This document shows, one piece after another, positions 1 through 64,000 of a DNA stretch of 64,000 nt. Made by a program: the position numbers and the translations under genes. The notes under the pieces were generated by a model. The model saw only the letters and a program-made list of their open reading frames with translations, was not told the origin of the DNA and did not search any database. This stretch comes from Bifidobacterium mellis (GTDB taxonomy: Bacteria > Actinomycetota > Actinomycetes > Actinomycetales > Bifidobacteriaceae): assembly GCF_000967265.1 (NCBI RefSeq), contig NZ_KQ033885.1, forward strand, positions 471,552 to 535,551, read 5' to 3'. Position 1 is the stretch's first letter, and every line of letters starts with the position of its first letter.

Positions 1-3000
1 AATGTCATACGCGCGCTCAGGTCGGCTCTGGATGCAGAAGGCCTGCAGCAGACTTTGGTTTCAGCTACCGATGCGACGGATTCAGGCCAGTTTGTCGATT
101 CCTACCATCGCTATCCGCAGGATGTCAGGGATGCCATCGGCCAGTACAACACCCACGGGTATGGCACCAACCGCCAGCGGGCTGCCCGGGACATTGCCCA
201 GGGGGATGGCAAAGCCTTGTCCATGAGCGAGGTGGATGGCTCCTGGCAATCCGGAGGCTTCAACCCCTATGGTTTCGACAATGCCTTGGGCATGGCCGGT
301 AAGATCAACGCCGATGTCTACGCCTTGCAGCCCAAGGATTACACCTTCTGGCAAATCGGTGAGGACCTTTACAATGTGGCCACTGGCGACGAGGATATGA
401 ATGGCAACAGTGCCAACCCCAAGGGGGAGGACACCAATTGGGGCACTGTCTTTCTCGATTATGATTGCTCGGTCGCCGGCGTTGACGGCAAGCTCTACTC
501 TCGCAGGGAAGTGGACAACAATGGAGGCCAGACCTCGGGAATTCGCCCCTGCCGGATCGTGGTCAACGCGAAGTACAATGCTGTTCGCGCCTACACCAGA
601 TTCATTCATCCAGGGGATTTCATCACCGCCAATAACGCCACCAAGGACAATATGACCGCCAGCTCGGCAGATGGCAAGACCCAGACGGTGATACACCGTA
701 ACGGCAGCGATCAGCCCCAGACGCTGGTCATCGATCTGTCAAACTACGGGGGCATCGATTCCGACGCGAGCGGAAAGCTCTTCCTGACTACCGAACCTGA
801 TCATCAGCAGGATATATACACGGCTGATATGAGCTATATGAACAAGTACTCCAATAAGGAGCAGCCGCATGGAGTCACCATTGATGCGGCAGCCAAGACG
901 GCCACAGTCAAACTGCCGGCCCGTTCCATCGCCTCCATACAGCTCACCGGCGTATCCGGGGTCTCCCCGCAGGCCCAGGTCAAGGATGGCAGCACGGTTC
1001 AGCTTCAGGGGCAGCAGTCAGGAAAGATGCTCACCGCATCGTCCGATGGTATTCTCACGCTTGAAGGCATGGCCAAGAATCCGGATCAGGGACGAGCCCA
1101 GACTTTCACCGTCCACAGCGTCGAGTCCTCTGCCGGCAGTCCCAAGCTGCCTCGGTACCTGATCTCTTCTGCAGACGGGAGCAGGTTCCTTTGCGCGGAC
1201 GGCCGGATGCGGGCGGGTACCAGGGCATCCATCGGTACCGATGCACGGTTCATCTGGATGCTCAATACGGAAAACGGCAAGACCTTCAGCCTGGTCAACC
1301 AGGCAGATAAGGTTACCCTGGACGTGACTGGCCAGCGGACCGATGCGGGTGCCACGATCTCTGTGGCAGAATCGACGGGAGCTGACAACCAAGGTTGGTA
1401 CTTCAGGTCTACGGAGCCGACTGGTGCCGAGAAGACCACGGTCCAGGTTCCGCTTGGCGGATCCGTGATCATGCCTCAAACAGTGATTCCCTATTATTCC
1501 TGGGGTCAGGGAGAGCCAGTGCCAGTGGTCTGGAAGACCGAGGCCGTTGATGTGAGCACGGAGGGAACCTATCAGGTTCAAGGTGTTGCCACTGATTTCT
1601 TTGGCAATACATTCACTTGCCAGGCATCAGTTTTCGTGGGCGAATTCACCGTGACCGATCCTGTCTCCGCCACTATTCTCTTCGGTTCAGATGCCCAGGA
1701 GGCCCGCAAGGCGATGGAATCCACCACTGTCTACGCCCATGTCAAGGCTTCGCCGGCCATCAAGGTCGACCCTCATGCTGTCAGCTGGGATTGGGCTGAT
1801 CTTCAAGGAAAGCTGGACCGGGCGCACGAGGGTGATGTGGTGCCTGTGAAAGGTACCCTGGCCATAAGCGGAAGGCGTTCCCTGCCCCTGTCTTTCAGCC
1901 TTTACCTGGAGGCGGCCAAACCACAGAATGTGGCTGATGTCAGCTACAACCTGACTGTTACCGACCAGGACGTTGAGTATGGCAAGGAGGATCAGTGGAG
2001 GAAACTCACTGATGGCAATATGCGGGAGGAAGCCTGGGCGACATGGAATTCGGCCGGCAACTACCGCCATAGCCCAACTGCCAATCTTGACTTCGGGCAA
2101 GTGCGTCAGCTGGATCGGGTGGCCATCACCTACAAGGATCATCCGCCGGTGTCGGCCAAGGCTGAATACACCAACGATGGTGCCAACTGGAAGCCGCTGG
2201 GTAAGGTCGTCAACAACCCGCAGCCTGGTCAGACCGTGACCTTCCAGGCAGCAGGCATGGTAGGAGCCAGCAAGGTCCGCATCGTCAACACGGTAGACAA
2301 CGCCTGGATGGATGCGGCGGAAATCGAAGCCTGGGCCCGTCCATGGGTAGGCCCGGTCAGAAATCTGGCTTGGGGCGCCGGCACCCACTTCTCGGTCAAC
2401 GTCCAGGATGGTGATACGGCTGGAAAAGCCATTGATGGACATTTCGCCTCGGGGTGGTCCACCCAGTCGGCATCTTCGGATGTCGATCCGACAGCCACCT
2501 TCAACTTCGACAAAATCAGGACTATCAGCCAGGTCAAGACCGTCTTCCACTGGGATGGGCGAGCATCCTGGCCAAAGTCGCAGACCTTGGAATATTGCGA
2601 TCAATCCGACAACTGGCACCGGCTGGAAACCAAGACGGGATGGTATCTTCCCCAGGCCGGTGATACTGATGCCTCCACAGAAGCCGATGCGCCGACGGTG
2701 ACCTTCGCCCTTTCCAACCCTGTCCAGGCAAAGGCAGTGCGGCTTATCAACAGTCTTCAGGACACGAAAACCTATATCAACGTGGCCGAGATCGAGGTAA
2801 ACGGCACGGAGAGTCTTTCGGCCTTCGAGCCTGAACCAGGCAATGATGCCAACCTGGCTGATCTGCGCTTGGACGGGCAAACCATTACAGATTTCTCGCC
2901 CGATCGCAATGATTATGTAGTCGATTTGCCGGCTGGTTCCGAAAGCAACCCGGTCTTGCAGGCCTTCAGCAGGGACAACGCGGCTAAGGTGGTTCAGACT

Positions 3001-3540
3001 GATGAAAGAACCGGGATTGGAGGCAAGAGCCTGATTACCGTAACCTCTGCTGACGGGTCGCGCTCCAGAGTCTACTCGGTCCGCTACCGGTCCTTCGATT
3101 TGCAGGGGTTGCAGGTCGTCCCGCCCACGAAGACCAGCTATGCCATCGGCGAGCGATTTGACCCAAGCGGATTGGCGGTCAGCGCTGTGTACATCTCCAA
3201 GGACAGGGACCGCACCGAAGTCAGGCCTTTGGCCTTGGACGATCCCGAGCTGTCGGTGACGGGCTTTGACTCTACTGTGGCCGGCAAAAAGACCATTGTC
3301 GTTGCCTACCGCGGGGTGAACGCCAGCTTCGGTATTTGGGTAAAGGCCACCGGGCGGAATGCGTCCGGCACAGGCGTTGTGGGTTTGAACGGAAATGATT
3401 CTCCGCTTGGCGGACCTTCACATGCGGTTCTGGCGCATTCAGGAGCCTCGATAATCTCGGTGGCCCTACTTGTCGGAGCTCTGGCACTGACGTCGTTCGC
3501 GGCATTGCTCGGCAGACGATACCTGTCAAGCAGACGATAA
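1..3540 (+). CDS. Cell-surface GH30 family glycosidase (probable endo-beta-1,6-galactanase), 5'-truncated
   Basis: The reading frame is open from base 1, so the signal peptide and first part of the GH30 barrel lie outside the window. The GH30 nucleophile is probably the Glu of SMSEVDG, codon 229-231, followed by the beta-sandwich that flanks GH30 barrels. Downstream come a ricin-like beta-trefoil (about 990-1420), a bacterial Ig-like domain (about 1440-1650), two discoidin/F5-8C-like carbohydrate-binding domains (about 1930-2330 and 2350-2820), a cadherin-like sandwich and a Big_3-like domain (about 3100-3350). The C-terminus has an LAHSG sequence resembling a degenerate sortase signal, a hydrophobic helix and a tail ending in RRYLSSRR. 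This is a surface-anchored polysaccharide hydrolase. Activity on beta-1,6-galactan is inferred from resemblance to GH30_5 enzymes and from the sugar ABC importer that follows. Another GH30 specificity is possible. Confidence 0.72.
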   Translation, partial: NVIRALRSALDAEGLQQTLVSATDATDSGQFVDSYHRYPQDVRDAIGQYNTHGYGTNRQRAARDIAQGDGKALSMSEVDGSWQSGGFNPYGFDNALGMAGKINADVYALQPKDYTFWQIGEDLYNVATGDEDMNGNSANPKGEDTNWGTVFLDYDCSVAGVDGKLYSRREVDNNGGQTSGIRPCRIVVNAKYNAVRAYTRFIHPGDFITANNATKDNMTASSADGKTQTVIHRNGSDQPQTLVIDLSNYGGIDSDASGKLFLTTEPDHQQDIYTADMSYMNKYSNKEQPHGVTIDAAAKTATVKLPARSIASIQLTGVSGVSPQAQVKDGSTVQLQGQQSGKMLTASSDGILTLEGMAKNPDQGRAQTFTVHSVESSAGSPKLPRYLISSADGSRFLCADGRMRAGTRASIGTDARFIWMLNTENGKTFSLVNQADKVTLDVTGQRTDAGATISVAESTGADNQGWYFRSTEPTGAEKTTVQVPLGGSVIMPQTVIPYYSWGQGEPVPVVWKTEAVDVSTEGTYQVQGVATDFFGNTFTCQASVFVGEFTVTDPVSATILFGSDAQEARKAMESTTVYAHVKASPAIKVDPHAVSWDWADLQGKLDRAHEGDVVPVKGTLAISGRRSLPLSFSLYLEAAKPQNVADVSYNLTVTDQDVEYGKEDQWRKLTDGNMREEAWATWNSAGNYRHSPTANLDFGQVRQLDRVAITYKDHPPVSAKAEYTNDGANWKPLGKVVNNPQPGQTVTFQAAGMVGASKVRIVNTVDNAWMDAAEIEAWARPWVGPVRNLAWGAGTHFSVNVQDGDTAGKAIDGHFASGWSTQSASSDVDPTATFNFDKIRTISQVKTVFHWDGRASWPKSQTLEYCDQSDNWHRLETKTGWYLPQAGDTDASTEADAPTVTFALSNPVQAKAVRLINSLQDTKTYINVAEIEVNGTESLSAFEPEPGNDANLADLRLDGQTITDFSPDRNDYVVDLPAGSESNPVLQAFSRDNAAKVVQTDERTGIGGKSLITVTSADGSRSRVYSVRYRSFDLQGLQVVPPTKTSYAIGERFDPSGLAVSAVYISKDRDRTEVRPLALDDPELSVTGFDSTVAGKKTIVVAYRGVNASFGIWVKATGRNASGTGVVGLNGNDSPLGGPSHAVLAHSGASIISVALLVGALALTSFAALLGRRYLSSRR

Positions 3541-3576
3541 GGGTACCGCGGGTGTCTTGTCTTCCAACACCCTGTG

Positions 3577-3622
3577 CGGTTCTGGTTCACCAAAGTTGCA
3601 ATTGGCGAACCGGAACCGCTTT
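3577..3622 (+). terminator. Hairpin terminator downstream of GH30 gene
   Basis: Arms 3577-3593 and 3602-3618 form a 17-position stem with one A-C mismatch and one G-T wobble around an 8-nt loop. A short CTTT follows. It starts 36 bases after the GH30 stop. The weak U-tract makes efficiency uncertain. Confidence 0.55.
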
Positions 3623-3730
3623 CAGGTAGTCAGACGACAAACCCCTTACAGTGAAAGCAATATTTCGATATTAGATAGCAGTTTTCATGTACGGAGCCTT
3701 GTAATTGTTAATAGACTGAAAGTACGTTAA

Positions 3731-3770
3731 TGATTGCACTATCAACGTAATGATTGCACTATCAACGTAA
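3731..3770 (+). repeat. Perfect tandem 20-bp repeat, candidate AraC-type binding site
   Basis: TGATTGCACTATCAACGTAA occurs twice head to tail (3731-3750, 3751-3770). The element ACGT(T)AATGA recurs at about 3724, 3745 and 3765, giving three half-sites about one helical repeat-pair apart. Direct repeats with a 20-21 bp period are typical of AraC/XylS-family operators. The AraC-type gene at 7633 is the obvious candidate binder, which is inference. Confidence 0.6.
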
Positions 3771-3810
3771 TGAAAAGAGGCACAAGGATGTGTGCATGTG
3801 AAAAACAGTC

Positions 3811-3822
3811 GTAACCGTTTAC
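3811..3822. promoter_or_regulatory. LacI-family-like operator upstream of ABC operon
   Basis: GTAACCGTTTAC is a near-perfect palindrome (arms GTAA/TTAC around a CG-centred core), the form usual for LacI/GalR-family operators. It lies about 190 bases upstream of the first permease gene. The cognate regulator is not identifiable here; the lacI gene at 61924 serves another locus with a different operator sequence. Confidence 0.35.
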
Positions 3823-4005
3823 AGCAAAACATCTACATTCAACAGAGTTGTCTGAATGGCTGACAGTTTCTGACATCTCGATGCTCAACGGCCAGTTGCA
3901 GGGGCGTCCGTTCCCTCGATTCCGGGTTGTTGACCCAGTTCTTCTTCGTCGTTGTTGACAGTAGGGGGGTTGGGTTCACGCAATCAGACATCTCAAAGGA
4001 GAATA

Positions 4006-4944
4006 ATGACATTTTCCAAATCGGCGGCAGGGCCAGCTGATGTCGCGAACAATCAGCAGTCGAGCACCGTCAACAAGCACAGACGGGATTGGCGCGGTTG
4101 GAAGTTCATGGGGCCTTTCGCTGTGGCTTTCCTGCTGGTGTTCATCATCCCGATCATCTACGCAATTTATATTTCTTTCTTTGAAAAACGGATGGTTGGC
4201 GGCACGGTTTTCGCCGGGCTCAGCAATTACAAACGTTTGTTCGCAGATGGTCATTTCTGGAGTTCGGTCGGCCGTGTCAGTGCTTTTACCCTGATCCAGG
4301 CGCCGCTCTGCCTCTTTCTGGCAGCCTTGCTGGCTCTGGCGATTGACTCCATGAGATTGCACGGAACCAAGTTCTTCCGAATTTCCACCTTCCTGCCTTA
4401 TGCCGTTCCTGCCGTCGTGTCCACGCTGATCTGGGGATTCATGTACGGGGCCAAGTATGGACTGGTCGGCTCTTTCAATTCATGGACCGGCTTGCATCTG
4501 GACCTGCTGGCTTCCAATATTCTTCTGGTGTCTATCGGCAACATCGTGACCTGGGAATACACCGGCTACAACATGCTGATCTTTTATTCCTCCCTGTCCA
4601 CGATTCCGCATTCGCTCTATGAGGCGGCGGCAATCGACGGGGCCAGCGAATGGCAGATCGTCAGGCGTATCAAGATGCCGGAGTTGCGTGGAAGTCTGGC
4701 CATCACCGTGATATTCAGCATCATCGGCTCATTCCAGCTTTTCAATGAACCCTCGATCATGCAGAACATGGTGCCTGGGAACACCATAACCAGCTACTAC
4801 ACGCCGAATATGTACGCCTACAGTCTGAGCTTCGCGGGCAACCAGTCGAATTACGCTGCGGCCCTGGCCATCGTCATGGCGGTGATCACCATGGCGATCG
4901 CGTATGCGGTCCAGCTGAACAGTCTGAAGGAGCAGATGAAATGA
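4006..4944 (+). CDS. ABC sugar transporter permease (MalF/UgpA type)
   Basis: A membrane subunit of an importer for a sugar or oligosaccharide, about 312 residues. The start at ATG 4006 is chosen because AAAGGAG (3996-4002) precedes it; the upstream in-frame TTG at 3952 lacks a ribosome binding site. Six transmembrane segments are apparent. The cytoplasmic EAA loop, which contacts the ATPase, reads EAAAIDGASEWQIVRRIKMP near residue 205. The stop overlaps the next permease start (ATGA), so the two are translationally coupled and should form the transmembrane heterodimer. Substrate is not readable from sequence; the neighbouring surface GH30 suggests galacto-oligosaccharides released from beta-galactan. 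Confidence 0.9.
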   Translation: MTFSKSAAGPADVANNQQSSTVNKHRRDWRGWKFMGPFAVAFLLVFIIPIIYAIYISFFEKRMVGGTVFAGLSNYKRLFADGHFWSSVGRVSAFTLIQAPLCLFLAALLALAIDSMRLHGTKFFRISTFLPYAVPAVVSTLIWGFMYGAKYGLVGSFNSWTGLHLDLLASNILLVSIGNIVTWEYTGYNMLIFYSSLSTIPHSLYEAAAIDGASEWQIVRRIKMPELRGSLAITVIFSIIGSFQLFNEPSIMQNMVPGNTITSYYTPNMYAYSLSFAGNQSNYAAALAIVMAVITMAIAYAVQLNSLKEQMK

Positions 4945-5915
4945 CCTCTGACATTTTGGATGAGTCGCCTTCAGCGATTCGGGCGCGCGAACGCAGACGC
5001 GCCAAGCGAGTAGCCAGGGATGAAAGGGCGGAACGCAAGCGCGCCGCAAAAAACGGATTCTCCAATCCAGCGAACCCTCGCCGCTCGATGACGCTGACGC
5101 TGGTTACCGGCATCTTCGCGCTATACTGCCTGTTTCCCTTCGCCTACCTGATCATCAACGCCACCAAGACGCAGTCTGACTTCACCTCGACCTTCGGTCT
5201 TTGGTTTGGTCACACCTTCGCGCTTTGGGACAACATAACCACGGTCTTCACCTATGAGGACGGCATCTTCGGACGTTGGCTCTTGAACACGCTGCTCTAC
5301 GTGGTAGTGGGAGCGGGTGGCGCAACCGTACTGGCCATCATGGGCGGATACGCCTTGGCCAAGTTCGCTTTTCCTGGCCGCAAGGCAGTCTTCGCGGTCG
5401 TACTGGGTTCCATCAGTGTGCCCGGCATTGCCCTGGCTGTTCCGCAGTTTCTTCTGTTCGCCAAGATGGGCTTGACCAATACGCCCTGGGCCATGATCCT
5501 GCCCAGCCTTATCAGTCCCTTTGGCCTGTACCTCATGTGGATATTCTCCGAGCAGGCTGTTCCCACAGAGCTCCTGGAGGCGGCCAGGGTTGACGGTGCA
5601 GGGGAGTTCAGAACCTTCCTGACCATCAGTCTGCCCCTGCTGGCTCCCGGAATCGTCACCACGGCCCTGTTCGCCATAGTGGCCACCTGGAATAACTACT
5701 TCCTGCCCCTGATCATGTTGAAGGATGCCAATTGGTACCCCCTGACCATCGGGCTGAACCAATGGAAGAACCAGGCCAACACTGCCGGCGGTCACGCCAT
5801 ACAGAATCTCGTCATCACCGGATCGCTGATCACTGTCATTCCTCTGATGATTGCTTTCCTGATTCTCCAGCGGTACTGGCAGTCCGGACTGGCTGCAGGA
5901 GCAGTAAAGGAATAA
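4941..5915 (+). CDS. ABC sugar transporter permease (MalG/UgpE type)
   Basis: The second membrane subunit of the importer, 324 residues, overlapping the preceding gene by four bases. The N-terminal 45 residues are highly basic and cytoplasmic (RARERRRAKRVARDERAERK). Membrane segments begin near residue 50. The EAA loop EAARVDGAGEFRTFLTISLP is present about 100 residues before the C-terminus, as in MalG-type proteins. The binding-protein gene follows after 135 bases, and no ATP-binding subunit is encoded nearby. Actinobacterial CUT1 importers commonly share a single MsiK-like ATPase encoded elsewhere, which is the likely arrangement. Confidence 0.9.
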   Translation: MTSDILDESPSAIRARERRRAKRVARDERAERKRAAKNGFSNPANPRRSMTLTLVTGIFALYCLFPFAYLIINATKTQSDFTSTFGLWFGHTFALWDNITTVFTYEDGIFGRWLLNTLLYVVVGAGGATVLAIMGGYALAKFAFPGRKAVFAVVLGSISVPGIALAVPQFLLFAKMGLTNTPWAMILPSLISPFGLYLMWIFSEQAVPTELLEAARVDGAGEFRTFLTISLPLLAPGIVTTALFAIVATWNNYFLPLIMLKDANWYPLTIGLNQWKNQANTAGGHAIQNLVITGSLITVIPLMIAFLILQRYWQSGLAAGAVKE

Positions 5916-6050
5916 ATGAATTTTTGAAAATTGCGGTCACTTAAACCATCGCAAGGTGAGTGGCCGGGAAGGGAGTCTCTCGTCTGTCATACGGCAAGGA
6001 TTCATCCCAATAAAAGCTGATGGAAAGCACTAAGAGAAAAGAGTGATGTA

Positions 6051-7388
6051 ATGAAACATGCAAAAGGGTTGAAGCGCCTAGTGGCTTGTGCCGGCGTGCT
6101 GGCCATGTTTCTCGGTGTCACCGCCTGCGGAGGTAGCAAGCAGAGTAGTGGTGACGAAAATGTGGAGCTGAGCGTCTGGGCATGGGAGCCCACCTTGAAA
6201 GCCGCAACCAAGGAGTTCGAGAAGAAGTACCCGAACATCAAGATCAAGTTGCAGAATGCCGGGACGGCCAAGGAGCAGTACACTGCGCTTGACAACGCCT
6301 TCCAGGCAGGCAAGGGAGCACCTGATGTGGCGCAAATCGAACTCTATGCCCTGAGCCAGTATGCCATCAATGATCGGCTGACTGATCTGAGTGACAGGAC
6401 CAAGGGCTACTCGAAGTTCTACAATCCTGGCACTTGGAATTCGGTTCTGGTCAACAAAAAGCCCTACGGGCTGCCCTTTGGCTCGGGAGCCATGGCCTTC
6501 TTCTACAACAAGGATGTGTTCGACAAGGCAGGCGTCGATGCTACACAGATCAAGACCTGGGATCAGTATTACGAGGCTGCTAAGAAGATTCGGGCGGTGG
6601 GTTCCTACATCGCTGCCGATTCCGGTGACGCGGGCTTCTTCGATGCCATGATCTGGCAGGCCAACGGGCATCCTTACAAGCTGTCCGCAGACGGCAAGGA
6701 TCTGTCCATCAACCTCGATTCCGACAAGGGGACTCAGAGTTTCATCAAGTGGTGGCAGAAGATGATCGACGAGGATTTGGTCGACACCAAGACCGTCATC
6801 TGGACCGAAGACTGGAACAAGAGCCTGAACAATGGCAAGCTCGCCTCTGCGCTGATCGGCTGCTGGATCCCAACCACGCTGGTCAACGTGGCACCCGACC
6901 AAGCAGGCAAGTGGAGGGTCACAACCATGCCCACCCAGGATGGGTCTGCTGTCAACTCCAACCATGGTGGTTCGTCGCTGGCGATTATGGCTTCAAGCAA
7001 GAAGACCGATGCAGCCTATAAGTACATTGATTTCATCTCGCGGAACCAGGCCAGCATTGACGCTCGCGTGGCAGGCGGTTCATTCCCCGACGATGTGAAG
7101 ACCACCGAATCGAAGAAGTTCAAGGAGGCCACCACCGTCAAGAACACCAAGGGCGAGGACATCGAATACTTCGGCGGTCAGAAGTATAACGAGGTTCTGG
7201 CCAAGGCGGCAAGCGATGTGATCCCTGGCCACGCCACGCTGCCCTTCGAGGTCTATGCGCGGACCGTATTCGCTGACGACGTCGGTTCCGCCTACACCGA
7301 CAAGAAGATCACTCTGAAGCAGGGTGTGGATGCATGGCAGAAGCACCTGAAGGAATACGGTAAGCAGCAGGGCTTCAACGTACAATGA
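6051..7388 (+). CDS. Extracellular sugar-binding lipoprotein of ABC importer
   Basis: A solute-binding protein of family 1, 445 residues. The N-terminus is a lipoprotein signal: basic KGLKR, a hydrophobic stretch, then LGVTAC with the lipidated Cys near residue 25, followed by a Gly/Ser linker. The mature part resembles CUT1 binding proteins (LSVWAWEPTLKAA, GLPFGSGAMAFFYNKDVFDKAG, NHGGSSLAIM). It would capture an oligosaccharide outside the membrane and deliver it to the two upstream permeases. It lies after the permeases, the reverse of the most common order, with a 135-base gap that could allow separate expression. The ligand is unknown; galactan fragments are the contextual guess. Confidence 0.9.
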   Translation: MKHAKGLKRLVACAGVLAMFLGVTACGGSKQSSGDENVELSVWAWEPTLKAATKEFEKKYPNIKIKLQNAGTAKEQYTALDNAFQAGKGAPDVAQIELYALSQYAINDRLTDLSDRTKGYSKFYNPGTWNSVLVNKKPYGLPFGSGAMAFFYNKDVFDKAGVDATQIKTWDQYYEAAKKIRAVGSYIAADSGDAGFFDAMIWQANGHPYKLSADGKDLSINLDSDKGTQSFIKWWQKMIDEDLVDTKTVIWTEDWNKSLNNGKLASALIGCWIPTTLVNVAPDQAGKWRVTTMPTQDGSAVNSNHGGSSLAIMASSKKTDAAYKYIDFISRNQASIDARVAGGSFPDDVKTTESKKFKEATTVKNTKGEDIEYFGGQKYNEVLAKAASDVIPGHATLPFEVYARTVFADDVGSAYTDKKITLKQGVDAWQKHLKEYGKQQGFNVQ

Positions 7389-7413
7389 TCTTCGTGAAGT
7401 AAATGAAAACGCC

Positions 7414-7470
7414 GCCGTTGCCTTGTATTGTTTGGGTATGAGGCAACGGCCTTGCTGTATCAGCAAGGCC
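7414..7470 (+). terminator. Two overlapping hairpins after the ABC operon
   Basis: The first stem pairs 7414-7423 with 7441-7450 (10 bp, perfect). The second pairs 7448-7457 with 7461-7470 (10 bp, perfect, 3-nt loop). They share bases 7448-7450, so both cannot form completely together. There is no marked U-tract. A terminator or a 3'-end stabiliser/processing element after the binding-protein gene is likely. Confidence 0.6.
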
Positions 7471-7632
7471 GACGTCCTATGGCTTGATGCATGTATTGTC
7501 TCGTGGCTTCATGCGTGAGGTTGAGGCTGCCGGTTGCTTGCGTGTATTCCTGGCTTCGTTTGACGGTGGCCAGCCAGGAGCGGCTGTCGTGATTCGTGGG
7601 GAATGTGGTTTGTGCGGAAAGGAGGATATATC

Positions 7633-8487
7633 GTGGCGAAGCCTGCTGAACACGGCATTGATGTCAATGCCTCTGACTTTTTGATTCACACCCCTTCGGC
7701 TATTGCGCGAACAACATTTTTCTATCCGCTACGGGTGGGCAAATTCTCATATGAACCCGGTTACAGGTTGGAGCGACGATCCTTTGACAGCTATCTGATC
7801 ATTCATATCGATAGCGGCAGGCTGACGTTGAATCTGCCCGAAGGGTCGTTCGTGGCCGAGGAGGGTCGGTTTGCGCTGGTCAACTGCTACGCACACCATG
7901 CTTACGGCACCGATGTCCCGACGACCGCCCAATGGCTCCACTTCGACGGCGTCATGGCCCGGCCCTACTATGACTACATCATCAGGAAGCTGGGCAATGT
8001 CTTCATGCTCTCCTCCGAGACCTATGCCTTGGAGCGGATGCGGACCATTACCTCTTTAATGACGGCGGAAAACGGGTATTCGGAGGCGCGGATGTCCAAA
8101 TACATCACCGACCTGCTCACCGAGTTTGCCGATGAGCAGCCGCGATCCTTCAAACGAAAGCAGGAGGAGGTGGTTGAGGACACGATCGCCTATGTCTCCT
8201 CCCACTTGCATGAGCCGCTCACTGTCTCCGAGCTGGCCAAACGGGTCTTTTTGAGCGAGTACCACTTCATTCGGTTGTTCAAGCAGGAGACCGGCATCAC
8301 ACCCCATGCCTACCTGGTGGATTCCCGGATCCATGCGGTCCAGTATTTGCTGGTAAACACCGGAATGTCCATACGACAGATTTGTCAGCAGTGCGGTTTC
8401 ACATCCGAATCCTCACTGTGTGCATCCTTCAAAAAGAGCACGGGCATGACGCCCATGAAGTATCGCAGGCTCAAGCAAGGCGAGTAA
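7633..8487 (+). CDS. AraC-family transcriptional regulator
   Basis: A sugar-responsive regulator, about 284 residues. GTG 7633 is chosen because GGAGG at 7621-7625 sits 7 bases upstream; the in-frame ATG at 7603 has no such site. The N-terminal half is an AraC-type cupin ligand-binding domain (YRLERRSFDSYLIIHIDSGR, FALVNCYAHHAYGT). The C-terminal 100 residues carry the two helix-turn-helix motifs (LTVSELAKRVFLSEYHFIRL and MSIRQICQQCGFTSESSLCA), ending in the usual TGMTPMKYRR. It follows the ABC importer on the same strand behind hairpins, so it probably regulates it. The tandem 20-bp repeat at 3731-3770 is a candidate target. Confidence 0.9.
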   Translation: MAKPAEHGIDVNASDFLIHTPSAIARTTFFYPLRVGKFSYEPGYRLERRSFDSYLIIHIDSGRLTLNLPEGSFVAEEGRFALVNCYAHHAYGTDVPTTAQWLHFDGVMARPYYDYIIRKLGNVFMLSSETYALERMRTITSLMTAENGYSEARMSKYITDLLTEFADEQPRSFKRKQEEVVEDTIAYVSSHLHEPLTVSELAKRVFLSEYHFIRLFKQETGITPHAYLVDSRIHAVQYLLVNTGMSIRQICQQCGFTSESSLCASFKKSTGMTPMKYRRLKQGE

Positions 8488-8776
8488 CTGACACGTATTG
8501 ATTGTGCTGTCGGCTCCAGCGGCTTACCCGTATAAACGCATTTCTAAAATGCGCGGTTTACCCAATCTCACAGCCTGGCCTTCCACGGATCTGTCTCTCG
8601 ACATTGGCGGGATCGAAGGTGAACGATAATGCGTTATCGTAATTCGGCACGGAGTACTTCTGTTAATTGCGTTGCGCAAGTTATGCTGCAACGCAATTAA
8701 CAGAAGCCAATCTGCTGGACGGGCCGCCGGGCCAAGTCAGACCATGTCTAAGCAAAACCACGCTCGTACTTGCCGG
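8488..8776. terminator. Convergent intergenic region with perfect 19-bp inverted repeat
   Basis: Arms 8657-8675 and 8688-8706 are perfectly complementary over 19 bases with a 12-nt loop. A smaller hairpin (CGCATT...AATGCG) lies near 8537-8553. The AraC gene and the methyltransferase gene converge here, so bidirectional termination is the simple reading. The long stem is not flanked by a T-run, so it may instead be a relic of a mobile repeat. No gene is seen in this stretch. Confidence 0.5.
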
Positions 8777-9658
8777 TCAAACTTTCTTTCTGGCTACCAT
8801 CGAGAAGGTCAGGGGGATCTGAGGCTGATTGCGGGGCATGATCCATCCCTGGAGGTCTGGACTGTACTCAAGCATTGGCAGTGACTGCCAGTCGTCCACA
8901 TTATGCTCGCCGATGGCCTCTATAGTCAGTCCGGCATCCAGAAGAGCGCCGCTTATTTCCTGGAAGTCATGAGCCCAATTGTGATTGGTGGTGTGGGTAA
9001 TTTGGGGTTTTGTCCCATCTTCGAGCGAGTCGGTTGCTGACGTGTAGCTTTGATCGGTCTCGTAGGTCGTTTCTGTTCCGCCAAAATAATCTTGAACTAT
9101 CGACATGCCCTCATTGTTCAAGGCGAAAAGCAGTGGATGGTTGTCGCGGATCATGAATATTCCACCGTCTGCTAGCAGGGAGGCGATTGAACGAGCCCAG
9201 TCCTTTAGATCGGGAAGCCAGGTGATGGTTCCGCAGCTGGTGACGATTACATCGAATGAGCCTTTCTGCTCGGGCATGGCATCGGCAGCGCAACGAGCAT
9301 CACTTTGAACATAGGTTATGGATGCACCGGCCCGTTCAGACAGTTTCCTGGCATAATCCAGCGAGGTGGGAGAGAAATCCAGGCCATATACATCTCGTGC
9401 TCCCAAGCGCCACCATGACAGGGTATCAGAGCCTATATGGCATTGCAGATGCAAAAGGTGCAACCCTTTGATGCTGTGTCCTGGCAGATGGGGCTTCAAG
9501 ACCTCGAGATCCCGCAGGGTTACTGACGACAGGGCCGATGGGTCATCCGCAAATGCGTCAAGGTCTCCATAGCCACCGTTGGCATGTACAACTGCCCTGT
9601 CATTCCAGTTGAGGAGATTATCCTCTACATCCTCGTTCTGGTGCATTTGATGAGGCAC
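8777..9658 (-). CDS. Class I SAM-dependent methyltransferase
   Basis: 293 residues, starting at a GTG with AAAGGA five bases upstream. The Rossmann-type SAM-binding region is visible: motif I LHLQCHIGSDTLSWWRLGA, the acidic ribose-binding Asp in GLDFSP, and a following SDARC segment corresponding to motif II. The middle contains VIVTSCGTITWLPDLKDWA and GGIFMIRDNHP, as in type 11/25 small-molecule methyltransferases. The substrate is unknown. It stands alone between the AraC gene (convergent) and tRNA-Arg, so context gives no pathway. Base composition is slightly more A+T-rich than housekeeping neighbours. Confidence 0.85.
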   Translation of the reverse strand: MPHQMHQNEDVEDNLLNWNDRAVVHANGGYGDLDAFADDPSALSSVTLRDLEVLKPHLPGHSIKGLHLLHLQCHIGSDTLSWWRLGARDVYGLDFSPTSLDYARKLSERAGASITYVQSDARCAADAMPEQKGSFDVIVTSCGTITWLPDLKDWARSIASLLADGGIFMIRDNHPLLFALNNEGMSIVQDYFGGTETTYETDQSYTSATDSLEDGTKPQITHTTNHNWAHDFQEISGALLDAGLTIEAIGEHNVDDWQSLPMLEYSPDLQGWIMPRNQPQIPLTFSMVARKKV

Positions 9659-9812
9659 GGTATTCCTTTCTGATTAGGCTTATCAACAGTGATCGAGCCG
9701 GACAGTATCCAGAGCAGGTTTTCAAGTGCAGATTTGTGCAGACTCGTAAGTCATGCGCGAATATGCAACTTTCTTATTATCCTGAATATCTGCTTCGTTG
9801 GCAAATACAGGG

Positions 9813-9885
9813 TGCCCCGGATGCGATTCGAACGCACGACACCTTCTTTAGGAGAGAAGTGCTCTATCCCCTGAGCTACCGGGGC
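9813..9885 (-). tRNA. tRNA-Arg (anticodon CCT)
   Basis: On the minus strand a complete cloverleaf folds: acceptor GCCCCGG/CCGGGGC, D arm GCTC/GAGC, anticodon stem CTTCT/AGAAG with loop CTCCTAA giving CCT, and T loop TTCGAAT, with A as discriminator. CCA is not encoded. It decodes AGG, a minor arginine codon in this G+C-rich genome. A TACAGT at 9896-9901 (minus strand) is a possible -10. Confidence 0.95.
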
Positions 9886-10094
9886 AACGGAAACTACTGT
9901 ACCACGAGGCGGGACTTGGGCAGGTCGCCGGGGTGCAGGCCAAGGGAAGGCCTTGGGACCGTGCTCTTCCTGGAGAAGTTGGCCCCCTATCCCTGCTCGC
10001 TATGCGGTCATGGTTTACAATGGCTCAACGGCCGAGCTGACTGTGCATTCCTCGGAAGGGGGACCGGGTCGGCGATGATTTGCTGGAGGAGACC

Positions 10095-11120
10095 ATGGCG
10101 AGATTCAGACAGTCCTTCCTGGTGAAGCATGTCTTTGGGTGGACGGCCAGGCTGCTGGCGTTGGTCAGCTTGCTGGCTCTGGCGGCGCGTGCCTGCCCGG
10201 CATGGCTGTCATCGATCCCATACCTGCCGGACCTGGCCGCGCTGACGCCCTGGTTCATCTTCTTGGGTCTGCTGGCCCTGGTCCTGGCCCTGATGGCTTC
10301 ACGATGGTTCACCGCTTTGGTGCTTATCGCCGCCTTGGCCCTGAATGTCTACTGGCAGTACCCCTTCTACCAGGAGGGTTCCGAGCTCAAAGGGAAAGCC
10401 GATCAGCTCATGGCCCTTGGGCATCCCGACCGGTACGACGATGTGGCCCGGGTCATGACGCTGAACGTCTACAAGGGTCAGGCCGATGCTGATCAGGTGG
10501 TCAAGACCGTCAGCGACAACAGGGTCGAGGTGCTGGCTCTGCAGGAGGTCAGCGAGGGTTTTGTGGACCGTCTGCACAAGGCCGGTATCGATCGCTACCT
10601 GCCCCACGAGCAGCTTTCCACATCGTCGAAGGAATACGCCAACGGTCTTTGGACGGCTGCGCCAATGCAGTCGCCCTCAAAGGACGACGTGGGTTCCCGC
10701 TCCTCCATGATGCCGGCGGCCAGCATCGACTTCGGCAGGGGCAAGACCAGCGTCAGATTCGTCTCGGTCCATACCACCTCGCCGCAACCGGGTAGTTGGA
10801 ATGCCTGGCGACGCAGCGTGTCCGACCTGGGGAAGCTGCGAAAGCACGAGCACACTCGATACGTGCTGATGGGAGACTTCAACGCCACCTATGATCATGC
10901 CGTTTTCCGAGACATGCTGGGGGAGCGGTTCAGTGATGGGGCACGTCAGGCCGGGCATGGCATGAGCATGACCTGGCCGGCCGACAGGGCCCCCTTGCCC
11001 AGGTTGGCAGCCATCGATCATGTTGTGGTGGACCGTGACATCAGGGCCAACCGTCTGCAGGCCGTACCTATCGCAGGTTCGGATCATGCGGCCCTGCTGG
11101 CCACGGTGATGGTGGAGTAG
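10095..11120 (+). CDS. Membrane-anchored endonuclease/exonuclease/phosphatase family protein
   Basis: 341 residues. ATG 10095 follows GGAGGA (10085-10090). The first 90 residues contain three hydrophobic segments, placing the C-terminal domain at the outer face or membrane surface. The domain carries the EEP fold signatures: VMTLNVYKGQAD (Asn ligand), VLALQEV (metal-binding Glu), YVLMGDFNATYDH (Asp/Asn pair) and the terminal IDHVVVD...GSDHAALL catalytic Asp-His. Such proteins hydrolyse phosphodiester bonds in nucleic acids, phospholipids or inositol phosphates; the substrate here is unknown. Its stop is only 7 bases from the convergent xseB stop. Confidence 0.85.
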   Translation: MARFRQSFLVKHVFGWTARLLALVSLLALAARACPAWLSSIPYLPDLAALTPWFIFLGLLALVLALMASRWFTALVLIAALALNVYWQYPFYQEGSELKGKADQLMALGHPDRYDDVARVMTLNVYKGQADADQVVKTVSDNRVEVLALQEVSEGFVDRLHKAGIDRYLPHEQLSTSSKEYANGLWTAAPMQSPSKDDVGSRSSMMPAASIDFGRGKTSVRFVSVHTTSPQPGSWNAWRRSVSDLGKLRKHEHTRYVLMGDFNATYDHAVFRDMLGERFSDGARQAGHGMSMTWPADRAPLPRLAAIDHVVVDRDIRANRLQAVPIAGSDHAALLATVMVE

Positions 11121-11127
11121 AGGGCTC

Positions 11128-11451
11128 TCAGGCATCCAGGTTGGACTGGGTGCCGGCCTGGGCTCCGGCGCTGGCCTGCTCCTGCTGGGCTGCATCAAGC
11201 TTGGCCCGCACCTGGCCCAGCAGCTCCTGGGCACGCTTGGCCAGGGCTTCGCCGATCTCCCACTGACGCATGGAGGCATCCAGATCCAGGCCGCCGGCCT
11301 CCAGCGCCTGAACCGCCTGGATCAGCTGGTCCCGGGCCTGCTCATAGGGCAGTTTGGCGATGGTCTCGCGTTCCTTCTGGCTCAGGGCCGAAGCCAGTAC
11401 CGGCTCTTCCTTGCCCTGCCCCTTGGTCTGCTCCTCGTCGGTGTCGCTCAT
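11128..11451 (-). CDS. xseB: Exodeoxyribonuclease VII small subunit
   Basis: The accessory subunit of exonuclease VII, which degrades single-stranded DNA from both ends in the cytoplasm. It is 107 residues from the ATG at 11451, preceded by GAGGAG; an upstream in-frame ATG at 11496 lacks a good site. The core KLPYEQARDQLIQAVQALEA and GLDLDASMRQWEIGEALAKR matches the XseB helical hairpin. A short acidic N-terminal extension and an Ala/Gln-rich tail are lineage additions. It follows xseA by about 107 bases on the same strand. Confidence 0.93.
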   Translation of the reverse strand: MSDTDEEQTKGQGKEEPVLASALSQKERETIAKLPYEQARDQLIQAVQALEAGGLDLDASMRQWEIGEALAKRAQELLGQVRAKLDAAQQEQASAGAQAGTQSNLDA

Positions 11452-11557
11452 GCCTGCTCCTCTTCCTGTCTGATTCTTATCTGGTGCATTATCCAAATCC
11501 CTGATGACGCGGATGGTTATCGCGGACGATTATATGTGGCCGACCACGTGGAATGGG

Positions 11558-12868
11558 TCACTGCCCGCTGACGACCCTGGTCTCGATCCGACCTTCTTTG
11601 ACGGTCAGGGTCAGATCCTGATCGGTCTGGACCTGCTGGGGACTGACGACCACCTTCCCGTCCAGGGTCTGCACGACTGCGTATCCGCGGTCCAGCGTGG
11701 ACTGGGGAGAGAGGGCGGTCAGCGAGGACTGGAGCTTCTCCACGGTCAGGGAGGCGTCGTCCACGATCCGCCGAAGGGCGATGTCCAGGCGAACCAGGGA
11801 CTCATCGACCAGCCGCTGGGGCTTGTCCAGCATGGTCTGCGGCTTGGTCAGGCTGGGGCGGTTGGCGTATCCCTCGATCAGCCGTGTCTCGCCTTCGACC
11901 ATATTCTCGATGCGCGCGTTTATGCGCATCCGGGCCTCCTGGATGATGCCCTCCTGCTCGACCAGGTCGGGCACCACCCGCTTGGCTGCGTCGGTGGGGG
12001 TTGAGGCGCGCAGATCCGCCGCCAGATCGATAAGGGTCCAGTCGTCCTCGTGGCCGATGGCCGAGACGATGGGGGTGACGCAGGCTGCCGTGGCCCGGAC
12101 CACGGACTCGTCCGAGAAGCCCAGCAGGTCCTCGAAGCTGCCGCCGCCCCTGGCCACGATGATCACATCCACAGCCGGATCAGCATCCAGCTTCTGGATG
12201 GCTTCGACCACCTCGGGCGGGCACTGGGGGCCCTGAACGTGGGCGTGCACCACGGAGAATTCGATGGTGGGCCAGCGCAGACGGGCGTTGGTGATCACAT
12301 CCCCCTCGGCCCTGGCCTTGGGCGCGCAGATCAGGCCGATGCGCCGGGGGAATTCGGGGAGGGGAACCTTGTTTTCCGCATCGAAGAGGCCCTCGCCCTT
12401 GAGCTTGCGCCTGAGCTGGTCGATCTGCTCCTTGAGGTCGCCGGTGCCTACACGTTTGATCCGGTCGGCCATGAAGCTCAGACGGGTCTGTTTGATCCAC
12501 AGGTCGGGCCGCCCGTGCACCACCACACGGTCGCCCTGGCGGAATTCCCTGGCCTGGGTGGCGAAGGCACGGAAGCCCATGACGTTGATGGAGATGTCCT
12601 CGAAGTTGTCGCGCAGGGTCAGATAGGCGGAACCGGTCCGGCGGGTATTGATCTCCACGATCTGACCCTCCACCCAGGCTCCGGGCCAGCGGGCCACTGC
12701 GTCGTGGTACTTCTGGCTGAGCACGCTGACCGGCCAGGGATCTTCCTCGGTGGTATCTCGTGCCAGGCGGGGCAGTTGATCCAAGGGTTTGGGGGTCGGT
12801 CCCGACGAGGCTGGGCCAGCCGGCGCACCCATCGACCCGCGCATGTTCGAACCCATGTATGCTCGCAC
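11558..12868 (-). CDS. xseA: Exodeoxyribonuclease VII large subunit
   Basis: The catalytic subunit of exonuclease VII, about 436 residues. The start is set at GTG 12868 because AGGAGG lies six bases upstream; longer in-frame extensions to 13063 have no ribosome binding site. The order is an OB-fold tRNA_anti-like domain (WPGAWVEGQIVEINTRRTGSAYLTLRD), then the catalytic domain with GLICAPKARAEGDVITNARLRWP, VVHAHVQGPQCPPEVVEAI, VIIVARGGGSFEDLLGFSDE and PIVSAIGHEDDWTLIDLAADLRASTPT. The coiled-coil C-terminus ends with LDRGYAVVQ. With xseB it forms a DNA repair operon. Confidence 0.95.
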   Translation of the reverse strand: MRAYMGSNMRGSMGAPAGPASSGPTPKPLDQLPRLARDTTEEDPWPVSVLSQKYHDAVARWPGAWVEGQIVEINTRRTGSAYLTLRDNFEDISINVMGFRAFATQAREFRQGDRVVVHGRPDLWIKQTRLSFMADRIKRVGTGDLKEQIDQLRRKLKGEGLFDAENKVPLPEFPRRIGLICAPKARAEGDVITNARLRWPTIEFSVVHAHVQGPQCPPEVVEAIQKLDADPAVDVIIVARGGGSFEDLLGFSDESVVRATAACVTPIVSAIGHEDDWTLIDLAADLRASTPTDAAKRVVPDLVEQEGIIQEARMRINARIENMVEGETRLIEGYANRPSLTKPQTMLDKPQRLVDESLVRLDIALRRIVDDASLTVEKLQSSLTALSPQSTLDRGYAVVQTLDGKVVVSPQQVQTDQDLTLTVKEGRIETRVVSGQ

Positions 12869-13340
12869 CTGATGCCTCCTGACCATCGGTTCCGCCAGTC
12901 TGACCAACCTATCTGGCAACGGCCTGTACAGGACGGTATGCGGGTTGGTCAGCGAAGGAAACGTCCTCTCAGGGTCTCTCAATACGGGGACAATTCCATG
13001 TCCTCTGCCGGTCTGCTGCAGGCCCTCTGCTGGTTGTTCTTGGGCCGATTTCGCCGAGGGCACAGTGGCATTTCTCCCGTTTGCAAGGAGTCTGGGACTG
13101 AGGTCAAAGTGTGAAAGAGAAGGGTTGGAACAATGCCTTGATGCAACTGCCCTCGTCTGCGGCTTGCCTGCAGCAGAGGCGGTTTTCCCGGCGGCTGTGT
13201 CAAAGGAGACAGTCTTGTTTCCCTCATATCGCGGAAGTTATTCATGCTCTGGCGGTAGCATAAATAAAGTAAGCCGGATATGATGTGGTGTCTGCTTTTC
13301 GAGCCCATCATGCGGCGGTCTCACGGATTGAGGTTGTTTC
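12869..13340. other. Intergenic region between divergent xseA and the giant activase gene
   Basis: About 470 bases with no convincing gene. It must hold the xseA promoter and the promoter of the gene at 13341. A TATGAT at 13279-13284 is a possible -10 for the rightward gene, without a good -35. GAGG about 9 bases before ATG 13341 is a weak ribosome binding site. Confidence 0.4.
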
Positions 13341-16300
13341 ATGTCTGATGGCGTCGACATAGCGGGTCGATATAAGGGCACAGGACCGCGGGATCTCCTG
13401 CGTGTGGGTTTGGACATCGGTTCCACCACAGTCAAGGCCGTGGTTCTTGGCACAGGGGATAGATTGGATCAGGCGCTTTTCAGCGACTACCGCCGTCACC
13501 ACGCCAATGTGCGGCAGTGCGTGGCGGAGCTGGTCACGGATATCAAGCTTTCCCTGTCACGGGTTGGCCTGGCCGGCAATCCCATCAGCCTGGTGATCAC
13601 CGGCTCGGGCGGGTTGGAACTGGCCAGCCAGCTTCAGGCCGAGTTCGCCCAGGAGGTCATTGCCGAGACCGAGGCCATCAACGCCACCTATCCCGAGGGG
13701 GACGTGATCATCGAGCTGGGCGGCGAGGATGCCAAGATCACCTATCTGAAGCCCACCCCGGAGCAGCGGATGAACGGATCCTGCGCAGGCGGGACCGGAG
13801 CCTTCATCGATCAGATGGCCACCCTGCTCAATACCGATGCTTCCGGCCTGAACGATATGGCTTCCAAATACAAGACCATTTATCCCATCGCCTCGCGCTG
13901 TGGGGTCTTCGCCAAGTCAGACCTGCAGCCTCTGATCAACGACGGAGCCGCCAAGGAGGATCTGGCTGCATCCATCTTCAACGCCGTGGCCACGCAGACC
14001 ATCTCCGGTCTGGCCTGCGGACGTCCCATCCGCGGCAACGTGATCTTTTTGGGCGGGCCCCTCTTCTTTATGAGCGAGTTGAGGGAAGCCTTCAAGCGGA
14101 TCCTTCAGAACAGGGTCAGCCGCTACATCATTCCCGAGAACGCGCACCTCTATGTGGCCTATGGCGCTGCCATCATGGCTGGTCGTCAGGAGCAGGACGA
14201 CCAGGATAATGCAGCGCAGGTCAAGACCGACTATTCGCCGGAGACCGATGTGAACGACCCCTTCGGCCCGGCTTGGGGGCTGGACCAGATGGAGGTCGAC
14301 AAGGCGCGGTCCGAAAAGGCATCGAGCCTGGACAAGATGGCTCTGCAGGATGCCATGCAGGACGGCCGCACCACTACCTTGGTGGACGGTGAGAACAAGG
14401 TTCCTGCGAGCGAAACCGCCAAGGATGCCAGCCAAAATCAAGCAATGAACTTTGATCTGACTTCGCTGGATGGGGTCCTCTCCGCCCTGAAGGGTCTGGA
14501 GAACATGCCCTCCACGGCCAGAACGATCCGCCCGCTCTTCCTGAACGAGGAGGAGTGCAGGGAGTTCAACGACCGTCATGGGGCCCAGGTCATCCCCACC
14601 GGGGACCTGTCCGGAGCAAAGGGGCCGCACTTCCTGGGCATCGATGCGGGCAGCACCACCATCAAGGCCGTGCTGATCAACGACGACAAGACCATCGTCT
14701 GGTCCACCTACGGGGTGCATAAGGACAGCCCGCTGATCGCCGCCGCCAACATCGTCAAGGAGGTCAGGAAGTCCCTGCCGGAGGGGGCCTACATCGCCCG
14801 TGCCTGCGCTACCGGCTATGGTGAGGGCCTGGTCAAGGCCGGCCTGCATGTCGACGAGGGCGTGGTCGAGACCATGGCCCACTACCGGGCAGCCGAGGAG
14901 ATCAGCCCCGGGGTCACCTCGGTCATCGACATCGGCGGGCAGGACATGAAGTACATCGCCGTCAACGACGGGGTCATTGATTCCATCTGCGTCAACGAGG
15001 CCTGCTCGGCCGGCTGCGGGTCCTTCCTGCAGACCTTCGCCCAGTCCATGGGCATCAGCATCCAGGAGTTCACCAAGCAGGCGTTGGCTTCCGAGGCCCC
15101 GACCGATCTGGGCTCCCGCTGTACGGTCTTCATGAACTCCTCGGTCAAGCAGGCTCAGAAGGAGGGCGCTTCCCCGGAGGACATCGCCGCCGGGCTCTGC
15201 TACTCGGTGGTCAGGAACGCCCTCTACAAGGTCATCAAGCTGCGTGACGCCAACGCCCTGGGGCCGGTGGTCGTGGTCCAGGGAGGCACCTTCCTCAACG
15301 ATGCCGTCCTGCGGGCCTTCGAGCTCCTGACCGGTCGCCAGGTGACCAGGCCCAACATCGCCGGACTCATGGGAGCCTACGGCGCCGCGCTGACGGCCCG
15401 CATGCACTGCCCGCAGAATGAAGAGGTCGAGGATTTGGCTGCGGCTAGTTCCCACGTGGTCGACGGGGAGAAGTCCGTGGCCAGCACGCCTACCACCCCC
15501 AATAGGGCGCCGGCTTCCACCAAGACGAAGTTGTCGCCAGCCGCCGTCAACAAGATTGCCTCCAAGAACGACCAGGGGTTCAAGGCGACCCTGCCCGAAC
15601 TGAAGGTGGAGAACGGCCATGTGGTCAGCTCCATCCTGGCGGGGGACGATCTGGACAACCTGTCCATGACCACCACCCACGATGTCTGCAAGCTCTGCCA
15701 GAACCACTGCAAGCTGACCATCACTGAATTCGAGGACGGCGGCCGCTACGTGACCGGGAATCGCTGCGAGCGTGGCGGCGACAAGAACAGGAAGCGCTCC
15801 GACCGCCCCAACCTCTACGACTTCAAGTACAAGCGGGCCTTTGCCTACCGTCGCCTGACCCCGGACAAGGCCACCAGGGGTGATATCGGCATCCCCCGTG
15901 TGCTCAACATGTACGAGGACTACCCCTTCTGGTTCACCCTGCTGACTTCACTGGGCTTCCGTGTCATGATATCCGGGCGTTCCAACCATGAGCTCTTCGA
16001 GAGCGGGATGGAGTCCATCGCCTCCGAGAACATCTGCTACCCGGCCAAGCTGGTCCACGGGCACATTCACTCCCTGGTCGACAAAGGCATCAAGACCATT
16101 TTCTACCCCTGCGTCACATACGAGCAGGAGCTGGTTCCCGATACGGACAACCACTACAACTGCCCCATCGTGGCCAACTACCCGGTGGTGATCGAGGCCA
16201 ACATGGCCGAGCTCAAGGAGAACGGCGTCCGCTTCATGCGGCCCTACTTCAACCTGTCCAACAAGGAGAAGATGGTCGAGCGGATCGTCAAGGTCTTCGA

Positions 16301-18815
16301 CTGGGCCAAGGTGAACGAGGAGGAGGCCCGGACGGCCGTCCAGGAGGCCTATCGTGAGGATGCCCGGTTCAAGGAGGACGTCCGCCAGGAGGGACTTCGC
16401 GCCCTGGCCTACATGCAGGAGTACGGGGTCAAGGGCGTGGTCCTGTCGGGACGCCCCTACCATGTGGATCCCGAGGTCAACCACGGCATTCCCGAGACCA
16501 TCTGCTCCCTGGGCATGGCCGTGCTTTCAGAGGATTCGATCTGCGAGCTGGACGTGCATAAACTGCCCAAGCTGAGCGACTATATCATTCCGGCGGCGGG
16601 GGAGCGGGCCCTGGCCTCCAACAACCCCACGGCCGCCAAGTTCCGCAAGACCGTGCCGAGTTTCGGCGACGACCATCAGAAGATGCCCTTGAGGGTGACC
16701 GACCAGTGGGCCTACCACTCCAGGCTCTACTCGGCAGCCAGGTTCGTCTCCGAGTATCCCGACCTGCAGCTGGTCCAGCTGGTCAGTTTCGGATGCGGCG
16801 TGGACGCCATCACCACCGACCAGGTCCAGGAGATCCTCGCCGATAAGGGCGATGTCTACACGCAGCTGAAGATCGACGAGGTCTCCAACCTGGGTGCGGC
16901 CAAGATCCGTCTGCGCTCGCTGAAGGCCGCCATGGACGAACGCCATCAGCGGGATCTGGCCCAGGAGGACAGCGAAGACCGGAAGGAAGCGCCCGTTATG
17001 GAACAGGCGCCTGCTAAGGTCGCGGTCAAGGAAGTTGGTTCATCGCCTGACCTGGTTCGGGTGGAGGATTCGTCTGATTCTCAGAATTCTCAGAATTCTC
17101 AAGACCTTGCAAGCCATATTGAAGCAGTGGAAGCGGATGCGCCTGACCAGCCGAAATCCGATGGGTTCCGGTCCACCAACGCGCAGAAGATCAACTTGTC
17201 CCAGCGCAAGGCCGACATCGTGGCTCTGGCCCGGTTCGTGGCCCTGCACGACAAAAGCGATCAGGGTCTGATAGGCCTTCACCCCATGGGCATCAGGCCC
17301 ATCCGGGAGACCATGGCATCGCGGCAGAAGGAAGCCGAAAGCAAGTCGGCAGAGCGCCCGGCCGGACAGGTCAAGGATGTCCAGGCCAACAGAGCCGCCG
17401 CCAAGCCGACCCTGTCCAAGTACGCCACTGAACATCGCTTCACCAAGGAGATGGGACACAAATTCACGGTGGTGGCACCGCAGATGTCCCCCGTGCACTT
17501 CTCCCTCCTGGAGGCGGTCTTCTCGAGCGCCGACTACCACTTCGAGCTCCTGAAGCATGCCACGCCCGAAGACATCAACACCGGGGTCAAGTACGTCAAC
17601 AACGATGCCTGCTTCCCGGCCATCATCGTGGTGGGGCAGCTGGTCAACGCCTTCCTGTCCGGCAGGTTCGACCCGCATAAGTGTGCGGTCATCGTCACCC
17701 AGACCGGCGGCATGTGCAGGGCCACCAACTACTATGGCCTTCTGCGCAAGGCCATGGCTGATGCCGGCTATGGCTACGTCCCCATCATCACCCTGAGCGT
17801 TCAAGGATTCCGGGCCAATCCCGGCCTTCAGGTAACTCCGGCTCTGCTGCACCGCGCCGTCAAGGCCTTCTACCTGGGCGACGCCATGATCGAGTGCCTG
17901 CTCAGGGTCCGCCCCTACGAGCAGGAGCCCGGCTCAGCCAACAAGCTCTACAAGCTCTGGGACACGATCTGCAAGGAGACCATCGAGCACCACGGGTACT
18001 CCAAGACCGCCAAGAAGGTCTATGGCCATGGCTATCTGCCCTATGGCACGCTGATGAAGCGGATGATTCGGGCCTTCGACCAGCTGCCTCTGCGCAATAT
18101 CCCCCGCAAGCCACGGGTGGGCGTAGTCGGGGAGATCCTGGTCAAGTACCATCCCGATGCCAACAACCACGTGGTCGACCTGATCGAAAGCCAGGGCTGC
18201 GAAGCCGTGCTCCCCGGCGTCTGCGACTTCATGGTCAACGGCATCTCCAACGCTGAATGGAACGAGGAGATGCTGGGCACCGGCGGCCAGGTGGGTGTCA
18301 AGAAGATCGTCCTCAAGGCTGCGGATGTCTACCGTGCCCCCATGATCGCCGGCTTCAAGGCCTCCCATGGAAAGTTCGACATTCCCGCCCACATCAGCGA
18401 TCTGAGGGAGAAGGCCGCATCGGTCACCTCCCTGGGTGTTCAGGCCGGAGAGGGTTGGCTCCTGACCGGTGAGATCATCGAACTGATCCAGTCCGGCGCG
18501 CCCAACATCGTCTGCGCACAGCCCTTCGCCTGCCTGCCCAACCACGTGACCGGGCGTGGCATGTTCGGCAAGATCCGCAGGACCTACCCCGAGGCCAACA
18601 TCGTCTCGATCGACTACGATCCCGGCGCCTCTGAGGCCAACCAGCTCAACAGGATCAAGCTGATGATCGCCGCTGCCAAGAAGCCGGGCGACCAGCAAAA
18701 GCTCAGCCAGGACCACAAGGCGGCCCTTGAATCCCAGCCTGTGGAATCGGCCGGCCTGGATGCTGGGCAGGCAGCACCTGTCCAGGACGGGGAGAAGGTT
18801 CTGGAGAGCCTGTAG
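13341..18815 (+). CDS. Giant 2-hydroxyacyl-CoA dehydratase activase-like fusion protein
   Basis: 1824 residues. The N-terminus is a BcrAD/BadFG-type ASKHA ATPase (VGLDIGSTTVKAVVL near 28, VIIELGGEDAKITYL, GSCAGGTGAF). A second complete ASKHA copy follows from about 430 (LGIDAGSTTIKAVLI, VIDIGGQDMKYIAV, NEACSAGCGSFLQTF). Near 783 a Cys cluster CKLCQNHCKL then GNRCERGG suggests an Fe-S site. A DUF2229-like region follows, then a charged linker (about 1210-1310), then a dehydratase-like region with NDACFPAIIVVGQL, TQTGGMCRATNYYG and CAQPFACLPNHV. Activases of this family use ATP to drive an electron into a radical dehydratase. Here activase and dehydratase-like parts are fused, and no CoA-transferase or acyl-CoA gene is adjacent. 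The true reaction is unknown. Confidence 0.8.
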   Translation: MSDGVDIAGRYKGTGPRDLLRVGLDIGSTTVKAVVLGTGDRLDQALFSDYRRHHANVRQCVAELVTDIKLSLSRVGLAGNPISLVITGSGGLELASQLQAEFAQEVIAETEAINATYPEGDVIIELGGEDAKITYLKPTPEQRMNGSCAGGTGAFIDQMATLLNTDASGLNDMASKYKTIYPIASRCGVFAKSDLQPLINDGAAKEDLAASIFNAVATQTISGLACGRPIRGNVIFLGGPLFFMSELREAFKRILQNRVSRYIIPENAHLYVAYGAAIMAGRQEQDDQDNAAQVKTDYSPETDVNDPFGPAWGLDQMEVDKARSEKASSLDKMALQDAMQDGRTTTLVDGENKVPASETAKDASQNQAMNFDLTSLDGVLSALKGLENMPSTARTIRPLFLNEEECREFNDRHGAQVIPTGDLSGAKGPHFLGIDAGSTTIKAVLINDDKTIVWSTYGVHKDSPLIAAANIVKEVRKSLPEGAYIARACATGYGEGLVKAGLHVDEGVVETMAHYRAAEEISPGVTSVIDIGGQDMKYIAVNDGVIDSICVNEACSAGCGSFLQTFAQSMGISIQEFTKQALASEAPTDLGSRCTVFMNSSVKQAQKEGASPEDIAAGLCYSVVRNALYKVIKLRDANALGPVVVVQGGTFLNDAVLRAFELLTGRQVTRPNIAGLMGAYGAALTARMHCPQNEEVEDLAAASSHVVDGEKSVASTPTTPNRAPASTKTKLSPAAVNKIASKNDQGFKATLPELKVENGHVVSSILAGDDLDNLSMTTTHDVCKLCQNHCKLTITEFEDGGRYVTGNRCERGGDKNRKRSDRPNLYDFKYKRAFAYRRLTPDKATRGDIGIPRVLNMYEDYPFWFTLLTSLGFRVMISGRSNHELFESGMESIASENICYPAKLVHGHIHSLVDKGIKTIFYPCVTYEQELVPDTDNHYNCPIVANYPVVIEANMAELKENGVRFMRPYFNLSNKEKMVERIVKVFDWAKVNEEEARTAVQEAYREDARFKEDVRQEGLRALAYMQEYGVKGVVLSGRPYHVDPEVNHGIPETICSLGMAVLSEDSICELDVHKLPKLSDYIIPAAGERALASNNPTAAKFRKTVPSFGDDHQKMPLRVTDQWAYHSRLYSAARFVSEYPDLQLVQLVSFGCGVDAITTDQVQEILADKGDVYTQLKIDEVSNLGAAKIRLRSLKAAMDERHQRDLAQEDSEDRKEAPVMEQAPAKVAVKEVGSSPDLVRVEDSSDSQNSQNSQDLASHIEAVEADAPDQPKSDGFRSTNAQKINLSQRKADIVALARFVALHDKSDQGLIGLHPMGIRPIRETMASRQKEAESKSAERPAGQVKDVQANRAAAKPTLSKYATEHRFTKEMGHKFTVVAPQMSPVHFSLLEAVFSSADYHFELLKHATPEDINTGVKYVNNDACFPAIIVVGQLVNAFLSGRFDPHKCAVIVTQTGGMCRATNYYGLLRKAMADAGYGYVPIITLSVQGFRANPGLQVTPALLHRAVKAFYLGDAMIECLLRVRPYEQEPGSANKLYKLWDTICKETIEHHGYSKTAKKVYGHGYLPYGTLMKRMIRAFDQLPLRNIPRKPRVGVVGEILVKYHPDANNHVVDLIESQGCEAVLPGVCDFMVNGISNAEWNEEMLGTGGQVGVKKIVLKAADVYRAPMIAGFKASHGKFDIPAHISDLREKAASVTSLGVQAGEGWLLTGEIIELIQSGAPNIVCAQPFACLPNHVTGRGMFGKIRRTYPEANIVSIDYDPGASEANQLNRIKLMIAAAKKPGDQQKLSQDHKAALESQPVESAGLDAGQAAPVQDGEKVLESL
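17077..17103 (+). repeat. 9-bp tandem repeat inside the activase linker
   Basis: ATTCTCAGA is repeated at 17077-17085 and 17086-17094, with a diverged third copy at 17095-17103. It encodes repeated Ser-Gln-Asn triplets in the interdomain linker. A 9-bp unit keeps frame, so copy change would only alter linker length. Confidence 0.7.
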
Positions 18816-18900
18816 CCACCATGACGGGGCCGGAGTCCGAAGCTCATGCGTCGGCCTCGGAATTGATGAACCACGAGGATCAAGGAAAGAGGGGGTTCCC

Positions 18901-19554
18901 ATGACCAGCCGCGAGGAGATCAAGGCTCTGCTGGACACCGACCAGATCTACATTGCCGATACACCCGAAATGAAGCAGGTCCAGGACGCCCAGCAGGATC
19001 TGGTCTTCGACTTCAACGCCTGCCGTCCCAGCCAGGTGGAGCAGAAGCAGGACCTCTGCAAGAAGATGTTCGGCTCATTCGGCCAAGGCAGCTGGATTGA
19101 GGGGCCGATACGGGCCAACTGGGCCTGCAACACCTACTGGGGGAGCAAATGCTACGCCAACTTCAACCTGGTTCTGGTCGACGACGGCCGCATTGACATA
19201 GGCGACCACACCATGTTCGGGCCCAACGTCACCATTGTGACCACCGGGCACACCATTCGCCCCGATATACGAGCCTATGGAACGCCTCAGTTCACGGTTC
19301 CGGTCAGCATCGGCAGGAATGTGTGGATCGGAGCAGGTGCCATCGTCATGCCGGGAGTGACCATCGGCGACAACACAGTCGTCGGGGCAGGGTCCCTGGT
19401 CACCAAGGACATTCCCTCCGACGTGGTCGCCTACGGCCACCCCTGCAAGGTCATCCGTCCGATCAATGACCACGATTACGAATATTTCTGGAGGGATCGG
19501 CGGTATCAGACGCCTTATGATGCCCGGCCCTTCAAGATGGAAGAAGAGGGCTGA
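18901..19554 (+). CDS. Sugar O-acetyltransferase (maltose/galactoside acetyltransferase type)
   Basis: 217 residues, left-handed beta-helix acetyltransferase of the LacA/Maa family. ATG 18901 has AAAGAGGGGG upstream. The N-terminal mac domain is followed by hexapeptide repeats: NFNLVLVDDGRIDIGDHTMFGPNVTI, the catalytic His in VTTGHTI, and WIGAGAIVMPGVTIGDNTVVGAGSLVTKDIPSD. It transfers acetyl from acetyl-CoA to a sugar hydroxyl, possibly to detoxify non-metabolisable sugars. It lies 85 bases after the giant activase gene on the same strand and may be co-transcribed, though a functional link is not evident. Confidence 0.92.
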   Translation: MTSREEIKALLDTDQIYIADTPEMKQVQDAQQDLVFDFNACRPSQVEQKQDLCKKMFGSFGQGSWIEGPIRANWACNTYWGSKCYANFNLVLVDDGRIDIGDHTMFGPNVTIVTTGHTIRPDIRAYGTPQFTVPVSIGRNVWIGAGAIVMPGVTIGDNTVVGAGSLVTKDIPSDVVAYGHPCKVIRPINDHDYEYFWRDRRYQTPYDARPFKMEEEG

Positions 19555-19625
19555 CTTTTCGGATGTCTCTGCCGGCTGGTCCGACCTTGTCAGGGAGGCC
19601 GCCGCCTCTATGCAGGCTGTGCTGT

Positions 19626-20243
19626 TCAGCGGTACCCATCCCAGAGCGGCAGAGGGAAAAGCAAGTCTTTGAACAGCTTCCATTCCTGGACATAGTCGAT
19701 TTTCGGCTCCCGCAGCAGTCGTATTTGTATGCCGTCCATGACTTCCACGCTCATCCTGACGCTGTCTTGCATATCTCTGGACCAATCCATGCCGTCGGGG
19801 AGCGCCCAGGGGAACTTGGAATAATGCTTCCACACTTCTTCTGGTCTGTGGAGAAAATAGTCATGCAAGGGATGGTTGGTGGAGATGGCCTCGGTTTCCA
19901 GGACCGTATATAGCTGCGTGAGTTCAGGCTGGCTGGCATTGTGGGCGACCAGATAGTCAAAATAGGCCGGAAGATGAGGATGGTTCGGGTCGGATCCGGG
20001 TAGGCCAGTCTGCAAGAATTCCTCCGGGGTGCCATAGACGTCATAGATGTCGGTGATCAAGAGGGAGAGCAGTCCTTCCTTGCTGCCTACGTAATGGAGA
20101 ACGCCCGGTTGAGACATGTCCACCATATCGGCAACGTCCTTGAGCGATATACCGTTGTATCCGTGTCTGCTGATGAGGTGGGCGGCGGCCTGTGTGATTT
20201 CCGCCCGTCTCACCTCTGGTGATTTTCTGGTTCGGCTCGCCAT
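19626..20243 (-). CDS. TetR-family transcriptional regulator
   Basis: 205 residues. The N-terminal helix-turn-helix is clear (AEITQAAAHLISRHGYNGISLKDVADMVDMSQPGVLHYVGSKEGLL). The rest is a variable ligand-binding helical domain with no recognisable ligand signature. The gene diverges from the MFS-GH30-GH42-GH3 operon. A palindrome over that operon's -10 (20463-20482) is a strong candidate operator, so it probably represses the operon until a sugar or glycoside binds. The 3' end converges with the acetyltransferase gene over a 71-base gap without a clear terminator. Confidence 0.9.
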   Translation of the reverse strand: MASRTRKSPEVRRAEITQAAAHLISRHGYNGISLKDVADMVDMSQPGVLHYVGSKEGLLSLLITDIYDVYGTPEEFLQTGLPGSDPNHPHLPAYFDYLVAHNASQPELTQLYTVLETEAISTNHPLHDYFLHRPEEVWKHYSKFPWALPDGMDWSRDMQDSVRMSVEVMDGIQIRLLREPKIDYVQEWKLFKDLLFPLPLWDGYR

Positions 20244-20439
20244 ATTCCGGTCTTATGGCTCCTCTCCGCAGTTTCTGAGTGTCCTCATGCTGCTGGTTGT
20301 TTGATACTTATGGTACATGGGTGGTGCATGAGGATGGATTCGCAACAGTGATGAGGGAGTAGCTCAACAGGGTTTCAACCCAATCAGGTAAATGGAAAAG
20401 AAGTCAATGGAACTCGTTGATCTGCCTTAACTCGCTGAT

Positions 20440-20482
20440 TTGACATTTATATCGAACGTCTGTTAGATATATAGTTATCTAA
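20440..20482 (+). promoter_or_regulatory. Promoter with overlapping palindromic operator for the GH30-GH42-GH3 operon
   Basis: TTGACA at 20440-20445 is followed after 17 bases by TTAGAT at 20463-20468. The palindrome TTAGATA-N6-TATCTAA spans 20463-20482 and covers the -10. Repressor binding here would block RNA polymerase. Assignment to the divergent TetR protein is by position. The rest of 20244-20554 holds the tetR upstream region and shows nothing else clear. Confidence 0.65.
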
Positions 20483-20554
20483 TGGTTGGTAGATATGGCT
20501 GTCTGCCGGCATTGGACGTGTCAGAGAAGACTAAGTAATAGAGAGGTCGACACC

Positions 20555-21889
20555 ATGAGCGACTCAGCTGCCCCGGGGTTGGGGGATTCTGAACTTCTGC
20601 AGGCGCATAAGGCAGCCTTGGCTGCTGCCGACAAGAACCCCATGCTCTCGCCTGAAACTGGCAAGCCAGTCCCGAAAAAGACCCTGTTCAGGTTTGGCGC
20701 GAGCTTCCTGGCCTTCGGCATTCTGTGGATGTCGGGCCTGGGCATCGTCAGCATCGTGCTGCTTCCCGAGCATCTCAAGCAGGTTCCAGGCATCGCTCCC
20801 GAGGCGCTGATGGGCATAGTCAATGCCTGTACGGCCGTAGCTTCGTTGGTCTCCAACCTGCTCTTCGGAAACTTTTCTGATCGCAGCCGCTCCCGGTACG
20901 GGCGTCGGACCCCATGGGTCCTGGGGGGTGCAGTCCTGGGCGGCGTAACCCTCTTTCTGACCGGCATGACCACCAACCCGGTCCTGCTGACCATCGTCTA
21001 TTGTCTCTGCATGTTCGGTCTGAACTGCATGATCGCCCCCATGGTGGCCATCCTGTCCGACCGCGTGCCTTCCGGTGTGCGCGGAACACTGTCCGCCTTC
21101 TATGGAGCAGGCTCTACCATCGGTTCGCCCATCGGCTCCCTGATCGGCGCGGCCCTGGTGACCCATATGTTCACTGGCTTCGTCCTCGCTGGCTTACTCA
21201 TGTTCCTGGGTGGCGTCGTGGCCATTCTGATCATGCCCAGGGAGGGCTCGGCTGCTTACCTGCCCAAGGACGAGGGCACCCTCATGGATGTGCTCAAGTC
21301 TTTCCAGCCTCCGCGCTTCCATGGGGGCCACGACTTCTATAAGGCCTTCGTCGGAAGGCTCTGCATGCTGTTGAGCTATCAGATGATCTCCGCATATCAG
21401 CTCTACATCATCGAAAAGTATGTGGGCCAAACCGTAACCCAGGCAGCCGCAACCATTTCGGTCATGTCCGTCATCACCATGGTGGTTTCCCTGCTGGGTT
21501 CTTTGGTCTCGGGGCCCGTTTCCGACCTGATCGGGCGGCGCAAGGTGCCGGTGGTCATCGCCTCCGTCCTCTTTGCCATTGGTATCGCCATGCCCTGGAT
21601 CAGTCCCACGGTCATGGGCATGTATCTGTACGCCGGCATTGCCGGGTTCGGCTATGGAGTCTATTCGTCCGTCGACCAGGCGCTCAATGTCGATGTCCTG
21701 CCCAGCAAGGAGGAAGCCGGCAAGGATCTGGGCATCCTCAACCTGGCCACCACGCTGGGGCAGATGGCCGGCCCTCTGGTCATGTCCTTCATCACTCTGA
21801 ACTGGGGTTATGCGGCGGCCTTCCCCACGGCCATCGCCTTCGCCCTGCTCGGATGTGTCTTTATCCTGATGATCAGAAACGTCAAGTAA
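20555..21889 (+). CDS. MFS sugar transporter
   Basis: 444 residues. ATG 20555 follows GAGAGGT at 20541-20547. About twelve membrane segments are visible, with the MFS loop 2-3 signature NFSDRSRSRYGRRTPWVLGG and the loop 8-9 counterpart GPVSDLIGRRKVPVV. The 30-residue N-terminal cytoplasmic extension is hydrophilic. It is the first gene of the operon with three glycosidases, so it probably imports a beta-linked di- or oligosaccharide or glycoside by proton symport. A separate efflux role cannot be excluded from sequence. Confidence 0.88.
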   Translation: MSDSAAPGLGDSELLQAHKAALAAADKNPMLSPETGKPVPKKTLFRFGASFLAFGILWMSGLGIVSIVLLPEHLKQVPGIAPEALMGIVNACTAVASLVSNLLFGNFSDRSRSRYGRRTPWVLGGAVLGGVTLFLTGMTTNPVLLTIVYCLCMFGLNCMIAPMVAILSDRVPSGVRGTLSAFYGAGSTIGSPIGSLIGAALVTHMFTGFVLAGLLMFLGGVVAILIMPREGSAAYLPKDEGTLMDVLKSFQPPRFHGGHDFYKAFVGRLCMLLSYQMISAYQLYIIEKYVGQTVTQAAATISVMSVITMVVSLLGSLVSGPVSDLIGRRKVPVVIASVLFAIGIAMPWISPTVMGMYLYAGIAGFGYGVYSSVDQALNVDVLPSKEEAGKDLGILNLATTLGQMAGPLVMSFITLNWGYAAAFPTAIAFALLGCVFILMIRNVK

Positions 21890-21940
21890 CCCCGGCCTCT
21901 CCGGGTATGCAGAAAAACTATGCAAAGGAGCAGAAGATTC

Positions 21941-23296
21941 ATGAATAAGAAGGCAGAACCGATCTGGGTTGCAACCACTCGGCAGCAGGCCATGCAGGAG
22001 CAGCACTTGGCTGCCTCCGCCATGGAGACGTCAGCTGATCTGGAATGTACCGGTGTCAAAAAGCAGACTCTGCGAGGGTTTGGCGGCTGCTTCAATGAGT
22101 TGGGGTGGCTGCCCTTGCAAGAGCTGGGGGAGGAGAAACGTGAGGGGATCATCCGTGAGCTCTTCAGCCCGGACGAGCTGAATCTGACCTTCAACAGGAC
22201 TCCGGTGGGTGCCAATGACTTCGCTGCAAGTTGGTACAGCTACGACGAAACCGACGGTGACTATGACCTGGAGCATTTCAGCGTCGATCACGACGAGCAG
22301 ACCCTGATTCCGTATATCCGCCAGGCCCAGAAGTATCAGCCGAACATGGGACTGTTCGCCAGCCCATGGAGTCCGCCCACCTGGATGAAACGGCCCAAGG
22401 TCTACAATTTCGGGCGAATCGACATGAGCGAGCGCAATCTCACTGCATATGCCCGCTACCTACTGCGGTATGTGCGCGAATATGACCGCCGTGGTATCCA
22501 CATCGACCAGCTGCATGTGCAGAACGAGGTCTTTGCGGACCAGAAATTCCCCTCCTGCCTCTGGTCCAGCGAGGACATGCGCATCTTCATCCGGGACTAT
22601 CTGGGTCCCCTCTTCGCCAAGGAGGCGCCGGACACGGCCATCTTCCTGGGGACGCTGAATGGTCCCGAGGATATGAAATTCGGTCCCGAAGGCATGATCC
22701 TCGAGAACTACAACCGGTACGTGGACAACATCCTCTTTGACGAGGACTGCCGCAGGTACATCGCCGGCATCGGCTACCAGTGGGCCGGCCAGCATGACAT
22801 TGAGCGCACCCACCAGTCCTGGCCTGAGATTGAGCTGGAGCAGACCGAGTCCGAATGCGGCATGGGCGGCAACAGCTGGGAGTACGCCGAATACGTCTTC
22901 TCGCTGGTCAACAGGTATCTCCGGGCCGGAGCCACCTGCTACACCTACTGGAACATGGTCCTGGGCCAGGGCATATCCACCTGGGGATGGCGGCAGAACT
23001 CCCTCTTCTCCATCGACACCAGCACCGGCCAGGTCAGGCGGAACCCCGAGTACTACGTCATGCGCCACTACTCGCACTATGTGCGCCCGGGCGCTCGCCT
23101 GCTGGATACTCGCGGCCATTTCAGCTCCATGGCCACAGCCTTCGAAAACCCGGATGGGTCGATCGTCGTCGTTGCCCAGAACGCCCTGGACCGCGCCATG
23201 CCCTTCTCCTTCTGCGGGCCGGGAGGGGACGACGAGGGGAGCCAAGGTTTCCAAGTGACCCTGGAGCCACGATCCTTCAACACCTTCGTCCTATGA
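21941..23296 (+). CDS. Cytoplasmic GH30 glycoside hydrolase (glucosylceramidase-like)
   Basis: 451 residues from ATG 21941, with AAAGGAG at 21924-21930. There is no signal peptide, so it acts in the cytoplasm. GH30 landmarks are LRGFGGCFNELGW near residue 45, FASPWSPPTWMK, the acid/base Glu196 in HVQNE and the nucleophile Glu303 in EQTESE. The C-terminus forms the family's beta-sandwich (SSMATAFENPDGSIVVVAQN). Related enzymes are retaining beta-glucosidases, beta-xylosidases or exo-beta-1,6-glycanases; which applies is not decidable. It lies between the MFS transporter and GH42, implying it trims imported beta-glycosides. Confidence 0.88.
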   Translation: MNKKAEPIWVATTRQQAMQEQHLAASAMETSADLECTGVKKQTLRGFGGCFNELGWLPLQELGEEKREGIIRELFSPDELNLTFNRTPVGANDFAASWYSYDETDGDYDLEHFSVDHDEQTLIPYIRQAQKYQPNMGLFASPWSPPTWMKRPKVYNFGRIDMSERNLTAYARYLLRYVREYDRRGIHIDQLHVQNEVFADQKFPSCLWSSEDMRIFIRDYLGPLFAKEAPDTAIFLGTLNGPEDMKFGPEGMILENYNRYVDNILFDEDCRRYIAGIGYQWAGQHDIERTHQSWPEIELEQTESECGMGGNSWEYAEYVFSLVNRYLRAGATCYTYWNMVLGQGISTWGWRQNSLFSIDTSTGQVRRNPEYYVMRHYSHYVRPGARLLDTRGHFSSMATAFENPDGSIVVVAQNALDRAMPFSFCGPGGDDEGSQGFQVTLEPRSFNTFVL

Positions 23297-23329
23297 ATTG
23301 AGTCCCGTAGATTAAGATTGGAGTTCATC

Positions 23330-25444
23330 ATGTCAGACAACGCAGTCCGAACCAAGGACCACTCAGCTTCGTCAGGCGGCACGCGTCTGCCGGACAGGCT
23401 CATCTTCGGATGTGCCTACTACGACGAATACATGCCCTATGAGCGGGTGGACAAGGACATGTCCATGATGAAGTCCGCCGGCATCACCACCATTCGTATC
23501 GCCGAATCCACCTGGAGCACCCTGGAGCCCCAGCCGGGCGTATTCGACTTCAGCCATGTGGACCGGGTGCTGGATGCTGCTGGACGCTTCGGCATCCAGG
23601 TCATCGTGGGCACGCCCACCTATGCCGTGCCCTCCTGGCTGGTCGCCATGCACCCGGATGTTCTGGCGGATACCCCCAAGGGCCACAACCGGTATGGCGC
23701 CCGCCAGATCATGGACATTGTCAACCCTTCCTACCGGTACTATGGCGAGCGCGTCATCCGCAGGCTGATGAGCCATGTGGCGGACAACCCCCAGGTGATC
23801 GGCTACCAGGTCGACAACGAGACCAAGTACTACGACTGCGTATCGCCCGACATGCAGCGGCTCTTCGTCAAGGATCTGCGACGGCGCTTTGATGACGATT
23901 TGGACCGTCTCAATGCGGCCTTTGGCCTGGATTACTGGTCAAATAGGATCGACTCCTGGGAAGATTTTCCCGATCTTACCGGGACCATCAACGCGTCCCT
24001 GGGGTCGGCCTTCGACCGCTTCCGCCGCAGCCAGGTCAGCCGCTACCTGGCCTGGCAGGCTGGCATCGTGCGCGAATATGCCCGCGACGACCAGTTCGTC
24101 ACCCACAACTTCGATTTCGACTGGGGTCCGGGCTGGTCATACGGCGTCCAGCCAGCTGTCGATCACTTCGAGGCGGCCGAATGCCTGGACGTGGCCGGTG
24201 TGGACATCTACCACCCCACCGAGGATGACCTGACCGGCAAGGAGATCGCCTTCGGCGGGGATATGACCCGCAGCCTGAAAGGTGGCGCCAACTATCTGGT
24301 TCTGGAAACCGAGGCCCAGGGGCAGAACGGTTGGTTGCCTTACCCGGGCCAGCTGCGGCTGCAGGCATACAGCCATCTGGCCTCGGGGGCTGACGGGGTC
24401 ATGTACTGGCACTGGCATTCCATCCACAACTCCTTCGAGACCTACTGGAAGGGGCTGCTTTCACAGGATATGGAACCCAACCCCACCTATGAGGAGGCCG
24501 GCCGGTTCGGCAGGCAGATAGCGCAGAAGGGTGTGGGGGAGCGTCTGATCAACCTCCGAAAGCGCAACAAGGTCGCCATCATGGTGGGCAACGACTCCCT
24601 GACCGCTCTGGACTGGTTCTCCCTGGAGACCGGCTTCCCCCGTCAGCAGGGGCAGATCTCCTACAACGATGTGGTCAGACGGGTCTACGATGCCCTCTTC
24701 GAGCTCAACATCGAGTGCGATTTCATCAGCGACAAGGCTGACCGGTCCCAGCTGGGCCGCTATGCCATGGTCCTGGCTCCTGCCCTCTACAGCACCAATG
24801 AGGATACGCTGAAGGCCCTGGCCGACTATGTCCATCAGGGAGGTCACCTGGTGGCCACGCTGCGCTCCTTTGTGGCGGACGAGAACCTCAAGGTCTGGCA
24901 TGACAAGGCTCCGCACCTGCTGACCGACGTGTTCGGCATCGACTACAACCAGTTCACCCGTCCCGGCAAGGGGCTCACCCTGGATCTACATGGGTCCGAC
25001 CAGGCCGGACCGACCTGCCAGGGGCTGATTGAGTTGCTGAATCCGCGAACCGGAACCCAGGTCCTAGCCTCCTATGACCATCCGGTCTGGGGGCGGTATG
25101 CATCTGTGACCCGTCATGATTACGGCCACGGCAGTGCGGAGTGGATCGGCACCCTGCCCTCGGCCCAGGGCATGCGGATGCTGCTTTCGGATGCAGCGGA
25201 TGCGGCTGGCCTGGGCGGCCCCGCCCGGGACCTGGCTGGTGTGGTCACCGTGCGGGAGGGCATCAATGCCCTGGGGGAGCAGGTCGCTTACCTGCTCAAT
25301 TATTCATCCAAGGAGGTCAGGCTGGACGCACCCTATGGGGGGCATCTGCTGGTGGCCGACGGGCAGGCTGATCCTCAGGCTCATGTCGACCAGGGCCAAT
25401 CAATGACCATCGGACCCTGGGACCTGGCGATCATCGTTCGATAG
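23330..25444 (+). CDS. GH42 beta-galactosidase
   Basis: 704 residues. ATG 23330 follows GGAG at 23320-23323; the TTG four codons upstream overlaps that site. The (beta/alpha)8 barrel starts with RLIFGCAYYDEYMPYERVDKD. The acid/base is Glu164 in GYQVDNET and the nucleophile is probably Glu326 in LETEAQG. The trimerisation domain (VVRRVYDALFELNIECDFI) and the small C-terminal beta-domain are present, giving the usual family length. It has no signal peptide. Bifidobacterial GH42 enzymes prefer beta-1,3/1,4/1,6-galacto-oligosaccharides over lactose, which fits a galactan-degrading neighbourhood. Confidence 0.95.
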   Translation: MSDNAVRTKDHSASSGGTRLPDRLIFGCAYYDEYMPYERVDKDMSMMKSAGITTIRIAESTWSTLEPQPGVFDFSHVDRVLDAAGRFGIQVIVGTPTYAVPSWLVAMHPDVLADTPKGHNRYGARQIMDIVNPSYRYYGERVIRRLMSHVADNPQVIGYQVDNETKYYDCVSPDMQRLFVKDLRRRFDDDLDRLNAAFGLDYWSNRIDSWEDFPDLTGTINASLGSAFDRFRRSQVSRYLAWQAGIVREYARDDQFVTHNFDFDWGPGWSYGVQPAVDHFEAAECLDVAGVDIYHPTEDDLTGKEIAFGGDMTRSLKGGANYLVLETEAQGQNGWLPYPGQLRLQAYSHLASGADGVMYWHWHSIHNSFETYWKGLLSQDMEPNPTYEEAGRFGRQIAQKGVGERLINLRKRNKVAIMVGNDSLTALDWFSLETGFPRQQGQISYNDVVRRVYDALFELNIECDFISDKADRSQLGRYAMVLAPALYSTNEDTLKALADYVHQGGHLVATLRSFVADENLKVWHDKAPHLLTDVFGIDYNQFTRPGKGLTLDLHGSDQAGPTCQGLIELLNPRTGTQVLASYDHPVWGRYASVTRHDYGHGSAEWIGTLPSAQGMRMLLSDAADAAGLGGPARDLAGVVTVREGINALGEQVAYLLNYSSKEVRLDAPYGGHLLVADGQADPQAHVDQGQSMTIGPWDLAIIVR

Positions 25445-25527
25445 ACCGGCTTCAGTCTGATCGGCTTCAGACTGACCGGACGCAAATATGAGTGGATGAG
25501 TGCTCAGTAAGAAAGGAAGGTGCCCAG

Positions 25528-27828
25528 ATGGCATCAAGAAAGTTGACGGAGGACCTACCCTACCGCAATCCCGACCTAAGCGTGGATGAGCGAGTGGCTG
25601 ACCTGGTGGGCCGGATGACCCGTGAGGAGAAGGTGGGCCAGATGATGCAGCTTGATGCCCGCTCGGGAGTGGACAAGGAGGTGGTGGACCAGCATGCTGG
25701 ATCCCTGCTGCATGTCTCTCCGCAGAACATGATCAAGGCTGACAAGGCCGTTCATCGCACCCGTCTGGGCATTCCTCTGCTGATCGGCGATGACTGCATC
25801 CACGGCCATTCCTTCTTCCGCGGGGCCACCATTTTTCCCGAGCAGTTGGGCATGGCGGCTTCCTTCGACCCTGAACTGGTTCAGCGGATGGGGCGGGCCA
25901 CAGCCCAGGAGGTCGCCACAACAGGCGTCCACTGGACCTTCTCCCCGGTGCTCTGCATCGCCAGGGACACCCGCTGGGGCCGGGTGGATGAGACCTTCGG
26001 CGAGGACCCCTTCCTGATCGGCGAAATGGCCTCGGCCATGGTGCGCGGCTACCAGGGCGGATCAGCCATGACCGGGACCTTGCCCAAGGATGCTGTGCTG
26101 GCCACGGCCAAGCACTTCGCTGGCTATTCCGAGACCCAGGGCGGGCGCGATGCCTCCGAGGCCGACCTCTCGCACCGCAAGCTGCTCTCCTGGTTCCTGC
26201 CGCCCTTCGAGCGCCTGGCCAAGGAGGGTGTGGCCACCTTCATGCTGGGCTACGAGTCCATCGACGGGGTACCTGTCACCATCAACAACTGGCTGCTCAA
26301 CGACGTGCTTCGAGGGGAATGGGGTTACCAGGGCACCCTGATCACCGACTGGGACAACGTGGGCCGGATGGTCTGGGAGCAGAAGGTGCAGCCCGACTAC
26401 ACCAGGGCATCCGCAGCCGCCGTCAAGGCCGGCAACGACCTGATCATGACCACGCCCGGCTTCTACCAGGGGGCCTTGGATGCACTGGATGCCGGGCTGC
26501 TGCGTGAGGAGGACCTCGACCGGGCGGTCAAGCACATCCTGGCCCTGAAATTCCGCATGGGGCTCTTCGAGGATCCGCGTCTGCCCGACCCAGAGGCCCA
26601 GAAGGCGGTCATCAACTCCCCGGAGCACCAGGGGCTCAACCTCCAGGTAGCCCAGGAGTCGGTGGTCCTTTTGAAAAACGATGGCATCCTGCCCCTGTTC
26701 GGCGGGGTCGATGCCGATGGCCGCCCCGGTGATGACTCAGCGCACAGCATCGCCCTGGTCGGTCCGCTGATCGACGATGCCCAGAACCAGTTGGGGGACT
26801 GGGCCGGTGGTTCGGGTCAGTGCGACTGGATCAAGGACCAGCCTCGGGAGATGATCTCGACCGTGGCCGACGGTCTGCGCCAGGAGCTGCCTGAAAACTG
26901 GCGGCTCGACTGCGAGCAGGGCGTCGACGTGCTCCGTCTGGTCGACGACCCGGCGGGCAAGCTCTTCCCCGATGGCCAGCCCAGGCCCAAGGTGGCGGCC
27001 CCGGCCAGGATCGATCAGGACCGCTTCGACAGGGCAGTGGACCTGGCCAGGCAAAGCGACCTGGTGGTTGCCGTGGTCGGCGACGTGGTCCAGCTGGTGG
27101 GCGAGGGCCGTTCGACTGCCACCCTGGAGCTCTACGGTCCTCAGCGCGATCTGCTGGATGCCCTGGCGCAGACGGGCAAGCCCATGGTCATCGTGCTCAT
27201 GTCCTCCAAGCCGCTGATCCTGCCTCCGTCCGCACAGTCTGCCAGGGCTCTGATCTGGCAGCCCGACCCAGGCATGCAGGGCGGCCGTGCCCTGGCCGGG
27301 ATTCTCACCGGCAAGGTTGAGCCCACAGGCAGGCTGCCCATCACCTTCCCCAGGCATGCCGGGCAGCTGCCGGTCTACTACAACCAGATCCGGGGCCAGC
27401 ATGGTGACCGCTATGCCGATCTGACCCAGGATCCGGCCTTCGCTTTCGGTCAGGGTATGGGCTACACCACCTTTGCCTACGGAAAGCCCCAGGTCGATGG
27501 ACCGGATACCGTCGGACCCGAGGACACGGTCAGGATGACCGTAGACCTGACCAACACCGGCCAGCGGCCAGGCACTGAGGTGGTCCAGGTCTATATCAGC
27601 GACCTGGTGACCTCCGTCAGCTGGGCTGACCGCGAACTCAAGGCCTTCCAAAGGGTTCAGCTGGATCCAGAGCAGACCCGGAAGGTGGTTTTCGATCTTC
27701 CGGTGGCCGAGTGGGCCCTGGTTGATGCCGACTGCAATCGCAGGGTCGAGCCCGGTCAATTCCAGGTGCTGGTGGGGTCCTCTTCGCGCAGGGAAGACCT
27801 GCAGGCTGTGACAGTGACCGTGGGCTGA
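25528..27828 (+). CDS. GH3 beta-glucosidase
   Basis: 766 residues. ATG 25528 follows AAGGAAGG. The N-terminal barrel contains PLLIGDDCIHGHSFFRGATIFPEQLGMAA and AKHFAGYSETQGGRDASEADLS, and the nucleophile Asp274 lies in LITDWDNV. The C-terminal alpha/beta sandwich (ESVVLLKNDGILPLFG) and a fibronectin-III-like domain (RMTVDLTNTGQRPGTEVVQVYISD) complete a full-length, BglX-like enzyme. It has no signal peptide, so it works inside the cell on imported beta-glucosides. It is the last gene of the MFS-GH30-GH42 operon; no terminator hairpin is evident in the 40 bases that follow. Confidence 0.95.
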   Translation: MASRKLTEDLPYRNPDLSVDERVADLVGRMTREEKVGQMMQLDARSGVDKEVVDQHAGSLLHVSPQNMIKADKAVHRTRLGIPLLIGDDCIHGHSFFRGATIFPEQLGMAASFDPELVQRMGRATAQEVATTGVHWTFSPVLCIARDTRWGRVDETFGEDPFLIGEMASAMVRGYQGGSAMTGTLPKDAVLATAKHFAGYSETQGGRDASEADLSHRKLLSWFLPPFERLAKEGVATFMLGYESIDGVPVTINNWLLNDVLRGEWGYQGTLITDWDNVGRMVWEQKVQPDYTRASAAAVKAGNDLIMTTPGFYQGALDALDAGLLREEDLDRAVKHILALKFRMGLFEDPRLPDPEAQKAVINSPEHQGLNLQVAQESVVLLKNDGILPLFGGVDADGRPGDDSAHSIALVGPLIDDAQNQLGDWAGGSGQCDWIKDQPREMISTVADGLRQELPENWRLDCEQGVDVLRLVDDPAGKLFPDGQPRPKVAAPARIDQDRFDRAVDLARQSDLVVAVVGDVVQLVGEGRSTATLELYGPQRDLLDALAQTGKPMVIVLMSSKPLILPPSAQSARALIWQPDPGMQGGRALAGILTGKVEPTGRLPITFPRHAGQLPVYYNQIRGQHGDRYADLTQDPAFAFGQGMGYTTFAYGKPQVDGPDTVGPEDTVRMTVDLTNTGQRPGTEVVQVYISDLVTSVSWADRELKAFQRVQLDPEQTRKVVFDLPVAEWALVDADCNRRVEPGQFQVLVGSSSRREDLQAVTVTVG

Positions 27829-27868
27829 CGGCCCTCCGATAGCGCAACTCCTCGCGTGTTGGTTGCCC

Positions 27869-29173
27869 ATGGCCCTCGCCCGCTTCTACCATGACAGCAT
27901 GAGGAAAAGCGTAGGCGCTGGGTATGCGCACCTGTTGACGGTCCCCAATCCGCGGCATGTGGACAGCCTGGTCGACTACTTCACACGCGGATCCAAACCG
28001 CGGTCCAAGTGGCGGTTCGGCATTGAGGTCGAGCATCTGCCGGTCCGCAACGACGGGTCCGACGCTCCGGTTCCCTATGAGGGGGAGCGGGGCATCGAGG
28101 CTCTGCTGTCGGCCTTGGAGCCCAGCTACGACGGCGATAAGGAATACCGGGAGGACGGTCACCTGGTAGGCCTGAGCAGGCCGGGCTGCGTGGTCTCCCT
28201 GGAGCCCGGAAGCCAGGTGGAGTGTTCCCTGGGTGTGGTGCGGGACAGCCGGGAATTCGAGGACCTCTACCGTCGCTTCCGTGCCGAGGTCGACCCCATT
28301 GCCGAGCGGCTGGGGTTCCGCCTGGTCGAGTACGGGTACCGTCCGGCCGGGTCCTACGCGGATGTGGACATCAATCCCAAGGAACGCTATGCGGTCATGA
28401 ACACCTACCTGGGTCGCATAGGCCAGTGCGGGCCCATGATGATGCGCAGCACCGCCTCAACCCAGATCAGCATCGACTACCAGGACGAGGACGATGCCAT
28501 CGTCAAGATTCGTCTGGGCACGGCCATCGGGCCCATTTTGGCCTACTTTTTCCGCAACACCCCAATCTTTGAGGGGAAGCCCAACCGCATGCCCCTGCGG
28601 CGCCAGCGGATCTGGGACTGGCTCGACACCCAGCGTACGGGCCTGATTCCGGGGCTGTTCGAGGACGGCTTCGGCTGGGAGGACTATGCCGTGGACATGC
28701 TCTCCACCCCGCTCATGGTGGCAGACGTCTCCCACACACCGGAGGTGGAGGGGCCGCAGGGGCAACAGGTCTTCATCGCCTGGCATGAGAACGCCGGTGA
28801 AATCTATCCTGACCGCCGGCTCAACGATGCCGAGATAGCGCACATCCTGACCACCCACTTCAATGACGTCCGCCTGAAGAACTACATCGAGCTCAGGCAC
28901 TGGGATTCCCTGCCCATGAAACGTGCCAGCCGACTTCTTGAGGTCGTCGGTGGCATCTTCTACGACCCGGATCGATTCGCCGGACTTGTCGGTCTTTTGG
29001 ACGGGGTGAGCGAGGAGGATGTGCTCCAGGCCAAGGCCGACCTGCAGGTTCGTGGGGGCCAGGCCAGCCCCTATGGCCGCTCCCTGGACTTCTGGCGGCA
29101 GGCGCTAGGTGCCGAGGACACTCTGGATGATCTTCCGGGCGATCCACGCCATCCCGATCTCTTCCAGTCCTGA
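27869..29173 (+). CDS. GCS2-type glutamate-cysteine ligase
   Basis: About 434 residues. The start is uncertain: ATG 27869 and ATG 27899 are both in frame and neither has a clear ribosome binding site. The GCS2 family signature is clear: RFGIEVEHLPV near 50, then VSLEPGSQVECS, MMRSTASTQISIDY, and the C-terminal DVRLKNYIELRHWDSLP. It would join glutamate to cysteine with ATP. No glutathione synthetase (gshB) or ergothioneine gene is adjacent, so the product could be gamma-glutamylcysteine itself, or the enzyme may use a different amino acid. It is followed by the ileS leader. Confidence 0.85.
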   Translation: MALARFYHDSMRKSVGAGYAHLLTVPNPRHVDSLVDYFTRGSKPRSKWRFGIEVEHLPVRNDGSDAPVPYEGERGIEALLSALEPSYDGDKEYREDGHLVGLSRPGCVVSLEPGSQVECSLGVVRDSREFEDLYRRFRAEVDPIAERLGFRLVEYGYRPAGSYADVDINPKERYAVMNTYLGRIGQCGPMMMRSTASTQISIDYQDEDDAIVKIRLGTAIGPILAYFFRNTPIFEGKPNRMPLRRQRIWDWLDTQRTGLIPGLFEDGFGWEDYAVDMLSTPLMVADVSHTPEVEGPQGQQVFIAWHENAGEIYPDRRLNDAEIAHILTTHFNDVRLKNYIELRHWDSLPMKRASRLLEVVGGIFYDPDRFAGLVGLLDGVSEEDVLQAKADLQVRGGQASPYGRSLDFWRQALGAEDTLDDLPGDPRHPDLFQS

Positions 29174-29217
29174 CGACTGTTTCGTTATGCGAACGGGCGG
29201 GTCCGGTTTCCTGAGGA

Positions 29218-29226
29218 TGGTATAAT
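29218..29226 (+). promoter_or_regulatory. Extended -10 promoter for the ileS leader
   Basis: TGG followed by a perfect TATAAT (29221-29226) makes an extended -10. The -35 region near 29198-29203 is poor, which is usual for extended -10 promoters. Transcription would start about 29233, just before the T-box stem I. Confidence 0.7.
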
Positions 29227-29232
29227 CTGGTC

Positions 29233-29448
29233 ACCAATGGGCCTTGATCCGTCATCAGCGGGGAGCCCTCGGAAGAACGGGGTCGCCTGCGGCGGTCCCC
29301 AGTAGAACCGACGGGTGGGCCCGCATAGCCCAGTTCAAGCGGTCCGGCGCGGGTCATTGGCCGGGCAAGCGAGGTGGTACCGCGGTGGGCCCCATGGGTC
29401 CCTCGTCCTCGACATGGCGACATGAACGACCAGCGAGGAGCGTGAACG
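29233..29448 (+). promoter_or_regulatory. T-box riboswitch upstream of ileS (translational type)
   Basis: The conserved T-box core GAGGTGGTACCGCG is at 29371-29384. An actinobacterial linker motif AGAACCGACGGGTGGGCCCG precedes it, ending near 29332. A very short stem I (GGGC 29239-29242 with GCCC 29265-29268) contains ATC at 29247-29249 and 29254-29256, possible isoleucine specifiers. CCTCG at 29401-29405 can close the antisequestrator with CGAGG 29370-29374, while TCCTCG 29406-29411 can pair with CGAGGA 29434-29439, which overlaps the ribosome binding site. Uncharged tRNA-Ile would free translation. No terminator is seen, so control is probably translational. Confidence 0.88.
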
Positions 29449-32400
29449 GTGAATCAGACCACTGATACCTCAGATGCGACAAGTCGGGACAGCGAAGTCT
29501 ATCCCAAGGCGGTGGTGGACCCGGCTCTGGCCAAGGTGAAGCCCAATCCCTCCTTCCCCCATATGGAGGAGTCCGTCCTGGACTACTGGGATCACGACGA
29601 CACCTTCAACAAGTCAGTGGATCGTCGCCCGTCCGGCGATCACGCCGACAACGAGTTCGTCTTCTTCGATGGCCCGCCCTTCGCCAACGGCCTGCCCCAC
29701 TACGGGCACCTGCTGACCGGCTACGTCAAGGATGTCATTCCCCGTTACCAGACCATGAAGGGCCACAAGGTCAAGAGGGTCTTCGGCTGGGACACCCACG
29801 GCCTGCCCGCGGAGCTGGAGGCGCAGCGCGAGCTGGGCATCGACAGCGTGGATCAGATCGAGCAGATGGGCATCGAGAAGTTCAATGATGCCTGCCGCGC
29901 CTCGGTGCTCAAGTACACCAGCGAGTGGAAGGACTACGTCCACCGTCAGGCCCGCTGGGTGGACTTCGACCACGGCTACAAGACCCTGGATGTCTCCTAC
30001 ATGGAGTCGGTCATGTGGGCCTTCAAGACCCTCTATGAGAAGGGCCTGGCCTACGAGGGCTACCGGGTGCTGCCCTACTGCTGGAAGGACCAGACCCCGC
30101 TGTCCAACCATGAGCTGCGCATGGATGCCGATGTCTACCAGGACCGGCAGGACACCACTGTCTCCGTGGCCGTCAAGCTCAGGGACGAGGACGCCTATGC
30201 GGTCTTCTGGACCACCACCCCCTGGACCGTCCCCACCAACCTGGCCATCGTGGTCGGCGCCGACATCGAGTACTCCGAGGTCAGCCCGGTGTCTGGCCCC
30301 TTCGCCGGCAAGCGGTTCTATATCGCCACGGCCCGTTTGGGAGACTACGCCAAGCAGCTGGGGGAGGACTACCAGGTGGTCCGCACCCTCAAAGGGTCCC
30401 AGATGGAGGGCTGGCGGTACTGGCCGGTCTTCCCCTACTTCGCCGGAGAGCAGGCCGAATCCGAGGGCGGCACCCCCGGACCCAACGCCTATACCATCTA
30501 CACGGCCGACTACGTCGACACCGTGGAGGGCACCGGCCTGGTCCACCAGGCTCCCTACGGCGAGGACGATATGAACACCCTGAACGCCAAGGGCATCCGC
30601 AGCCTGGACGTCCTCGATGCCGGGGCCGTCTTCACCGAGCAGTGCCCCGACTACCAGGGCATGCAGGCCTTCGAGGCCAACATGCCCATCGTGCGCAACC
30701 TGCGCGCAGGCGACGGCCCCCTGGCACAGATCCCTGCCGAGCACCGGGCCATCCTCTTCCAGGAGAAGAGCTACGTCCACTCCTACCCCCACTGCTGGCG
30801 TTGCGGCACCCCGCTGATCTACAAGCCGGTCTCCAGCTGGTTCGTCTCCGTGACCAAAATCAAGGACCGCCTGCTGGAACTCAACCAGCAGATCAACTGG
30901 ATACCCGAGAATGTCAAGGACGGCCAGTTCGGCAATTGGCTGGCCAATGCCCGCGACTGGTCCATCTCCCGCAACAGGTTCTGGGGCTCGCCCATCCCGG
31001 TCTGGGTCTCGGACGATCCCAAGTACCCGCGGGTGGATGTCTACGGGTCCCTTGATGAGCTCAAGAAGGACTTCGGCCGTTACCCGACCGATGACAAGGG
31101 GCAGATCAACATGCATCGGCCCTGGATCGACCAGCTGACCAGGCCCAACCCGGACGACCCGACCGGCAAGTCCACCATGCACAGGATCACCGATGTGCTG
31201 GACTGCTGGTTCGAATCGGGCTCCATGCCCTTCGCCCAGTTCCACTACCCCTTCGAGAACAAGCAGTACTTCGAGGACAGGGATCCCTGTGATTTTGTTG
31301 TGGAGTACATCGGCCAGACCCGTGGCTGGTTCTACACCATGCACATCATGTCCACGGCCCTCTTCGACCGGCCGGCCTTCAAGAACGTGATCTGCCATGG
31401 CATCGTCCTGGGTTCCGACGGCCAGAAGATGAGCAAGCACCTGCGCAACTATCCGGATGTGAACGAGGTCTTCGACAAGTATGGATCCGATGCCATGCGC
31501 TGGTTCCTGATGAGCTCTTCCATCCTGCGCGGCGGCAATCTGGTTGTCACTGCTGATGGCATCCGGGACACGGTCCGCCAGGTCATGCTGCCGGTCTGGA
31601 GCTCCTACTACTTCTACACGCTCTACGCCAACGCGGCCAACAAGGGCGCCGGCTATCAGGCCCAGGCGTTGACACCGGAGCGTGTGGCCGACCTGCCGGA
31701 GATGGACCGCTTCCTGCTGGCACGGACCCGTCGGCTGATCCAGTCGGTGCAAAAGGCCCTGGACGACTTCGCCATCTCGGAGGCCTGCGATGCGGTGACC
31801 GACTTCATCGACGTGCTGACCAACTGGTACATCCGCAACAACCGCGACCGCTTCTGGAGCGAGGACCACCGGGCTTTCGACACCCTCTACACTGTCCTGG
31901 AGGCCTTCGCCCGCGTTCTGGCCCCCCTGGCGCCCATGGAGGCCGAGCAGATCTGGCGTGGCCTGACCGGCGGTGAGTCGGTCCATCTGGCTGACTGGCC
32001 CTTCCTGGCCGATGAGGCCACCGGACAGGAGACCCGACTGGGACAGGTTCTGCGTGACGATCCTGCCCTGGTAGCCGCCATGGAGAAGGTCCGCGAGGTG
32101 GTTTCGGCCACCCTGGCCCTGCGCAAGGCCGAGCAGATCCGCGTCCGCCAGCCCCTGTCCCTGCTGACTGTGGTGGTCCGTGACCCCGACGCGGCCCGCT
32201 CCTACGTGGATGTGCTCAAGTCCGAGCTCAACATCAAGGATGTGGAGTTCTGCACCCTGGACCAGGCCGGTCAGCATGGTCTGCGGATCATCCACGATCT
32301 CAAGGTCAATGCCCGTGCGGCCGGACCCCGGCTGGGCAAGCAGGTCCAGTTCGTCATCAAGGCTTCCAAGCAGGGCGACTGGTCCGAGCAGGACGGCCAC

Positions 32401-32793
32401 GTGGTCGTCACCACCCCCGACGGAGCGGTGGCCCTGGAACCCGGCGAATACGAGCTGGACAACCGGATCGAGCAGGAGGATGGCTCCCAGGCCGACCGGT
32501 CGGCCTCCGCGGCCCTGCCCACCGGCGGCTTCGTCATTCTCGACACCCAGCTGGATGACGACCTCCTGGCTGAGGGCTATGCCAGGGATCTGATCCGTCA
32601 GGTTCAGGATGCCCGGAAGACCGCCGGTCTGGACATCGCTGACCGGATTCGGCTGACCCTGACCCTCCCCAAGGAGGATGCCTCCAAGGCTCAGCAGTTC
32701 AGCGACCTGATCGCCCGCGAAACCCTGGCCACCAGTCTGACCGTCAATGCTGGCGATCTGGACCAGCCGCAGGTCGATCTGGTCAAAGCCTGA
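29449..32793 (+). CDS. ileS: Isoleucyl-tRNA synthetase
   Basis: 1114 residues, start GTG 29449, with GAGGAG eight bases upstream. It charges tRNA-Ile in the cytoplasm. The class I HIGH motif appears as HYGH (GLPHYGHLLTGYVKD near 83) and the KMSKS motif as KMSKH (GSDGQKMSKHLRNYPD). The CP1 editing domain includes WTTTPWTVPTNLA and GTGLVHQAPYGEDD. The anticodon-binding domain begins near YIRNNRDRFW. The length, HYGH/KMSKH variants and C-terminal domain match the eukaryote-like type 2 IleRS usual in actinobacteria, often associated with lowered mupirocin sensitivity. It is controlled by the T-box leader just upstream. Confidence 0.98.
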   Translation: MNQTTDTSDATSRDSEVYPKAVVDPALAKVKPNPSFPHMEESVLDYWDHDDTFNKSVDRRPSGDHADNEFVFFDGPPFANGLPHYGHLLTGYVKDVIPRYQTMKGHKVKRVFGWDTHGLPAELEAQRELGIDSVDQIEQMGIEKFNDACRASVLKYTSEWKDYVHRQARWVDFDHGYKTLDVSYMESVMWAFKTLYEKGLAYEGYRVLPYCWKDQTPLSNHELRMDADVYQDRQDTTVSVAVKLRDEDAYAVFWTTTPWTVPTNLAIVVGADIEYSEVSPVSGPFAGKRFYIATARLGDYAKQLGEDYQVVRTLKGSQMEGWRYWPVFPYFAGEQAESEGGTPGPNAYTIYTADYVDTVEGTGLVHQAPYGEDDMNTLNAKGIRSLDVLDAGAVFTEQCPDYQGMQAFEANMPIVRNLRAGDGPLAQIPAEHRAILFQEKSYVHSYPHCWRCGTPLIYKPVSSWFVSVTKIKDRLLELNQQINWIPENVKDGQFGNWLANARDWSISRNRFWGSPIPVWVSDDPKYPRVDVYGSLDELKKDFGRYPTDDKGQINMHRPWIDQLTRPNPDDPTGKSTMHRITDVLDCWFESGSMPFAQFHYPFENKQYFEDRDPCDFVVEYIGQTRGWFYTMHIMSTALFDRPAFKNVICHGIVLGSDGQKMSKHLRNYPDVNEVFDKYGSDAMRWFLMSSSILRGGNLVVTADGIRDTVRQVMLPVWSSYYFYTLYANAANKGAGYQAQALTPERVADLPEMDRFLLARTRRLIQSVQKALDDFAISEACDAVTDFIDVLTNWYIRNNRDRFWSEDHRAFDTLYTVLEAFARVLAPLAPMEAEQIWRGLTGGESVHLADWPFLADEATGQETRLGQVLRDDPALVAAMEKVREVVSATLALRKAEQIRVRQPLSLLTVVVRDPDAARSYVDVLKSELNIKDVEFCTLDQAGQHGLRIIHDLKVNARAAGPRLGKQVQFVIKASKQGDWSEQDGHVVVTTPDGAVALEPGEYELDNRIEQEDGSQADRSASAALPTGGFVILDTQLDDDLLAEGYARDLIRQVQDARKTAGLDIADRIRLTLTLPKEDASKAQQFSDLIARETLATSLTVNAGDLDQPQVDLVKA

Positions 32794-32805
32794 TCATAAT
32801 TGCAT

Positions 32806-32845
32806 AAAAAGGGCTTCCATCTGATAGGAGATGGAAGCCCTTTTT
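32806..32845. terminator. Strong bidirectional terminator after ileS
   Basis: Arms 32806-32822 and 32829-32845 form a perfect 17-bp stem with a 6-nt loop. A5 on one side and T5 on the other provide U-tracts in both directions. It sits 13 bases after the ileS stop and serves the convergent aldo/keto reductase gene too. Confidence 0.93.
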
Positions 32846-32929
32846 CATACGACCTGCCTGGCTAGGTGCTCGTCTGCGCCACGCTTGGCCGTGCGGCTGG
32901 CAATATTGCGATGGAGTGCCGGCTGCTGA

Positions 32930-33877
32930 TCAGCCCTTGACCTTGTCGCTGACCTGGTCCAGGGTCTGCATATCCTGGTCGCTCAGTTCCAGATGGGCAG
33001 CGGCCAGAAGGGCCGGCAGCTGCTCGGGGGTGCGTGCAGAGGCGATGGGGGCCGCGATCCCAGGCCTGTGGTTGAGCCAGGCCAGTGCTACGGTGGCCAG
33101 TTCGACCCCATGGGCCTTGGCGATGCCGTCCATGGCGGCGACCACGTCCAGCCCCTCCTGGGTGAAGAAGTCCTTGACCATGCCCTCACGCTGCTTGCCC
33201 TTGAGGTCGTCCATGGTCCGGTACTTGCCCGTCAGGAAGCCCGCAGCCAGTGAGAAGTAAGGGAAGACCGCCAGATCCTCGTCCTTGGCAACCGGCATAA
33301 GACCATTCTCATAGTCCTTGCGGTAAACCAGGTTGTACTGGGGCTCCAGGGCCACCGGCAGGGTCAGGCCATTCTTGCGGGCAATGCTGAACCACTCGCG
33401 GATCCGGTCCGGTGTGTAGTTGGACAGACCGATGGCCCGGACCTTGCCCTCCTTGACCAGCTTGTCGAAGGCTGCCGCAGTCTCCTCCAAGGGGGTGGAG
33501 CTGTCATCGAAGTGGGCATAGTAGAGGTCGATCACATCCAGGCCCAGCCTGAGCAGGGAGGCATCGGCGGCGGCTTCGATGTTCTTGGCCGAAAGACCGG
33601 AGTATTGGGGATGCTGGCTGACCTTGGTCGCCACCAGGACCTTGTTGCGGTTGTCGTTCTTGGCCAGCCAGCGGCCCAGGACAATCTCTGACTCGCCGCC
33701 GGAGTGGCCGGGGGCCCAGGCCGAGTAGACGTCAGCCGTATCGATCAGATTGCCTCCGGCTGCCGTATAGGCGTCCAGGACCTGGTCAGACGTGGATTCA
33801 TCGCTGGTCCATCCGAAGGTGTTGCCGCCCAGGACCAGGGGGAAGATTTCGGCGTCGATGCCGCGTAGTTTTGCCAT
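32930..33877 (-). CDS. Aldo/keto reductase
   Basis: 315 residues. The ATG at 33877 is preferred because AAAGG precedes it at a proper distance; the ATG at 33883 touches the ribosome binding site. The barrel shows LVLGGNTFGWTSDE, the catalytic tetrad Asp-Tyr in NLIDTADVYSAW, Lys in VLVATKVS and His in YYAHFDD. The strand 6 motif VRAIGLSNYTPDRI is typical of the AKR11/12-like group. It reduces aldehydes or ketones with NADPH in the cytoplasm; the physiological substrate is unknown. It ends facing ileS and shares its terminator. Confidence 0.93.
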   Translation of the reverse strand: MAKLRGIDAEIFPLVLGGNTFGWTSDESTSDQVLDAYTAAGGNLIDTADVYSAWAPGHSGGESEIVLGRWLAKNDNRNKVLVATKVSQHPQYSGLSAKNIEAAADASLLRLGLDVIDLYYAHFDDSSTPLEETAAAFDKLVKEGKVRAIGLSNYTPDRIREWFSIARKNGLTLPVALEPQYNLVYRKDYENGLMPVAKDEDLAVFPYFSLAAGFLTGKYRTMDDLKGKQREGMVKDFFTQEGLDVVAAMDGIAKAHGVELATVALAWLNHRPGIAAPIASARTPEQLPALLAAAHLELSDQDMQTLDQVSDKVKG

Positions 33878-34052
33878 GTTCATCCTTTCGGGTTGAAGGC
33901 TTGTTAAGCCGAGTCTATTACTGCTTGTGCGCCCCGACCGATTATTCAGACGAGTCCTTGATGTATGGTGATGAGAGGAAAAACCGGAATGGTGCGGTTT
34001 TTAGTCCGGCATCCAAGGGTTTTAAGCTCGAAGGAGAACTAGGAGAACATTT

Positions 34053-35018
34053 ATGAATTTGGGCATTGTCATTTTGGTCGTCGTGCTAGTCATCTTCCTC
34101 CTGGGGATCTTCGTAGTGCCTCAGCAAAAGGCATACGTCATCGAGCGCTTCGGCAAGTACCAACGGGTGGCTCTGGCGGGCATCCATGTCAAGATCCCCC
34201 TGGTGGACCGGGTAGCCACCAAAACCAACCTGCGGGTCAACCAGCTGAACGTCAAGCTGGAGACCAAGACCAAGGACAATGTCTTCGTCACGGTGGAGGT
34301 TTCTGCACAATTTCGTGTGGAGGCGGCCAACGTGGCTACGGCCTACTATGAGCTGGGCGACCCGGAGGGCCAGCTGCGCTCCTACATGGAGGATGCCCTC
34401 AGGTCGGCCATTCCCGCTCTGAGTCTGGATGACGCCTTCGCCCGCAAGGATGACATCGCCTCAGACGTGCAGAAAACTGTGGGCCAGGAGATGCAGCGTT
34501 TCGGCTTCTCGGTCATCAAGACCCTGGTCACTGCCATCGACCCCTCCACCCAGGTCAAGCAGGCCATGGACTCCATCAACGCGGCACAGCGCGAGAAGGA
34601 GGCCACCAAGGAGCGTGCCGAGGCCCGTCGGATCGAAATCGAGACCCAGGCCAGGGCCGATGCCGAGAAGACCAGGATGCAGGGCGAGGGCCAGGCCAAC
34701 TACCGGCGTGAGATCGCCAACGGCATTGTGGACCAGATCAACAGCCTGCGGGCCGTGGGCATGGATATCGATGCCGTCAACAATGTGGTGCTTTTCAACC
34801 AATATCTTGATGTGATGCGCTCGATGGCCGAGTCGGACAATGCCAAGACCCTGGTTCTGCCCGCGTCGACCCCCGGCGGGTACAACGACCTCTTCAACCA
34901 GATGACTGCTGCACTGATGACCGCCCAGAGCAGCCAGGAGAGTCAGGAGAGTATGGATCCCCGAGACGGCCGCGGGGAGGTACGGACAGAGAGCGGGACC
35001 GAGGCGCCGTCTCTCTAA
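34053..35018 (+). CDS. SPFH/Band 7 domain membrane protein (stomatin/slipin-like)
   Basis: 321 residues. ATG 34053 follows AGGAGA at 34041-34046. One N-terminal hydrophobic segment (residues 3-22) anchors the protein. The SPFH domain follows (QQKAYVIERFGKYQRVALAGIHVKIPLVDRV and the region through ALRSAIPALSLDDAFARKDDI). A charged Glu/Arg/Ala-rich coiled coil (AAQREKEATKERAEARRIEIETQARADAEK, about 170-215) precedes a Ser/Gln-rich tail. Such proteins form ring oligomers that organise membrane microdomains or protease access. No NfeD partner gene is adjacent, which is often found with bacterial slipins. Confidence 0.92.
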   Translation: MNLGIVILVVVLVIFLLGIFVVPQQKAYVIERFGKYQRVALAGIHVKIPLVDRVATKTNLRVNQLNVKLETKTKDNVFVTVEVSAQFRVEAANVATAYYELGDPEGQLRSYMEDALRSAIPALSLDDAFARKDDIASDVQKTVGQEMQRFGFSVIKTLVTAIDPSTQVKQAMDSINAAQREKEATKERAEARRIEIETQARADAEKTRMQGEGQANYRREIANGIVDQINSLRAVGMDIDAVNNVVLFNQYLDVMRSMAESDNAKTLVLPASTPGGYNDLFNQMTAALMTAQSSQESQESMDPRDGRGEVRTESGTEAPSL

Positions 35019-35080
35019 AGTCTCATAGGAGGAGCCGAAGAAATCCGCCCTTTACAAGGCAGGTCCGGCGGGGGTGGGAT

Positions 35081-35932
35081 TCAGCTTTTCAGGAAGTCGG
35101 CTATGGCCTCGGCGGCCCGATAGCCCTTGTCATACATGGCGTTGAGCCCCTTGAGCGACTTGCTCAGCGTGGTCAGCCCACACAGGCTGTCCGGGGCCAG
35201 GATGAGCACCCGACCCTCCTTTTCGGCCTGCTTGGCCAGAGCCACCTCGTCATTGTAGGTGCGGTAACGCTCCATCAGCCGCTCGCCGGCCGCCGGATAG
35301 GTCCTGGACAGGATCCGGGCCGGCAGGACGTCCTTCTTCTGCTCGCGCAGGATATCCCTCTGGCGTGTCAGGACCAGGACGATGCGTTCATAGCCCTCGT
35401 CCATGGCCTTGCGGACCGGGACCGGGTCCGCGATGCCGCCGTCCAGATAGGGTACGCCATCGATCATGTAGGGCTTGTTGGCCACCGGCACGGTTGATGA
35501 GGCCTTGAGGATGTCATAGTTGTCCTGGGCCAGGTCGGACTTGTCGAAGTAGACGGTGGATCCGTCAGTGGCCTTGCAGGCCACTACGGTGAACAGGGCC
35601 GGATTGGCCTTCAGAGCCTGGTAATCCAGCGGGCATTCCCCGTCGTGGGCCGACAGTTTGCCGTAGACGTAGTCCAGGTCGACGAAGGTGTGCTTGGTCA
35701 GGAAGTTTCTCACACTCGCGTACTCCTTGCGGGAGGAATACACAGTGTAGAAGCGGTAGCAGCGCCTGAGCTGGCCGGACAGGAATGAAGCCAGATTGGC
35801 GCTGCCGGCCGATACCCCGTAACAATGATCGAAAGTGATGCCCTGTTCCATGCAGCGGTCGAAGACGCCGGCGCCGAAGATGGACCGGTAGCCTCCGCCT
35901 ACGTCAATGACGGCTGTTCTTTTGCGTACCAT
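35081..35932 (-). CDS. Patatin-like phospholipase
   Basis: 283 residues from ATG 35932, preceded by GAGG; an in-frame GTG two codons earlier is an alternative. The patatin catalytic dyad is intact: the oxyanion motif DVGGGYRSIFGAGVFD, the nucleophile Ser in GVSAGSANLASF, and the Asp in DGGIAD. It resembles the YjjU-like group of small bacterial patatins. It should hydrolyse acyl esters of membrane lipids in the cytoplasm or at the inner membrane face. There is no signal peptide. It is followed downstream, convergently, by the SPFH gene and preceded by murI on the same strand, with a 62-base gap. Confidence 0.92.
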   Translation of the reverse strand: MVRKRTAVIDVGGGYRSIFGAGVFDRCMEQGITFDHCYGVSAGSANLASFLSGQLRRCYRFYTVYSSRKEYASVRNFLTKHTFVDLDYVYGKLSAHDGECPLDYQALKANPALFTVVACKATDGSTVYFDKSDLAQDNYDILKASSTVPVANKPYMIDGVPYLDGGIADPVPVRKAMDEGYERIVLVLTRQRDILREQKKDVLPARILSRTYPAAGERLMERYRTYNDEVALAKQAEKEGRVLILAPDSLCGLTTLSKSLKGLNAMYDKGYRAAEAIADFLKS

Positions 35933-36000
35933 GGGCACCTCGTTTCCTGACAGAAATCCGCGCTTGATGACAGCTTATGCGTGAACGTTGGACAAGCCAT

Positions 36001-36786
36001 TCAGGGGCGGCAGGAGGCCAGCAGCCGCTTGGACAGATCCAGCATGGCCGGTGAGGAATCAGAGTTGGCTATTTCCACTCTGCCGGGGCCAGGGCCCGGG
36101 TTGAGGGCATCGGCTTGTGACAGCAGATCCTTGAGGTGGCGGGCCGTCCCGTGGTTGCCGTCGATCAGCGCCAGGCCTGGCGGGCAAATGCGGGCGATGG
36201 ACCGGCGGAAGAAGACGAAGTGGGTGCAGCCAAGGACCAGGGCATCCAGGGTCTGCAGATCATAGGGGTCCAGATAACGGTGCAGGGTGGCATCGACCAG
36301 GGCCTGATCATTCAGCCTGTCGGACTCCACAATGGTCACCAGATCTGGGCAGGGCTGGGTGAGGATGGTGTGTCTGCCGGAGAACCGTGCCATCAGGCGT
36401 GAGAACTTGGCTTCCTTCAAGGTCAGCGGGGTGGCGGTGACCAGAACCCGCTGGGGTCGGCCTCCGCCACGTGTGCAAGCCAGTTTCAGGGCCGGCTCCA
36501 TGCCGATGACCGGGACCGGGTAGTGTTGGCGCATCTGATCAACGCAGACGCTGGTGGCGGTGTTGCAGGCGATGACCATGGCCTTGACTCCCTGGTCCAT
36601 GAACCGGTCGCCGATGACCTGGCAGCGCTGGGCGATCCGGGCCGGCTCCTTGGTGCCGTAGGGAGCGTAGGCGGAATCGCCGAAGTAGAGCAGATTTTCC
36701 TGGGGCAGAAGCTTCTGGATGGCTGCGGTGACGCTCAGACCGCCGAGCCCGGAGTCGAAGATCCCGATCGGTGCATCTGATGTCAT
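36001..36786 (-). CDS. murI: Glutamate racemase
   Basis: 261 residues. It interconverts L- and D-glutamate to supply D-Glu for peptidoglycan. The family signature is complete: GIFDSGLGGLSV at the N-terminus, YFGDSAYAPYGTK, the first catalytic Cys74 in ACNTATS and the second Cys in LGCTHFVF, with the conserved Asp in FDSG. Length is normal. It is divergent from dapF over a 67-base gap, so two cell-wall/amino-acid genes share a short promoter region. The patatin gene lies downstream on the same strand. Confidence 0.97.
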   Translation of the reverse strand: MTSDAPIGIFDSGLGGLSVTAAIQKLLPQENLLYFGDSAYAPYGTKEPARIAQRCQVIGDRFMDQGVKAMVIACNTATSVCVDQMRQHYPVPVIGMEPALKLACTRGGGRPQRVLVTATPLTLKEAKFSRLMARFSGRHTILTQPCPDLVTIVESDRLNDQALVDATLHRYLDPYDLQTLDALVLGCTHFVFFRRSIARICPPGLALIDGNHGTARHLKDLLSQADALNPGPGPGRVEIANSDSSPAMLDLSKRLLASCRP

Positions 36787-36853
36787 CTGATCCGCTCCTT
36801 TCGCAGCCGAAAAACCAGCCTAGCCTGTCGCCGAAGGGCCGTACGCTACAAGC

Positions 36854-37819
36854 ATGAGTATTCCCCGGACTGTTTACAAAATGCAAGCCACCGGCAACGA
36901 TTTCGTGGTCTACGCCGATCCCCGGGGGGATCTGGAGCCCACGGCCGACCAGGTGCGATGGCTGTGTGACAGGCATTTCGGGATCGGAGCCGACGGGGTC
37001 ATCCGGCTGACCCACCCGGCTGATGTCAGTGACCTGAGCCAGGAGCAGGTGGATGCCTGCGACCGTTTCGGCTGCCAGTGGTTCATGGACTACCGGAATG
37101 CGGACGGTTCCTTGGCCCAGATGTGTGGCAACGGGACGCGGGCTGTCACCCTCTTCGCTCAGAAGCAGGGGCTGACACCGACCATGGAGGGCTCCTCCTT
37201 CCTGCTGGGGACCCGGGCCGGGGTCAAGCGGATCGTCTCGCGCAGTCCTATGCAGTGCAAGGGCGAGCATGTGTTCAAGGTCAAGGTCGGATCCTGGCGG
37301 ATGGGTCCAGTGGGGGACCAGCTGGTCGACGGCGGGGCCCTGTCAGGCTCGGCTCCTGGCACCATGGTGGATATGGGCAATCCCCATGCGGTCGTTCTGG
37401 CCTCAGCCACGGCCGAATCGGAGGCTGGAGGGCTACCCGAAAACGTGACCGACCTGTTGAACAGAGCTGATCTGCCTGACCTGGGCGATTTAAATCTGTC
37501 GGTCCCGCCACAGGTCAGCCCTGGGTTGGACGAAGGGCAGAATGTGGAGTTCCTGCGTCTGGACTCGCTGCACGCTGAACATGGCAGCGGGCGGGCCACC
37601 ATGAGGGTCTATGAGCGAGGCGTCGGGGAGACCCTGTCGTGCGGGACCGGTCTGTGCGCCAGTGGCGTGCTCCTGCGTGCCCTGACCGGGGTCGACCACT
37701 GGACCATCCAGGTGGGTGGAGGCCGTCTGAAGGTGGACGTGGATCCGCAGGATGTCTGGCTGACTGGACCGTCCAGAATGGTGGCGCGTCTGACCCTGGA
37801 GCATGTTCCCGGCTGCTGA
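36854..37819 (+). CDS. dapF: Diaminopimelate epimerase
   Basis: 321 residues, ATG start. It converts LL- to meso-diaminopimelate in lysine biosynthesis. The two catalytic cysteines are Cys91 in QMCGNGTRAVT and Cys263 in LSCGTGLCASG. GNDFVVY near the N-terminus and MGNPHAVV in the middle are also conserved. The protein is slightly longer than the E. coli form because of insertions around 55-70 and 185-205. No good ribosome binding site precedes the ATG; CTACAA just upstream could be the -10 of a leaderless transcript. The stop codon abuts the stop of the convergent VKOR-like gene. Confidence 0.96.
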   Translation: MSIPRTVYKMQATGNDFVVYADPRGDLEPTADQVRWLCDRHFGIGADGVIRLTHPADVSDLSQEQVDACDRFGCQWFMDYRNADGSLAQMCGNGTRAVTLFAQKQGLTPTMEGSSFLLGTRAGVKRIVSRSPMQCKGEHVFKVKVGSWRMGPVGDQLVDGGALSGSAPGTMVDMGNPHAVVLASATAESEAGGLPENVTDLLNRADLPDLGDLNLSVPPQVSPGLDEGQNVEFLRLDSLHAEHGSGRATMRVYERGVGETLSCGTGLCASGVLLRALTGVDHWTIQVGGGRLKVDVDPQDVWLTGPSRMVARLTLEHVPGC

Positions 37820-38428
37820 TCAGCCGAAGAGGGCGGATCCTTCCAAAGCCAGGACGATGGTTGCCAGGGCGACCAGCCAAATCAGGTCGACCATCAGATC
37901 GAAATGCCGCTGGTAATAGGCCTGCAGCCATCCTGGCCGCTTGTGCGGAAGACCCTGCTGGGTCACCGTGGCGTGGCTGAAGGCCATGAATTGCAGGCTG
38001 GTGGCGAAGGTCATGACCAGGCACCAGGGGCAGAGGGCGTGGATGACGAAGAGCGACTGGGTGAACAGCCAGAGGGCATAGGCCAGGGCGGCAAGCGAGG
38101 CCAGCCAGGTTCCAGCCGCCAGCAGCGCAGGCATCCTGATCCGGCACAGGCCGACTACGGCCAGCGTCAGGAAGACGGAATCGGCTATCAGTCCCAGGAA
38201 GGCATTGGGGACCGGTAGGGTGCCCAGGCGGATCAGCTCGGCCTGGGGCGACTGGGCCACGGCTGAGCAGGAGACCACAGAGTTGATGTCACAGCTGAGC
38301 TGGCCCTGGGGGTGCCGTGCCAATTGCAGGGTTTCCGCTGACAGGACCAGGCTGGCGTAGAGGGTTGCAAGTGAGGCCAAGGCGGCGATCAGATAGCTGG
38401 AAGGGGCTGACGAGGTCGATTCGCTCAT
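37820..38428 (-). CDS. Vitamin K epoxide reductase (VKOR) family membrane protein
   Basis: About 202 residues from ATG 38428; ATG 38437 is an alternative. It has about five hydrophobic segments. The VKOR features are present: the loop cysteines in SCDINSVVSCSAVAQS, a conserved Ser in the following segment, and the active-site CPWC in HALCPWCLVMTF. Bacterial VKOR reoxidises a DsbA-type thioredoxin using quinone, allowing disulfide formation outside the membrane. No thioredoxin-like partner is encoded beside it. It is convergent with dapF, stop against stop, and divergent from the PHP gene. Confidence 0.92.
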   Translation of the reverse strand: MSESTSSAPSSYLIAALASLATLYASLVLSAETLQLARHPQGQLSCDINSVVSCSAVAQSPQAELIRLGTLPVPNAFLGLIADSVFLTLAVVGLCRIRMPALLAAGTWLASLAALAYALWLFTQSLFVIHALCPWCLVMTFATSLQFMAFSHATVTQQGLPHKRPGWLQAYYQRHFDLMVDLIWLVALATIVLALEGSALFG

Positions 38429-38499
38429 GGGGTCCATCACCTCAATGGTCGGGAAGGTTCTCTGAGACGGGAACGCGTTCACGAGTTTAGGATGGAGGC

Positions 38500-39387
38500 A
38501 TGACGCATGAGGATACTGCTAAGGCCTCCGGCTGGGATCTGCACTGCCACACCGTGTTCTCCGACGGCACCGTGACGCCCAGGGGGATGGTCGAGCAGGC
38601 GCAGCAGCTGGGACTGGAAGGTCTGGCCATCACCGACCATGACACCAATGCCGGCTGGGATGAGGCCCGTCAGGCGGCCAAGGCCCTGGGAATGCCCCTG
38701 CTGCCAGGCACCGAAATCACCGCGCAGGATGGCCGTGTCTCGGTCCACATGCTGGCCTACCTCTATGATCCGGAGGATCCGGTAATCGCCGGGCTCTTCG
38801 TCAAGACCAGGGAGGCCAGGCTGACCAGGACCAGGACCATGGTGGAGCGGATCTCCCGGGATTATCCGATCACCTGGCAGGATGTGCTGGACCAGGTCAA
38901 GGAGGGATCGAAGACCACGGTGGGGCGTCCGCATATCGCCGATGCCCTGGTCAAGGCCGGTGTCTATGCCGACCGGAGTCAGGCCTTTGCCGGGGTCTGC
39001 TCCTCCGGAAGCGCTTACTACCTGCCTACGCCCTCGCCGACCACCCATCAGGTGCTGGCAGCGGTCAACCATGCGGGTGGTGTTCTGGTCATCGCCCACC
39101 CCGGTGCCGTCAGCCGCAATCCTGTTCTGCTCTCCGACCGGCAGATTGCCGCACTGGCCAGGGAGGGGCTGGGCGGCCTGGAGGTCTGGCACCGGGACAA
39201 TCCTCCTGAGCAACGTCGACGGCTGCTGGCCCTGGCCCAACGCTGGGGGCTGCTGGTCACCGGAGGATCGGATTGGCACGGCCAAGGCAAGCCCAATCGC
39301 ATGGGGGAGAACAGCACCAGTGGCGACGTGGTGGCCCGAATCGTGGCCAGGGCCCGGGGGAGCCGTCCTGTGGCCTGGAAGGGTTAG
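38500..39387 (+). CDS. PHP-domain phosphoesterase
   Basis: 295 residues. The PHP metal-binding motifs are clear: DLHCHTVFSDGT (residues 13-24), ITDHDTNAG, LPGTEITAQ, the middle KTTVGRPHIADAL, VLVIAHPGA, and the C-terminal GGSDWHG. This is the trpH/YciV-like group; the E. coli member is a 5'-3' exoribonuclease (RNase AM) that also cleaves 3',5'-bisphosphates. Metal-dependent hydrolysis of phosphoester bonds in RNA or nucleotides is expected in the cytoplasm. It is divergent from the VKOR-like gene over about 70 bases and is followed by a strong hairpin. Confidence 0.93.
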   Translation: MTHEDTAKASGWDLHCHTVFSDGTVTPRGMVEQAQQLGLEGLAITDHDTNAGWDEARQAAKALGMPLLPGTEITAQDGRVSVHMLAYLYDPEDPVIAGLFVKTREARLTRTRTMVERISRDYPITWQDVLDQVKEGSKTTVGRPHIADALVKAGVYADRSQAFAGVCSSGSAYYLPTPSPTTHQVLAAVNHAGGVLVIAHPGAVSRNPVLLSDRQIAALAREGLGGLEVWHRDNPPEQRRRLLALAQRWGLLVTGGSDWHGQGKPNRMGENSTSGDVVARIVARARGSRPVAWKG

Positions 39388-39399
39388 CCGATATGGATG

Positions 39400-39434
39400 G
39401 GGGGCGGTCGGACCACAAGGATCCGGCCGCCCCC
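39400..39434. terminator. G+C-rich hairpin between convergent PHP and DUF3107 genes
   Basis: Arms 39400-39411 and 39423-39434 pair over 12 positions with one wobble, around an 11-nt loop. It lies 12 bases after the PHP stop and 18 bases from the DUF3107 stop. No U-tract follows, so it may act with Rho or as a 3'-end barrier. Confidence 0.65.
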
Positions 39435-39451
39435 GTCAGGCGATCACAGCC

Positions 39452-39691
39452 TCAGTCGGCGGAGCCTCCCAGAGCGCCGAAGCCCACCGGATGGGTGGTG
39501 TCGGAACCGACCACTGCGTAGCCCAGGGACTCCTTGGGGACAATGATGTGCCGACCCTTGTCGTCCACCAGGTCGATGGGTCCGCCCTCGTTCAGGGCCT
39601 GGGTGATGTGGGCAGCCACCTCGTCCGCCTTGGCATTGGTGCTGAAGTTGACCGTGCGGGCCACATTCTTGATGCCGAATTCGATATCCAT
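39452..39691 (-). CDS. DUF3107 family protein
   Basis: 79 residues from ATG 39691, preceded by TGGAGG. The whole protein matches the small actinobacterial DUF3107 family: MDIEFGIKNVARTVNFST at the N-terminus, a central ALNEGGPIDLVDDKGRHIIVP, and a C-terminal GYAVVG then GFGALG. The function is unknown. The size and ubiquity in actinobacteria suggest a housekeeping accessory role. It lies 30 bases after the stop... of no other gene on its strand; the phosphotransferase-like gene is upstream on the same strand and ends further right, so the two are adjacent (about 90 bases apart) and may be co-transcribed. Confidence 0.88.
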   Translation of the reverse strand: MDIEFGIKNVARTVNFSTNAKADEVAAHITQALNEGGPIDLVDDKGRHIIVPKESLGYAVVGSDTTHPVGFGALGGSAD

Positions 39692-39780
39692 TGCTACCTC
39701 CAAGGTTGTTCTCCGTCGCCCAGACCTGCCGGTCCGCGGATCTTCCGGTCTCATTATTCGCTGACCCAGGTGATTACGCT

Positions 39781-41421
39781 CTAAGCGTCTCCCTGATGTT
39801 CCTCTTGGGCAGAGCCGGTTTCCGACGGGGATGCCGATGCCTGCCCATCTGCTGTGAGCGTGGGGGTCTGCTCGGGCTGGGGTTTTCTGGGAAGGATGAT
39901 GGTCTCTGCCTGATCGCTTGCCAGGGCTTGAGCTGGTGGGGCATCATGCGGCTGGGGAGCGGCTTCTCCCGGCACAGGGGTGTTCGAGGGCTGGTCGTCT
40001 CCGGACGGGTCTGCGGACGAGCCGCTTACCGCAGCCTTTGGATTCGTTTCGCCATCAGCATCCTCGTCACTGGTGGCTGGGTTGCCGATGCCGCGGAAGT
40101 GATCGCTCAGGCCTGATGCCTCCTCCTGGGCAAGGGGAGGAACAGTCGGTGGCTTGGATTGATCGTCGGTGCCAGTGTCTGTGCTCTGGGACTGCCTGAT
40201 GGGCTTATTCCTGGCATCGGAGTGGTCCATGGCGGTCTGGGCCAGAGCCAGGTCAGCCATTTCCACCCTGCTGATGGCGATGGTGGCCGAGTTCTCATCC
40301 GAGGCATTCGTCGAGATGGGGTCCGGCTCTGGAGCCGGTTTCTCCTGTACTTTGGCTGCAGAGGGGGCTTCAGCCTTGTCGTCGCCCAGCAGGGTGCCGA
40401 CAGTGATAGTGGAGGGCGCGCCGGCGGTTGAAGAACCGGGCGTCTTCTGCTGCCGACGGGCGCGTTGGCCCTGCTCGTGGTCGCCCAGCTGCTGGGCCAG
40501 ACGCTCCACTTGTGCCTTGAATTGGATGATCCGCTCGTTGTCCGCATGATCCAGGGCGGTGATGAAGTCGCCCACCTGCTCCATCTGCAGCCAGAGATTG
40601 GCCCGGAGCATGATCAGGTCGTCCAGCCGGGCCCCCATCATCCTGCCGTAGGCTGCGATGACTGCGTTGCGGCGGGACCCGTCAAGCTTGGCGAAGATCC
40701 AGGCCAGGTCGCGGGCAGGATCGTTGATCTGCATGTCCTGCCAGCCGTAGACCCCGCTCAGGCCGGAGCCTGTATAGAGCAGATCACCGTCGGAGAAGCC
40801 CCCGTGCACGGTGCATGTTTCAAAGGACCAGAGCCCGTCGGTCGCCACGATGGAGGCCCAGGAATCGGTGATTTCCTTGGGCACGTGGCCGTCCATGCGC
40901 AATCGCTTGATCCATCCCCGCAGTTGGGCCGCGATTTGGGCGGTTGAGAAGGCCGGATAACCGTGGGTTTTCAGAAAATCGGGGCGCACCCGGTGAATGG
41001 CGCCGATGGCGGTGCCCGCGGCGGTGCATTCGTTCAGGGTCAGCAGATGGAGGGGACGGATTCGGCCTGGGCAGTGGGTCATGACGGCAACAGCGGTGGT
41101 GCCGGTCGGGCTGTCCGCCCTCTCGCCGGGCTGGTAGGCCAGGATGCGCTCGACCCGGAAGCCCATGGCCGCCATCTCCTTGGCATCGGTCAGGGCCTGA
41201 GCCGCCTTGACCCGAGCGCCCAGCCGACGTTTGCCGGCCTCCGAGCTGGTGGCCCAGACGTCGTAGACGTTGCCGGTCGCGTCCTGGACCACGGCGCAGT
41301 CCACGCCCTGTGCGCGGTCCAGGCTGCTGAGCTGGTCGCAGTCCCGCGCGCCGGTCATGGGCACCTCGGGCATGGCGGCCGACGCCAGGGCGGCCAGGGT
41401 CAGCTTCGTTCGTTCAGTCAC
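39781..41421 (-). CDS. Phosphotransferase (APH)-fold protein with degenerate catalytic loop and disordered tail
   Basis: About 546 residues from GTG 41421, which begins TERTKLTLAALASAAMP; longer in-frame starts exist but are unlikely. Residues 1-300 resemble the aminoglycoside/macrolide phosphotransferase fold, ending in the recognisable GWQDMQINDPARDLAW. The Brenner-type catalytic loop, normally HGDxHxxN, reads HGGFSDGD, and the metal-binding Asp of the usual IDW reads YGW, so both catalytic Asp residues appear replaced. The remaining 250 residues are low-complexity, rich in Pro, Ala, Ser, Asp and Gln. It may be a pseudo-enzyme with a binding or regulatory role. It diverges from the UvrD-like helicase. 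Confidence 0.75.
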   Translation of the reverse strand: MTERTKLTLAALASAAMPEVPMTGARDCDQLSSLDRAQGVDCAVVQDATGNVYDVWATSSEAGKRRLGARVKAAQALTDAKEMAAMGFRVERILAYQPGERADSPTGTTAVAVMTHCPGRIRPLHLLTLNECTAAGTAIGAIHRVRPDFLKTHGYPAFSTAQIAAQLRGWIKRLRMDGHVPKEITDSWASIVATDGLWSFETCTVHGGFSDGDLLYTGSGLSGVYGWQDMQINDPARDLAWIFAKLDGSRRNAVIAAYGRMMGARLDDLIMLRANLWLQMEQVGDFITALDHADNERIIQFKAQVERLAQQLGDHEQGQRARRQQKTPGSSTAGAPSTITVGTLLGDDKAEAPSAAKVQEKPAPEPDPISTNASDENSATIAISRVEMADLALAQTAMDHSDARNKPIRQSQSTDTGTDDQSKPPTVPPLAQEEASGLSDHFRGIGNPATSDEDADGETNPKAAVSGSSADPSGDDQPSNTPVPGEAAPQPHDAPPAQALASDQAETIILPRKPQPEQTPTLTADGQASASPSETGSAQEEHQGDA

Positions 41422-41524
41422 ATTCTCAAGGATAATACAAGGACCGTTGTGAATACGGTTGTCCACTTGACCACATGGGCACGCCGCCGCCGGTTCAGGT
41501 ACCGGCCTTTGACACAATGGGGGT

Positions 41525-43015
41525 GTGCATGAGGATGAGGAACGATTGCTGGAGGGTCTGGACCCCGTCCAGCGGCAGGCGGCTACCGTGCTTGAGGGGC
41601 CTGTGCGAATCGTCGCTGGGGCCGGGGCTGGCAAGACCAGGACCATCACCAGGCGGATGGCCTATGCCTGCGCATGTGGCAGCTGGGAACCCTCCAGAAC
41701 CTTGGCAGTGACCTTTTCGGTCCGTGCCGCGGCTGAGATGCGCGATCGACTGACCAAGCTTGGCGTGTCGGCCTCCCTGCAGGCGGCGACCTTTCACTCG
41801 GCGGCCCTGCACCAGCTCAGGCGGGTCTGGCCCCAGGTCAGCGAGACCTACCCTCCCGATCTGATCGAGGATGTGGGTCCCCTGGTGTCCTCCGCCTACC
41901 AGCGGGTCTGCGGGCAGGAGGCCGACCCGGGCCAGGTCAGGGACCTGACTGCGGAGATCAACTGGGCCAAGGTGGGTCTGATTGCCCCCCAGGACTACGT
42001 TCGGGTCTGCGCGGCCAGCCACCGTCTGCCGCCGGCCGGTCTGGAGGCTGATCGGATGGCCGACCTGTACACGGTCTTCGAGAGCTCCAAGGCCGCCCAT
42101 AATCAGATGGACTTCAACGACATTCTTCTGCTGGTCTGTCACATATTGGAAGAAGGCGGCCAGGCTGCTGCTGATATCAGGGGCCGAATCGGTTGGCTGA
42201 CCGTGGACGAGTACCAGGATGTCTCGCCCCTGCAGCACCGGTTGCTCAAGCTCTGGCTCAACGGCAGGCAGAACCTGTGCGTGGTGGGGGACCCGGCCCA
42301 GACCATCTATTCCTTTGCCGGGGCCACCTCCTACTACCTGCTGAATTTCCCCCAGGAATTCCCGGGCATCAAGGCCGACCTGGATTTGTCCACGGATTAC
42401 CGGTCCACGGGAAGGGTGGTCCACTACGCCAACGGCATTTTGGCGCGCTCGCCGGTGCGGGATGACTATCTGAAGCTGACCTCGGCCCGTCAGGAGGGCA
42501 GCAGGGTCGCGATGACACGTTACGAGGACGATGCTGATGAGGCTGGGGCCGTGGCCTCCCGTATATCCTCCATGATCCGGAAGGGTGCACGACCCGGTCA
42601 ATTTGCAATCCTGACGCGGATCAACGCCCAGCAGACCCTGATCTGCCGAGCCCTGCACGAGCGCGGAATCGGCTACCGGGTCCGCACCGAGTCGGGCTGG
42701 CAGAACCAGTCGGTCGATCTGAGCAAGCAGGAAGTGCTGGAGCAGCTGGAGGGCGGCACGGGCCAGGGGAGGGTCACGGTCTCTACCATTCACGCCGCCA
42801 AGGGGTTGGAGTTCGCCCATGTCTTCATCGTGGGCTGTGCCGAGGGGCTGATTCCCTTTGGCTCACCGCCGGAAGGGGATGCCTTGGAGGAGGAGCGCCG
42901 CCTCATGTACGTAGGGGTGACCCGTGCCGAGGACACCCTCCACCTTTCCTACGCGGAGCACAAGGATGGCAGCGCCTTCGTCCGACGCACCCCCAGCCGG
43001 TTCATTCACCGCTGA
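41525..43015 (+). CDS. UvrD/Rep-family superfamily 1 DNA helicase, short form
   Basis: 496 residues from GTG 41525, an ATP-driven 3'-5' DNA helicase. Motifs in order: Q motif LDPVQRQAATV, Walker A AGAGAGKTRTITRR, Ia VTFSVRAAAEM, II LTVDEYQDVSPLQ, III VVGDPAQTIYSFAGA, IV region STDYRSTGRVVHYAN, V STIHAAKGLEFAHVFIVG and VI LMYVGVTRAEDTLHLSY. It is shorter than classic UvrD (about 720 residues), lacking much of the 2B and C-terminal part, as in actinobacterial UvrD2-like proteins without the HRDC tail. No ribosome binding site is seen; CACAAT at about 41512 could give a leaderless transcript. Confidence 0.92.
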   Translation: MHEDEERLLEGLDPVQRQAATVLEGPVRIVAGAGAGKTRTITRRMAYACACGSWEPSRTLAVTFSVRAAAEMRDRLTKLGVSASLQAATFHSAALHQLRRVWPQVSETYPPDLIEDVGPLVSSAYQRVCGQEADPGQVRDLTAEINWAKVGLIAPQDYVRVCAASHRLPPAGLEADRMADLYTVFESSKAAHNQMDFNDILLLVCHILEEGGQAAADIRGRIGWLTVDEYQDVSPLQHRLLKLWLNGRQNLCVVGDPAQTIYSFAGATSYYLLNFPQEFPGIKADLDLSTDYRSTGRVVHYANGILARSPVRDDYLKLTSARQEGSRVAMTRYEDDADEAGAVASRISSMIRKGARPGQFAILTRINAQQTLICRALHERGIGYRVRTESGWQNQSVDLSKQEVLEQLEGGTGQGRVTVSTIHAAKGLEFAHVFIVGCAEGLIPFGSPPEGDALEEERRLMYVGVTRAEDTLHLSYAEHKDGSAFVRRTPSRFIHR

Positions 43016-43042
43016 GCGCTAACGTCTGGGCCTTTGGAACAC

Positions 43043-43053
43043 GGGGGGGGGGG
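43043..43053 (+). repeat. Run of eleven G between convergent genes
   Basis: A homopolymer of 11 G lies in the 48-base gap between the helicase stop and the DUF2342 stop. It is outside both coding regions. It is prone to slippage or to sequencing error. Confidence 0.9.
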
Positions 43054-43063
43054 TGGATGCGAT

Positions 43064-44686
43064 TCAGGCTTGGTGGCTGTCCGAACCACCCTTGTCCGAG
43101 TCGTTCCGATCCGGGTGACCGTCATCGGGATCTTTGGAATCCTTGTCGGCGCTCTTCTGGCTGTCGGAAGGTTCTTGGTCTGGATGCTCCTGCTCATTTG
43201 AAGCGTCGGAGTCTGCAGGGGTGGTCGTTTCGGCGGGTGGCTCCTTCTCCTCGGCGTTCAGTAGTTTGTCCAGCTCGGCATCCCAGTCCACTGAGGTGGC
43301 GGGAGTGTCGGCCTCCTGCTCGGATTGCCCCTCTGCAGAGGTCGATGTTCCACCTTCGTCGGCTTCCTCTTTGACGGGCAGGGAGGGCAGCAGATCCGGA
43401 TGGGACCAGTGGTCGTCACGGCCTTGGACGCCCTCTTCAGCGGTGATGCGCCCCCAAAGGTCGGCGGCCTCGCGCAACCGCTTGGGATGGAGATGCAGGC
43501 CCAGCAGGGATTCGAAGGTCTGCTCGGCCGGCCCGCCCACGGCACGCTCGCGTCGGGTCATCTCCCGCAGCTGCTCAAGGTGGGGTAGGTGGGCCATTCC
43601 GGCGTTCCAGACCACACAATCCACCCAGCCATCCACCAGGGCCAGCAGGTCGCCCAGGCTGCGCAGGGCCTCCTTCTGCTCAGGGGTGTCCTCGATGCCG
43701 ACGTTGCTGAGGTTGATGGCGCCGGCGATGGATTCAGGATTGATTTGCTCAGCGTCGCGCAGCTGGTCCTCTACGGCGTCCAGGTCGATGGAGACTCCCC
43801 GGGCGTACTTGCCGATCAGGGCCTCGAAGCGCGGCATCAGCCAGGGGACGGCGGCGTAGAGCCGGGCGTGGGCGGCCTCCTTGAGGGCCATGTAGCTGGT
43901 GACCTCGTCCAGATCCAGCTCAAGGGATTTGGCGTAGGCCTTGATGTTCTGCGGTATGAGGGCTCCGGCCGGGTTCTTCAGCAGTGGTATGCCCTGGTCG
44001 AATCCTCCGCGGACCTCCTTGGCCAGTTCCCCGGCGGCCTGTCCAAGCTGCATGGCGAATGAGGTGTTCCCCAGCAGCCTCATCAGGGTGGTCGGATCCT
44101 TGAGGTTGTCGGGCAGGGGGATGGGCACAGGTCCGGCGAACATTCCCGAAATCTCGCCCTGATCGAAGCCCTGGAAGCGCTGGCTTATGACGGAGGTCAG
44201 GGCCTCGCTGACCGCTTGGGCCACCGGCGAGGCGAACTGGACCCAGGCGTCTATGCTGCCCTCGATCCATCCGGCACGGGTCAGGGCTTCGGTTTGGCCC
44301 GGGGCGGGGTCGAAGGCGCAGACGGTGTCCAGCCAGAGGTTGGCCTCGCTCATGACCCGGGCCACCCGGTCGCTGTCCTCGGCTGTGACCGTGGTATCGG
44401 ACTGGTCGGCCCTGGTGCGCCCCAGAGCGATGTTCTTGGCCAGTGCAAGGTTGATGGGCCCCTGGTCGGCCTGGGCCTGCATATCGGCAGGGGTGTTCAG
44501 CCCCCCGGCCGTGAAGGCCTGGATCAGGGCCTGGACCTCGGCGGGTTTGGGCAGCTGATCGGCTCCCTGGGCCGCCATCTGGGAGCGGATGGACTCAGGC
44601 AGCTGTGAGAACTGACTCCAGGCCAGCTCGCCCTGCACCGGGCCGAAGCACTCGATGAGCCATTGGTGGATTGCATTCTCGTCCAT
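43064..44686 (-). CDS. DUF2342 family protein (putative zinc-dependent metalloprotease)
   Basis: About 540 residues from ATG 44686; longer in-frame starts have no better site. Residues 1-430 match the actinobacterial DUF2342/zinc metalloprotease-like family, including VARVMSEANLWLDTV near 90 and the core YMALKEAAHARLYAAVPWL. The last has an EAAH that fits a partial HExxH-like motif, the first His being Lys here. The C-terminal 110 residues are acidic and low-complexity (Glu, Ser, Asp, Thr). Grouping with a UvrD2-like helicase and a PDZ/Lon protease is also seen in mycobacteria. Enzymatic activity has not been established for the family as far as I know. Confidence 0.85.
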   Translation of the reverse strand: MDENAIHQWLIECFGPVQGELAWSQFSQLPESIRSQMAAQGADQLPKPAEVQALIQAFTAGGLNTPADMQAQADQGPINLALAKNIALGRTRADQSDTTVTAEDSDRVARVMSEANLWLDTVCAFDPAPGQTEALTRAGWIEGSIDAWVQFASPVAQAVSEALTSVISQRFQGFDQGEISGMFAGPVPIPLPDNLKDPTTLMRLLGNTSFAMQLGQAAGELAKEVRGGFDQGIPLLKNPAGALIPQNIKAYAKSLELDLDEVTSYMALKEAAHARLYAAVPWLMPRFEALIGKYARGVSIDLDAVEDQLRDAEQINPESIAGAINLSNVGIEDTPEQKEALRSLGDLLALVDGWVDCVVWNAGMAHLPHLEQLREMTRRERAVGGPAEQTFESLLGLHLHPKRLREAADLWGRITAEEGVQGRDDHWSHPDLLPSLPVKEEADEGGTSTSAEGQSEQEADTPATSVDWDAELDKLLNAEEKEPPAETTTPADSDASNEQEHPDQEPSDSQKSADKDSKDPDDGHPDRNDSDKGGSDSHQA

Positions 44687-44780
44687 TGCTTTGATTCCAG
44701 TCCTCGCCAAGGCAGGTCGTCCGCCATCAAGGTTGACGTCTGCCGGGATTATCGTCTTCATCAACCATAATATTGGAGCT

Positions 44781-45647
44781 ATGACACTTCCGCACGGGAA
44801 ATCGGATCACTGCGCCACAGGCGCACCCGAAAGGCAAATCGGGAAGCTTGGCGGACCCACCCGCAAAATGCTGGTCGGCGGTCTTCTGGTCATTCTGGCC
44901 ATCTTGGTTCTTTTCCTCCCCTCGCCTTATACCATCGAGACGCCCGGACCCACCCAGGACGTGCTGGGAAGTTCAAAAGGCTCACCGGTCATCAGGGTCA
45001 GGGGCGGTCAGGTCCACCATGACAAGGGCCGCCTGCTGATGACCACGGTCAACGCCCGTGGAATCCCCGGCTACCCGGCATCCAACCTGGATGCGCTGGT
45101 GGGCTGGGCCGACCCCCACGCCACGGTGCTTCCCCAGGAGGCCGTGGTCCCTCCCGGACAGAGCGTCGAGGAATACAAGCGCCAGGAGCAGGGCGATATG
45201 CACGGCTCCCAGAAGGCCGCATCGGCCCAGGCCCTGGCCTTCCTCAAGGCTCGGGGATATGACGTATCAGGCCTGCGGTTCAGCATGAGGGTGGCCGACA
45301 TAGGCGGTCCTTCGGCCGGGCTCATGTACACGCTGGGGGCCATCGACAAGATCACCCCGGAGCAGGAGACCGGCGGTCTGACCATCGCCGGCACCGGCAC
45401 CATGGACCAGAAGGGACGTGTCGGTGCCATTGGCGGTATCCAGCTGAAGATGCTGGGGGCCAAGCGGGACGGCGCCACCTGGTTCCTGGCGCCTGCGGCC
45501 AACTGTTCACAGGTGGCAGGCCATGTTCCACGGGGCCTGCGCGACGTACGGGTGTCCACCTTGGACGAGGCCTATAAGGCCCTGGTGGCCATCGGCCATG
45601 GTCAGGGGGAGGGGCTGCCCCGCTGCACGGCCGCCAAGGCCAAATAA
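44781..45647 (+). CDS. Membrane-anchored PDZ/Lon-type (S16) serine protease, YlbL-like
   Basis: 288 residues from ATG 44781, with GGAG four bases upstream. One transmembrane helix (residues 33-52) is followed by an extracytoplasmic region. The start of the domain (PYTIETPGPTQDVLG, then RLLMTTVNARGIPG) matches YlbL/SdrC-type proteins. The Lon S16 domain carries the catalytic Ser in IGGPSAGLMYTLGAID and the catalytic Lys in GTGTMDQKGRVGAIGGIQLKM. It should degrade or process exported proteins at the cell surface. A complete PDZ domain is not obvious; the region before S16 is short. It diverges from the DUF2342 gene. Confidence 0.9.
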   Translation: MTLPHGKSDHCATGAPERQIGKLGGPTRKMLVGGLLVILAILVLFLPSPYTIETPGPTQDVLGSSKGSPVIRVRGGQVHHDKGRLLMTTVNARGIPGYPASNLDALVGWADPHATVLPQEAVVPPGQSVEEYKRQEQGDMHGSQKAASAQALAFLKARGYDVSGLRFSMRVADIGGPSAGLMYTLGAIDKITPEQETGGLTIAGTGTMDQKGRVGAIGGIQLKMLGAKRDGATWFLAPAANCSQVAGHVPRGLRDVRVSTLDEAYKALVAIGHGQGEGLPRCTAAKAK

Positions 45648-45663
45648 GACAATGCCGGTCCAA

Positions 45664-45692
45664 TTGGTGAATTCCGGCAGTCTTGTTATGCT
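45664..45692 (+). promoter_or_regulatory. Promoter giving a likely leaderless DUF3052 mRNA
   Basis: TTGGTG (45664-45669), a 17-base spacer and TATGCT (45687-45692) are followed only six bases later by the GTG start at 45699. No Shine-Dalgarno sequence precedes that GTG. Transcription would start at or next to the initiation codon. Confidence 0.55.
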
Positions 45693-45698
45693 GAAAAC

Positions 45699-46115
45699 GT
45701 GGCTGAGACTACAACCTATACAGCGGAAGAGTTCGGTTTTCATCCCGGCGATATCGTCCAGGAATGGATGTGGGACGACGATGTCGACGACGGGATCCGG
45801 ACCAGGATTGAGGATCTGACCGGCGAAGAGCTGGTGGACGAGGACTATGACGCAGCCGTGGATGGGGTCATCATCTGGTGGCGGGACGGCGATGCCGAGG
45901 ACGATCTAGCGGACACCATCATGGATGCCTCAGCCATGGTCAACAAGGGCGCGCCTTTCTGGGTACTGACCCCCAAACCAGGCAGGCCCGGGGCTTCGGC
46001 GCCAGGGGTCGTCTCCAATGCGGCCAAGACCGCGGGCATGAACGCCCTGATGCCCACCACCGTCAGCAAGGATTGGAACGCCACCCAGCTGCGGGCTTTC
46101 GGCAAGGGCAAGTAG
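45699..46115 (+). CDS. DUF3052 family protein
   Basis: 138 residues from GTG 45699. It matches the actinobacterial DUF3052 family: FHPGDIVQEWMWDDDVDDGIR near the N-terminus, an acidic centre (GEELVDEDYDAAVDGVIIWWRDGDAEDDLADTI split across positions 40-75), and a basic tail with SNAAKTAGMNALMPTTVS and DWNATQLRAF. The C-terminal part may bind nucleic acid or a partner, which is a guess. The function is unknown; homologues are widely conserved in actinobacteria. It is followed by a strong hairpin. Confidence 0.88.
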   Translation: MAETTTYTAEEFGFHPGDIVQEWMWDDDVDDGIRTRIEDLTGEELVDEDYDAAVDGVIIWWRDGDAEDDLADTIMDASAMVNKGAPFWVLTPKPGRPGASAPGVVSNAAKTAGMNALMPTTVSKDWNATQLRAFGKGK

Positions 46116-46176
46116 GGACCTTAGGCTCTGCCAGCGATTACGGTAGCCGGGGATATTCCATAAGCGCCGATGAACG

Positions 46177-46214
46177 AGGTGGTGGGCATCGGAATCAACT
46201 GATGCCCACCACCT
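46177..46214. terminator. Bidirectional terminator between DUF3052 and MFS pump
   Basis: Arms 46177-46190 and 46201-46214 form a perfect 14-bp stem with a 10-nt loop, followed by TCTTGTC. It lies between convergent genes and probably serves both. Confidence 0.8.
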
Positions 46215-46264
46215 TCTTGTCATTCAAAGGGAATTCCCGAAGGAATCCGTCTGGCCAGAGGCCT

Positions 46265-47809
46265 TTACTGCCCGCCCTTGTCAGCAGCGGCGGGAGCCAC
46301 CGTCGTGGCCTTGTTCTGATATTCGGCAAGCAGGGTGCGCGAGCGGATGTCGCAGAGGTTGGCCACCAGGGCCATGAGCAGGATGACCAGGCCCACCAGG
46401 AAGATCCAATGCAAGCCGTCGAAGACGATGGTGCGTGCCGGGCCAAGCAGTCGGGAGGGGATGCTCCCTGCCGTGGCCGGGTTGATCATGCTGTTCATCA
46501 TGTCCTCGGTCAGTCCCTTATACTGAGGCACCTCGCGGGCGATGACCGTGTTCATGACGATGCCGAATATGGAGACCATCAGGGTCTGACCCAGGGAACG
46601 GGCCAGGGTGTTGAAGCTGGTCGAGGCGCCCACGTCGCCTGCCGGCACCACGCTCTGGGCGGTGATGGTCGAGGTGGTGATGGTCAGGCCGAATCCGAAG
46701 CCGACCACGGCCGAGATGACCAGGAAGACCCAGTAGGCGGTGGCCTGGGGGACGGCTATGTAGCAGATGCAGGCCGTCAGGATGAAGGCCAGGCCGATGT
46801 TGGTGGCCCGGTGCGGCGGGTGGTGCATGGTCAGCGGTCCGGCCAGGTAGGCGCCCAGGAGCCAGAGAATGGAGGAGGGGGTGACCACAAAGCCGCCCAG
46901 GGAGGGGTTCATTCCCAGCACAGACTGCATCCAGATGGGCATGTAGGTGTCGAAGCCCATGAGGAATCCGGCCACCAGGAGCATGCAGATGTTCTGGATG
47001 ACGAAGGTCCTGATGCGGAAGAGCCGCAGGGGCAGGATGGGATCCTCCTGGCGGCCCTCCACATGAAGAAGCAGGACAAAGGTGACCACGGTGGCCGCAG
47101 CCAGGATCAGGGTGATTCGCACATCGCCTGCCGATCCCAGGCTCTGCAGGCAGAGCATCAGGCAGATCAGGCAGATGCTGAGCAGCCCGATGCCCATGTA
47201 GTCGACGCGGGTTTCACGCGCCTTGATATGCTCGCTCAGGAAGATCTGGATCATGATGATGACCAGCAGGCCGATGGGCACGTTGATGGCGAAGACCCAG
47301 TGCCAGCTTATCTGCTGGACGATGAAGCCTCCCAGCAGGGGGGCGATGATGGAGGCGATGCCCCAGGCCGAGCCGTTCAGGCCGATCATGCCAGCCCGCT
47401 TGTCCAGGGGGTAGATGTCGGCCAGGACCGTGTATGTCAGCGGCTGGATGGCACCGGCCCCCAGACCCTGCAGAAAACGGGCGCCGATCAGTTGGGGCAT
47501 GGACTGGGAGAGGGCGCACAGGGTGGACCCGATCACGAAGACCAGCAGACCGATGGTCAGCAGCGGCTTGCGGCCGAAGCGGTCCGAAAGCTTGCCGTAG
47601 ATAGGCGTGGTGACAGCCGTCATGAGCAGATAGATGGAGTAGACCCAGTTCATGATGGACAGCCCATGCAGGTCCCCGATGATGGTGGGCATGGCGGTGG
47701 AGACGATGGTCCCCTCGATGGCCGTCATGAAGGTGGCGATGAAGACCGCCACCGTCACCAGGGTGCGGTTGGTCTTCCTGCCACTGCCTGTATCGACTGT
47801 CTGTGACAA
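46265..47809 (-). CDS. DHA2-family MFS multidrug efflux transporter (EmrB/QacA type)
   Basis: 514 residues with about fourteen membrane segments. The start is a TTG at 47809 with AGAGGGGG six bases upstream; no ATG with a better site is in frame. Family signatures are motif D1/C-like IEGTIVSTAMPTIIGDLHG, motif A YGKLSDRFGRKPLL, and GAIQPLTYTVLADIYPLDKRAGMIGL plus GPLLGGFIVQQ-like APLLGGFIVQQISWHWVFAINVP. It should export drugs or metabolites in exchange for protons. No local regulator gene is present; a small inverted repeat at 47891-47905 lies about 80 bases upstream. Confidence 0.92.
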   Translation of the reverse strand: MSQTVDTGSGRKTNRTLVTVAVFIATFMTAIEGTIVSTAMPTIIGDLHGLSIMNWVYSIYLLMTAVTTPIYGKLSDRFGRKPLLTIGLLVFVIGSTLCALSQSMPQLIGARFLQGLGAGAIQPLTYTVLADIYPLDKRAGMIGLNGSAWGIASIIAPLLGGFIVQQISWHWVFAINVPIGLLVIIMIQIFLSEHIKARETRVDYMGIGLLSICLICLMLCLQSLGSAGDVRITLILAAATVVTFVLLLHVEGRQEDPILPLRLFRIRTFVIQNICMLLVAGFLMGFDTYMPIWMQSVLGMNPSLGGFVVTPSSILWLLGAYLAGPLTMHHPPHRATNIGLAFILTACICYIAVPQATAYWVFLVISAVVGFGFGLTITTSTITAQSVVPAGDVGASTSFNTLARSLGQTLMVSIFGIVMNTVIAREVPQYKGLTEDMMNSMINPATAGSIPSRLLGPARTIVFDGLHWIFLVGLVILLMALVANLCDIRSRTLLAEYQNKATTVAPAAADKGGQ

Positions 47810-47890
47810 TCCGAACCCCCTCTTCTATGGTGAATATGGTGTGTTTCTCTTCTTTTGCGGACAAGGCCCGCGAATTCCTAGTGGATTATA

Positions 47891-47905
47891 GCCGCACCGT
47901 GCGGC
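47891..47905. promoter_or_regulatory. Small palindrome upstream of MFS pump and tRNA-Val
   Basis: GCCGCA-CCG-TGCGGC has perfect 6-bp arms around 3 bases. It lies between the divergent MFS pump and tRNA-Val(TAC). It could be an operator or a small hairpin; nothing else supports a role. Confidence 0.3.
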
Positions 47906-47939
47906 CTTGTCACCGTGTATTCTGCTAAGGTAGTGTGCT

Positions 47940-48013
47940 GGTCCCGTGGCTCAGTTGGTTAGAGCGCCACCTTTACACGGTGGATGTCCCCGGTTCGAGT
48001 CCGGGCGGGACCA
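47940..48013 (+). tRNA. tRNA-Val (anticodon TAC)
   Basis: A full cloverleaf: acceptor GGTCCCG/CGGGACC, D arm GCTC/GAGC, anticodon stem CCACC/GGTGG with loop TTTACAC giving TAC, and T arm CCCGG/CCGGG with TTCGAGT. The discriminator is A, and CCA is not encoded. The DivIVA-like gene starts 100 bases downstream. Confidence 0.96.
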
Positions 48014-48113
48014 CAGGGGTTTTCAGGGGGCATGCCCGGAATCGCGTCTTAGCGCTCACGTAGAATCGATGCACGACGATCGTTGGCAAGAAAGGTCAGG
48101 AGGTCGATGCCTG

Positions 48114-49865
48114 ATGTCAGCTAAGCCTGATGCCCGTGGAACCGAGGCGACCATCGCGCGCTCGGGCAAGCGCAAGTGGGGATATGACACCAAGCAGGTG
48201 GACGCCTTCCTGGAGCGGGCTCACTCGCTCTATGAGAGCCAGGACCCCGATCTGACCCAGGAGGAGATAGCCAACGCCTCCTTTGATCTGTGCAAGAACG
48301 GCTATATCATCACTCAGGTGGATGCCGCCCTCTCGCGGCTGGAGAGGGTGATTTCCGACAGACAGACCAGCCTGGAGATAGCCCGGGTGGGCGTGGATGG
48401 TTGGACGACCAGAATGGTCAGTCTGCAATCGGAGCTGACCACCCATGCCGGCAGGCCCTCGGGCAGCGTCTTCAAGCGTGGGGATCCCGGCATGCCCTCA
48501 TACGACTGCAAACAGGTGGAGCGGCTGATCGAGCAGGTCCTCAACAAGACTTCTGACCAGCTCAACCTGCAGGAGGGGCGGAAGACGGATTCGGGCAAGT
48601 CGAGGAACACCGACATCACGGCTGACCGCGTCTCCAATGTCATCTTCACCCAGCGTCGGGGGCCCAAGGGTTATGACGAGCGCCAGGTGGACTTCTTCCT
48701 GGCCAAGGCCGTCGAGCTTCTGGAGCAGCTGGAGTCCTTTGCCAGGGTCAGCGAAAGGGCTAAGAGGGACAGAGCCAATGCAACGGCGCCCGCTGCTGTT
48801 CCCGTGCAGTCGCAGCTGCCGGTTCAGGACCCTTCAGCTTCGGGCGTTCAGCCACTGATCGGACAGAGCCAAGCACCCGCCTGGAGCATCCCCAATGCTT
48901 CCGCTGCCGCAGGAGATCAGGGCAGTCAGGACGATTTCGCCCAACTGCACCAGGCAGAGCGGGCCATCTTCGAGGCTCCGACAGCCAGCCCGCAGACGGC
49001 ATCTACGGCGCCGACGGCGCAACCCAACAGTTCCCTGAGTGCTCTGGCTTCGGCGGTCAACCAGCGGCTGGCCCAGGAAGCCGCTGGTACGGCCCCGGCA
49101 GCATCGGCGGCAGCTGCTCCTGCCTCCTCAGCAGGCGTCAGCGGCGGAGCCCCAGCCCCCGTTGCTTCAGCCAATCCCACCCCTGCCAATCCCTTTGTCT
49201 CCGGTCAACAGGAATCGGTCATGCCCGCCTCCGTGCCGCCTGCGACCGCCCAGCCGGCCCCTGCGCCAACCAGCCACAATCCTGTGGCTCCCACTGCAGC
49301 GTCCGCGGCACCCGCGTCGGCTGCTCAATCCGTGCCTTTCAACCCGGTGGCGCCTTCTTCGCCCTCCCCCGCACCACAGACTCCTGAGCCTGCTGTATTC
49401 CAGCCGACCCCTTCGGCACCCGTAGCCTCCACCCCGCCTACTTCGGCAGGGGATGCCTTCTTCACCTCCACAACAGGGCCGGAATCGCCAGTGCCTCCCT
49501 CGACGACAGGGGCTGATGCTGACGGCTCGTCTACACCCGGGTCCACCTCAATCATCTCCTCGCCTTTCGTCGATGGTCCTCTGGGCGCAGGCGGACCCTT
49601 GGGCAGCTATGAGGAACCAGCGCCAGCGGCGCCTGAGGCCCAGGAGCGTCCCTGGGCTGAGACAGCCGGAAGCAGCACGGATACGCCCGACTGGGCCAAG
49701 CCCCGGTATTCGCAAAACACACAGGGGAACAAGCAGGACCAGGACCCGGATTCCTATCTGGCCTCCCTGCTCAACCAGGATCTGCCCAAGATGGATCTGG
49801 ACATCCCCGATATTTCTTTCCCGGCCTTCGGCGACGAGGGGGAGCAGGATAAAGGCGGTCGATGA
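48114..49865 (+). CDS. Multi-DivIVA-motif protein with Pro/Ala-rich tail
   Basis: 583 residues from ATG 48114, with AGGAGG at 48098-48103 (spacing 10). It carries DivIVA-type motifs several times: KWGYDTKQVDAFLERAHSLYE near 20, CKNGYIITQVDAALSRLERVI near 65, MPSYDCKQVERLIEQVL near 130 and GPKGYDERQVDFFLAKAVELLEQL near 185. The rest, from about 225 to 520, is a low-complexity Pro/Ala/Ser/Gln region, ending in DQDPDSYLASLLNQDLPKMDLDIPDISFP. DivIVA proteins mark curved membrane and recruit cell-wall machinery in actinobacteria. Its four-base overlap with dxr (ATGA) implies coupled translation. It has no obvious long coiled coil, so a true polar scaffold role is uncertain. Confidence 0.82.
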   Translation: MSAKPDARGTEATIARSGKRKWGYDTKQVDAFLERAHSLYESQDPDLTQEEIANASFDLCKNGYIITQVDAALSRLERVISDRQTSLEIARVGVDGWTTRMVSLQSELTTHAGRPSGSVFKRGDPGMPSYDCKQVERLIEQVLNKTSDQLNLQEGRKTDSGKSRNTDITADRVSNVIFTQRRGPKGYDERQVDFFLAKAVELLEQLESFARVSERAKRDRANATAPAAVPVQSQLPVQDPSASGVQPLIGQSQAPAWSIPNASAAAGDQGSQDDFAQLHQAERAIFEAPTASPQTASTAPTAQPNSSLSALASAVNQRLAQEAAGTAPAASAAAAPASSAGVSGGAPAPVASANPTPANPFVSGQQESVMPASVPPATAQPAPAPTSHNPVAPTAASAAPASAAQSVPFNPVAPSSPSPAPQTPEPAVFQPTPSAPVASTPPTSAGDAFFTSTTGPESPVPPSTTGADADGSSTPGSTSIISSPFVDGPLGAGGPLGSYEEPAPAAPEAQERPWAETAGSSTDTPDWAKPRYSQNTQGNKQDQDPDSYLASLLNQDLPKMDLDIPDISFPAFGDEGEQDKGGR

Positions 49866-51145
49866 GTCATCTGACAGCAGTGAATACAGGCAGTGAAGGC
49901 AGGCAGGACGGTTTGTCAGTCGCACGAGAACGTACCTTGGTGGATTGGTCGCCCAGGGTCGATGCCGACCAGTCTCGCAGTCTGGTCATCCTGGGATCCA
50001 CAGGGTCCATCGGCACTCAGGCCCTGGATCTGATCAGTCGCCATAGGGATCGGTTCCAGGTGACCGGGTTGGCCGCAGGCGGCGCGCATGTCGAGCTCCT
50101 GGCCCGCCAGGCCCGCGATTTTGGCGTGACCCGTCTGGCTCTGGCCGACAAGGCCCAGGTTCCGGCCCTGCAGCAGGCTCTCAATGCCTTGGGATTGACC
50201 GGTATCCATGTAGAGGCAGGCATGGAGGCGGTCCAGGCTCTGGCCGGTTCCGGCAGCGATCTGGTCCTCAACGGCATCACCGGATCAGTCGGTCTGCGTC
50301 CGTCCATCGCGGCTCTGCAGGCCGGATCCCAGCTGGCTCTGGCCAACAAGGAATCGGTGGTGGCCGGCGGCCATCTGCTCTTTGACGCCGAGATAAGGCC
50401 GGGCCAGATCAACCCGGTCGACTCCGAGCATTCGGCCATCTGGCAGTCCCTGCGTTCGGGGCAGCATGGGGAGGTGGCCCGTCTGGTGGTCACCGCCTCG
50501 GGAGGTCCCTTCCGGGGCTGGAGCCGCCAAGACATGCGCGAGGTCACCCCTGAGCAGGCCCTGAACCATCCCACCTGGTCCATGGGTCCGGTGGTCACCA
50601 TCAACTCCTCCACCATGGTCAACAAGGGTCTGGAGGTCATCGAGGCCAGCAGGCTCTTCAGGATAGAGCCCGAACGAATCACCGTGGTGGTCCACCCCCA
50701 GTCCGTGGTCCACTCCATGGTCCAGTTCCAGGATGGGGCCACCATAAGCCAGGCTTCGCCTCCTGACATGCGTCTGCCCATCGCCCTGGGCCTGTCGGCA
50801 CCCGCCCGTCTTGACAATGTGGCTGTGGCCTGCGACTGGTCCAAGGCCAGCACCTGGACTTTCGAGCCCCTGGACGACGAGGCCTTCCCGGCGGTCAACC
50901 TGGCCAGGCGGGCTCTGGGCAGCTGCGAGCCCATGACTGCGGTCTTCAATGCCGCCAACGAGCAGGCGGTCAGGGCCTTCCTGGATCACCGGCTGCCCTA
51001 CCTAAGCATCGTCGAAACCATCCGTTCGGTCATGGATGCCATGGAAACGCATCTTCCGGGAACATTCACATCCGTGGAGGTAATGGAGCAAGTCGAGCAT
51101 GAGGCACGCCAAAGGGCTGATGCTTTGATAGACATGACAGCGTGA
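49862..51145 (+). CDS. dxr: 1-deoxy-D-xylulose 5-phosphate reductoisomerase
   Basis: 427 residues. It converts DXP to 2-C-methylerythritol 4-phosphate with NADPH, the committed MEP-pathway step. Motifs: the dinucleotide site [18 protein letters not shown] (near 40), [13 protein letters not shown], the substrate/metal region [11 protein letters not shown], the flexible loop [12 protein letters not shown], and [27 protein letters not shown]. The first 35 residues before the Rossmann motif are an unusual extension; an internal start is possible but the ATGA overlap with the preceding gene favours this one. Its stop overlaps the ispG start (GTGA). Confidence 0.97.
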
Positions 51146-52371
51146 GTAGCATTCCCAGGACCGAACAGTCAACATCCTCCCAGGGGTTCCGCAAGACAGG
51201 CGAGCAGGCCATCAGCCAGACTCCGCTGCATCCTCGTCGCCGCTCCCGTCGGATCATGGTGGGGTCTGTGCCGGTCGGCGGGGGAGCCCCTATTTCGGTG
51301 CAGTCCATGACCAATACGGTCACCGCTGACATCAACGCCACCCTGCAGCAGATCGCCGAGCTGGCCGCCGCCGGCTGCGATATCGTGCGGGTGGCTGTAC
51401 CCAGCCAGGACGATGCCGACGCGCTTCCCATCATTGCGAAGAAGTCGCCCATCCCGGTCATCGCCGACATCCACTTCCAGAGCAAGTACGTCTTCCAGGC
51501 CATCGATGCCGGCTGTGCAGCCGTCAGGGTCAACCCGGGCAACATCCGCAAGTTCGACCAGGTGGGCCCCGAGATCTGCAAGGCGGCCACCGACGCGGGC
51601 ATCTCCCTGCGCATCGGCGTCAACGCCGGCAGCCTGGACAAGGACATCTACGCCCGCTACGGCGGCCCCACCCCCGAGGCCCTGGTCGCCTCGGCCCTGA
51701 AAGAGGCCCATATGTTCGAGGACGTGGGCTTTCACGACTTCAAGATCTCCGTCAAGCACCACGATCCCGTCACCACGGTCCAGACCTATAGGCTCCTGGC
51801 CTCCAAGGGCGACTGGCCCCTGCACCTGGGCGTGACCGAGGCCGGGCCCTCCTGGCAGGGGACCATCAAGTCCTGCCTGGCCTTCGGCGCGCTCCTGGCC
51901 GAAGGCATCGGCGACACCATCAGGGTCTCCCTGTCCGCGCCGCCTGTGGAAGAGGTCAAGGTGGGCTGCAAGATTCTGGAATATCTGGGGTTGCGCCAGC
52001 GCCACTTCGACATCATCTCCTGCCCCTCCTGCGGCAGGGCCCAGGTGGACGTGATCGAGCTGGCCAAGGAGGTCACCGAGGGGCTCAAGGACATCACCGC
52101 ACCCATCCGGGTGGCTGTCATGGGCTGCATCGTCAACGGACCAGGCGAGGCCAGGGAGGCCGACCTGGGGGTGGCTTCGGGCAACGGCAAGGGCCAGATC
52201 ATCATCAAGGGCAAGGTGGTGCAGACCGTGCCTGAGGACCAGATTGTCCCCACCCTGCTGGAACGGGCCAAGGAAATCGCCGCCCAGATGGATGCCAAGG
52301 CTGCGGCCGAGGGTGAAACCCTACCGGAGGCAGGACCCATGGTGGTCCCGGTCACCGGCCGTGCCAGCTGA
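51142..52371 (+). CDS. ispG: 4-hydroxy-3-methylbut-2-en-1-yl diphosphate synthase
   Basis: 409 residues, GTG start overlapping dxr. IspG (GcpE) makes HMBPP from MEcPP using a 4Fe-4S cluster. The TIM barrel begins with [24 protein letters not shown]. The Fe-S cysteines are in [13 protein letters not shown] and [26 protein letters not shown] and [12 protein letters not shown] are also conserved. It follows dxr in a MEP-pathway operon. The Ala/Glu-rich tail after the Fe-S domain is variable and not diagnostic. Confidence 0.98.
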
Positions 52372-52403
52372 GGGCGTAAGCGCCATCCCCGCCACCGGCT
52401 ACA

Positions 52404-54125
52404 ATGACCGACGTGTCCCAAGAGGTTGAGCGTTCCCTCCCTGCAAGCGGGTGGAGCAGGGTCAGGCGGCTGATGACCAGCCTGCCCGTCTTCATCATCC
52501 TTATGGGTCTGCTGGCCTCTGTCTCCCACTTGACCGCCGTTCCCTGGAAATACGAACCGGTGGATCAGAATTTTCCCACCCTGACTCCGGACACCGCGGT
52601 CACCTTCGACTGGCCTGCCGGGGTTGACAGGGATACCGTGGGGCAGTACCAGGTCGAATCCCGTCACCAGGAACTGAGCGTGGAAAGGCCCGCCACTGGG
52701 GAGCACCAGCGTATCCGGATTCTGATCCGCACCCCCAAGGGGGCTTCAGGGAATCGGCCGGCAGTGGTCTTCATGCATGGCGCCGGATATGGCACCTGCG
52801 ACAACTCCTTCGGGGACGTGGCCCGGACCCTGGCCTCTGCCGGTTTCGTCACCGCCGTGCTGGACAAGCCGGTCTGGTCCACCACGGATGCCGACCGGGA
52901 CTATCCTGCTTCGGCCAAGGCCTACGAGCGGGTTGCCAACCTGCTGCGCGACCGGGATGATGTGGATGCATCCAAGGTAGGCATCTATGCCACCAGCGAG
53001 AGCACCTGGATCGCCGCCATGCTGCTGACCATGGACCACCGGATCGCCTTCCAGATCCTGCTGAGCCCCATGGTCTATTCCCCGCGGCACGCCATGGGCT
53101 TCTTCGTGGCTCAGGACTTCGCCATCGCCGGGGCCAACCAGGGCTACCAGTCGGTGGTCCGTCGGCTCTTCAGCACCGATGCCTCCCTCTTGGGTCTGAA
53201 CAATCTGGACATCGATCCCACCGACCGCTACACCTATGCCATTCCCACCCTGTTGGCCTACGGGGCCAAGGATGTGATGACCGCCCAGGTGGAGGGGGTG
53301 CAGCGCGTGCTGTCCCAGGCCCACGCCTCCGGCAACGAGAACGTCACGGTGCGTTCCTACCCGGTCTCCAACCATGTGCTGCGGCTGGGGGATGAGGCCC
53401 GGAGCGGTACGCCCCTGGCCGACCACTACCAGCAGGACATGATCGACTGGGCGGTGGGTCAGGTCCACGGCCTGCATCAGACCAGCCCCAGCGTGGGCGG
53501 GGCCACCATCCACCAGTCCATAGCCGTGCCCACTGATCTGCGGGGGCGGCGCTCGCTGACCATCTATATGCTGGTCCTGCACCTGCTGACCCTGGTGCTT
53601 TTGCTGGCGGCCCTGGTCATGGCCCTGGTGGCCGGTCTGATGAAATTGTTCCGCCTGCGACGACGCAAGGACCCGGTCCTGGGCTTCAGCCATGGCTTCG
53701 GCGGCACCCTGGTCACCATCACCGGCACCACCCTGGCTACCCTGGTCCTTTTCGGAGCCGGTCTGGGTCAGGTCATCATGGCTGTGGTACGCCTGGGCTG
53801 GGGCGGCGTGCCCGACCAGGCTGGGGTCAGCTACTGGAGCTGGCCGGTCATCCAGGTGGTCTGCGCCCTGGTCATCTGGGCCTGGTCGCGCACCTTTGCC
53901 CGCATGGTCGAAGTCGCCTCCCTGAGGGGATTGGACCGGCTGCCCGACCAGGTGCGCACAAGCAAGGCCGGCGGCCCCAGTCTGCGCCAGCAGATGCGGA
54001 GCATGGATCCCAGGCCTGTGCTGGCCTCCACCCGTTTTGGCGTTGCCCTCTTCGTCGTCACCACCCTGGCCATGTTCGGGGTCCTGCTGATCTTCGCCTT
54101 CTGGGGCCTGTTCATCTACCAATGA
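52404..54125 (+). CDS. Membrane-anchored alpha/beta hydrolase
   Basis: 573 residues. One N-terminal hydrophobic segment (about 25-45) is followed by an extracytoplasmic region with an alpha/beta hydrolase fold: PAVVFMHGAGYGTCDNSFG oxyanion region near 115, VGIYATSESTWIAAMLLTMD with the probable nucleophile Ser, and a late Asp and His (LLAYGAKDVMT, YPVSNHVLRLGDEA). At least three more membrane segments follow from about 395. The nucleophile elbow departs from the usual GxSxG, reading ATSES. Substrate unknown; esters or lipids outside the membrane are plausible. It sits after ispG, before recO, in a run of closely spaced genes. Confidence 0.8.
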   Translation: MTDVSQEVERSLPASGWSRVRRLMTSLPVFIILMGLLASVSHLTAVPWKYEPVDQNFPTLTPDTAVTFDWPAGVDRDTVGQYQVESRHQELSVERPATGEHQRIRILIRTPKGASGNRPAVVFMHGAGYGTCDNSFGDVARTLASAGFVTAVLDKPVWSTTDADRDYPASAKAYERVANLLRDRDDVDASKVGIYATSESTWIAAMLLTMDHRIAFQILLSPMVYSPRHAMGFFVAQDFAIAGANQGYQSVVRRLFSTDASLLGLNNLDIDPTDRYTYAIPTLLAYGAKDVMTAQVEGVQRVLSQAHASGNENVTVRSYPVSNHVLRLGDEARSGTPLADHYQQDMIDWAVGQVHGLHQTSPSVGGATIHQSIAVPTDLRGRRSLTIYMLVLHLLTLVLLLAALVMALVAGLMKLFRLRRRKDPVLGFSHGFGGTLVTITGTTLATLVLFGAGLGQVIMAVVRLGWGGVPDQAGVSYWSWPVIQVVCALVIWAWSRTFARMVEVASLRGLDRLPDQVRTSKAGGPSLRQQMRSMDPRPVLASTRFGVALFVVTTLAMFGVLLIFAFWGLFIYQ

Positions 54126-54140
54126 AAGGACGGGACCGTC

Positions 54141-54863
54141 GTGGCCATCTATCGTGACGAGGGCCTGGTCCTCAGAACGGTCAAACTGGGCGAGGCCGAC
54201 CGGATCGTCACCATTCTGACCAGGGGGCACGGCAAGGTCAGGGCCGTGGCCAAGGGGGTACGACGGACCAAGTCCCGCTTCGGCGCACGGCTGGAGCCAT
54301 TCATGCGTGACGATCTGCTCATCTCCCGCGGCCGCAACCTGGACATCGTCTCCCAGGCCGTCTGCATAGCCGCCTATGCGGATGCCATATGCGCCGACTA
54401 TGACCTCTACGCCAACGGGGGCGTCATGCTTGAGACAGCCGACAAGCTGGTGGTGGGCGAGCATGAGCCGGCCCCGGAGCAATACCGTCTGCTGGTCTCC
54501 GCCCTGGCCAGCCTGGCAGGTCACCGGCATGGACCCCGTGACATCGGCGCCTCCTACCTGCTGCGGTCTCTGGCGCTGGCGGGCTGGCGGCCCCGGCTGG
54601 ATTCCTGCATCGTCTGCGGCCGGACCGACCAGCTGACCCACTTTTCGGTGCCCGGCGGCGGTGTGGTCTGCAGCCGGGATAGGCCCACCGACGCTGTGGC
54701 GGTGGATCCCGCCACACTGGCACGCTTTCGGGCGCTGAGCAGCGGGGACTGGTCCAAGTTGGACGGCAAAGACTCAACACCCCTCTGCGATGGTCTTGTC
54801 GAGAAATGGGGCGAATATTACCTGGAGCGGCCCATCAGGTCCCTTAGGCTATTAGATTCTTGA
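54141..54863 (+). CDS. recO: DNA repair protein RecO
   Basis: 240 residues from GTG 54141. RecO loads RecA at gaps with RecF/RecR. The N-terminal OB-fold is clear (AIYRDEGLVLRTVKLGEADRIVTILTRGHGKVRAVAKGVR), followed by the RecO helical domain and a zinc-finger-like region (DSCIVCGRTDQLTHFSVPGGGVVCSR). The upstream hydrolase stop is 15 bases before the GTG. It stands directly before uppS, the recO-uppS pair being usual in actinobacteria. Confidence 0.95.
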   Translation: MAIYRDEGLVLRTVKLGEADRIVTILTRGHGKVRAVAKGVRRTKSRFGARLEPFMRDDLLISRGRNLDIVSQAVCIAAYADAICADYDLYANGGVMLETADKLVVGEHEPAPEQYRLLVSALASLAGHRHGPRDIGASYLLRSLALAGWRPRLDSCIVCGRTDQLTHFSVPGGGVVCSRDRPTDAVAVDPATLARFRALSSGDWSKLDGKDSTPLCDGLVEKWGEYYLERPIRSLRLLDS

Positions 54864-54866
54864 AGC

Positions 54867-55661
54867 ATGAGCTTTGACCCCGTCGACTACACCTCCCTGG
54901 ATGTGCCTGCAGCCCCTTTCTCCGACCCCGCTCGTATCCCGCATTTCCCAGAGGGCTCAGTCCCTCGGCACCTGGGTGTGATCATGGACGGGAATGGCCG
55001 TTGGGCCAAACAGAGGGGGATGGAGCGCACCCAGGGTCACCGGGCCGCCGAGCCGGTCGTCTTCGACACCATAGCCGGGGCCATCGAGGCAGGGGTCCGA
55101 TACCTGAGTCTGTATACCTTCTCCACTGAGAATTGGAAGCGCTCGCCCTCAGAAGTCCGCTTTCTGATGGGCTTCTCCCGGGACATCATCCACCGGCGAG
55201 TGACCCAGATGGACGACTGGGGAGTGCGCGTGCGCTGGGCGGGCCGTCGGCCCAGGCTATGGAAGTCGGTCATCGACGAGCTGGAGGCGGCCATGGAGCG
55301 CACCCGGCACAACACCAGGATCGATGTGATCTTCTGCATCAACTACGGGGGCAGGGCTGAGCTGGCCGATGCAGCCACCGATATCGCCCGGGAGGTGGCG
55401 GCCGGGCATATCAAGGGCTCCAAGGTCACCGAAAAGATGATCGCCCAGCACCTCTACAACCCAGACATACCGGACTGCGACCTGGTCCTGCGCACCTCGG
55501 GGGAACAGCGCACCTCCAACTTCCTGCCCTGGCAGGCGGCCTATGCGGAGCTGGATTTCGTACCTGAGCTCTTCCCCGACTGCGGGCGCGATGTGCTTTG
55601 GCGGGCCATCGACGATTACATCCACCGGGACAGGCGCTTCGGCGGCGTGGACCAAGCCTAA
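54867..55661 (+). CDS. uppS: Undecaprenyl/isoprenyl diphosphate synthase
   Basis: 264 residues from ATG 54867, three bases after the recO stop. It is a cis-prenyltransferase that elongates farnesyl diphosphate to the undecaprenyl carrier for wall polymers. The signature is complete: VIMDGNGRWAKQRGMERTQGHRAAE with the catalytic Asp, LSLYTFSTENWKRSP, and the C-terminal CDLVLRTSGEQRTSNFLPWQAAYAEL and WRAIDDYIHRDRRFGG. An N-terminal extension of about 35 residues precedes the core. It uses the IPP made by the dxr/ispG pathway encoded upstream. Confidence 0.97.
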   Translation: MSFDPVDYTSLDVPAAPFSDPARIPHFPEGSVPRHLGVIMDGNGRWAKQRGMERTQGHRAAEPVVFDTIAGAIEAGVRYLSLYTFSTENWKRSPSEVRFLMGFSRDIIHRRVTQMDDWGVRVRWAGRRPRLWKSVIDELEAAMERTRHNTRIDVIFCINYGGRAELADAATDIAREVAAGHIKGSKVTEKMIAQHLYNPDIPDCDLVLRTSGEQRTSNFLPWQAAYAELDFVPELFPDCGRDVLWRAIDDYIHRDRRFGGVDQA

Positions 55662-55750
55662 AGCAGATGAGGCCTCCAATTTTGTGAGGTTAGCCATAAT
55701 AGTCCAAATTCACAGGTCTGAACACTCTCGTAACACCCATGAAAGGTAGT

Positions 55751-55766
55751 CTGTGACGTATCACAG
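55751..55766. promoter_or_regulatory. Palindromic operator candidate upstream of the amidohydrolase operon
   Basis: CTGTGA-CGTA-TCACAG has perfect 6-bp arms around 4 bases. It lies 62 bases before the preferred start at 55829, just before the alternative start at 55778. The form TGTGA-N4-TCACA resembles GntR/CRP-like sites. The binding protein is unknown. Confidence 0.45.
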
Positions 55767-55828
55767 CGGAGCAGGCCATGTCCGCCGTGGAAATCAGCGC
55801 AGCAAACGAAACGAAGGAGTCGACAGGC

Positions 55829-57259
55829 GTGGACGACAAGCAACGCATCATGCAGATCATCGAGGACAAGTCACAGGAGTTCATCGAGGCCGCCGACCAT
55901 ATTTGGGGTACCCCCGAGACCCGATTTGCCGTGAAGGAGTCGGTCCAGCAGCACTACAAGGTGCTGGAGCAGGAGGGCTTCGAGGTCGAAAAGGGCGTGG
56001 GCCATATGGACTACGCCTACGTGGCGACCTGGGGCTCGGGCCGTCCGGTGATCGGCATCACCGGCGAATACGACGCCCTGGGAGGCCTCAGCCAGGTGGC
56101 TGATCTGGGCGAGCACAAGCCCTTGGTCGAAGGCGGCAACGGGCAAGGCTGCGGCCACAACATCCTGGGCATGGCGGCAGTTGCGGCCGGAGTCGGGATC
56201 AAGACCTTCATGCAGGAGAGGGGGCTCAAGGGGACCATCAAGGTCTTCGGCTGCCCGGCTGAGGAGTCGGGCTATGGCAAGGCCTTCATGGCCAGGGACG
56301 GGGTCTTCGACGGGCTGGACCTGGCCCTGTCCTGGCATCCCTCGGATGTGACCCAGGCCTGGGGCTCCTCCAGCCTGGCTGTCCTACAGGCCTACTTCGA
56401 CTTCACCGGCGTGCCGGCGCACGCGGCTGCGGCTCCCGAGCTGGGCCGGAGCGCCCTGGATGCCGCGGAGCTGATGAACGTGGGCGTGCAGTTCCTGCGT
56501 GAACACATGATCGATGCGGCCCGTGTGCACTACGCCTTCATCGACGCAGGCGGCGAGTCGGCCAACGTGGTGCAGTCCCATGCGCGGCTCTACTACTTCG
56601 TGCGCGCTCCCAGGATGGACCAGGCTCAGGATCTGTTCAAGCGTGTGGAGAAGATCGCCCAGGGTGCGGCCCTGATGACTGAGACCCAGGTCAAGGAGGA
56701 GTTCGACGCGGCCTGCTACAACTTCATCCCCAACCATCCGCTGACCGAGGCCATAGACAGGAATCTGGACCTCGTCGGCCCCCTGCCCCTGGACCAGCAG
56801 GAGCTGGACTACGAACGCCGCTACACCGACACGGTCCCCGAGGCCGGCAAGCAGCGGGTGCTCAGCCGTACCAAGGCCGCCTTCCCCGATCTTCCGGATG
56901 AGGAAGTCAGGAAGATGGCCGAGTCCACCATGGCTCTGAAGAAGTATCCGCTGGCCTTCACGGATACGGCATCGGGGTCCACCGACGTCGGCGATGTCAG
57001 CTGGCAGACGCCCACCGCCCAGTTCAGCGGCGGCTTCGAGCCTCAGGGCACCTCTGCTCACTCCTGGCAGTGGGCGGCCAACGGCAAGTCCTCGGTGGCC
57101 CACAAGGGTCTGCTGGCTGCGGGCAAGACCCTGGCTCTGACCGCCTACGATGCCTTTACCGACCCGGACCTGGTCAAGGCCGCCAAGGAGGACTTCGACA
57201 AGACCTTCGCCGGCCAGGAGTACAAGGTCGTCATCCCTGACGATGTGATGCCCCACTGA
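55829..57259 (+). CDS. M20-family amidohydrolase, AbgB-like
   Basis: 476 residues from GTG 55829, with AAGGAG nine bases upstream; ATG 55778 is an in-frame alternative. Alignment by eye to E. coli AbgB is extensive: ADHIWGTPETRFAVKES, GEYDALGGLSQ, GCGHNILGMAA, FGCPAEESGYGKAFMAR, GVPAHAAAAPELGRSALDAAELMNVG, the VNVQ-like NVVQSHARLYYFVRAP, and ASGSTDVGDVSWQTP. These include the metal-binding His, Asp and Glu residues of M20. AbgB cleaves p-aminobenzoyl-glutamate as part of a heterodimer; no abgA-like partner is seen. It is followed by an MFS transporter 90 bases on. Confidence 0.92.
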   Translation: MDDKQRIMQIIEDKSQEFIEAADHIWGTPETRFAVKESVQQHYKVLEQEGFEVEKGVGHMDYAYVATWGSGRPVIGITGEYDALGGLSQVADLGEHKPLVEGGNGQGCGHNILGMAAVAAGVGIKTFMQERGLKGTIKVFGCPAEESGYGKAFMARDGVFDGLDLALSWHPSDVTQAWGSSSLAVLQAYFDFTGVPAHAAAAPELGRSALDAAELMNVGVQFLREHMIDAARVHYAFIDAGGESANVVQSHARLYYFVRAPRMDQAQDLFKRVEKIAQGAALMTETQVKEEFDAACYNFIPNHPLTEAIDRNLDLVGPLPLDQQELDYERRYTDTVPEAGKQRVLSRTKAAFPDLPDEEVRKMAESTMALKKYPLAFTDTASGSTDVGDVSWQTPTAQFSGGFEPQGTSAHSWQWAANGKSSVAHKGLLAAGKTLALTAYDAFTDPDLVKAAKEDFDKTFAGQEYKVVIPDDVMPH

Positions 57260-57349
57260 CCTCTACTGTTCGGCTGCCGCCGGACACGGTGATCTCTGCG
57301 GATCACTTTGCCCGGCGGCGGACGGCTTCGACTGAAGGATGACAGACCA

Positions 57350-58546
57350 ATGGCAATCAAGCAATCCTCAAAAACGGCGAGCGGAACGCTGATCTTCTCC
57401 CTGATGGCCGGTTACTCGATCGTGTACATGGACAAGAACATGATCTCGACCGCCATCATCCCCATCTCCGAGCAGTTCCACCTGGACTCGGGGCAGACAG
57501 GCATCATCATGTCGGCCTTCTTCCTGGGCTACTCGCTCATGCAGATACCCAGCGGCTGGCTGGCCGACCGGCTTGGGGCCAAGCGTGTGTTGATGGCCTC
57601 CATGATCATCATCGGTCTGTTCAGCTACCTGTTCGGCCTGGCCAATGGTCTGGCCTTCTTCATCATCGTCCGGTTCTTCGCTGGCATGGGCCACGGCGGC
57701 TACCCGCCCTCCTGCTCCAAGTCGATTGCGGAGAACTTCCCCCAGGAAAGGCGTACCTTCGTACAGTCGCTGATCCTGTCGACCTCGGGCATCGGCGGCA
57801 TTCTGGCCTTCGTCCTGGGCGCCAACCTGGTCGCCATCAACTGGCACCTGGCCTATGCGGTGCTGGGCACCCTCTATCTGCTGGCCTTTGTCTGCATTCT
57901 GATCTTCGTGCCCTCCAAGCCCCGTCAGCCCGAGGTGGACCAGAAGCCCGGAGCCAAGGGTGCAGGGTTCCTCGAGGTCCTGAAGAACCGGAACGTGCTG
58001 GTCCTCTTCGTGGCCATGCTTCTGCTCAACATCCTCCTGTACGGCAATATCTCCTGGATGCCCACCTTCATAAAGAACACCTTCGGCCTTACGATTGGCC
58101 AGGCCGGCATCCTGCTGGCGGTCAATGCGGTCTTCACGACCGTCGCCACCATCTATGCCGGTCAGCTGCTCTCGAAGCTCTTCCTGGGCAGGGAGAAGGT
58201 GGCCATCCTGGGCGCCGGGGTGATCAGTGCCGTCCTGGTGGTCTGCTTCGTCTTCTCGCGCAACATCTGGCTCTCCCTCCTGCTGCTGATCCTGGTATCC
58301 TGCGTCTCCGTGGTGGCCTTCACCGGCATCTTCACCTGGCCCCACAAGATCATGGACCCGCACATCATCGGCTCCGCCATCGGCATCATCAACACCGGCG
58401 GCACCCTGGGCGGATTCCTGGCTCCCATGATCATCGGCTACCTGGTCAAGGCCGCCGGTGGCTCCTTCGTCGGAGCCTTCCTCTTCATGGGTGCGGCGGC
58501 CATCGCCTCCGGACTTATGGCTTTGCTGGTCAGGATCGGCAAGTAA
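57350..58546 (+). CDS. MFS transporter paired with amidohydrolase
   Basis: 398 residues from ATG 57350, with AAGGA about 10 bases upstream. Twelve membrane segments are apparent. The MFS signatures are MDKNMISTAIIPISEQFHLDSGQTGIIMSAFFLGYSLMQIPSGWLADRLGAKR and the conserved GHGGYPPSCSKSIAENFP. It resembles anion:cation symporter-type MFS proteins that take up organic acids or acylated amino acids. Being in one transcript with the AbgB-like hydrolase, it may import that enzyme's substrate, such as an acyl- or aminobenzoyl-amino acid. It ends at a strong terminator. Confidence 0.88.
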   Translation: MAIKQSSKTASGTLIFSLMAGYSIVYMDKNMISTAIIPISEQFHLDSGQTGIIMSAFFLGYSLMQIPSGWLADRLGAKRVLMASMIIIGLFSYLFGLANGLAFFIIVRFFAGMGHGGYPPSCSKSIAENFPQERRTFVQSLILSTSGIGGILAFVLGANLVAINWHLAYAVLGTLYLLAFVCILIFVPSKPRQPEVDQKPGAKGAGFLEVLKNRNVLVLFVAMLLLNILLYGNISWMPTFIKNTFGLTIGQAGILLAVNAVFTTVATIYAGQLLSKLFLGREKVAILGAGVISAVLVVCFVFSRNIWLSLLLLILVSCVSVVAFTGIFTWPHKIMDPHIIGSAIGIINTGGTLGGFLAPMIIGYLVKAAGGSFVGAFLFMGAAAIASGLMALLVRIGK

Positions 58547-58732
58547 AACCGGGGCCGAGGCAGCCTCGTACAGGCTTCCGGTCCCGAAGCTCAAAGGTCT
58601 GAGACCGAGTCATGGCTGACTATCTATGGCAAGGAGTCACTGTGAAAGGACAGGTATCTCTTCTAGGATCTCCGATTCTTTGGTTCTGACCATGGCTGCT
58701 TGAAGGCGATGCTTGCAAGATAAAGGGCCCGC
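58547..58732. other. Gap with a short possible coding remnant
   Basis: Between the MFS stop and the terminator stem. A GTG at about 58642, preceded by AAGGAG, opens a 15-codon frame ending in TGA. This is too short to support as a gene. Nothing else is evident. Confidence 0.25.
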
Positions 58733-58772
58733 CCCCTGAGGGATTTCAGGGGGCGGGCCCTTCCTATGCCGA
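58733..58772. terminator. Strong G+C-rich bidirectional terminator
   Basis: Arms 58733-58749 and 58756-58772 make a perfect 17-bp stem with a 6-nt loop. It lies between the convergent MFS and GH32 genes. The flanking A and T runs are short. Confidence 0.9.
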
Positions 58773-58786
58773 CTAGAGGAGTAGGA

Positions 58787-60310
58787 TCAGCGATCCGGCT
58801 CTTCCCAGATGGTGCCCAGTTTGGCGATGGAGAGGGAGCTGATCAGGGCCTTGCCCTCGCCGGACTCGGCGATTAGGCGGATACCGCGCGGTCCTTCGGC
58901 AGGGAAGGAGTAGGAGGACATGATCTCCAGCCCGTCGTTGACGACGACCTCGACCGAACCCCGGTCCACGATGATGCGCAGCTTGAGCTTGCCCGAGGAC
59001 TTGTCGACGGGAGCAGTGCGGTAGCCACGGTCCCCATAGGTGTTGCAGTGGCGGTCGAGCACCACGCGGCCCAGCTGGTCGTCATAGCAGACCAGCGTGT
59101 GGTCACCTGATTGGGTCCGATGAATCTCCAGGCCGATGCGCTCGGCCTGGGACTTGTTCAGATCGATCTCCATATTGATGTCGGCGGTCTGCGCGTCGTC
59201 CACCAGATCCCGGCTGCTGTTGACCTCCAGCTCGATGGGACCGAAGTCTTGCCTGTCCTGGTCCAGGTCGGAGAACTCGCGTACCGGCAGGCAGCGCAGG
59301 TGATCACCGGCCAGGGTGACCTCGCGGGGTACGGTGAACTGTCCGCACCAGCCATCCTCCTGCATAGGGATTGGCTCGGTGAAGGGGCTCATCCAGCCGA
59401 AGACCAGCCGACGGCCGTCAGGGGCCTGGAAGGTCTGCGGTGCATAGAAGTTATGGCCGTCGTCCCAGAGGTGGAATCCAGTCTCCTGATGGAAGTCGCC
59501 GCCGGGCTGCCAGCTGCCGATCACATAGCCGGCGTTGTTGTGGTTGCGGGCTTCGAACCCGTGGGGCTTCAGGCCCATGGCCGAGTAGCAGATCACCCAC
59601 TTGTCCTCCAGGGGGAACATGTCGGGGCATTCCAGCATGAAGACCTCAGGGTCGGGGTGCCGGTAGATGACCCGGTCGAAGGTCCAGTGCTCCATGTCAT
59701 TGGAGGTGTACATCCAAATCTCGCCGCGTTGTGCGGGGGTGCTGACTCCGAAGACCATGTACCAGAGCCCGCCCATCTTCCACACCTTGGGATCGCGGAA
59801 GTGCAGGATCTTGTCGTCCGGGCAGGGGATCACGACCCCCTTCTTTTCGAAGTGGATCCCGTCTGAGGAGACAGCCATGCACTGCTCCTGGAGGTTGCCG
59901 TCGTCATCGTCGACCCCGTTGCGCCAGCGGTGACCTGTGTAGTAGATGGTCAGACGGCCGTCGTCGCCCACCACGGCCGATCCTGAGAAGACCCCGTCCT
60001 TCTCGACCTCCAGGGTGGGCGCCATGGCCAGGGGCTCGCGCCGCCAGGTGACCAGGTCGGCGCTGGACACATGTCCCCAGTGCATGTTGCCCCACTCGCT
60101 CCCATAGGGATTGAGCTGGAAGTATGCATGATAGCGCCCCTTGTAGTAGCTCAGGCCATTGGGGTCGTTGATCCATCCGGCCTTGGAGGCGATGTGGCAC
60201 TGGGGATACCAGCGGTCATTGCGGGTGGCGAAGAGCCGGTCGATGCTTTTCTGGGCCTTGTCCAGTTGAGCGCTCATGTCGGCGTTTTCCTTGGTTGTTG
60301 GCTGGTTCAT
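58787..60310 (-). CDS. GH32 beta-fructofuranosidase (sucrose/sucrose-6-phosphate hydrolase type)
   Basis: 507 residues from ATG 60310, with AAAGGA eight bases upstream. It is a cytoplasmic retaining beta-fructosidase. The family motifs are the nucleophile Asp49 in GWINDPNGLSYY, FSGSAVVGDDG, the transition-state stabiliser Asp in FRDPKVWK, and the acid/base Glu in ECPDMFPLEDKW. A C-terminal beta-sandwich follows (LKLRIIVDRGSVEVVVND). The gene is downstream of the cscB-like permease and lacI, on the same strand, so its likely substrates are sucrose and short fructo-oligosaccharides brought in by that permease. Confidence 0.96.
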   Translation of the reverse strand: MNQPTTKENADMSAQLDKAQKSIDRLFATRNDRWYPQCHIASKAGWINDPNGLSYYKGRYHAYFQLNPYGSEWGNMHWGHVSSADLVTWRREPLAMAPTLEVEKDGVFSGSAVVGDDGRLTIYYTGHRWRNGVDDDDGNLQEQCMAVSSDGIHFEKKGVVIPCPDDKILHFRDPKVWKMGGLWYMVFGVSTPAQRGEIWMYTSNDMEHWTFDRVIYRHPDPEVFMLECPDMFPLEDKWVICYSAMGLKPHGFEARNHNNAGYVIGSWQPGGDFHQETGFHLWDDGHNFYAPQTFQAPDGRRLVFGWMSPFTEPIPMQEDGWCGQFTVPREVTLAGDHLRCLPVREFSDLDQDRQDFGPIELEVNSSRDLVDDAQTADINMEIDLNKSQAERIGLEIHRTQSGDHTLVCYDDQLGRVVLDRHCNTYGDRGYRTAPVDKSSGKLKLRIIVDRGSVEVVVNDGLEIMSSYSFPAEGPRGIRLIAESGEGKALISSLSIAKLGTIWEEPDR

Positions 60311-60360
60311 CCTTGAATCCTTTCGGGTTGGATGGGTGCTGATGATGGTTGGTATGGGGA

Positions 60361-61653
60361 TCAGCCCTGGGTTACGGCGGACTTCTGCGAATCCCTGATG
60401 AAGGGATCGCCGTCCACCTGCTGGTCGTCGCGCTTGAGCACGAAGATGCCGTAGATCAGGGCCGCGAGCACCACCAGGGAGATGGTGTAGAAGGTGACCT
60501 GGTCGCCGGCCCGGTCGTGGAGCATGCCCAGCGGGGTGGACATGGCCACCTGGCCGACCTGGGAGGCGATCTGGAAGCCCACCATGTAGAGGGTGGCGGA
60601 CAGCTTGGGGTTGAAGTGCAGGGTGAAGTAGCGGAAGGCAGGCAGGCTGAAGAGCGGGACCTCAATGGAGTGGAAGAGCTTGACAACGGAGACCATGACC
60701 GGGTCGTGGAAGAACCCGCACAGACCGATCCTGGCGAACATGACCGTAGCTCCCAGCAGAAGGGAGTTACGCACGCCGATCTTGCGCATGATGATGGGAA
60801 CCACGCCCATCATGGCTGATTCCAGGAACACTTGGATGGAGTTGAGGATGCCGTAGACCTCGTGACCCTGTTCCGGGGTGGGGAAGAGGTTGGCATAGTA
60901 GTTGGGGAACATCTGCTGGTCGAAGACCGTGTAGAAGGTGTTGGTGAAGATCACAAAGACGATCAGGAGCCAGAGGGCGGGCATGCCCAGGACATGGATC
61001 ATGTCGCGCAGGGAGGGCTGGGACTTTTCGCCCTCGGGGGTGGACTCTCGCTTGATCTCCTCGCGTTGCTCATCGGGGATCCAGAAGGCGTAGACCAGGA
61101 GCATGCACGCGCCGAAGGCGGACCCCAGCCAGAAGTTGATCATCGGGTTGATGTTGAAAGTGAACCCTGCGATCAGAGCCACAATGGCGTAGCCGAAGGA
61201 GCCCCAGGCGCGGGACTGGCCGTATTCGAATCCGAATTTGCGGCTGTACCGCTCGGTGATGGCCTCGATCAGGGAGCAGCCTGACATGAAACCTGCGGAT
61301 AGAACGATTGAACCGAGTACGGCGCCCAGGATCAGGTTGGAATGCATGAGGGGGGCGTAGATGAACTGCACGAAAGGTCCGACCAGCGCTGCAATGGCGG
61401 CGATGAAGATGGCGAGCCTACGCTTGACCCCCAGCTCGTCCTGTATTACCCCGTAGACAAACATTATTATCAGCGTGCCCACGGAGTTGATGGAGTAGAT
61501 GTTGCCGACCTGGGTGTTGGTCATGCCAAGGCCGTTGATCAGCCATGGCGAGTAGAAGGACCACCAGATGCCCCAGGCGCAGAAGAAGAAGAATATTCCG
61601 GTAGAGGATTCCAAATATGATGGATTCCTCCATGCTGATGATTTGGCGGCCAT
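60361..61653 (-). CDS. LacY-family sucrose/oligosaccharide:H+ symporter
   Basis: 430 residues, ATG 61653 with GGGAGGGG upstream. Twelve membrane segments. The N-terminus GIFFFFCAWGIWWSFYSPWL is typical of the OHS (LacY/CscB/RafB) group, as are VYGVIQDELGVKRRL and EYGQSRAWGSFGYAIVAL. It imports a disaccharide or trisaccharide with a proton. The GH32 gene is 50 bases downstream on the same strand, and an operator-bearing promoter and lacI precede it, so sucrose is the most likely substrate (CscB-like). Confidence 0.92.
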   Translation of the reverse strand: MAAKSSAWRNPSYLESSTGIFFFFCAWGIWWSFYSPWLINGLGMTNTQVGNIYSINSVGTLIIMFVYGVIQDELGVKRRLAIFIAAIAALVGPFVQFIYAPLMHSNLILGAVLGSIVLSAGFMSGCSLIEAITERYSRKFGFEYGQSRAWGSFGYAIVALIAGFTFNINPMINFWLGSAFGACMLLVYAFWIPDEQREEIKRESTPEGEKSQPSLRDMIHVLGMPALWLLIVFVIFTNTFYTVFDQQMFPNYYANLFPTPEQGHEVYGILNSIQVFLESAMMGVVPIIMRKIGVRNSLLLGATVMFARIGLCGFFHDPVMVSVVKLFHSIEVPLFSLPAFRYFTLHFNPKLSATLYMVGFQIASQVGQVAMSTPLGMLHDRAGDQVTFYTISLVVLAALIYGIFVLKRDDQQVDGDPFIRDSQKSAVTQG

Positions 61654-61743
61654 GCTGCCCCTCCCTCACTTGTTGTGCACCGCTTCTCCGCAGTGTCTTC
61701 CGGTTCGATGCACTTACTGTGTGCAGAGCGAATCCTGGTAGGT

Positions 61744-61781
61744 ATAGTAAGTCGTCAATCGATTTACGTCAAACGATTGAC
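61744..61781 (-). promoter_or_regulatory. cscB-like/GH32 promoter with two adjacent LacI-type operators
   Basis: On the minus strand TTGACG (61767-61772), a 17-base spacer and TACTAT (61744-61749) form a promoter. Two 14-bp near-palindromes, 61754-61767 and 61768-61781, match each other at 12 of 14 bases and cover the -35 and the spacer. Repressor binding would block transcription of the permease and GH32 genes. The remainder of 61654-61923 shows no gene. Confidence 0.75.
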
Positions 61782-61923
61782 TATTGCTGTCAGTTCTTAC
61801 TCACGCGGTGAGTGGTTAGCAAGGGATGTTGGCTGATTGGCTATCGGCGACTTGTATCAAGCTAGCCAGAATTGGACCTGGGTTCGGCATCTTGCGACAG
61901 TGAAGGGGAAGGGTGAGTGTGGC

Positions 61924-62997
61924 TTAGCGGCTGGCCGGGACCAGGTCTGAGGTGGCATCGAGGCGGGTAGAGCCCTTGCGAATCAGGGCGCAATGGATGC
62001 GTACCCCGCCAGCTTGATCGAGCGGCGGAAGGACAGCACGGGTATCGGGCAGCGGAAGAGCACCGCGGCGGGGATTGATTTGCGCCAGCAGTCGTCGCAC
62101 CGCCCAGAAGCCCATCTCGTAGTGGGGCAGTTCGACCGTGGTCAGGGGAGGGGCCGAGGTCTCGGCTACGACCTGGTGGTTGTCCACGCCCACCAGATTC
62201 AGGTCCCTGCCGATGACCAGATGGCGTGCGGCGGCGGCCTGGTAGAGGTAAAAGGAACGCGAATCATTGAAGCAGAAGACGCCATCGGGGTGCTGGTCGT
62301 CCATCAGATCGTTTGTCTGATCCATGGCCTCCTGGTTGAAGCCCACCAGTCGGATTAAGGCCTGACTTGCAGGTAATCCCGCTTCCTTAAGAGCGGTCTG
62401 ATATCCGCGCATTCTATCTTCCTGCGCCGGCAGATCCTGTGTGGTGCCCAGGTAGGCCACTCGGCGACTACCTGATTCGATCAAATGGCGGGTGGCATCG
62501 TAGCCGATCAGAAACTCGTCAGGCGCGATGCTGGGGCAGCGGTTGGCCCGCTCCACTGCATTGACCACCACGGCAGGGCAGGAGCGCAGCGCCTGGGGTA
62601 GGTCGACATTCTGGTCATACATCTTGGCGAAGAGGAAACCGTCCACCCCATAGCGCTTCAGGGCCTGAATCTGTTCTGATTCACGGATGCCCCCATCGGT
62701 GGAGACGGTGAGAAGCACATAGCCGCGCTCGGCTGCCGCATCCTGCGCGCCCTGAATGATGGCGCCGGCGTATGGCGTGGTGGCCACCTCTTCGCTGATG
62801 AAGCCCAGCATGCCGGTCTTGCTGGTGCGCAGGGACCGTGCCATGGGATTGGGCCGATAGCCCAGGGTCTTGGCTGTGTTGCGCACCTTTCGGGCGATCT
62901 CCGACTTGACCCTGCCCTTGTCGCGGCCGTTGAGCACCAGGGAGACCGTGGAGACGGACACGCCTGTGCGTTCGGCGATCTGCTTCATCGTGATCAT
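61924..62997 (-). CDS. LacI-family transcriptional repressor of the sucrose locus
   Basis: About 357 residues from ATG 62997; an in-frame GTG two codons upstream is an alternative. The N-terminal HTH and hinge are clear (MKQIAERTGVSVSTVSLVLNGRDKGRVKSEIARKVRNTAKTLGYRPNPMARSLR). The periplasmic-binding-like effector domain follows (MLGFISEEVATTPYAGAIIQGAQDAA, DGFLFAKM, GYDATRHLIESG). It lies upstream of the permease and GH32 genes on the same strand and probably represses them through the operators at 61754-61781 until sucrose or fructose binds. Confidence 0.94.
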   Translation of the reverse strand: MITMKQIAERTGVSVSTVSLVLNGRDKGRVKSEIARKVRNTAKTLGYRPNPMARSLRTSKTGMLGFISEEVATTPYAGAIIQGAQDAAAERGYVLLTVSTDGGIRESEQIQALKRYGVDGFLFAKMYDQNVDLPQALRSCPAVVVNAVERANRCPSIAPDEFLIGYDATRHLIESGSRRVAYLGTTQDLPAQEDRMRGYQTALKEAGLPASQALIRLVGFNQEAMDQTNDLMDDQHPDGVFCFNDSRSFYLYQAAAARHLVIGRDLNLVGVDNHQVVAETSAPPLTTVELPHYEMGFWAVRRLLAQINPRRGALPLPDTRAVLPPLDQAGGVRIHCALIRKGSTRLDATSDLVPASR

Positions 62998-63058
62998 GGG
63001 CACACCTTAACTTGCTCAGGCGATTTCAGCCCGGCTGATCTTCGGTGACAGTGAGCCT

Positions 63059-63394
63059 TCAGCGGTTTTCCCCGCCCAGGATCCGGTCGACCCGCTCCAC
63101 CTTTTCGTGGATCTGGTCCCGCTTGCCGGAGCGGATGTCCAGCTTGAGGCTGACGCCGGTCCTGTACCCCTGCTCGGCCAGGACCCGTGTGGCCTCTTCC
63201 ACGACCTCCATGACCCGGTGCAGATCACCTTCGATCACGGTGCTCATGGCATTGGTCTGGTTGGGTAGCCCCGAGTCCCTGATGACCTTGATGACCTGGG
63301 CCACATAGGTGGACAGCTCCTCACCCTGACCGGAGGGTGCGATCGTGACCTCGGCTACGGTGTTCAGATAGGATGGGTCGTTCATATCGGGCAT
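63059..63394 (-). CDS. MTH1187/YkoF-type thiamine-binding protein
   Basis: 111 residues from ATG 63394, with GAAAGG eight bases upstream. It matches the MTH1187/UPF0045 family: NTVAEVTIAPSGQGEELSTYVAQVI near the N-terminus, then NAMSTVIEGDLHRVMEVVEEA. Structural work on homologues shows binding of thiamine or a similar ring compound, and possible roles in thiamine transport or salvage. The function here is not proved by the neighbours, which are a LacI gene downstream and the divergent glyS. Confidence 0.85.
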   Translation of the reverse strand: MPDMNDPSYLNTVAEVTIAPSGQGEELSTYVAQVIKVIRDSGLPNQTNAMSTVIEGDLHRVMEVVEEATRVLAEQGYRTGVSLKLDIRSGKRDQIHEKVERVDRILGGENR

Positions 63395-63591
63395 ATCGGA
63401 AACCTTTCCGCATCGATTGGCGTTCGTAGGCAGGATGCCCGGTGTCCCCTGCGGTCACCCGCGCGGCCTCCCGCACCTGCCTCGATGGTAGGCCTCTACG
63501 CTGACAGCAGGTCACCCGCCGAAGGTATGCTGGAGGCCGGTCATCAGGTCGTAGCCCCCAGGAGGGGGTTCCCGAGCAGAAGGTGTGATCA

Positions 63592-64000
63592 GTGGCAGTA
63601 TCGAAACTGGATGAGGTCATCTCCCTGGCCAAGCGCCGAGGGTTCGTCTTTCCCGCAGGGGAGATCTACGGCGGGACGCGCTCGGCCTGGGACTATGGTC
63701 CTTTGGGCGTGGCTCTCAAGGACAATATCAAGCGTGAGTGGTGGCGGACCATGGTGGTCACCCGCGACGACGTGGTCGGCGTGGACACCTCGGTCATCCT
63801 GCCCACGGCGGTCTGGGAGGCCTCGGGCCATGTCTCCGTTTTCAACGACCCCCTGATCGAGTGCCTGAACTGCCACAAGCGGCACCGGGCCGACACCCTG
63901 GAGGAGGCCTACGTTGAAAAGCACGGCCATGATCCGGAAAACGGCCTCAAGGACATCCCCTGCCCGGACTGCGGCACCAAGGGACAGTGGACCGAGCCGC
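63592..64000 (+). CDS. glyS: Glycyl-tRNA synthetase, 3'-truncated by window edge
   Basis: 136 codons are visible from GTG 63592, preceded by AGAAGG about 8 bases upstream. The translation begins [20 protein letters not shown], then [20 protein letters not shown] (class II alpha2 GlyRS), [20 protein letters not shown], and the zinc-type cysteine pairs [11 protein letters not shown] and [12 protein letters not shown]. It charges tRNA-Gly. It diverges from the thiamine-binding gene. A TATGCT at 63526-63531 is a possible -10. No T-box core is present in its leader. Confidence 0.93.

Follow-up and report, generated by a model that had tools for sequence, protein, structure and literature searches.

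Plasmalogen synthase is encoded by a split plsA-plsR pair in Clostridium perfringens and by a single gene in Enterococcus faecalis, L. cremoris and Bifidobacterium longum subsp. suis, where plsA spans 4,920 bp (PMC12838417, 2025). As described in that report, each of the four systems yields plasmalogens in Escherichia coli BL21 and the empty vector yields none, the E. faecalis and C. perfringens enzymes give plasmalogens by HPLC only without oxygen, and AlphaFold3 models of the synthases comprise Act1, Act2, Red1 and Red2. The role given to PlsA/PlsR is consistent in PMC10076029 and PMC10191378, and Goldfine's review records pls genes for Bifidobacteriales and a route in which the sn-1 acyl chain is reduced directly (PMC9702350). 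Gene presence is no guarantee of plasmalogen. Enterococcus includes plasmalogen producers, and Carnobacterium maltaromaticum and L. cremoris JCM16167 are listed as having a plsA homolog and no plasmalogen (Table 1 of PMC12838417). Among bifidobacteria, plasmalogens are reported in B. longum and not in B. animalis (PMC6965078); a 2012 paper conflicts with this, its title placing them in B. animalis subsp. lactis. A literature search joining plasmalogen with Bifidobacterium asteroides was empty and we came across no lipid data on the B. asteroides clade, nor did a literature search return a paper joining 2-hydroxyglutaryl-CoA dehydratase activase with Bifidobacterium.

The window considered here is a 64,000-nucleotide stretch of Bifidobacterium mellis DNA. 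On its forward strand, positions 13341-18815 hold an intact open reading frame of 1824 aa, running from ATG to stop with no internal stops. Judged from its sequence, the gene is very probably bifidobacterial PlsA, a fused PlsA-PlsR in which an Act1-Act2 pair would serve Red1/Red2 in forming the plasmalogen vinyl ether. It almost certainly encodes the known enzyme by which anaerobic bacteria convert common membrane lipids to plasmalogens, and is thus an ordinary bifidobacterial gene. The initial annotation had proposed an undescribed system of unknown substrate and pathway, a proposal overtaken by published work: the B. longum subsp. suis gene converts diacyl phospholipid to plasmalogen in E. 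coli (PMC12838417), and pls genes are recorded in Bifidobacteriales (PMC9702350). The features of the gene are as follows.

13341..18815, forward strand: plsA-type gene, probable fused PlsA-PlsR plasmalogen synthase, 1824 aa (from architecture, relatives and tree; function by homology, PMC12838417)
13398..14192, forward strand: Act1, the first BcrAD/BadFG (acyl-CoA dehydratase activase) ATPase domain, with C148 and C187 (profile match, alignment)
14193..14621, forward strand: variable linker between Act1 and Act2, 143 aa here and 55-143 aa in 25 relatives (length comparison)
14622..15416, forward strand: Act2, the second activase ATPase domain, with C555 and C594 (profile match, alignment)
15633..16949, forward strand: Red1, the first reductase/dehydratase region, with DUF2229 (15885-16541) and invariant C899, C941 and C1152 (Pfam, alignment)
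15687..15767, forward strand: CxxCxxxC and a fourth cysteine, C783, C786, C790 and C809, unchanged across all 26 rows (alignment)
16950..17453, forward strand: variable linker between Red1 and Red2, 168 aa here and 18-202 aa in 25 relatives; the gene boundary of split loci (length comparison, split loci)
17454..18695, forward strand: Red2, the PlsR-equivalent C-terminal region, with invariant C1424, C1459, C1725 and C1731 (alignment, split loci)

The protein carries the hallmarks of PlsA: two BcrAD/BadFG domains followed by DUF2229/Red1 and then Red2, together with conserved Fe-S cysteines and ATP motifs (26 of 26 rows; 16 of 16 bifidobacterial rows). Pfam matched BcrAD_BadFG in two stretches (whole-protein E 1.7e-58) and DUF2229 at residues 849-1067 (E 1.1e-84), and NCBIfam likewise called acyl-CoA dehydratase activase in two stretches. 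Two ATPase copies in one 1824-residue chain, as initially annotated, are borne out, since each copy alone exceeds the curated PF01869 cut-off (84.2 bits at 13404-14180; 128.2 bits at 14634-15398), and at E <= 0.001 PF01869 matches nothing else in the 2.13-Mb genome. Act1 (residues about 20-284) and Act2 (428-692) align with each other at an hhalign probability of 99.7 (E 6.4e-27) and are, by this alignment, an internal duplication. Length differences among the 25 relatives measured fall mostly in three linkers, and domain lengths are steady.

The description of the C-terminal part as dehydratase-like is weak by sequence: of the domains named at the outset, BcrAD_BadFG and DUF2229 were matched and HGD-D was not (E <= 1). 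Among the 26 members of the Red-region alignment, 10 matched HGD-D weakly at E <= 0.1, the best at 6.5e-6. Red1 and Red2 share a single short match near the CYPA motif (53 columns, probability 67). A remote homology search of both regions against solved structures gave no relevant match, and neither matched an HgdB/YjiM-like profile, a weak negative because that profile has three rows.

Sixteen cysteines are invariant in all 26 aligned rows, including C148 and C187 in Act1 and C555, C559 and C594 in Act2. Solved relatives found by sequence are the activases of 2-hydroxyglutaryl-CoA and 2-hydroxyisocaproyl-CoA dehydratases, the putative activase 7yyl, and MbdP/MbdQ of 3-methylbenzoyl-CoA reductase. 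In Act2, the counterparts of C555 and C594 are cysteines conserved in the HgdC activator (1hux) and in MbdQ; in the HgdC dimer, the HgdC cysteines carry the [4Fe-4S] cluster that both subunits share. Loss of ATPase or Fe-S residues in homologues would have spoken against a working enzyme; on the contrary, ATP-site motifs and cysteines are retained in all 16 bifidobacterial rows, with two cluster cysteines in both Act1 and Act2. A frameshift or pseudogene was also looked for, and the frame is open, with full-length copies 95-96% identical over residues 1-1824 in the nearest named genomes, B. asteroides and B. apousia. With no point found in its favour and this conservation against it, a degenerate or chimeric gene without function is scarcely credible.

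On the preferred reading as PlsA, Act1 and Act2 would form an ATP-driven activase pair inside one chain, with a [4Fe-4S] cluster held between them. Low-potential electrons would pass from this pair to Red1/Red2, whose substrates would be intact diacyl phospholipids; reduction of their sn-1 acyl ester and elimination of water would then leave the 1-alkenyl (vinyl) ether of plasmalogen. We infer the cluster arrangement, the electron path and the same product for the B. asteroides-clade enzyme. The earlier suggestion that the internal ATPase pair acts as an intramolecular dimer feeding the fused region is plausible, given the duplication, the kept motifs and the published Act1/Act2/Red1/Red2 architecture (PMC12838417). 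The CxxCxxxC cluster first noticed in the sequence is present as C783, C786 and C790, with C809 behind it. These four cysteines may bind a further [4Fe-4S] cluster, a relay placed between that of the Act1-Act2 pair and those of the Red regions, a tentative idea to which we give somewhat less than even weight and which we did not meet in the literature consulted. If it were true, a single chain would house an ATP-gated electron wire, complete from the activase to a membrane-lipid active site.

Relatives of the gene are widespread. Identity of the 1824-aa protein to the five other Bifidobacteriaceae rows of the alignment is 64-66% for four of them and 55% for the remaining one. DUF2229 was matched in 112 of the 151 Bifidobacteriaceae genomes searched and was without a match in 39. 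The family gene occurs once in each of the 112; four genomes with two DUF2229 matches hold a single open reading frame matched twice or contig-end fragments. With one gene per matched genome, we expect the B. longum gene to be the ortholog of the 1824-aa reading frame. In a phylum sample, DUF2229 was found in 136 of 396 genomes, often in short separate proteins. A scan of a contig collection gave at least 587 candidate stretches, relatives being encoded by at least 575. Of these loci the best 80 were kept, and they come from Bacillota, Actinomycetota and Spirochaetota, with a few rows from other phyla. The large structure alignments used 25 of the best 80 loci, and the domain alignments 16.

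A tree was built from 56 rows: 31 hand-chosen loci of the best 80, three plasmid-collection loci, Listeria, eight actinobacterial rows, 12 rows labelled as paralogues, and the window gene. Rows were called paralogues ahead of tree building, chiefly for their weaker DUF2229 scores. L064 was removed from this set, its match straddling two overlapping reading frames, and L043, L045-L047, L049, L051, L052 and L055 were omitted as near-duplicates in kind. The tree comes from a quick search, has SH-aLRT as its sole support measure, and had long branches flagged, as was unusual letter make-up in 16 rows. The clade that contains the window gene has 44 rows and an SH-aLRT support of 100; among them are bifidobacterial, Enterococcus, Listeria and Clostridium rows and six split plsA/plsR-type rows, these six forming one side of a branch (support 99). 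All 12 pre-labelled paralogue rows lie outside that clade (support 100). The gene clusters with genes from producer genera (Enterococcus, Listeria, Clostridium), the validated PlsA sequences being outside the tree's row set. Orthology to validated PlsA is accordingly drawn from single-copy status, the tree and the published description, and not from direct comparison with the B. longum and C. perfringens sequences.

Where the gene is split, the boundary lies between Red1 and Red2, as seen by reading frame in nine of the best 80 loci and also in Fusobacterium animalis (L076). In F. animalis, the activase gene encodes 975 aa; the next gene, one base downstream, encodes 404 aa and is annotated as 2-hydroxyacyl-CoA dehydratase.

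Other large activase fusions were seen outside the plsA-type clade. Five phylum-sample loci (L059, L060, L069, L070, L071) encode a second large fused activase-DUF2229 protein in a clade of its own outside PlsA. L061-L063 and L065-L068 form three more deep clades of large activase fusions from Actinomycetota, far from PlsA, and the idea of an undescribed system would suit these better than the window gene.

The glycerol ester reductase Ger, a PlsA homolog (PMC11150832, PMC8788747), has like chemistry and carries reduction of the sn-1 (or sn-2) ester to completion, so that its product is a saturated alkyl ether. According to a 2026 report, PlsA and Ger are at present inseparable by sequence, and two activation domains, the number found in the 1824-aa protein, are tied to Ger (PMC13274423). 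However, Act1 matches PF01869 at E <= 0.001 in all 17 clade members scanned, including E. raffinosus from a producer genus, so that domain count does not single out Ger; the scan suggests that the PF01869 count does not separate PlsA from Ger within the clade. Since the B. longum subsp. suis gene yields vinyl ethers in E. coli (PMC12838417), we judge a vinyl ether to be a far likelier product than a saturated one, and identity with Ger improbable.

The neighbours of the 1824-aa reading frame are genes for exonuclease VII subunits, an acetyltransferase, a TetR regulator, a sugar transporter and GH30, GH42 and GH3 glycosidases. As initially noted, no acyl-CoA or amino-acid fermentation gene was found among the neighbours examined. 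This is no puzzle for a plasmalogen synthase, because its substrate is membrane phospholipid. It bears on another reading, an undescribed dehydratase for CoA esters or amino-acid-derived substrates, or a ring reductase, of the benzoyl-CoA reductase / 2-hydroxyacyl-CoA dehydratase family. The 1824-aa protein shares activase domains with both of those systems, but the window gene falls inside the plsA-type clade, apart from the 12 paralogue rows, no pathway gene was seen among the neighbours examined, and a function has been assigned to the B. longum subsp. suis member (PMC12838417); we regard this reading as highly improbable.

Gene-neighbourhood comparison, also suggested at the outset, was run. 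The genes xseA/xseB (11128-13063) lie divergent beside plsA in the window. They are divergent beside plsA in seven of the 16 bifidobacterial and near loci compared, and on the same strand in an eighth. An operon reading was rejected, since we know of no lipid link for xseA/xseB; a functional link is not evident either. The sugar transporter gene and the following GH30, GH42 and GH3 genes (20486-27828) lie on one strand and look like a carbohydrate-use cluster.

A TetR gene (19626-20243, reverse strand) lies near plsA, behind the acetyltransferase gene, and matches TetR_N only. Beside the E. raffinosus ortholog, a divergent TetR gene (TetR_N, TetR_C_8) is the nearest upstream reading frame of at least 150 aa, an arrangement that matches E. 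faecalis, where the TetR gene EF1326 is directly upstream of pls EF1327 (PMC9702350). The window regulator differs from the TetR_C_8 type found in E. raffinosus. In Collinsella aerofaciens, a strict anaerobe, a TetR_C_8-type regulator is located directly upstream of plsA (L077:3256-3966). This stands in contrast to the review's statement that a TetR regulator beside pls is absent in strict anaerobes (PMC9702350).

If the gene is read as plsA, a large protein of the B. asteroides clade that bears a generic annotation gains a role in membrane ether-lipid synthesis, and plasmalogens are to be expected in that clade. Its members are bee-gut bacteria.

The protein can be set against several known systems. 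The 2-hydroxyacyl-CoA dehydratases (HgdAB/HadBC) carry the HGD-D domain that went undetected here. The activases HgdC/HadI and MbdP/MbdQ also belong to the BcrAD/BadFG family and their cluster cysteines align with those of Act2; they differ in being small stand-alone chains, of 243-276 residues among the solved entries, unfused to the reductase and working for CoA-ester enzymes. Ger of Thermotoga maritima and Desulfatibacillum alkenivorans, compared by description, is a PlsA homolog that acts on glycerol esters and makes saturated alkyl ethers, unlike the vinyl ethers of PlsA. PlsA and PlsR of C. perfringens (CPE1194-CPE1195; Jackson et al. 2021) have, by description, the same total domain content, distributed over two genes there and held in one fused chain here. 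The PlsA of B. longum subsp. suis, again compared by description (PMC12838417), differs in length, with 4,920 bp (1639 residues if the stop is counted) against 1824 residues, and is likewise a single gene with the order Act1-Act2-Red1-Red2, from the same genus in the NCBI sense.
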